From Anaerolineales bacterium UBA2232 (lineage in GTDB: Bacteria > Chloroflexota > Anaerolineae > UBA2200): a stretch of DNA of 25,661 bases. Positions 1-25,661 of the stretch are shown here, piece after piece (positions within the stretch are counted from its first letter, which is position 1; every line of letters starts with the position of its first letter). The position numbers and the translations under genes were made by a program. The notes beneath the pieces were generated by a model, which was not told the DNA's origin, did not search any database, and saw only the letters and a program-made list of their open reading frames with translations. The stretch lies in assembly GCA_002348045.1 (NCBI GenBank), contig DDYO01000226.1, positions 10,896 through 36,556 on the forward strand, in the 5' to 3' direction.

Positions 1-890
1 GCATCCACAGCGCTGCCGGCCGATCCAGCACCAACCAGCATGTGCAATTCGTCGATGAATAGAATGCTGTTGCCCTTGCGGATTTCGTCAATGACCTTCT
101 TTACCCTCTCCTCAAACTGCCCTCTGTACATGGTGCCGGCGACCAGCGAGCCCACGTCCAGCTGTACAACCTTTTTGTCCAGGAGCCCGTCGGGTACCTC
201 GCCATCGACAATGCGCTGAGCAAGGCCTTCGACGATGGCCGTCTTACCCACCCCTGGCTCACCGATCAACGCGGGGTTATTCTTGGTGCGACGAGAAAGG
301 ATCTGTACGACTCGTTCGATCTCCTTCTGTCGGCCAATTACTGGATCAAGCTCACCCCGCCGTGCAGCCTGGGTCAAGTCAACGCCGAGCTGATCCACCA
401 GGGACGATGACTTGGTGGCCTCTTTGGCCGGCTGTGGCTGTGAGGCGCTGAGTTGCATCTGCTGCATCGCCTGCTGACGTACTTCTTCCAGATCCAGCCC
501 CAGAGTCTGGAGGATTCCCGCGGCAATGCCCTGCTTCTCCCGCACCAGACCGATGAGGAGATGCTCAGTGCCGATGTAGTAGTGTCCCAGGCGCCGTGCT
601 TCGTCCACGGCCAACTCCAGCACGCGCTTGGTGCGAGGAGCAAGCTCCAGATCGCCGGTCCCAATTCTGTCTTCTCGGCCGATGGCGTCCTCGACCATCT
701 TGCGCACCCGTTCCAGGGTGGCGCCCATGCTGGTGAGGACCTTGGCGGCGATTCCTTGTTCTTCGCGAATGAGGCCCAGCAACAGGTGCTCGGTGCCGAT
801 GTATCGGTGACCCAGGCGCTGAGCTTCATCCTGTGCCAGGCCCAGGGATTGACGCGACCTCTTTGTGAAACGGTCTAGCTTGTCTGACAT
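1..890 (-). CDS. clpC: ATP-dependent Clp protease ATPase subunit ClpC (N-terminal part, cut by window edge)
   Basis: AAA+ unfoldase that feeds proteins to the ClpP peptidase in the cytoplasm. The visible 296 residues start at ATG 890 and run off the left edge. Two Clp_N repeats are seen at about residues 1-70 and 80-145, each with the pattern [16 protein letters not shown] short Gln-rich linker follows, then the first AAA+ domain, with Walker A GEPGVGKT at about 210-217 and Walker [10 protein letters not shown] at about 275-283. The paired Clp_N repeats, and the absence of any ClpA- or ClpB-specific feature before the first ATPase domain, favour ClpC. The middle domain that separates ClpC from ClpB lies outside the window, so ClpB is not fully excluded. 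The gene is divergent from the membrane-protein pair to its right and has its own promoter about 170 nt upstream. Confidence 0.93.
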
Positions 891-1062
891 ATCACTTGCC
901 CTATTCTGGATTAGCGACGTCTCGAGGTCTCAGGGTGCCTCGATCCTCGTCGCATGATGGGGTGGAGGACTCCAAAAGACGCCGAATGCCTACCTAGAGG
1001 ACGACAGGTGCCATGCATGGGTTCCTGCTCATGGCGTAGACACAGCCATTACTACCGGCCCT

Positions 1063-1091
1063 ATTATACCCATGGCCGAGGCAGGCGACAA
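1063..1091 (-). promoter_or_regulatory. Predicted sigma70-type promoter of clpC
   Basis: Read on the minus strand, TTGTCG (1091-1086) and a perfect TATAAT (1068-1063) are separated by 17 nt. The start point would be near 1056, giving a leader of about 165 nt before the clpC ATG. No CIRCE element is seen, and only one CtsR-like heptad (GGTCAAA, 1097-1103, plus strand) lies next to it, so heat-shock control is not supported. Confidence 0.55.
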
Positions 1092-1115
1092 ACGCGGGTC
1101 AAAGCCAGAGCTGGT

Positions 1116-1144
1116 TTGTGGTCACAGTCATTTGTCGGTACAAT
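1116..1144 (+). promoter_or_regulatory. Possible promoter of the membrane-protein pair
   Basis: TTGTGG (1116-1121) and TACAAT (1139-1144) are separated by 17 nt. The -10 is good but the -35 matches only in its TTG. It places a start near 1151, just ahead of the Shine-Dalgarno-like AAGGGG (1152-1157), and so supports the TTG start at 1165 over the longer reading from 1072. Confidence 0.35.
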
Positions 1145-1164
1145 CCCCCGCGAAGGGGAAAGGC

Positions 1165-1821
1165 TTGCCATACCGCTTGTTTGAAGCTCTCAGAGCGCTG
1201 TCCATATCCCATACATACCAGTTGATTACCATCGTGCTCGCTTGCGGCATTGCGTTGTTCCTCGGGGGGAACAGGGTTTGGCAGGCGGGTGCGTTTGCCG
1301 CGCTGCGATTGGCCGTGATGACTCTGACTGCACCCCAGGCCGGAATCGCCCTGACTACCATCAGCCTGATCTCCTGGTCTGCCATGCTCGTGGTGATGGT
1401 GTTCAGCGCTGCGCGTGGCTGGTCCAAAGCTCAGCGGACAGCGTCTCAGGGCGGAACGGTCACGGGCTCTCCTCCCCTCATCGCCAGGGCACTGGCTGCC
1501 GCGGTAGCGGTTGTGGTCACTCATGGCTTGGTACAGCGCATCCATCCCACAACGATTCCTTACAGTATCGTTTGGATAGTTGTCTGGCTTCTGGTTAGCG
1601 GGGTTCTCTTGTGGGCGCTCTGGCGTAGTCCCCTGCAGGCCGGCTGGCTGACGTTGATGCTCTCGGACGTTGGCCGTTTGCTCTATGCATTGTGGCAGCC
1701 CAATGTTTGGGCGTGGGGACTGTGGAGTGTCTGTGATGTGCTGGTAGCCTGGATCGCGGTTTACTTGAGCGAGGTTGGTCAGTCGGCGACCGCTAGCTGC
1801 GCTCCGGGAGACGCAGAGTGA
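1165..1821 (+). CDS. Hypothetical multi-pass membrane protein
   Basis: About 218 residues if translation starts at TTG 1165, which has AAGGGG seven bases upstream. The frame is open back to 1072, so a 249-residue form is possible, but a predicted promoter would then lie inside the gene. About six hydrophobic segments are visible, for example around SHTYQLITIVLACGIALFLG, IALTTISLISWSAMLVVMV, ALAAAVAVVVTHGLV and SIVWIVVWLLVSGVLLWALW. No motif gives a firm family. The stop overlaps the GTG start of the next gene by four bases (GTGA), so the two are probably translationally coupled and may form one membrane complex. Because the partner looks like an antiporter-type complex I subunit, this could be a small HyfE/NuoK-like partner; that is speculation from context. 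Confidence 0.6.
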   Translation: MPYRLFEALRALSISHTYQLITIVLACGIALFLGGNRVWQAGAFAALRLAVMTLTAPQAGIALTTISLISWSAMLVVMVFSAARGWSKAQRTASQGGTVTGSPPLIARALAAAVAVVVTHGLVQRIHPTTIPYSIVWIVVWLLVSGVLLWALWRSPLQAGWLTLMLSDVGRLLYALWQPNVWAWGLWSVCDVLVAWIAVYLSEVGQSATASCAPGDAE

Positions 1822-3179
1822 ATCCGCTTGTGTTGAGCGCGCTGCCTCTAGCAGCCTCTGGCGTCATGTGCATCTTGGGACGACGACGCTGGCCAGTCTT
1901 GTTAGTAGCCGCTGTAACCCTGACCCTTTGTGCTGCTATGATTTGGCGGTGGGTAGCGATGGAGGATCGGTCCACCCTCTTTGGTCTGGAATGGGTGCTG
2001 GATACGGCGACGCGCTCACTGCTCGTGAGGATCTATGCCGGAACCTTGGTTCTGTTCGCGTGCGCCCAGCTTAGGCAGAACGTTCCCGCGTTCAGCGCCG
2101 CGGCGCTAGCAAGTGTTGGCGTCCTCACTGCGGCCCTCCTGGCGCGGCCTCTGTGGCTGGCTTCGTTGCTGCTCTCCTGTGGTGTGGTGCTGACTGCCGG
2201 GGTCGCTCGCCCACAAAAGGCTTCGGCTGCGCGCGGCGCTTCTGGGCTCCTCCTATGGAGCTCGTTGCCGATCCCCTTTGTCCTCGCTCTCTTTGCACTC
2301 CTTGAACACCACGCACTCTATCCTGACGATGCCCAGGCGGTGAATCTGGCCGGGCTGCTGAGCATCGTTCCAATGGTGTTGTGGCTGAACCTTTTCCCTG
2401 TCCAGGCCACGGTGCGGGCGTGGGCAGCGGATGGTGTGCCTTTGGGTCCAGTGCTGGCCTGGGTGGTGAGGGACGCAGTGGTGCTGTTCTGGGCACTTGG
2501 CCTTTGGCAGCAGCATCCGGAACTGTGCACGCCGACAGCTCTGGATTTGCTGGGTTTGGTTGGGTTGTTGACTGCCGTCGCGAGCGGTATCCTGGCGGGC
2601 GTCAGGCGAAGCCCTGGGTCTCTTCTGGCTTGCGCCATGGCTTGCCAGTTGGGGACAGCCGTGTCGGGCGCAGTCGCTGGCTCAGTGAATGGTTGGGAGG
2701 GGGTTCTAGCACTGCTCGCAGGCCGGTGGATAGCGGCGTGGCTGGCTGTGGCTGCGTTGACCGTGCTGGATGATCGCTGCAGCCCAGCTGGAGATGGGCA
2801 GATCAGTCGAACAACGAATTGGCCCCAATGGGCGGCCGTTGCTGGCTACAGCATCGCCATTCTCTCGCTTGCTGGCGCACTGCCTGGACCGGGTTTCTGC
2901 GGCCGGCAGCAAGTCTATTTGGCTCTGGGTGAGGGTTTCATGGCACTGCGAGTGCCGTGGGCACTGGCTTCCTTGGGCCTCGTGGTGGGCCTAGCACGGC
3001 TTCTCCCGTCACTGCTGGCTATCAAATCGCACGGACAGGGGCAGGTACGTGTCCGTCCATCGCTTTTCCTGCTCTGTGCCCTGTTGCTGCTATCTGGGTA
3101 CGTGGCCCTGCGCCCACTGCAAATCCTGAGTTGGATCCCGGTGGCACTGCATCCGCTTCCTCTCGGCCTGGTCCGTTGA
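1818..3179 (+). CDS. Degenerate NuoN/Mrp antiporter-like membrane protein
   Basis: 453 residues with a dozen or more hydrophobic segments and GTG start 1818. Two stretches recall the proton-translocating antiporter family (Proton_antipo_M: NuoL/M/N, MrpA/D). One is near residues 185-225, where LWLNLFPVQATVRAW sits where family members usually have a Lys followed by PFH-W. The other is near residues 355-370, where LAGALPGPGFCGRQQVY resembles the usual LAGIPP-GF-GK motif. The functional Lys and His are not seen, so proton translocation may be lost. No other complex I or hydrogenase subunit is nearby apart from the coupled membrane protein upstream. Assignment rests on pattern resemblance only. 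Confidence 0.6.
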   Translation: MNPLVLSALPLAASGVMCILGRRRWPVLLVAAVTLTLCAAMIWRWVAMEDRSTLFGLEWVLDTATRSLLVRIYAGTLVLFACAQLRQNVPAFSAAALASVGVLTAALLARPLWLASLLLSCGVVLTAGVARPQKASAARGASGLLLWSSLPIPFVLALFALLEHHALYPDDAQAVNLAGLLSIVPMVLWLNLFPVQATVRAWAADGVPLGPVLAWVVRDAVVLFWALGLWQQHPELCTPTALDLLGLVGLLTAVASGILAGVRRSPGSLLACAMACQLGTAVSGAVAGSVNGWEGVLALLAGRWIAAWLAVAALTVLDDRCSPAGDGQISRTTNWPQWAAVAGYSIAILSLAGALPGPGFCGRQQVYLALGEGFMALRVPWALASLGLVVGLARLLPSLLAIKSHGQGQVRVRPSLFLLCALLLLSGYVALRPLQILSWIPVALHPLPLGLVR

Positions 3180-3204
3180 CATTGCCCAACGGCTGCCCTA
3201 TAAT
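3176..3204 (+). promoter_or_regulatory. Consensus sigma70 promoter of ftsK
   Basis: Perfect TTGACA (3176-3181) and perfect TATAAT (3199-3204) with the ideal 17-nt spacer. The -35 box overlaps the stop codon of the upstream membrane protein. A start near 3211 would leave a leader of about 80 nt before GTG 3291. This is the best sigma70 promoter in the window. Confidence 0.8.
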
Positions 3205-3290
3205 GGCCGCAAAGGGGAGAGTCGGGCCTGGATCGGACGAGCAGCTTGATGGCTTGCCGGGGCTGGCTCTCCGGAAAGGGATGCGGGGCG

Positions 3291-5480
3291 GTGTCAACTC
3301 ACAAAGATCGGGGCAGGAGAGCACCAGAGCCGGTGCAGGTTGACCTGAACCGTTCTGTGCAGCGCGACATCGCTGGCCTCATCCTGATGGTAGCGGGAGT
3401 TATGACCATCCTGACTGGATGGTCGGTTGTCGCCGGACCCCTGGGTGCTGGATGGGCCGGCCTCGTGCGGCGAGTATTCGGTTGGGGTCTCTACCCCGTA
3501 GCTGCCGCACTTGTCGTTCTGGGCTTAGTGGTGATCTGGGAACCCTTGGGCCAGCGCTTGGTCAGTTTGACCAGGCAGATCGTTGGCCTCGAGGTGGTCT
3601 TCCTGGCTCTGCTAGGGCTCACACACGCCCTGATCAACCCCGAGGTGGCCTTCCAAGTAGCTGAGGGTGGCAGTGGTGGAGGCTACATTGGCTGGGCAAT
3701 CAGCCATATCCTGGCTGCGGCCATTGGGCGTCCGCTGTCCATCATCCTCCTTGTCGTAGCGGCAGGTGCTGGGGCGGCGTTGCTCACTGGGTTGGACTGG
3801 CATCAGTTTCGCGATTGGATGTTCCGACTACGATCATGGCTCGAACGCCCGCAGCTGCCTTCTGAGCTGCCGCTTTCCCCTTCAGAACCCAAGGAAACGC
3901 TCGCCCCGGTTGGACGCGAAAGGAAAGGGCACCGGCGTACGGCCGCCGATCCAGACCGGCGTCCCGCGCCGGTCGAAACCCTTGCTCCGCGGCCGCGAAG
4001 GAAGGCGCGAGATCGGCGTTTGCCACCCCTGGACCTCCTGGAGGCTGAGGCTCAAGGTATCTACAGCGAAGCCGATGTGGAGTTTCGAAAGCAAGTGATT
4101 GAGGAGACCCTAGCGAGCTTTGGCGTGCCAGCCAGTGTGGTGGAGATACGCCGGGGTCCCACTGTAACGCAATTCGGGGTCGAGCCCGGTTTCCTGGAGT
4201 TCAGCTCCTCAGATGGTGACAAGCGGCTGCGCAAAGTCCGTGTCAGCAAAATCATGTCCTTGCAGGATGACCTTTCCTTGGCGCTGGCGGCGTCACCGTT
4301 GCGCATTGAAGCTCCCGTGCCCGGCCGGTCTGTGGTTGGCATCGAGGTGCCCAACATCAAGCCTTCCCTCGTGCGGCTACGAAGCGTTGTCGAATCTCCT
4401 AGCTTCTCGAGGATGGACTCCCGATTGCGGGTTGCGTTGGGAAAAGACGTGGCAGGGCAACCCATGGTTGCTGATCTGGCCCAGATGCCCCACGTGCTGA
4501 TCGCTGGAGCCACTGGTTCCGGAAAATCCGTGTGCATTAACGCCTTTGTCGCCTGTCTACTGCTGGAAAACACCCCTGATGACGTTCGAATGCTGATGAT
4601 TGACCCCAAGATGGTCGAGCTAACCATCTTCAACGGCATTCCCCACCTTCTTGCGCCTGTCATCACCAAAGTCGAAGAAGCTGTTCGCGCTCTCTTGTGG
4701 GTGACGAAACAGATGGACGAGCGTTTCCGCCTGTTTGCCCGTCGGGCGGTGCGTGACATCGAGCGATACAACAAGCTGGCGGATAACTCGGGTGATGAGC
4801 GACTGCCGCGCCTGGTGGTGCTGATTGACGAGCTGGCAGACCTGATGATGACCGCGCCCGACGAGATTGAGCGCTCCATCTGCCGAATCGCCCAGATGGC
4901 TCGGGCCACAGGGATTCATCTGGTCATCGCTACCCAACGGCCATCGGTAGACGTGGTCACCGGGCTGATCAAGGCCAACTTTCCGGCTCGGATAAGCTTT
5001 GCTGTGACGTCGCAGGTGGATTCGCGGGTGATTCTGGACACCATGGGCGCAGAGAAACTCTTGAGTCGCGGTGACATGCTGTATATGGCGCCGGACTCTA
5101 GCAAGCTCGTGCGCCTCCAGGGTTGCTTCGTGTCGGATGTGGAGGCCCAGCGCTTGGCAGATTTCTGGCGGGAGAAGGTTGACTGGATGGCGCCAGAATC
5201 AGAAAGTGGGGTGGTTCCGTGGCAGGGCATGGACGAGGAAAACGAAGGGTCCGATGACCTGCTTGATGAAGCCATTGCTCTGGCGCAGGGCCGACAGACC
5301 CTTTCGACGTCATTCATCCAACGCCGCCTGCGGGTTGGCTATCCTCGAGCCGCTCATCTCATGGATATCCTGGAGTCGCGCGGGATCGTGGGACCAGCTG
5401 AAAACGCCGGTCGGTCGCGAGAAGTTCTCCTCGGCGAGGAGGATGCTGGCGGCGCAAGTGCTGGGGGGATGGAGGGGTAG
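3291..5480 (+). CDS. ftsK: DNA translocase FtsK/SpoIIIE
   Basis: Membrane-anchored hexameric motor that pumps DNA through the closing division septum toward dif. With GTG 3291 (GGAAAGG 11 bases upstream) it has 729 residues; an in-frame TTG/ATG at 3246/3249 would add 15. About four membrane segments fill residues 25-160, followed by a short basic, Pro-rich linker, much shorter than that of E. coli FtsK. The alpha and beta motor domains follow, with Walker A GATGSGKS at about 406-413, Walker B VVLIDELADLMM near 510 and the conserved ATQRPSVDVVTGLIKANFP stretch. The C-terminal winged-helix gamma domain, which reads polar DNA motifs, is present (TSFIQRRLRVGYPRAAHLMD). The gene appears complete and has its own consensus promoter. 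Confidence 0.96.
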   Translation: MSTHKDRGRRAPEPVQVDLNRSVQRDIAGLILMVAGVMTILTGWSVVAGPLGAGWAGLVRRVFGWGLYPVAAALVVLGLVVIWEPLGQRLVSLTRQIVGLEVVFLALLGLTHALINPEVAFQVAEGGSGGGYIGWAISHILAAAIGRPLSIILLVVAAGAGAALLTGLDWHQFRDWMFRLRSWLERPQLPSELPLSPSEPKETLAPVGRERKGHRRTAADPDRRPAPVETLAPRPRRKARDRRLPPLDLLEAEAQGIYSEADVEFRKQVIEETLASFGVPASVVEIRRGPTVTQFGVEPGFLEFSSSDGDKRLRKVRVSKIMSLQDDLSLALAASPLRIEAPVPGRSVVGIEVPNIKPSLVRLRSVVESPSFSRMDSRLRVALGKDVAGQPMVADLAQMPHVLIAGATGSGKSVCINAFVACLLLENTPDDVRMLMIDPKMVELTIFNGIPHLLAPVITKVEEAVRALLWVTKQMDERFRLFARRAVRDIERYNKLADNSGDERLPRLVVLIDELADLMMTAPDEIERSICRIAQMARATGIHLVIATQRPSVDVVTGLIKANFPARISFAVTSQVDSRVILDTMGAEKLLSRGDMLYMAPDSSKLVRLQGCFVSDVEAQRLADFWREKVDWMAPESESGVVPWQGMDEENEGSDDLLDEAIALAQGRQTLSTSFIQRRLRVGYPRAAHLMDILESRGIVGPAENAGRSREVLLGEEDAGGASAGGMEG

Positions 5481-5531
5481 TTGCAGATCCGTGCCGGCTG
5501 TGAGAAGGTGCAACTGAGGAACGTCATCGAT

Positions 5532-5562
5532 TTGCCAAGATGAAACGGTTTTGTGTTATAAT
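5532..5562 (+). promoter_or_regulatory. Predicted promoter of the yebC-ruvC-ruvA operon
   Basis: TATAAT at 5557-5562 is perfect and is preceded by a TGT stretch. The best -35 is TTGCCA (5532-5537) with a long 19-nt spacer. A start near 5569 leaves about 40 nt before the yebC ATG. Confidence 0.5.
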
Positions 5563-5610
5563 GGGGAGCTAGCTCAGGAAGCTGTCGAAGGATTGGGAGG
5601 TGCATGAGGT

Positions 5611-6363
5611 ATGTCTGGTCATTCCCATTGGGCAACCATCAAGCGTCAAAAAGGTACCGCGGACGCCAAGAGAGGTCAGTTATTCACCAAGCTTGGTCGT
5701 GAGATCGAGATCGCTGCTCGTGAGGGCGGTGCTGATCTGACGTCTAATTTTCGTTTGCGCCTGTGTGTCGACAAGGCCAGACAGGCCGCCATGCCGAAAG
5801 AGAACATTGAGCGCGCCATCCTGCGCGGAACGGGCCAGCTCAAAGGCGAATCGATCGAGCAGGTGAGCTACGAAGGATACGGGCCACAAGGTACCGCAGT
5901 CATCGTTGAAGTCATGACCGATAACCGCAACCGAGCGGTCTCCGAGGTGCGGCGCGTCTTTTCTCGGCACGGTGGCAATCTGGGTGAGTCCGGTAGTGTC
6001 TCGTGGATGTTCGAGCGCAAAGGATACATAAGCATCACCCCTGAGAATGGCGATTCAGACGAATTGGCGCTGATGGCCATCGACGCTGGCGCCGACGATG
6101 TCAAAACAGCGGAGGATCTGGTAGAGGTCTATACCAAGGTCGAAGAACTGCAGCAGATCAAAGGTGCGCTGGAAGCGAGCAATATCACGTTTGATAGTGC
6201 TGAGCTGGCCTGGGTACCCAAGACCATGCTTCAATTGGATAACAGGGCTACTGTGCAGAACCTCAAGCTCATCGATGATCTGGAAGAGTTGGATGATGTC
6301 CAGCAGGTGTTTACCAACTTGGACATCACCGATGAGGCGCTGGCAGCCTACGAAAATGAGTAA
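5611..6363 (+). CDS. yebC: YebC/PmpR-family regulatory protein
   Basis: 250 residues, the usual family length. It opens with the hallmark MSGHSHWATIKRQKGTADAK and continues with LFTKLGREIEIAAREGG and the family pattern around NIERAI-RG-G. The family is described as a DNA-binding regulator, including of ruv genes in some bacteria, and more recently as a translation factor that helps ribosomes through proline-rich stretches. Start ATG 5611 has an excellent Shine-Dalgarno GGGAGGTG eight bases upstream. It heads an apparent operon with ruvC, 20 bases downstream, and ruvA. The yebC-ruvC-ruvA order is common in bacteria, which supports all three assignments. Confidence 0.96.
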   Translation: MSGHSHWATIKRQKGTADAKRGQLFTKLGREIEIAAREGGADLTSNFRLRLCVDKARQAAMPKENIERAILRGTGQLKGESIEQVSYEGYGPQGTAVIVEVMTDNRNRAVSEVRRVFSRHGGNLGESGSVSWMFERKGYISITPENGDSDELALMAIDAGADDVKTAEDLVEVYTKVEELQQIKGALEASNITFDSAELAWVPKTMLQLDNRATVQNLKLIDDLEELDDVQQVFTNLDITDEALAAYENE

Positions 6364-6383
6364 TAGGTGAATCACATCGCGGG

Positions 6384-6911
6384 ATGAGGCCTCCGTTTCT
6401 GGTCCTGGGTGTTGATCCTGGCACGGCCATCACGGGCTACGGAGTTGTACGGGTGGATCAAGCCGTGACGGTCGTTTCCTATGGCGCAATTCGAACTCCA
6501 TCCAACCTATCTCTGGCCGAGCGCCTGCAACTGATTCACGGCGAGTTGTCTGCAATCATCGAGCATTATCATCCCGCCGAAGCATCCGTAGAAGAGTTGT
6601 TCTTTGCTAGAAATGCACGGACCGCGCTGGCCGTGGGGCATGCTCGGGGAGTGATCTTATTCGCCCTCGCCCAGGCTGGTGTTGGCGTCTTCGAGTACAC
6701 CCCACTGCAGGTCAAACAGGCCATCACCGGCTACGGGCGCGCCACCAAGGAACAAATGCAGGAAATGGTGCGTCTCTTGCTTGGACTGGAGGTGGTTCCC
6801 CAGCCCGATGATGTGGCCGACGCTCTGGCTGTGGCAGTCTGTCATGCCCATACGTCACCCATGAGACTGCGTTTGGCCGATGCCGTCTCTGGAATAGGAG
6901 ACAGACGTTGA
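6384..6911 (+). CDS. ruvC: Crossover junction endodeoxyribonuclease RuvC
   Basis: Dimeric nuclease that resolves Holliday junctions with RuvAB in the cytoplasm. It has 175 residues, typical for the family. The acidic active site is visible: D11 in LGVDPGTAITGYG, E70 in SVEELFFARN, and D143/D146 in PDDVADALAVAVCHAH. The RuvC core motif YTPLQVKQAITGYGRATKEQM is intact. Start ATG 6384 lies 20 bases after yebC, without a strong independent Shine-Dalgarno site. Its stop overlaps the ruvA start. Confidence 0.96.
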   Translation: MRPPFLVLGVDPGTAITGYGVVRVDQAVTVVSYGAIRTPSNLSLAERLQLIHGELSAIIEHYHPAEASVEELFFARNARTALAVGHARGVILFALAQAGVGVFEYTPLQVKQAITGYGRATKEQMQEMVRLLLGLEVVPQPDDVADALAVAVCHAHTSPMRLRLADAVSGIGDRR

Positions 6912-7489
6912 TCGCGTCGCTGCAGGGACGGCTCGCCGCCAAAGGTGAGGGCTCGGTGATTGTCGATGTGGCTGGTGTGGGGTTCCGGGTCTTTGTGCCG
7001 ACCACATGGTTAGATCGTGAGCCACAAATCGGTCACGATACCCACCTGTTCACGCACCTTCACGTTCGCGAGAACGAGCTTGCGCTGTACGGCTTTGGTA
7101 CGGTGGATGAGTTGCATCTGTTCGAGATACTGCTGGGCCTGTCTGGCATTGGGCCCAAGAGCGCCCTAAAAATCCTCTCGTCGGTATCCGGAGAGGTGCT
7201 CCAGGACTTGACCTCCCGTGGCGATGTTCTGGCCCTGGCCCGGATCCCCGGCATCGGGAAGAGAACGGCCGAGCGACTCATGCCCTACTTGAAGGACAGG
7301 TTCGGAATGGCGACAGAACTAGCGTCGTATCCCACGTTCTCTCACGCTGACTCCGAAGTCATGGCAGCTTTGACCTCTCTTGGGTACAGCGTCATGGAGG
7401 CCCAGACAGCGGTTCGCTCGTTGCCCAAGGACCCCCTGGCTCTGGAGGAGCGTATCCGCCTGGCATTGCAGTATTTTGTCAGGGACTGA
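6908..7489 (+). CDS. ruvA: Holliday junction branch migration protein RuvA
   Basis: Tetrameric junction-binding subunit that loads the RuvB motor. It has 193 residues. The OB-fold N-terminal domain (MIASLQGRLAAKGEGSVIVD) is followed by two helix-hairpin-helix motifs, LSGIGPKSALKIL at about 78-90 and IPGIGKRTAERL at about 113-124. A small C-terminal RuvB-contacting domain (about 147-190, AALTSLGYSVMEAQTAVRSL) completes the protein. The start is TTG 6908, overlapping the ruvC TGA in TTGA and preceded by AGGAG (6896-6900). The usual partner ruvB does not follow; the next gene is a CvpA-family gene. Confidence 0.95.
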   Translation: MIASLQGRLAAKGEGSVIVDVAGVGFRVFVPTTWLDREPQIGHDTHLFTHLHVRENELALYGFGTVDELHLFEILLGLSGIGPKSALKILSSVSGEVLQDLTSRGDVLALARIPGIGKRTAERLMPYLKDRFGMATELASYPTFSHADSEVMAALTSLGYSVMEAQTAVRSLPKDPLALEERIRLALQYFVRD

Positions 7490-7507
7490 ACGGAAAAGAA
7501 GGTGACG

Positions 7508-7999
7508 ATGAACTGGGTTGACATGCTGATCCTTGTCGTCCTTTCTGTCTCGGCGTTTTCCAGCCTGCGGGCAGGCTTTCTGAGACAGACGTTTGCCATC
7601 CTGGGATTCATTGTCGGCGTCTATTCGGCCCTCAGCTACCATCTTCGTCTGGCTCAGATGTTGCAGGATGCTGTTCCGCAGGCCACTTTGGCCAAGGCGG
7701 TAGCTTTTGTGCTGATCCTGGTTCTCGTATGGGTCGCGTCTGCCATACTGGCCGCCCTGGCCTGTCAGGTGCTGAGCGCGGCGGGGCTGGCATGGGCAGA
7801 CCGATTATTCGGCATGTTGCTGGGCCTGGGTGTTGGCCTCTTTATCGTCATCAGTCTCCTGATGCTCATGGCCCGCATCCCCATCGCCGCCATCAGCGGA
7901 TCGCTGGAGCATTCCACGCTGGCGCCGCTCATTTTGCAGCTCCTGCCACACCTGACCCAGCTGTTTCCCAGCAATCTCCGGCTCTTCAAGATGCTCTAA
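7508..7999 (+). CDS. CvpA-family integral membrane protein
   Basis: 163 residues with four predicted membrane segments and the CvpA-family pattern: an N-terminal MNWVDMLILVVLSVSAFSSL, then a G-F-R-(Q/G)-(T/L) turn (GFLRQTFAILGFIVG), and a Gly-rich third helix (DRLFGMLLGLGVGLF). Family members are linked to colicin V export or envelope stress, but the molecular role is unsettled. ATG 7508 is preferred over GTG 7502 because the GTG lies inside the AAGGTG Shine-Dalgarno site. It starts 18 bases after ruvA, so it probably belongs to the same transcript. Confidence 0.82.
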   Translation: MNWVDMLILVVLSVSAFSSLRAGFLRQTFAILGFIVGVYSALSYHLRLAQMLQDAVPQATLAKAVAFVLILVLVWVASAILAALACQVLSAAGLAWADRLFGMLLGLGVGLFIVISLLMLMARIPIAAISGSLEHSTLAPLILQLLPHLTQLFPSNLRLFKML

Positions 8000-8000
8000 G

Positions 8001-8022
8001 AGCAGTGTCCTGTGGAACTGCT
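8001..8022 (+). terminator. Weak hairpin after the CvpA-family gene
   Basis: AGCAGT (8001-8006) pairs with ACTGCT (8017-8022), with an inner TCC/GGA extension and one bulged G. It begins one base after the stop codon. There is no U-tract, so intrinsic termination would be weak. The remaining 148 bases to the next gene show no clear promoter. Confidence 0.25.
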
Positions 8023-8170
8023 GGCCAAGCCGAGCGCGGGCGGGGCACAGGCGACGTCAGGCGGTAACTCGGGCCGATCTCCTAGAAGCAGCTGTTCTTG
8101 GAGTGCCTGTCTGGCACGAATGACTGCGCTTACAGTTCGGACCGAATCTCACCAATCCCGGAGCGATGCC

Positions 8171-9052
8171 TTGAGCAAGCAATATGGAAGTCAGAGCATG
8201 GTCGCGCCCTTGCGCAGGGTGCTGGTCAAGCGCCCGGACGCCGCTTTCGCCGTCCAGGATCCAGATCGGTGGCACTATGCGGGGCGCCCAGACCTTGTCG
8301 TCGCTCAGCAGGAACATGGTGCATTGGTGTCACTACTCACCCAGTCCGGAGCCGAGGTCATCTACCATGATGAGTTCCAGCCTGAACGGGCCGACGCCAT
8401 TTTTGTCCACGATCCTGCCCTGGTTACCGATGAAGGTGCCATCATCCTGAAGATGGGCAAGGCGTTGCGGGAGGGCGAAGAAGAGGCGTTGGCTCAGTGC
8501 TTGGGGGCACTGAGCATTCCGGTGTACTATCGCCTCCACGGCGAGGCCCGCGCCGAAGGTGGGGATCTGCTTTGGGTTGACCATGACACGCTGGCGGTAG
8601 GCCTCGGCTTTCGCACCAACCGGGAAGGGCTGCGCCAGTTGAGCGAGGCCTTGAGCGGACTGGGCGCCCGCGTGCTTCCTGTACCGCTGGTTTACCACCG
8701 AGGTCCGGAGGCGTGCCTGCATCTCATGTCCTTCATCAGCATCGTGGACGAGCGGTTGGCCGTGGTCTACCTCCCGCTGATGCCCGTGCCGTTCTGGGAG
8801 GCACTACTGGAAAAAGGATTTCGCCTGGTAGAGGTACCTGATGAAGAGTTCGACAGCATGGGCTGTAACGTGCTGGCCACCGCCCCGGGACGCTGTGTGA
8901 TGCTGGAAGGAAACCCTATTACCCGTGATCGCCTGACGGCAGCCGGATGCCGGGTAGAGACTTTTCGGGGACGTGAGGTGTCGCTGAAAGCTGAGGGCGG
9001 TCCGACGTGCCTCACGAGACCGATCTGGCGGTCCGGGGCAGAGCCGGCGTAA
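8171..9052 (+). CDS. Dimethylarginine dimethylaminohydrolase-like amidinohydrolase
   Basis: Cytoplasmic enzyme of the arginine deiminase/amidinotransferase superfamily, probably hydrolysing a guanidino group in methylarginine or a related compound. From TTG 8171 it has 293 residues. The preceding GGAG (8160-8163) and the N-terminus YGSQSMVAPLRRVLVKRP, which I recall as the usual family opening, support this start; the frame is open to 8012. Catalytic features are an EGGD motif at about 129-132, His184 in ACLHLMSF and the nucleophile candidate Cys232 in DSMGCNVLATAPG, followed by GNPITRDRL. This matches the Cys/His/acid layout of DDAH. No arginine-pathway gene lies nearby. Substrate cannot be fixed from sequence: DDAH, arginine deiminase or another amidinohydrolase remain possible. 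Confidence 0.85.
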   Translation: MSKQYGSQSMVAPLRRVLVKRPDAAFAVQDPDRWHYAGRPDLVVAQQEHGALVSLLTQSGAEVIYHDEFQPERADAIFVHDPALVTDEGAIILKMGKALREGEEEALAQCLGALSIPVYYRLHGEARAEGGDLLWVDHDTLAVGLGFRTNREGLRQLSEALSGLGARVLPVPLVYHRGPEACLHLMSFISIVDERLAVVYLPLMPVPFWEALLEKGFRLVEVPDEEFDSMGCNVLATAPGRCVMLEGNPITRDRLTAAGCRVETFRGREVSLKAEGGPTCLTRPIWRSGAEPA

Positions 9053-9113
9053 CTCGCTGGTTCTGGATGTGTTTGAGTTCTGTGAACCTGAAGATGGAGG
9101 AGTTCTCGACAAG

Positions 9114-9719
9114 ATGGAGATTGTGTACTATTTTGCTTCCACGCTGATCGGCTATCTGGTGGGCTCTTTTCCCACAGGCTACCTGTTGGCTCGGATCAAG
9201 GGTGTGGACCCAAGGCAGGCGGGCAGTGGGCGTACAGGGGGAACCAACATCTTGCGCACGGCAGGTAAGGCCCCCGCGCTGCTGACGGTGGTCGGGGACC
9301 TCCTAAAGGGAGCCCTCGCCGTCTGGATTGCCCGGTCCTTGGTGGGTACGGATGCCGCGGCTGTTCTGGCCGGCCTGGCGGCGGTGCTGGGTCACAATCG
9401 GTCCATCTTCCTTGGCTTCCGCGGCGGGGCTGGCTCCATGACGAACGTCGGAGTTGTGCTGGCCCTCGCTCCCCAGGTGGTGCCCTTTGTAGCTGTAGTG
9501 GCGATCGCTGTGGCGCTAATCTGGCGCACGGCATCTCTGGCTTCCATCGCGGCGGTGGTAGCGACCCTGGTGGGGATAGTCGCCTCCGTACTGCTGTCCT
9601 GGTCGCCGGTGGTGTATCTGGTCTATGGTTTCGTGGTCTGCGTCATGATCCTGTTTGAGCTTAGGCCGAACATTCAGCGGCTGCGTTCCGGATCCGATCG
9701 CCCTGTAGCCACCTACTAG
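9114..9719 (+). CDS. plsY: PlsY-like glycerol-3-phosphate acyltransferase
   Basis: Integral membrane enzyme of the PlsY family, which transfers an acyl group from acyl-phosphate to glycerol-3-phosphate in phospholipid synthesis. It has 201 residues from ATG 9114, with GGAGGA 12 bases upstream; an in-frame GTG at 9069 is less likely. The fold pattern is clear: GSFPTGYLLAR in helix 1, then a Gly-rich loop, GDLLKGALAVWIARSL, GHNRSIFLGFRGGAGS and a C-terminal LRPNIQRLRSG. The key loops differ from canonical PlsY: SGRTGGTN replaces SGNIGATN, and RGGAGSMT replaces KGGKGVAT, losing a Lys. It may therefore be a specialised paralog. Its TAG overlaps the convergent glnQ TAG. Confidence 0.85.
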   Translation: MEIVYYFASTLIGYLVGSFPTGYLLARIKGVDPRQAGSGRTGGTNILRTAGKAPALLTVVGDLLKGALAVWIARSLVGTDAAAVLAGLAAVLGHNRSIFLGFRGGAGSMTNVGVVLALAPQVVPFVAVVAIAVALIWRTASLASIAAVVATLVGIVASVLLSWSPVVYLVYGFVVCVMILFELRPNIQRLRSGSDRPVATY

Positions 9720-10453
9720 TGGAGGATATTCGCTAGGAACTGCCGGGTGCGCTCCTCTTTACATTCGGTGAGGGCACAGGTAGGCGACAACTCCTCGACA
9801 ATGCGACCATCGCACATAAAGATGACTCGCGTGGCAGCGGCTTTCACAAAGCCCATTTCGTGAGAAACCACTACCATGGTCATGCCCTCCTTGGCCAAGT
9901 CCATCATGACGTCAAGGACCTCTTTGATCATCTCGGGATCCAGGGCGGAAGTGGGCTCGTCGAATAGCATGATCCGTGGCTGCATGGCCAAGGCACGAGC
10001 GATGGCCACGCGTTGCTGCTGGCCGCCGGATAGTTGTGAGGGATAGGCGTCCGCCTTTTCGGGAATTCCGACCTTTGCCAGGAGGTCACGGGCAACCCTC
10101 TCCGCTTCGCGGTGATCCTTTTTCCGCACCACCTTCTGCGCTAGCATGATGTTCTCCAGGGCCGTCAGGTGGGGGAACAGGTTAAAGAGCTGAAAGACCA
10201 TGCCTACCTCGGCACGCACCTTATCAATGTTCTCCGCACCGGCCAGGGGAATACCGTCTACCACGATGCGGCCGCTATCTGTAGCCTCCAGGCGGTTGAT
10301 GCAACGCAGCAGGGTGGATTTACCTGCTCCACTGGGTCCGATAATGACCACTACCTCCTTACGCTTCACCGTTAGGCTGACATCATTGATGGCCAAGAAG
10401 TGACCAAAGCGTTTGGAAACGTGCTCAATCTCAATGATGTTATCGGCCAACAC
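9716..10453 (-). CDS. glnQ: Polar amino-acid-type ABC transporter ATPase (GlnQ-like)
   Basis: Cytoplasmic ATPase of a polar amino-acid importer, 245 residues, complete. Walker [10 protein letters not shown] is at about 39-47, the Q-loop in [16 protein letters not shown] near 87-102, signature LSGGQQQR at 141-148, Walker [13 protein letters not shown] at 161-172 and the H-loop His198 in [25 protein letters not shown] and [13 protein letters not shown] are typical of the GlnQ/HisP/ArtP group rather than OppD/DppF. The GTG start has AAAGGA about seven bases upstream and overlaps the permease gene by 14 bases. It is the only ATPase gene of this five-gene operon, which also carries two peptide-type permeases. 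Confidence 0.93.
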
Positions 10454-11291
10454 TGGCTTTCCTTTCTATGTAGGCGGCGACTCGGGAAAAGAACAGCGTG
10501 AGAACCAGGTACAGAAGCGCGACCATCATCCATGTTTCCAGCGCCAGAAACGTGGAGGCCATGAACTCCCGACCCCGTCGAGTCATGTCGGCTACGGCGA
10601 CTACTGACACCAGCGAAGAATCCTTCAGCAGCGCTACGAACTCATTCCCCACCGGAGGCAGGATCATCCGGAATGCCTGGGGTAGGATCACGTAACGCAT
10701 GGACTGAACATAGTTCATCCCCAGCGAGCGCGCTGCCTCCATCTGTCCCTTGGGAATGGACTCAATGCCGGCCCGAAAGATCTCGGACATATAGGCCCCG
10801 TAGCAGATAGTCAAGCCGAACACGGCAGCCACAAATGGGTTTAGCCTTACGGTGGTAAGAGCTAGAGCGAGCGACGGCAAGATGCCCTGTATTCGGAGCC
10901 CAATATCTCGGAGCACGATCGGCGAGGCATAGTAGATGAATAGGAGCTGCACCAGCAAGGGGATGCCGCGAACGATCTCAACGTAGAGCAGGGAAACGCC
11001 CGCGATGATGGGATTCTTGGAAACCCGGCCCAGCCCACCAACAAGGCCCGCCAGCATGATCAGAACAAACGATACGACCGTCACTCCCATGGTCACCACA
11101 ATCCCATCGTTCATGAAGCGAACAATGCGCCAGTAAGGATCGGGTGAGCGAACGATCAACAGGACTACCAACACAACGACCGCGCCGAAGATGATCCAGG
11201 CGCGATCGATATCCGCTCCGAATGGCCGGCTGGGAGGGTCACCGACTGGTATCAGCGCAGGAGGGTCACAAACTGGGGGAACAGTGGTCAT
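10440..11291 (-). CDS. glnP: Polar amino-acid-type ABC transporter permease (GlnP-like)
   Basis: Inner-membrane permease of the HisM/GlnP family, 283 residues from ATG 11291. The EAA loop that contacts the ATPase is clear (GQMEAARSLGMNYVQSMRYV), followed by LPQAFRMILPPVGNEFVALLKDSSL, a stretch typical of this family. An N-terminal extension of about 60 residues, including a Pro-rich cytoplasmic start and an extra hydrophobic segment (WIIFGAVVVLVVLLIV), precedes the core. The gene lies 22 bases after dppC and overlaps glnQ, so both are probably co-transcribed with the peptide-type genes upstream. Confidence 0.92.
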   Translation of the reverse strand: MTTVPPVCDPPALIPVGDPPSRPFGADIDRAWIIFGAVVVLVVLLIVRSPDPYWRIVRFMNDGIVVTMGVTVVSFVLIMLAGLVGGLGRVSKNPIIAGVSLLYVEIVRGIPLLVQLLFIYYASPIVLRDIGLRIQGILPSLALALTTVRLNPFVAAVFGLTICYGAYMSEIFRAGIESIPKGQMEAARSLGMNYVQSMRYVILPQAFRMILPPVGNEFVALLKDSSLVSVVAVADMTRRGREFMASTFLALETWMMVALLYLVLTLFFSRVAAYIERKASVGR

Positions 11292-11313
11292 TTACGGATT
11301 TCCCTTTCAGATG

Positions 11314-12207
11314 TCACATGCGAAGGCGCGGGTCGAGCGCATCGCGGAGACCATCTCCTAGCAGATTAAATCCCAGGACGCTCAGCATAATGGCAATACC
11401 AGGGAACAGGACGATGTGGGGCGCCGTGAATACCGATCCGCGGCCTTCACCTAGCATTGAACCCCACTCTGCAGTAGGAGGCTGCGCGCCGAGGCCAAGA
11501 AAGCTCAGGCCAGCAGCGTCGAGAATGGCTGTGGCGATGCCCAGCGTGCCGGCTACCAGCACGGGAGTCACGCAGTTCGGCAGTATCTCCCGCCACAGGG
11601 TTCGGAGCCGAGGCACGCCGACAGCGCGGGCTGCCATCACATAGTCCTGCTCTCTGGCCGCCAAGACGCTGGCACGCATAATGCGCGCATACACGGGTAT
11701 GGAGACAAATGCGATGGCGTACAGCATGTTCATCAGGCCGGGCCCCAAAATGGATACCACGGCGATGGCCAGCAGCAGTCCGGGGAACGCCAGTAGGATG
11801 TCCATTGCCCGCATGATCAGCTCATCGGCCCAGCCACCCAGGAATCCCGCCACAGCGCCTAATACGGAGCCGACGACGATGGCCAGGGTAACAGATAGGA
11901 CGCCGATCTGTAGGGATACGCGCGCCCCATAGATGACTCTGCTGAGGAGGTCTCTTCCCAACTCGTCCAATCCCAGCCAATGCTGGGCAGAGGGTGGCTG
12001 ACGACGGAGCAGGATAGCCTGGTCGGTGGGATCGTAGGGTGCCAACCAGGGGGCGAGCACGGCTGCCAGCGCCATTACGGCAATGGTGGCCAAGCCCACC
12101 AGGGCGAGCTTGTTGCGCAAGAGCCTATTCCAGGCATCTCGATACAGGCCTGTAGGTGCTCTTGCGAGCCTTCGATCATCAGCTGTTGTAGTAGGGCTAT
12201 CGCTCAT
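11314..12207 (-). CDS. dppC: Peptide/nickel-type ABC transporter permease (DppC-like)
   Basis: Inner-membrane permease of the OppC/DppC family, 297 residues from ATG 12207. After a cytoplasmic N-terminus containing YRDAWNRLLRNKLALVGL it has the family hallmark LAPYDPTDQ, followed by HWLGLDELGRDLLSRVIYGA. The EAA loop is YVMAARAVGVPRLRTLWREI, and the C-terminal LSFLGLGAQPPTAEWGSML is canonical. The gene starts three bases after the dppB stop. No DppD or DppF ATPase gene is present; the next genes are GlnP/GlnQ-type. Confidence 0.95.
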   Translation of the reverse strand: MSDSPTTTADDRRLARAPTGLYRDAWNRLLRNKLALVGLATIAVMALAAVLAPWLAPYDPTDQAILLRRQPPSAQHWLGLDELGRDLLSRVIYGARVSLQIGVLSVTLAIVVGSVLGAVAGFLGGWADELIMRAMDILLAFPGLLLAIAVVSILGPGLMNMLYAIAFVSIPVYARIMRASVLAAREQDYVMAARAVGVPRLRTLWREILPNCVTPVLVAGTLGIATAILDAAGLSFLGLGAQPPTAEWGSMLGEGRGSVFTAPHIVLFPGIAIMLSVLGFNLLGDGLRDALDPRLRM

Positions 12208-12210
12208 GTC

Positions 12211-13284
12211 TTATTGGTAGCGGATCCGCGGGTCGAGGAAGGCATAGGAAATGTCGACGATCAGGTTCAGAAGAACGAAAATGAGGGCAATGACCAACAC
12301 GGCCCCCTGCACCGTCGGATAGTCTCGGGCGAGAATACGCTCAATGACCAGGCGGCCCATGCCAGGCCATGAAAAGATAGTTTCTGTGAGGATGGCGCCG
12401 GCAAGCAATCCACCGAACTGCAGTCCGATCACGGTGATCAGCGGGAGCAGGGCGTTTCTCATGGCATGGCGTATTAGAACAATGCGTTCCTGAAGGCCCT
12501 TGGCCCGCGCCGTGCGGACATAGTCCTCGCCCAAGACCTCCAGCAACGTGGAACGGGTGATGCGGGCAATAATGGACATCGGAATCGTACCCAGAGCAAT
12601 GGCGGGCAAGATCAAGTGCTTGATCGAATCAATGAGGGCTTCGGGATTCGCCGTGACAAAGCTGTTCAAGACGTAGAAATTGGATAGAAAGCTGAGCAAG
12701 GCCGAGGCGGCATTTCCGGCGGGACCACTTGAATTGAAACCATACGTGGCAGCGATGGTCTTCATCTCGACGCCAACCGAGAGTCTCGCAGACGGGGGTA
12801 GCCAGCCGAGTTTGAACCCAAAGACGTAACTTAGTAGCAGTCCCAGCCAGAAAACTGGCATTGACACTCCGACTAACGCCCCAATCATCGTGAGCAGGTC
12901 AAAGCGCGAGTTATGCCGATAGGCCGCGATGGTACCGGCAGAGATGCCCACCGCGCAGGCGATCAGCATTGCCCCCAGGCTCAGCTCGATGGTCGCCGGT
13001 AGGCGCTGAGCGATCTCCACGGTGACCCACTCATTGCGAGAGATGGAGCGCCCCCAGTCGCCACGGACGAGGCGCTGGAGGTAGCGCGCATACTGCACAG
13101 GAATGGAATCATCAAGGCCCATGGACTCTCGACAGCGGGCCAGCGCTTCCTCGGTAGCGCGCTCTCCCAGCATGACGCGGCACGGATCGCCGGGGATCAG
13201 GCGCAACATGGAGAACGTCACGATCGAGATGCCCAGCAACACCGGCAATAGGAGCAGCAAGCGCTGGGTGATGTAGCGGACCAC
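12211..13284 (-). CDS. dppB: Peptide/nickel-type ABC transporter permease (DppB-like)
   Basis: Inner-membrane permease of the OppB/DppB family. GTG 13284 (357 residues, VRYITQRLLLLLPVLLGIS) is preferred over the in-frame ATG 13305 because GGAGG sits just upstream of the GTG and ATG 13305 is buried in a 17-bp hairpin. Family marks: IVTFSMLRLIPGDPC near the N-terminus, GDWGRSISRNEWV, the EAA loop YVRTARAKGLQERIVLIRHA and the C-terminal ILARDYPTVQGAVLVIALIF. An insertion of about 45 residues between membrane segments (around residues 178-220) is longer than in E. coli DppB. It is the first permease gene after the fused binding protein. Confidence 0.94.
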   Translation of the reverse strand: MVRYITQRLLLLLPVLLGISIVTFSMLRLIPGDPCRVMLGERATEEALARCRESMGLDDSIPVQYARYLQRLVRGDWGRSISRNEWVTVEIAQRLPATIELSLGAMLIACAVGISAGTIAAYRHNSRFDLLTMIGALVGVSMPVFWLGLLLSYVFGFKLGWLPPSARLSVGVEMKTIAATYGFNSSGPAGNAASALLSFLSNFYVLNSFVTANPEALIDSIKHLILPAIALGTIPMSIIARITRSTLLEVLGEDYVRTARAKGLQERIVLIRHAMRNALLPLITVIGLQFGGLLAGAILTETIFSWPGMGRLVIERILARDYPTVQGAVLVIALIFVLLNLIVDISYAFLDPRIRYQ

Positions 13285-13303
13285 GCGATGGCCTCCGTAA
13301 GAC

Positions 13304-13341
13304 ATCTACCGTGCAGGGGCTATGGCCCCTGCACGGTAGAT
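13304..13341 (-). promoter_or_regulatory. 17-bp perfect stem-loop between the binding-protein gene and dppB, with a nearby -10
   Basis: ATCTACCGTGCAGGGGC (13304-13320) and GCCCCTGCACGGTAGAT (13325-13341) are perfect inverted repeats around a 4-base loop. There is no U-tract, so this is more likely an mRNA-stabilising or processing element that lets the binding protein be made in excess than a terminator. A perfect TATAAT on the minus strand (13355-13350) would place a start near 13343, so a transcript from it would begin almost exactly at the stem. No convincing -35 accompanies it. Confidence 0.7.
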
Positions 13342-13365
13342 AGTCAGTCATTATACCCCTTCGGC

Positions 13366-15726
13366 TTATTCGCCCTTGAAGCCGCCGAAGAAGTAGCCCC
13401 AGTAGAAAAAGTCGCCGGTGTGGCCCTTGTGGTACGGGTTCTCCGTATCCCACCACCGCTCGAGGTTAAAGATGGCTGCATCAGCATTAAAGTCGGTGCC
13501 GTCGTGGAACTTGACCCCCTTGCGCAGGTAGAAGGTCCACTCGGTGAGGTCCGATGAGTTCTCCCACCTTTCGGCAAGGCCTGGCACGACGTCCGCAGTG
13601 CCAGCCTTAAAGTTGACCAGTGGCTCCATGATCTGCAAAGCGACCATGAAGGACTCACCATCGGTCTCATCAGCCACGTCCAGACCAACGGTGTCGCCAC
13701 TACGGGCAAATACCACCGTATCCTTCCCCTGGATGCTGACCGTGTTGAGGAACTCGGTGCTGAGCGGGCTGGGCAGGAAACCCTGAACGGTCTTCTTCAG
13801 CGCGATGGCCGAAGAGTTGTGGACCACTGGAACGGCCGGGATGAGATCGTGGATCAGCTTGTTTGCCTCGTCGTAGATCTTCTGGCGCGCCGCCAGATCA
13901 GCTTCCGATGCTGCCTTGGTGAGGGTGCTGACGATCTCCGGGAACGTAGCGCCAAAGCTCTGATCTGCCCCACTGCCAAAGAAAACGTCCAGGAAGTTGG
14001 TGGCATCGGGATAGTCGGCCATCCAGCCCAGCAGGAAGAGATCACCCTCTCCCGCCGCGACCTTGTCCAGGTACACGCCCCAGTCATAGGTGACGAACTC
14101 GGCGGTGATGCCTACATTCTTCAGATCGGCCTGAATGGCCTGCCCGACCTTGTTGGGATCTGGATAGTAGCCACGGGACACGGGCATGACCCACAACTTG
14201 GTGGTGAAGCCATTGGGATAGCCAGCCTGGGCCAGTAGTTCTTTGGCCTTGACGGGATCATAGGGCCAATCCGCCTGACCCGCGCTGTAGCCAAAGATAC
14301 CCGGCGGGACGAATCCCTTGGCAACAGAAGCCGTCGGTGGGTAGAGGGCCTTGACAATGTCCGCCTTGTTGATAGCCATGGCGATGGCCTGTCGAACTTC
14401 GACCTTGTCAAATGGCGCCTTGTCACGGTTGATGCCCAGGTAGCCGACGTTGAACGGCGGCCGGAAAGCAAGCTGCAGGTTCGGATCCGCCTGGGCAGCC
14501 GCGATGTCGTCCGGAGCCACGTTATCGATGATGTCCACTGCGCCGGCCTGAAGTTCCAACAGGCGAGCGGGGGCTTCCTTGATGACCCGGTACACGGCCT
14601 GTTTGACCTGAGGCTTGGCGCCCCAGTATCCGTCGAACGGTACCAGGGTGACGGTGGAGTCAGGCACCCATTCTTGCAGCTTGAAGGGTCCCGTGCCAGA
14701 GGGGTTCTTGAAAAAGTCACCCCCACCTTCATACTTCTTGATCTGGGTTGGGCTCTGGATGGAAAAGGCACCAAAGGCCAGCTTGTACAGGAAGGCCACG
14801 TCCGGCCGGTTCAAGGTGAGCTTGATGGTATAGTCGTCGACCTTGGTGATGGCCTGGACCAGGCTCTTGGCCTCGGCCTCTTCGGGGGCCACCGCAATCC
14901 ATTTGTTCTCTAGATCAGCGATGACACCCTTATCCGTCAGGCTCTTGAGGGCGGCATTGATGGCTGCCAGCAGTTCAGGCATCCCCTTTTTCACCGCGAT
15001 GCCATAGTACTCCTCGGTGAATGGCATGCCGACGCTCTTGATCCTGCCAGAGTACTTGGCGACATAGGCAGCGACCAGGGGATTGTCAGCTACGACGGCA
15101 TCAACCTGACCATTGATCAGGTCCAGGAATGCTTGGGAGATCTCGTCATAGTTCTTGAGCGTGGCGCCGCTGATGGCATCCACTTCCATGGCTCCGGTGG
15201 TACCGAGCTGGGCGCCGACGGTCTTGCCAACCAGGTCCGCAGGCTTGCTGATGACCTCATTGTTGATGGCAACCGCGATGAGTTGTCCGGCGTTGTAGTA
15301 AGGATCGGAGAAATCAAACTGCTTCCGGCGCTCCTCAGTGATGGTCATGGCCGAGGCAGCCATGTCATACTGGCCCGTCGCCAAGCCTGCCAAGAGGGTG
15401 TCCCAGGGGGCGTTGACAAACGTGACTTCGAAGCCAGCCTCGGCGGCAACGGCGTTGACCAAGTCAATGTCAAACCCCACAAACTCCTTGGTCGCCTCGT
15501 CCACCGACTCAAAAGGCGGCCAAGTTGCGTCCACGGCTGAGGTAACCTTCATGACGGGTTTGGGCGTCGGGGGTACCGCGGTTGGTGGTACTGCCGTGGG
15601 TGGCACTGCGGTGGGCGGCGCCGGGGTGGGCGGTACAGGCGTTGGGGTCGCAGCTGGGGCGCACCCTGCCAATACCAGACTGAAGACCATAAAGAGACTA
15701 ATGAGACTCAACCACTTACCTTTCAC
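13366..15726 (-). CDS. Fused binding lipoprotein: SBP_bac_3 domain plus circularly permuted SBP_bac_5 domain
   Basis: 786-residue surface lipoprotein with GTG start and AAGGAGG about seven bases upstream. Signal peptide 1-21 ends in lipobox LAGC (Cys22); a Pro/Thr linker spans 23-57. Residues 58-278 are a full polar amino-acid-binding domain (VGFDIDLVNAVAAEAG, WDTLLAGLATGQYDMAASAM). Residues 288-666 match DppA from its KVDDNTV region to its C-terminus (KVDDYTIKLTL, NPSGTGPFKLQEW, LNTVSIQ). Residues 667-786 then match the DppA N-terminus (DTVVFARSGD, DVVPGLAERWE, LRKGVKFHDGT, NPYHK). The peptide-binding domain is thus circularly permuted, and the protein ends exactly where the permuted piece should rejoin. 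The frame is continuous. It heads the operon with DppB-, DppC-, GlnP- and GlnQ-like genes. Whether both sites bind ligand is unknown. Confidence 0.9.
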   Translation of the reverse strand: MKGKWLSLISLFMVFSLVLAGCAPAATPTPVPPTPAPPTAVPPTAVPPTAVPPTPKPVMKVTSAVDATWPPFESVDEATKEFVGFDIDLVNAVAAEAGFEVTFVNAPWDTLLAGLATGQYDMAASAMTITEERRKQFDFSDPYYNAGQLIAVAINNEVISKPADLVGKTVGAQLGTTGAMEVDAISGATLKNYDEISQAFLDLINGQVDAVVADNPLVAAYVAKYSGRIKSVGMPFTEEYYGIAVKKGMPELLAAINAALKSLTDKGVIADLENKWIAVAPEEAEAKSLVQAITKVDDYTIKLTLNRPDVAFLYKLAFGAFSIQSPTQIKKYEGGGDFFKNPSGTGPFKLQEWVPDSTVTLVPFDGYWGAKPQVKQAVYRVIKEAPARLLELQAGAVDIIDNVAPDDIAAAQADPNLQLAFRPPFNVGYLGINRDKAPFDKVEVRQAIAMAINKADIVKALYPPTASVAKGFVPPGIFGYSAGQADWPYDPVKAKELLAQAGYPNGFTTKLWVMPVSRGYYPDPNKVGQAIQADLKNVGITAEFVTYDWGVYLDKVAAGEGDLFLLGWMADYPDATNFLDVFFGSGADQSFGATFPEIVSTLTKAASEADLAARQKIYDEANKLIHDLIPAVPVVHNSSAIALKKTVQGFLPSPLSTEFLNTVSIQGKDTVVFARSGDTVGLDVADETDGESFMVALQIMEPLVNFKAGTADVVPGLAERWENSSDLTEWTFYLRKGVKFHDGTDFNADAAIFNLERWWDTENPYHKGHTGDFFYWGYFFGGFKGE
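15571..15645 (-). repeat. Five 15-bp tandem units encoding the Pro/Thr linker
   Basis: Consecutive 15-bp units (for example 15586-15600 and 15601-15615) encode PPTAV/PPTPA-type pentapeptides of the linker behind the lipobox. It is a coding minisatellite likely to vary in copy number. It is not CRISPR-like, because there are no spacers. Confidence 0.8.
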
Positions 15727-15944
15727 TTCTTTCCTCCTTCAGTTGCACTGTAAACAAGTTTTGGCCAAGACGGGGACCCGCCCCTCCTGACGTCCATCAC
15801 ACGGAAACCATGTGATGAGTTCGCGTAGGTCAGATCACCCCCTATCCAACTGATGCTCCGCAGTGGGAGTCCGCTCCTCCCATCGTTAAAGCCAAGTACC
15901 CTGGGACTGGGGACCAAGGCCTCGCATTTCACGTCAGGGCCTCA
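15727..15944 (-). other. Structured leader of the fused binding-protein operon
   Basis: Gene-free stretch between the RNA candidate and the binding-protein gene. I see no convincing promoter here, so the operon may be read from the promoter at 16144-16171. Hairpins on the minus strand include CATCACA (15817-15811) with TGTGATG (15801-15795), whose left arm could alternatively pair with an upstream GTGAT (15838-15834), and GGGAG/CTCCC near 15880-15865. A T-box signature, a lysine or glycine riboswitch core and a terminator U-tract were looked for and not seen. Confidence 0.35.
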
Positions 15945-16137
15945 AATGACAAACGCGCTGTGGCTCTTGTAAGGGAACCCTCAACTAGGTCTGAGCCCGC
16001 AACGGGCGGTTCCCCAGTATAGGACCCACAGTACATCTGCACCTTCCTCACGATCGGTCAAGGACGTCCCGTCCAATCTCCACGGGCCAACGAGGCAGCA
16101 GCGAGTGGTCCTCACCCAAGAGACAGCGCTGTTTCTT
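15945..16137 (-). ncRNA. Candidate 6S-like RNA (or structured 5' leader)
   Basis: The transcript predicted from the adjacent strong promoter starts near 16137. Three bases later begins a helix that pairs the 5' end with sequence about 170-180 nt downstream: GCGCUGU (16129-16123) with ACAGCGC (15961-15955), CUCUUG (16122-16117) with CAAGAG (15969-15964), and AAAC (16134-16131) with GUUU (15954-15951). This gives about 17 pairs with small bulges. Inside lie an unpaired zone and further possible rod-like stems: GGCCCG with CGGGCU near 16088/15999, and GACGGG with CCCGUU near 16074/16006. Length (about 190 nt), paired ends and strong promoter fit the 6S RNA topology. I do not recognise a diagnostic 6S primary sequence. 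The alternative is a leader of the downstream operon. The 3' end is a guess. Confidence 0.42.
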
Positions 16138-16143
16138 CCCATC

Positions 16144-16171
16144 ATTGTACCATAAATGGACACTGTGTCAA
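16144..16171 (-). promoter_or_regulatory. Strong sigma70 promoter upstream of the RNA candidate
   Basis: On the minus strand, perfect TTGACA (16171-16166) and TACAAT (16149-16144) are separated by 16 nt. The expected start is near 16137. It lies between the terminator of the secreted-protein gene and the fused binding-protein operon, and is the only convincing promoter for this interval. Confidence 0.7.
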
Positions 16172-16238
16172 AGGTGCCTGGAAGTCCCCGTGTCAGGTAT
16201 GCCTGGAGATCTAGTGCGAGGTTGACGTCGCCAAACGC

Positions 16239-16271
16239 AAAGAGCCGCCGGGCATGACCCGGCGGCTCTTT
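16239..16271 (-). terminator. Rho-independent terminator of the secreted repeat-protein gene
   Basis: Perfect 14-bp GC-rich stem AAAGAGCCGCCGGG/CCCGGCGGCTCTTT with a 5-base loop, 15 bases past the stop codon. In the minus direction it ends in CTCTTTGCGTTT, a short U-rich tail. The stem is nearly symmetric, but no plus-strand gene ends here. Confidence 0.85.
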
Positions 16272-16286
16272 GATGTACTTGCTGGG

Positions 16287-17696
16287 TTACTTGTTGATGC
16301 CGTTGTAGGTGGTGAACGAGTCGCCATAGTTCATGCCGAACCGAGGATCGACATCGGCACGGAAGGACATGTTGGCGATACCGACGATGTTGCGGTTACA
16401 GGTGACCACAGCCGACCCGTTAAAGTCCGAGGTCATGCTGCCGACGCTGGGAAGGAACTGGCTCCAGCTCTGGCCTGCACCGATTGGGATGCCGGCAACG
16501 ACCACGTCGGCCCGGCCTGCCATGGAGTAGACAACGGTCATCGTACCATCTGAGGCGCTGACGTTCTGCATCTGGACGCCACTGCAGTAGCCATAATACT
16601 TGGACGTCACCTGCGGGAACAGCACGCTGGTGGTAGCCTGTCCATCGAGGAAGCCGTTGTAGGTCACACCGCGACCCTCAGTGCGGTTGTCCTCGTTGAT
16701 GGTGGCCACGATGGGCTGCCCGGAGGACGTGATGGTGGCGGACCCAGAACCGGCCACGCCCGCAAGCTCAGGAACCTGCGAAGGTTCGCCCATGTAGGGA
16801 CCCCATGCCTGGCCGGGGCCTATGGATGGCGATACCTGGGCATAGGTCATGCCACCAAAGCTGTACTGGACCGTGATGGTCGTTGGGCTGCCGCCGACGT
16901 TCTGAACCTTCAGGCCGCTCTGGTAGCCGTAGTAGTCCTTGACGATACGGGGAGCGTAGAGCTTGGTCACGCCTCCACCAAAGCCGTTGTAGCTGTGGAA
17001 CTGCGCCGTCGTGTTGTCCGCACCAGTGTTGTAGAAATTGGTGATGACGGCAACATTCTTGTTGCTGACGATCTTGGCTGAGCCGCTAAAGTTGCCGGGC
17101 AGGCCGCCCTCAACCTCCTGACGGAACACATAGGTGCTGTAGGGATGGAGCGACTGGGTGTTGGTGGCTATCGTGGCGCCGGTGGAGTCAATGTAGTTCA
17201 CCGTCACCGAGGCAGTCTCGCTCGCTGTATTCTGCACCGCAACGTACGAGTTCCAGCCATAGAAGCCCTTCATCAACTGGGTGGCGTACTGGGTCATGGT
17301 TGGCTCGAGCACACCGCTGGCCGTGCCGACGCGGTTGGGGTTGCTCGGGGTGGACCCGGAGCCAGACGGAACCTGGGTGTTGATGATCGCCGCCACCGGC
17401 TTGTCGGACTCTACCACTACAGAGCCGATGAAGCCATCAGGAAGCGCAGCGATACTGGGGGTGAACCAGGTCTTGGACTTGCCGGGATCGATGGTGGAAG
17501 TCAATGTGTGCGCCAATACACCGGCATTGGCGGTGCCCTCCGCCCAGTAGAACTTGATCGTGACGTTCGCGAGGTTGGCCGCATCCTGGTTGAGGACGGT
17601 AAAGCCCGATACCCAGGTGCCAGTCTGTGCGCTGGCGATGGCCGAAAATGCCATGATCAGAACAGCCGCCACCAGCAATACTCTTACTAGTTTCAT
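16287..17696 (-). CDS. Secreted four-repeat beta-rich surface protein
   Basis: 469 residues from ATG 17696 (AGGAGAGG upstream; an in-frame TTG lies one codon earlier). A classical signal peptide ends in ASA (about residue 23). The mature part is four imperfect repeats of about 105-115 residues (about 25-141, 143-251, 253-364 and 366-469). Units open with a GFYGWNSYVAVQN or KDYYGYQSGLKVQNV type motif; the middle has beta-strand patterns with a PG-turn and a hydrophobic V-Y stretch; most end with GSA-I-S, a VA-IN strand and a YNGF motif. Only the last unit has Cys (371 and 433), well placed for one disulfide. No anchor, S-layer or catalytic motif is seen. It is the last gene of the minus-strand surface block and has a strong terminator, which suggests high expression. 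Function unknown. Confidence 0.8.
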   Translation of the reverse strand: MKLVRVLLVAAVLIMAFSAIASAQTGTWVSGFTVLNQDAANLANVTIKFYWAEGTANAGVLAHTLTSTIDPGKSKTWFTPSIAALPDGFIGSVVVESDKPVAAIINTQVPSGSGSTPSNPNRVGTASGVLEPTMTQYATQLMKGFYGWNSYVAVQNTASETASVTVNYIDSTGATIATNTQSLHPYSTYVFRQEVEGGLPGNFSGSAKIVSNKNVAVITNFYNTGADNTTAQFHSYNGFGGGVTKLYAPRIVKDYYGYQSGLKVQNVGGSPTTITVQYSFGGMTYAQVSPSIGPGQAWGPYMGEPSQVPELAGVAGSGSATITSSGQPIVATINEDNRTEGRGVTYNGFLDGQATTSVLFPQVTSKYYGYCSGVQMQNVSASDGTMTVVYSMAGRADVVVAGIPIGAGQSWSQFLPSVGSMTSDFNGSAVVTCNRNIVGIANMSFRADVDPRFGMNYGDSFTTYNGINK

Positions 17697-17842
17697 CAAT
17701 TCCTCTCCTTTCGTTGCCTAATCCTTCTGAGGACTTTCCGCCAAGAACAGGCTTCGAGGGTCACCACCCAACAGAACTTGCAGGCAACCGCACCCGCCAT
17801 TTCTTTGCAGCTATGGTCAGCATACCACACGCCATTGCACAT
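17696..17842 (-). CDS. Cys-rich 48-residue small ORF coupled to the secreted protein
   Basis: Starts at ATG 17842 behind AAAGGGG, about eight bases upstream, and ends in TGA that shares its A with the ATG of the secreted repeat protein (TGATG), a classic coupling overlap. The peptide has five Cys (2, 12, 21, 24, 32), including a CKFC pair, a hydrophobic middle and a strongly basic tail (RKVLRRIRQRKERN). The start codon sits in a small GCCAT/ATGGC hairpin. It could be a real small protein, a translated leader controlling the downstream gene, or chance. It does not resemble a family I know. Confidence 0.4.
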   Translation of the reverse strand: MCNGVWYADHSCKEMAGAVACKFCWVVTLEACSWRKVLRRIRQRKERN

Positions 17843-17901
17843 GGCAATAACCCCTTTGGGTGATTCTGCCCTGTCAGGCGGTAGAGAGGGAGTAGCTTCG
17901 C

Positions 17902-18819
17902 TTACATCCGCTGAGCCAGCAGGAACCACAGCCCCTCGGCCACGATCGAAAACAGCCGCGTGATGATGGCGACCATTGCGGCAATGGCGCCGGGGATCTG
18001 CAAGCCGAGGAGGAAAGTCAATGCGCCCTCCTTGATCCCGATGCCCGTTGGAACAAAGATGATGGCCAGGCTCAACAACGACGTGGCGGCCCAGGAAAAG
18101 GTCAAGGGCGACCAGGCAGAAGAGGCGGTTGGATAGAGAGCGTCGGTGCAGAGGTACACAGCGGAGCCAAGGGCTAACCACGCAGTGAGCATCCAGAGGA
18201 GGGTGGACCACAGCGGCCAGGGGTGGACGACAACGTATGCGGAGCGCCGCGGCCAGCGGCCCCAAGCCCAGCGAAGCAGCGCCGGTGATGCCGCTAGCAG
18301 AGCGGTAAGGCCGATCAGAAAAGGCCAGCGCCACGCCTGGAGTGAGGAGAGGCGCCAGAGCTCCAGCCATGCGGAAGGCAGGAGAAGACAGGCTACCCAC
18401 AACCCCGTGAGAATCACGCCCGCAAACTCGCAGAAGATGCCCACCGCGATGGTTTCGCCTGGCACTCCCTGGCCCTGGCAAAGGTAGGCTTTGCCCAGGA
18501 TCTGCCAAGCGTACCCGGGAACATACTTGGCGATATTGGCGCTCAGATGAGCCTTGAGGCTCTGCCGCAGGGGTTGTTGGTGGCCAAGCCCAGCCAGTAT
18601 CAGGGACCAGCAGATGCCACCGACAAAAGTGCTGCCCACAAAGAGCAACACGGAGAAAACTAGGGAAAGCCAGCGGGGGTGCAGGCTGGTCAAGTCCAAC
18701 TGCTGCAGGCCGCCAACCATCTGACGGGCCAAATACAGCAGGGATAGGCCTACTACCAGGGCTGCCCCCAGGGTCCTGAGCTGGCGGGAATGAGACGAAA
18801 GCACCTTCCGGATGCCCAC
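17902..18819 (-). CDS. Flippase-like membrane protein (LPG synthase TM/UPF0104 family)
   Basis: 305 residues from GTG 18819, which lies two bases after the stop of the upstream glycosyltransferase with GGGAG ahead of it; the frame is open further upstream only inside that gene. About eight membrane segments. Family marks are the AKYVPGYAWQILGKAYL motif (about residues 90-106) and the C-terminal VPTGIGIKEGALTFLLG and RLFSIVAEG. Proteins of this family include the transmembrane part of lysylphosphatidylglycerol synthase and putative lipid or glycolipid flippases. Next to glycosyltransferases, a role in moving or modifying a lipid-linked glycan is likely but unproven. Confidence 0.82.
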   Translation of the reverse strand: MGIRKVLSSHSRQLRTLGAALVVGLSLLYLARQMVGGLQQLDLTSLHPRWLSLVFSVLLFVGSTFVGGICWSLILAGLGHQQPLRQSLKAHLSANIAKYVPGYAWQILGKAYLCQGQGVPGETIAVGIFCEFAGVILTGLWVACLLLPSAWLELWRLSSLQAWRWPFLIGLTALLAASPALLRWAWGRWPRRSAYVVVHPWPLWSTLLWMLTAWLALGSAVYLCTDALYPTASSAWSPLTFSWAATSLLSLAIIFVPTGIGIKEGALTFLLGLQIPGAIAAMVAIITRLFSIVAEGLWFLLAQRM

Positions 18820-18820
18820 G

Positions 18821-19939
18821 CTAGGATGCTCCCATGACCCGTTCGTACACGCTGAGGGTCTGTCGGGCGCATTCCGTGGTGGAGAATCGGCTCGCCCGCG
18901 ACAGGCCTGCCGAACGCAGCCGCGCCTGCGATTCCCTGTCACCGAGAAGCCGCTCCATGGCCATGGACCATTCGTTTGCATCGCTGGCGTCGGTGACGGT
19001 GATGGCGGCATCATCTACCACCTCACCGATGGCCCCGCTTCCGGACGTTATCACAGGGATGCCGCAAGCCATGGACTCCAGGGCAACCAGGCCAAACCCC
19101 TCCTGCAGCGACGGGTAGACCAACGCTGTGGCGCAATTGTAGATGGCGGGCAGGTCCTCAGCGGGGATTGGCCCCAGCAGGATGACCTGGCCCGCAATAG
19201 CTTGCTCCTGCACGAGCTGAAACAACTCGTGATCGAATGCTTTGCCGTACACGCGGCCTACCAACACCAGCTTTGCGGAAGGGTCAGCGAGCCTCAACTT
19301 GGACATGGCGCGCACCACTGGAGCGAGATTCTTTTTGCGGGAGATGCTTCCTACGTGGAGCAGGAACCGATCGGGCAGCTTGTACCTTTGCCGAACGGCG
19401 GCTGTTGCGGAGGAAGGTAGAGGTCGGAAGGCGGGATCATAGCCTGGATAAATGACATCGACCTTGCTGAGGTCGATACCGTAGTAGGCGGCGATGTCGT
19501 CAGCCGTGCTGTGCGAGATGGCGATGATTCGATGGGCCTGGCGTAGGGTCACCGGTTCAATCCATCGCCAGTACAGCCCATCGCTGTGGGGATAGATCTC
19601 CGGTTGGCTGAGAACGCTTAGGTCGTAAACTGTTACGACCGTCCTGCCAGGGGTGAGAAAGGTCCCAAGGTTCTTGGTATGGTGGACCAGGTCCACCGTC
19701 TCCCGCCGCAGGGCCGCCGGCAGCGCCATCTGAGCCCAGAGCCGGGCAGCGAAGCGACCACGAATCCCCACTGGCAGCTGGCGGACGTTTGGACCTTTCA
19801 GCGCGGGTTCTGGCTCATCGAGGAATACCAGGTACTCGTTCTTATGATCCAGCTGGATCAGTGCAGTCAGGAGGTTGAGGGTGGCCGTGCGGCCTCCGCC
19901 TGGCTGAGAGATTCCCAGCGCATCAATGGCGATCTTCAT
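18821..19939 (-). CDS. GT4-family glycosyltransferase
   Basis: 372 residues, retaining GT-B glycosyltransferase using a nucleotide sugar in the cytoplasm. The N-terminal MKIAIDALGISQPGGGRTATLNLL, the mid-protein HVGSISRKKNLAPVVRAMSKL and the C-terminal E-x7-E motif EGFGLVALESMACGIPVI are all family marks. The start ATG overlaps the stop of the upstream methyltransferase by four bases. Sugar and acceptor cannot be told. Confidence 0.93.
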   Translation of the reverse strand: MKIAIDALGISQPGGGRTATLNLLTALIQLDHKNEYLVFLDEPEPALKGPNVRQLPVGIRGRFAARLWAQMALPAALRRETVDLVHHTKNLGTFLTPGRTVVTVYDLSVLSQPEIYPHSDGLYWRWIEPVTLRQAHRIIAISHSTADDIAAYYGIDLSKVDVIYPGYDPAFRPLPSSATAAVRQRYKLPDRFLLHVGSISRKKNLAPVVRAMSKLRLADPSAKLVLVGRVYGKAFDHELFQLVQEQAIAGQVILLGPIPAEDLPAIYNCATALVYPSLQEGFGLVALESMACGIPVITSGSGAIGEVVDDAAITVTDASDANEWSMAMERLLGDRESQARLRSAGLSRASRFSTTECARQTLSVYERVMGAS

Positions 19940-20733
19940 GCCCGCTTCCTGGCCGTAGCGATGATGTCGTCACAAAAGATCCAGCGAAAGGGATACCAGG
20001 TAGTCAACAAGCGCATGGCGAGCCGTACCAGGGCGTTCTTCTCATGCTGGTATTCCTGCATGGGTTCGAGCCAAACCCGGGCCGTGAAGCCGGCGTCGCG
20101 GAGTGAACGACGCAACTGAATAACATCCTGCTCATTGACATGAACCTCGGACACGTACTGCCACCGCTGGCGAGGGTCACGGGGAAGGCTGGCGCCGCGC
20201 CAATTCTGCACGAGCCGGTACAGGGGATAGCCCCAACGATAGTACCACAGGTTAGGCATGGTGTGCACGATCAGTACCCCCTCTTCCTTGAGGGTTCGGT
20301 ATACCTCGCGAAGAGCATGGTCAAGTTGTCGCGGGTACAGGTGCTCCACGATGTCCAACATAAAGATCAGATCAAAGGTCTCTGGTTTGAAGGGCAGGAA
20401 CTGGGAATCTGCCCTCTGAAAGTGCGCTACTGCCGGCGGTACTTGAAGTTGTACCTGGGCAGCCTGAGCGAGGGCCAGGGCCTCCCGAGCATAGTCGACG
20501 CCATAGGCGTCGGCCCCCTGCTGAGCGCAGTAAAGGGTGACTTCTCCGCGACCACTTCCCACATCAAGCACCCGCTTCTCCTGCAGCGGTCCGGCGAACC
20601 GCAGCGTGGCCTGAAGTCTTGCGGGCAACGTCCCATCGAGAAACTCCTGGTGGCCGTCGCACTCGGTGAGGAAATAGTCACGGCTGTAGGTCTCGGGAGG
20701 AACCGAAGGAAGATCACGCTTGTGCTGAGTCAC
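19936..20733 (-). CDS. Class I SAM-dependent methyltransferase
   Basis: 265 residues. SAM-binding motif I is VLDVGSGRGEVTLYCAQQGA at about residues 55-75; acidic motif II follows in AYGVDYAREAL; the FDLIFMLDIVEHLYP and LKEEGVLIVHTMPN motifs are typical of the UbiE/glycan-associated group. It overlaps genes on both sides by four bases, so it is tightly co-translated with the glycosyltransferase. In this setting it probably methylates a sugar or lipid of the surface glycan; this is inference. Confidence 0.9.
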   Translation of the reverse strand: MTQHKRDLPSVPPETYSRDYFLTECDGHQEFLDGTLPARLQATLRFAGPLQEKRVLDVGSGRGEVTLYCAQQGADAYGVDYAREALALAQAAQVQLQVPPAVAHFQRADSQFLPFKPETFDLIFMLDIVEHLYPRQLDHALREVYRTLKEEGVLIVHTMPNLWYYRWGYPLYRLVQNWRGASLPRDPRQRWQYVSEVHVNEQDVIQLRRSLRDAGFTARVWLEPMQEYQHEKNALVRLAMRLLTTWYPFRWIFCDDIIATARKRA

Positions 20734-21461
20734 GGCTCTTCCCGCTTGCGCAAGACCCAGTTATAGTTTGGCAGCAAGCCGTACAGCCGGCGCCAGACTG
20801 AGGCGGGCACATGCTGCATCAAGCCCGCGAGGGGAATTTCGTCCTGGCAGTGGTAACGATCCGGCGCCCGCAGCATCTCTACCGTATAGTCCGACACTTC
20901 AAAATCACGGACGAGCTGCCTCAGCTGTCGCAGCGTTAGCGGCCGTTCTTCGTACGCATGGTTCGTGCCCGCAGCCCTCAAATACCAGGCCGCTAGGCGA
21001 GGGGGCAACCAGTGCAGAAGCGGAAGGCCGTAATGCGCCTCCACAATTGCCCACCGGTTAGGGCCGCTGAAAAAGCAGAGGCCTCCTCCCCGCAGCACTC
21101 GCCAGATCTCGGCAAACAGGCGAGCAGGATCCGGCACGTGCTCATAGACCTGAGCGCAGATTACCAGATCCACCGAGGCTGCCCGAAAGGGCAGGCTCAT
21201 GGCATCGCCCAGGGCATAGGAAAGGTTTGGATGCCTGGGTGCGTGATTGATGGCGGTATGGTCGGGGTCCAGTCCAAGTACGTGACCATACTCACTGGCC
21301 AAGTGGGACGTGATGAGTCCCGACGCGCAGCCAACGTCCAGACAGCACAGGTCACGGCGATCCTGGCCCAGGACATCTCGGACGGCGGTCACGATCTTGA
21401 GCGCTTTGTTCCTTCGTGAGGTGACATCCAGCAAGCGCGATGATGAAGGCGGCGTGGTCAT
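20730..21461 (-). CDS. Class I SAM-dependent methyltransferase (second copy type)
   Basis: 243 residues from ATG 21461 (AAGGG upstream, one base after the stop of the next gene); an extension to 21515 would overlap that gene. Motif I is CLDVGCASGLITSHLASEYG, motif II LGLDPDHTAI, and then DLVICAQVYEHVPDPARLF and LRGGGLCFFSGPNRW. A C-terminal YNWVLRKR is seen. It is clearly different in sequence from its neighbour methyltransferase, so this is not a recent duplication. Likely glycan or lipid modification, from context. Confidence 0.88.
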   Translation of the reverse strand: MTTPPSSSRLLDVTSRRNKALKIVTAVRDVLGQDRRDLCCLDVGCASGLITSHLASEYGHVLGLDPDHTAINHAPRHPNLSYALGDAMSLPFRAASVDLVICAQVYEHVPDPARLFAEIWRVLRGGGLCFFSGPNRWAIVEAHYGLPLLHWLPPRLAAWYLRAAGTNHAYEERPLTLRQLRQLVRDFEVSDYTVEMLRAPDRYHCQDEIPLAGLMQHVPASVWRRLYGLLPNYNWVLRKREEP

Positions 21462-21462
21462 G

Positions 21463-22689
21463 CTAGCCCTTGGCGAGCGTGACTTGCTCATAAAACCCGA
21501 CCATACGTTGAGCAACCTGGTTCCAGGTTAGCTGCGCCTCGACCTTGCTGCTGTTAGCCTTGCCACAACTACTGGCCAACTGCGGCGATGAAAGGAGCTC
21601 GCTGACAGCCTCAGCCAGTTGCTGGGGGTTCTTCTCCTCCACCAGGAGCCCGTTCACCCGATCGGTGATGACTTCGGGAAGGCCCGCAACGCGGGTAGCG
21701 ACGATCGGTCGGCCACAAGACATGGCTTCCAGGAGGACATTGGGCAGGCCATCTACGTTGCCCTCTTGGTCACGAACTGAGGGGATCACCACAACATCGC
21801 TCATGTTGAAATATCGATGCGTCTCCGTCCACGATATGTTCCCCACAAATCGTACATGGCTCTTTACCATCAGCTGATCAACCAAAGACTCGAGGTCCCG
21901 GCGTAGCGGGCCGTCGCCAGCGATGACGATCTCGGCATTGGGGTGACGAGCGATAATGCCCGGCGCAGCCCGCAGCAGGTATTCCAGCCCCTTCTTGTAG
22001 ACCAGCCGACCCAGGCCAAGCACAACGGGAGAGGTGGCTGAGATGCCCAGTTGTTCCCGCAACTCCCTTCCCACCGCTGCATTGTGCGCATAACCACGAG
22101 TGTCCACCCCATAGTGTTGCAGGACGGCCTTTGAGTGCGGGAGGCCACAGCGACCGGCTCGCTGCAGCAGATCCAGACTGCACCCCGTCACCCTCTGCGC
22201 CCGATGGAAGACCCATTGTGCAGTCCGGCGGGCGATGGCGTTGTGCTCTAGCATAAAGACATCGGACCCATGCAGGCTTACCACCAGAGGAGTGCCAGTG
22301 ATCAGAGAGACCAGGGCCCCGACGGCACCGCCGGGGACTGCCCAGTGGGCATGGATGATGTCAAAGTGCACCCGTTGATGCCAGTGCCATAACGAAGCTG
22401 CCGCAGCAGCCGCATAGAGGGGCAGCAGAGGATAGACTTCCTTCCTCATGGCAACGTCGGCGCGCAGCGATTTTGCGTAACCTACGAGATACCACGAGTC
22501 GCGCGGGGCGTAACGGAAGCGATGGACGTGCGCCGAACCCGTTAACTCGACCAGGGCCGGATCCCAGGCAGCGACGACGTGGACCTCGTGTCCAAGGGCG
22601 GCTATGGCCTCGGCCAGGGAGCGGATAAAGGTTCCCGCGATGTCTCCCTGGAAGCGAGGGTATGAGGAGGTGACCATCCCAATTCTCAA
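21463..22689 (-). CDS. GT4-family glycosyltransferase
   Basis: 408 residues from TTG 22689, chosen because the family usually opens with M(R/K)I--V----P---GD and the TTG follows a GGGGG Shine-Dalgarno. The N-terminal Rossmann domain contains GTFIRSLAEAIAALGHEVHVV and HAHWAVPGG; the C-terminal domain contains GLGRLVYKKGLEYLLRA, VRFVGNIS and the E-x7-E region LLEAMSCGRPIVATRVAGLPE. DQEGNVDGLPNVLLEAMSCG is typical of colanic-acid/WcaL-like enzymes. First gene of a minus-strand block, with a predicted promoter about 50 nt upstream. Confidence 0.93.
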   Translation of the reverse strand: MRIGMVTSSYPRFQGDIAGTFIRSLAEAIAALGHEVHVVAAWDPALVELTGSAHVHRFRYAPRDSWYLVGYAKSLRADVAMRKEVYPLLPLYAAAAAASLWHWHQRVHFDIIHAHWAVPGGAVGALVSLITGTPLVVSLHGSDVFMLEHNAIARRTAQWVFHRAQRVTGCSLDLLQRAGRCGLPHSKAVLQHYGVDTRGYAHNAAVGRELREQLGISATSPVVLGLGRLVYKKGLEYLLRAAPGIIARHPNAEIVIAGDGPLRRDLESLVDQLMVKSHVRFVGNISWTETHRYFNMSDVVVIPSVRDQEGNVDGLPNVLLEAMSCGRPIVATRVAGLPEVITDRVNGLLVEEKNPQQLAEAVSELLSSPQLASSCGKANSSKVEAQLTWNQVAQRMVGFYEQVTLAKG

Positions 22690-22719
22690 CGAGACCCCCG
22701 GGTGTCGGGCTCACAGCTG

Positions 22720-22748
22720 TTGTGGAGCAGTACCGAATCCATTATAAT
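22720..22748 (+). promoter_or_regulatory. Predicted promoter of the small lipoprotein
   Basis: TTGTGG (22720-22725) and perfect TATAAT (22743-22748), 17-nt spacer. The -10 lies in the palindrome ATTATAAT, shared with a promoter on the other strand. Start near 22755, leader about 33 nt. Confidence 0.5.
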
Positions 22749-22770
22749 CCCCGCTGACTATGTATACCAA
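22741..22770 (-). promoter_or_regulatory. Predicted promoter of the glycosyltransferase block, sharing a symmetric -10
   Basis: Minus strand: TTGGTA (22770-22765), 18-nt spacer, TATAAT (22746-22741), the mirror reading of the palindrome ATTATAAT used by the plus-strand promoter. Start near 22734, leader about 45 nt. Confidence 0.45.
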
Positions 22771-22787
22771 AGTGAAGGAGCTCATTT

Positions 22788-23285
22788 GTGAACACGCTCA
22801 TCAAGGCGGTGTTGGTCATTGCCCTTCTGTCCGGGTCAGTGGCATGCCAGTCGCAGCCTACCCCAACAGCTAGCCCACCCCCGCAACCTACGCTCACCCC
22901 TGTTCCACCAAGTCCTACTATTGTCGTTTGGCCGACGTCGTCAACGCCTGCCCCCGAAGAGCCTGTCATCCGGGTGGGCGATGTAGCCGTCCTCGGCGAC
23001 ACCCTGAGCGGCGTTGCCGGAAAGGCAATCATGGCAGGGCTACAGACCATCATTCTAAACAACTTTAGCTATGATGGCTCTTGCGGCAACGTTGAAGTAC
23101 GTTTGGTCAAGGAGGAAAGCCGAGAGACGGTGGTCAGCGTGTTGGGACGGGTGGAGACGCGTCCCTATGACAACGAAACCCTGATCTTTACTGTGTCCAG
23201 TGACCTGCAGCCAGGCTCGGCCAACTCCATCCTCCTCCATTGCGCCGAGTCCAACACGAGCCTGGGCTGGGGACGCTTCAAGTAG
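22788..23285 (+). CDS. Small lipoprotein of unknown function
   Basis: 165 residues from GTG 22788, with AAGGAG seven bases upstream. A signal peptide ends in SVAC (Cys20), followed by a Pro/Thr linker of about 40 residues typical of this organism, then a C-terminal domain of about 100 residues with beta-strand patterns and two Cys (in DGSCGNV and LLHCAE) that may form a disulfide. No family recognised. It lies between two minus-strand glycan genes but on the opposite strand, converging on the GT2 gene with only eight bases between stop codons. Confidence 0.75.
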   Translation: MNTLIKAVLVIALLSGSVACQSQPTPTASPPPQPTLTPVPPSPTIVVWPTSSTPAPEEPVIRVGDVAVLGDTLSGVAGKAIMAGLQTIILNNFSYDGSCGNVEVRLVKEESRETVVSVLGRVETRPYDNETLIFTVSSDLQPGSANSILLHCAESNTSLGWGRFK

Positions 23286-23293
23286 CGAGGCGG

Positions 23294-24166
23294 CTATTTC
23301 CCTGTCTTTTTGACGATGAGGTCGGCCAACAGGCCCATGGCTCCGAGCTGAACGGCGGTCAGCAGAACCAGGATGGTATTGGTGGGCACGCGCAGGTTGT
23401 AAACGATGAGGTCGCGTATCAGCTTCAAGCTGCCAAATGCGGCGAGGGCCAAGCTCACGGGCAAGAACACCGCTAGTGGGTTAAAGTACATCACCGAGCG
23501 CACCACCAACGTGAGATAGTTGTAAGTATCCTTGATGGGATGAAATTTTGACTTGCCCTTGCGCGTGTAATAGTCTATAGGCATGAACTCTACCCGATAG
23601 CCGTCGCTGAGGAAGGCGATGGCTATCGTGCTCACCCAGGAGTGGGTGTTGGGCAGGATGCTCAGATACTTGAGGGCAATGTTCCTGTCAAATGCCCGTA
23701 GCCCGGAATTGAGATCGGGGATAGGGGTACTGGTCAGGTATGACGCCAGGCGACGAACAAAGGCCTTCGCTGGCGTGCGGAGCCACCTGACCGTCCCCTT
23801 CTCCTCTTTTCGCGCCCCGATCACCATGTCGCAGCGCTCCATGTACTCCAGTAGTTTGGGCATATCCTGGTTGGGATAGGTTCCGTCGGCGTCGGTCATG
23901 ATGACGATCCTGCCCCGGGCGGCTTTCAGCCCGGTCGTACGGGCTGCCCCGGTGCCCCGATTACGGCCGTGGTGAATGACCTGCACCCCATGCTTAGCGG
24001 CAGCGATTTCGGCGGTGCGATCGGTGGAACCATCGTTGACCACGATGATCTCGTAAGGTATGTCAGCAGCATCCATCGTAAGTATGACCAAGTCCAGGTC
24101 GTCGCCGATGGCCTCCTGTTCGTTATAGGCCGGTATGACGATACTGACCAAATCCATTGTTGACAA
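23294..24166 (-). CDS. GT2-family glycosyltransferase with C-terminal membrane anchor
   Basis: 290 residues; polyprenyl-phosphate glycosyltransferase (DPM1/ArnC-like) type. GT-A marks: SIVIPAYNEQEAIGDDL, IIVVNDGSTDRTAEIAA, the DxD variant TDADGTYPNQDMPKLLE and then GARKEEKG. Two hydrophobic segments at the C-terminus (around 220-285) anchor it in the membrane. TTG 24166 is the likely start, as GGAGG lies five bases upstream inside the end of the permease gene; ATG 24157 is too far from it. The enzyme probably loads a sugar onto a lipid carrier for the surface glycan. Confidence 0.92.
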   Translation of the reverse strand: MSTMDLVSIVIPAYNEQEAIGDDLDLVILTMDAADIPYEIIVVNDGSTDRTAEIAAAKHGVQVIHHGRNRGTGAARTTGLKAARGRIVIMTDADGTYPNQDMPKLLEYMERCDMVIGARKEEKGTVRWLRTPAKAFVRRLASYLTSTPIPDLNSGLRAFDRNIALKYLSILPNTHSWVSTIAIAFLSDGYRVEFMPIDYYTRKGKSKFHPIKDTYNYLTLVVRSVMYFNPLAVFLPVSLALAAFGSLKLIRDLIVYNLRVPTNTILVLLTAVQLGAMGLLADLIVKKTGK

Positions 24167-24976
24167 TTATACCTCCTCAGCAAACTGTGCGCTGCGACGT
24201 GTAAGAACCCAGTACCCGAAGACCAATGTCAACAGGGAGGTGATGAAGGTGCGCAGGAAAAAGTCGGGCGCTGGTCGTGCTCCCTGGTAGAGGATGACCC
24301 TGTAGGTGGAGATGAGGGAGGCCATCGGATTCAGTATGTACGTAAGGCGGTGAATGTTCAGGCCTACACCAAGGACGATGCGATGTTGGGGGAGGATGTC
24401 GATGGGGTAAAAGATGGGCGTAACAAAGAACCACGCCAGCATGACCACATCCATAATCATCCCTGTATCGCGGTAAAAGACATTGGCCGTAGATAGGATG
24501 AAAGACAGGCCCAGGGTGAAAAGGAGTTGGGTCAACATCACTACCGGCAGAAGCAAGGCCCAGCGGGTCAGCGGGACGCGGAAGACGAACAACATGGCAA
24601 AAAGCACGATGAGCGCCAGAACGAAGTTGACCATGTTGGACAGGGTTAGCGCCAGCGGCAAGACCTCTCGAGGGAAGTACACCTTCTTGATCAAGTTCGC
24701 ATTGCCCACGATGCTCTGTACCGATCCCATCACCGACTCACGGAAAAAGTTCCATGGAAGCAGCGCACAAAGTACGAATATCGGAAACTTGGGGATGGTG
24801 TTGTTGGGCATCATCAGCGTAAAAACGACCGTGAACACGGCCATCATGGCCAATGGATTGAGAAGCGACCACAGAAAACCCAGAAAAGAGTTCTTGTAGC
24901 GCACCTTGAGGTCCCGCAAGACCAAATGCCAAATGAGTTCTCGAAATCGTACTAGCTCAAGAGCTCGCCGAACCAT
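24167..24976 (-). CDS. ABC-2 type polysaccharide export permease (Wzm/TagG-like)
   Basis: 269 residues, six predicted membrane segments. The N-terminal RELIWHLVLRDLKVRYKNSF and LGFLWSLLNPLAMMAVFTVV are the family hallmark, and the C-terminal half carries FVTPIFYPIDILP and LNPMASLISTYRVILY. It pairs with a Wzt/TagH-type ATPase to export O-antigen, teichoic acid or another undecaprenyl-linked glycan. ATG 24976 follows GAGGGG. Its stop lies at the GT2 start, so the two are co-transcribed; the matching ATPase gene is divergent on the plus strand. Confidence 0.94.
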   Translation of the reverse strand: MVRRALELVRFRELIWHLVLRDLKVRYKNSFLGFLWSLLNPLAMMAVFTVVFTLMMPNNTIPKFPIFVLCALLPWNFFRESVMGSVQSIVGNANLIKKVYFPREVLPLALTLSNMVNFVLALIVLFAMLFVFRVPLTRWALLLPVVMLTQLLFTLGLSFILSTANVFYRDTGMIMDVVMLAWFFVTPIFYPIDILPQHRIVLGVGLNIHRLTYILNPMASLISTYRVILYQGARPAPDFFLRTFITSLLTLVFGYWVLTRRSAQFAEEV

Positions 24977-25041
24977 GCCACCCCTCGTGAGCTATGCCCA
25001 GCCGGCTGCTCGCGCCGGGCACTACATCGAACAGAAGAGCC

Positions 25042-25071
25042 AGTATAGCACATGATTGCTTGATACACCAA
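25042..25071 (-). promoter_or_regulatory. Predicted extended -10 promoter of the export permease
   Basis: Minus strand: TTGGTG (25071-25066), 18-nt spacer, TATACT (25047-25042) preceded by TGC, an extended -10. Start near 25035, leader about 60 nt. Confidence 0.5.
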
Positions 25072-25146
25072 AGGCTTACCTGTGGTCGCACAAGGCTCAC
25101 TAACCGATGACCGGCGCTAATGACTACTCATCTGCCCGCCCCCACT

Positions 25147-25176
25147 TTGGAGTAGGCGCCCATCCAGGGTTATAAT
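25147..25176 (+). promoter_or_regulatory. Predicted promoter of the Wzt-like ATPase
   Basis: Perfect TATAAT (25171-25176) within the dyad GGTTATAATAACC; the best -35 is TTGGAG (25147-25152), 18-nt spacer, which is weak. Start near 25183, leader about 45 nt. Confidence 0.45.
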
Positions 25177-25227
25177 AACCGCTTGCAGGGCATCACCCCA
25201 CCGTCTACTGCGCGGCAAAGGAGCCAG

Positions 25228-25661
25228 ATGGCCGCGATTGTGCTGGACAATGTATCGAAAAAATTCACCTTGCGACATGATCAGCCCCGTTCTTTCCAGG
25301 AGGCGTTTCTCTCCGGCCTGAAGCGCAGCGGTTCTGACGCTGTGGAAGAGTTCTGGGTACTGAGGGAGGTCAGCCTTGAGATTGAACCTGGCGAAACGGT
25401 CGGGATCATTGGCTCGAACGGCGCGGGCAAGAGCACCATTCTCAAACTCGTGTCGCGCATCATCGATCCTACCTTTGGACGGGTACAGGTAAACGGCCGT
25501 GTGGGTGCCCTCCTCGAGTTGGGCGCAGGCTTTCATCCTGATTTGACTGGCGAGGAAAACATCTACCTCAACGGCTCTATCATGGGCCTGAGCAACCGCC
25601 AGATTCGTGAGAGGATGGATGAGATCGTCGCCTTCGCCGAGCTGGAGCGCTTCATAGACGT
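25228..25661 (+). CDS. Polysaccharide export ABC ATPase (Wzt/TagH-like), 5' part, cut by window edge
   Basis: First 144 residues from ATG 25228, with AAAGGAG five bases upstream. Walker A GSNGAGKST at about 62-70, followed by the Wzt/TagH-specific stretch VGALLELGAGFHPDLTGEEN (about 92-111) and YLNGSIMGLSNRQI. This subfamily works with ABC-2 permeases such as the divergent one at 24167-24976. Walker B, the signature motif and any C-terminal carbohydrate-binding domain, which would tell whether export is glycan-specific, lie beyond the window. Confidence 0.94.
   Translation, partial: MAAIVLDNVSKKFTLRHDQPRSFQEAFLSGLKRSGSDAVEEFWVLREVSLEIEPGETVGIIGSNGAGKSTILKLVSRIIDPTFGRVQVNGRVGALLELGAGFHPDLTGEENIYLNGSIMGLSNRQIRERMDEIVAFAELERFID

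Follow-up and report, generated by a model that had tools for sequence, protein, structure and literature searches.

An SBP_bac_3 domain fused to a circularly permuted DppA-like domain in a predicted lipoprotein, and its relatives

Known binding proteins and the locus under study

Substrate-binding proteins of the SBP_bac_3 and SBP_bac_5 classes normally dock on different permease families. E. coli DppA, an SBP_bac_5 protein, binds its dipeptide through R383 and D436, and the same two residues are contacted by E41 and R42 of the DppB scoop loop, as described in the available text of PMC12136057. The importer GlnPQ possesses two tandem binding domains which feed one translocator, according to the accessible part of PMC8025302. 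Finally, Tp0684 (TpMglB-2) is described in PMC4990184 as a circularly permuted tethered glucose-binding protein and referred to as 'Cluster Bc', and its authors raised a possible link of this topology to membrane anchoring.

The gene described here lies within a window of 25,661 nucleotides, i.e. the whole stretch of DNA that was analysed. In contrast to DppA, the encoded protein has the rear part of the DppA fold in front of the front part, is a predicted lipoprotein and carries the permuted domain fused behind an SBP_bac_3 domain. Like TpMglB-2, it is a tethered substrate-binding protein that is circularly permuted in nature; however, TpMglB-2 has a Type I (cluster B) sugar-binding fold, from which that of the window protein probably differs, and neither a second permutation nor a fusion of binding proteins, both of which occur in the family of the window protein, is described in the available text of PMC4990184. 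A permuted binding protein is already known in another fold class from that text; among the best-ranked matches in the open-access literature, no report of natural circular permutation in the SBP_bac_5 class was found. The window encodes the same kinds of part as GlnH-GlnP-GlnQ importers, namely SBP_bac_3, GlnP-type permease and GlnQ-type ATPase, but the SBP_bac_3 domain is joined to the permuted binding domain, and dppB and dppC lie between the fusion gene and glnP. Unlike in GlnPQ with its tandem binding domains, the permease is encoded by a separate frame (10440-11291) and is not fused to a binding domain. The genes are arranged as follows.

13366..15726, minus strand: open reading frame of 786 residues, fusion of SBP_bac_3 and circularly permuted SBP_bac_5 (DppA-like) domains (translation, Pfam, PDB comparison)
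12211..13305, minus strand: DppB-type permease with scoop GER (Pfam, equivalog profiles, alignment)
11314..12207, minus strand: DppC-type permease (Pfam, equivalog profiles)
10440..11291, minus strand: GlnP/HisM-type amino-acid ABC permease (Pfam, equivalog profiles)
9716..10453, minus strand: GlnQ-type ABC ATPase (Pfam, equivalog profiles)

Chain order and predicted fold of the fusion protein

The original prediction had claimed an uninterrupted frame of 786 residues without naming the strand. ORF listing and translation bear this out and place the single open frame, with GTG as its first codon and the stop at 13366-13368, on the minus strand. It is divided into the following parts.

15661..15726, minus strand: residues 1-22, predicted signal peptide with a lipobox-like LAGC at its end (sequence; helix 4-17 in the model)
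15556..15660, minus strand: residues 23-57, Pro/Thr-rich linker, predicted to be disordered (block pLDDT 39-60; sequence, model)
14887..15555, minus strand: residues 58-280, amino-acid-binding-type domain of the SBP_bac_3 class (counterparts of E. coli GlnH R97 and D179: R133 and D214)
13729..14868, minus strand: residues 287-666, rear part of the DppA fold with R518 and D571, corresponding to DppA R383 and D436 (Pfam, PDB comparison, alignment, structure aligners)
13369..13728, minus strand: residues 667-786, front part of the DppA fold, following the rear part (PDB comparison, relatives, model, junction alignment)

The LAGC motif is taken by us to be lipobox-like, and the protein is accordingly a predicted lipoprotein; among 292 permuted proteins that are longer than 500 residues and have M, V or L as first residue, 207 show a loosely defined lipobox pattern. 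Pfam recognised SBP_bac_3 (PF00497) at residues 62-277 (E 5.6e-41; 139.8 bits against a curated cut-off of 26.4) and SBP_bac_5 (PF00496) in two stretches (342.8 bits against 32.4), the best of which, residues 287-588, falls on profile positions 62-366 (E 3.2e-102). With the DppA equivalog profile NF043070 the protein scored 341.5, below the cut-off of 1005, and it is therefore called DppA-like and not DppA. Comparison with the PDB aligned residues 288-665 with residues 150-534 of the DppA precursor (262 bits) and, on the same chain, residues 642-776 with DppA 4-143 (72 bits), each score being significant separately. Instead of the ordinary front-then-rear order, the rear part (288-665), corresponding to three quarters of a DppA-like protein, thus precedes the front part, which corresponds to one quarter and ends at 776. 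Precisely this order, SBP_bac_3 followed by the DppA rear with its NTVSIQ end, the DppA front and the stop, had been predicted and interpreted as a genuine circular permutation combined with a fusion. Pfam and the PDB comparison agree with the order, in that an SBP_bac_3 domain and a two-part SBP_bac_5 domain were recovered, and the interpretation is supported by the cyclic shift of the homologous segments and by hundreds of relatives in which the rear-then-front order is shared. The fusion had also been regarded as new; here, the permutation and the fusion proved real, but the protein is no one-off, as the permuted domain often occurs alone and several kinds of fusion exist.

In the window protein the old ends are joined directly (NTVSIQ followed by GKDTVVFARSGD, start GKDTVVF), and the chain terminates in YFFGGFKGE, followed by the stop. 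At the position of the cut, the chain is continuous in the unpermuted relative P0121 (GFKGD followed by SIVTNIEKVDD) as well as in E. coli DppA (FEGMGL followed by PELISEVKKVDD). As the inner sequence is unbroken in unpermuted relatives, no piece has evidently been lost or doubled at the cut. For the junction alignment, and likewise for the cysteine counts given below, P0002 and the loci L081, L082 and L084-L090 were dropped.

The residues through which DppA holds the dipeptide, R383 and D436, correspond in the alignment to R518 and D571 of the window protein, and neither is replaced in any of 169 permuted sequences, a set from which P0002, the repeat loci (L081, L082, L084-L090) and identical sequences had been dropped and in which the twice-permuted L021, recognised as such only afterwards, is represented by its larger rear segment only. 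Among unfused ordinary relatives the arginine is kept in 19 and the aspartate in 27 of 28. Since both residues are common across the wider family, they indicate the type of ligand, not the specificity. On the side of the permease, the scoop of the window DppB reads GER, so that the counterparts of both E41 and R42 are present. In the 18 DppB proteins aligned to that of E. coli (the window and 17 loci with a permuted gene) the scoop glutamate is constant (18/18) and is followed by R in nine, K in eight and H in one. Within SBP_bac_3, the positions of GlnH R97 and D179, which we take to be contacts to the alpha-amino-acid ligand, are occupied by R133 and D214; the arginine is kept in 92 and the aspartate in 85 of 93 permuted fusions with SBP_bac_3, with D214 being replaced in the other eight (P0002, L081, L082 and L085 were dropped from the set used for these residues and for the SBP_bac_3 tree). 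Judged by these sequences, the permuted proteins look functional.

Structural modelling by AlphaFold2 yielded a pLDDT of 89.0 over the full length and of 95 and 96 for the junction blocks. The last 120 residues, which the original prediction had assigned to one fold with the rear part, are placed confidently, in blocks of pLDDT 90-98 except for 87 at the very end, and a stand-alone permuted relative reached a pTM of 0.84, which is above what the rear part alone should give. The DppA match found by Foldseek and VIA-align extends over the rear part (285-668) only, and the packing of front and rear is therefore deduced from pLDDT and pTM. The structural matches listed for the window protein comprise DppA-type and glutamine-binding types. 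On the basis of the model, residues 287-666 and 667-786 are predicted to fold as one clamshell, and so is the SBP_bac_3 domain.

Relatives, second permutation and fused domains

A protein search with the window protein gave 1176 matches, and the 120 that were listed were scored together with the window protein. Among these 121, the order SBP_bac_3-rear-front occurs in 56 (two of which are the window itself) and rear-front without SBP_bac_3 in 61, four of which bear Peripla_BP_6 instead; two have two SBP_bac_3 domains and no SBP_bac_5, and two combine SBP_bac_3 with an ordinary front-rear domain. A permutation tied to the SBP_bac_3 fusion alone is ruled out by the 61 permuted proteins that lack this domain. 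The order was further scored in 306 sequences, i.e. the scorable listed matches of three protein searches plus L021: 283 are once permuted, 18 twice permuted and two ordinary, two are rear-front-rear-front tandems and one is a front-rear-front-rear tandem, and as all are matches to permuted queries, these counts give no prevalence. In the scoring, P0079 and P0118 had no SBP_bac_5 call, and P0002, the database copy of the window protein, was dropped.

To gauge the spread across genomes, we presume that a single match spanning rear and front marks the permuted order, as the ordinary order would not give it. When 400 genomes were sampled from the phylum to which L001 belongs (Chloroflexota), 76 had a match at E 1e-70 or better, which spanned rear and front in 53 (the centre genome and two known carriers included) and covered the rear only in 23 more, with at most three candidates scored per genome. 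In the sample for the phylum of L006 (Acidimicrobiia) a spanning match was found in four of 296 genomes, that of L006 included, and a rear-only match in 31 more. The label 'Bacteroidetes' for the host of L015 was discarded as probably wrong, the sample for its phylum sharing members with that of L001.

According to the duplication model, a circular permutation passes through a tandem duplicate from which the permuted form descends. Both tandem duplicates and permuted descendants exist in this SBP_bac_5 family. In P0122 and P0123, two permuted units follow each other head to tail within a single chain (rear-front-rear-front), and in P0133 two ordinary ones do (front-rear-front-rear), the first of which is much less similar to the query than the second. 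Such a duplicate would be the expected intermediate of the duplication route. It might be hypothesized that the first permutation arose when a binding-protein gene was duplicated head to tail (front-rear-front-rear) and the outer ends were then lost, and that in other lineages the same process, starting from a rear-front-rear-front duplicate, would have led to a second one. The family goes beyond the model in that two successive permutations have occurred, the second of which keeps the linker of the first inside the chain. This is illustrated by L021, a protein of 588 residues encoded ahead of dppB, dppC and two ATPase genes, in which the order is rear-2, rear-3, front, rear-1. Between front and rear-1 it possesses a linker with a cysteine (KYEAPNCDYGG) resembling the N-terminal extension of once-permuted relatives, and it has therefore most likely descended from a permuted duplicate. 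A dedicated search returned 17 further twice-permuted proteins, and the linker with its cysteine is present at the front/rear-1 position in 18 of 18.

In a tree of 92 rows, six twice-permuted rows are located deep among the once-permuted ones; as P0201 stands apart from the other five, one origin of the second permutation is not assured. The permuted rows form a clade together with two ordinary rows, L124 and P0120 (SH-aLRT 99.6), and a clade of the permuted rows alone was not rejected (p-AU 0.42). Since the best tree has L124 and P0120 nested among the permuted rows, it does not establish that the first permutation arose only once. For the binding-domain tree, L021 was dropped as too short, as were permuted rows with at least 72% and ordinary rows with at least 95% identity to a kept row.

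In many permuted proteins the new start is accompanied by a pair of cysteines, one directly preceding it and one directly following strand 2 of the first hairpin. Both are present in 69 of the 169 permuted sequences, the first alone in 19, the hairpin cysteine alone in none and neither in 81, where the rows share ancestry and the pre-start cysteine of L021 was read at the wrong place. The 31 ordinary sequences have no hairpin cysteine, and one has a cysteine at the other place. With a looser pattern applied to the 283 once-permuted sequences, both were found in 150, one only in 28 and 1, respectively, and neither in 35, while 69 were not scorable. The simplest reading of the sequences would be a disulfide which pins the new N-terminus. 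The window protein itself has neither cysteine.

By the permutation, the N-terminal lipid tether and its linker would be relocated to an inner loop of the fold, away from its former start, and the N-terminus newly formed there might repeatedly have captured other binding domains. At least five kinds of binding domain are found ahead of the permuted domain: SBP_bac_3 as in the window protein, Peripla_BP_6 once or twice (P0100, by precomputed Pfam, and P0146), Peripla_BP_4 (P0149), Bmp (P0170, P0182) and Phosphonate-bd (P0160); P0023 and P0173 combine Peripla_BP_6 with SBP_bac_3. As SBP_bac_3 is also found ahead of an ordinary front-rear domain (P0120, P0121, L028), capture does not need permutation. 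L026, with SBP_bac_3 and then the front part before the contig ends, is probably one more ordinary-order fusion and is included in no count. A single capture of SBP_bac_3 is unsupported, as at least eight changes of the perm_S3 label are required by the starred branches of the binding-domain tree and at least five by those of the SBP_bac_3 tree; both are quick trees with SH-aLRT only, in which a gain cannot be told from a loss, and the rows L022 (cut by a contig end) and L025 (670 residues), labelled 'free' in the SBP_bac_3 tree, may be fusions.

Candidate importers and alternative readings

DppBC- and GlnPQ-type genes follow the fusion gene in the window, and the row fusion, dppB, dppC, glnP, glnQ is common to the window, L001 and L002; the fusion protein therefore likely serves two permeases. 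Taken together, we consider it quite probable that the gene encodes a predicted lipoprotein in which SBP_bac_3 and permuted DppA-like clamshells feed GlnPQ- and DppBC-type permeases, the permutation having arisen via duplication. The SBP_bac_3 domain would hand amino acids to the GlnPQ-type permease and the permuted domain dipeptides to the DppBC-type permease, and the dpp block may have inserted between a glnH-like gene and the glnP and glnQ genes partnering it, as the gene rows of the window, L001 and L002 suggest. Dipeptide import might draw its power from a DppDF pair whose genes lie elsewhere or, with lower probability, from GlnQ. The L001 genome encodes two oligo_HPY ATPases side by side, adjoining a DppA-like gene matched by the rear only, and these could serve both. 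The neighbourhood was surveyed in the best 80 of at least 538 confirmed loci, 22 of which hold a whole permuted gene. In 17 of these 22, dppB is next downstream; of the remaining five, L003 and L004 run out within some 450 bases, and in L005, L008 and L020 the permuted gene occurs without dppB in the available DNA of the locus. In L006, L014, L019 and L021, two further ABC ATPase genes follow dppC, with 31-39% identity to GlnQ in the matched part, and by place and length they are taken as DppD/F; thus, in these loci a stand-alone permuted protein seems to fill the place of the binding protein in a dpp operon that is ordinary in other respects.

Both clamshells might instead widen the substrate range of one translocator, with DppBC or GlnPQ being idle or shared. 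Tandem binding domains that feed one translocator have a precedent in GlnPQ (available text of PMC8025302), and neither Pfam nor equivalog profiles revealed a DppD/F-type ATPase among the genes adjoining the window fusion. However, the window, L001 and L002 each have permease types for both kinds of domain in a single row of genes. The normal docking of SBP_bac_3 and SBP_bac_5 proteins on separate permease families likewise argues against a single translocator, and we regard this alternative as unlikely. Less probable still is that the fusion acts mainly as a receptor or sensor in which SBP_bac_3 reports amino acids and the permuted domain serves as a docking platform. The occurrence of other binding-domain families (Peripla_BP_6, Peripla_BP_4, Bmp, Phosphonate-bd) at the same place and the three loci without dppB would be in line with such a role, but dppB lies next downstream in 17 of the 22 loci with a whole permuted gene, the dipeptide-contacting residues are invariant across the permuted rows, and no signalling kinase or chemoreceptor family was matched by Pfam in 25 of the 67 listed, often overlapping, ORFs of the window. 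That the gene is an assembly chimera or decayed has next to no probability: the window protein does come from one contig (P0002, one member sequence), but hundreds of proteins from several sources have the same order, relatives of 73-81% identity from separate contigs and sources exclude chance and a local assembly error, the identity to the close relative P0003 is 74, 83 and 82% across the three parts, and the open frame and the kept ligand residues rule out decay.

Beyond the lipoprotein with two clamshells serving two permeases, we propose with moderate confidence that the dipeptide-binding family of the Chloroflexota represents a case of serial natural circular permutation, in which all orders coexist, the tether was moved to another face of the clamshell each time, the N-terminus became a socket for at least five kinds of domain, and lipoproteins with two or three clamshells feed different permeases. 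Since three chain orders and tandem duplicates coexist, the duplication route can be tested with real sequences, and the shift of the lipid tether, with the domains attached, at every permutation makes the family a natural experiment on the position of the tether in permease docking. The fusions with several clamshells point to several importers sharing one tethered protein; if so, the counting of transporter repertoires in these bacteria would change.

Two non-coding features flank the fusion gene.

16144..16171, minus strand: sigma-70-like promoter match (11/12, TG ahead of the second hexamer), lying some 420 bp ahead of the SBP start (motif scan)
13304..13341, minus strand: perfect 17-bp inverted repeat with a 4-nt loop, located between the SBP stop and dppB (RNA folding)

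The promoter match is one of three in the scanned region, where 2.8 are expected by chance. A riboswitch in the 420-nt leader was considered and rejected, as Rfam over the whole window gave no match at the gathering score, the leader included. The true start of dppB is probably the GTG at 13284, which is located behind GGAGG. The region 13300-13370 folds at -42.5 kcal/mol (z -7.9), and the inverted repeat in it is possibly a 3' stabiliser or an attenuator which sets the ratio of binding protein to permease.

Permutation and duplication of the DppA-like domain

In the scanned locus L021:1164-2930 and the related proteins P0190-P0206 (18 proteins, L021 counted), the parts of the DppA fold follow each other in the order rear-2, rear-3, front, rear-1. 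Enclosed within these same 18 chains are a linker and a cysteine which resemble the N-terminus of the first permutation, where the rear part precedes the front. Judged from the sequences, the fold that underwent the first circular permutation has here been permuted a second time. P0122 and P0123 each carry two permuted binding units head-to-tail in one chain, and P0133 two units of ordinary order (front-rear); such tandems match the intermediates expected if permutation arises by duplication.

A cysteine located just after the second strand of the first hairpin of the permuted domain was observed in none of the 31 ordinary rows, and all 69 rows that possess it (relatives such as P0113, L003 and L005) have a further cysteine before the new start. 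Based on this co-occurrence, the two residues probably form a disulfide at the new N-terminus of these relatives, among which the window's protein is not found.

Further fusions and observations on single genomes

Three binding modules are predicted in a single chain for P0023 and P0173 (Peripla_BP_6, SBP_bac_3 and permuted SBP_bac_5), P0146 (two Peripla_BP_6 and permuted SBP_bac_5) and P0118 (two SBP_bac_3 and Bmp). At L026:5220-6434, SBP_bac_3 is followed by the front part before the contig end cuts the gene; this is probably another SBP_bac_3 fusion with an ordinary-order domain.

The small genome G362 has three permuted-type matches on contigs C68 and C79, two of them side by side. The phylum sample drawn for genome G009 (locus L015), titled Bacteroidetes, was identical to that of a Chloroflexota genome, and thus the title is probably wrong.

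Other features of the window

Three open reading frames, 1072-1821 (249 aa), 1818-3179 (453 aa) and 16287-17699 (470 aa), had no Pfam match at E 0.001. Two further features were identified:

13304-13341, a perfect hairpin of 17 bp that separates the binding-protein gene from dppB; the 71 nt around it have a z-score of -7.9
8012-9052 on the plus strand, a gene of the arginine-deiminase family (ADI, DDAH)

The latter is convergent with the uptake gene row, two genes from its end, and might link the row to amino-acid catabolism.
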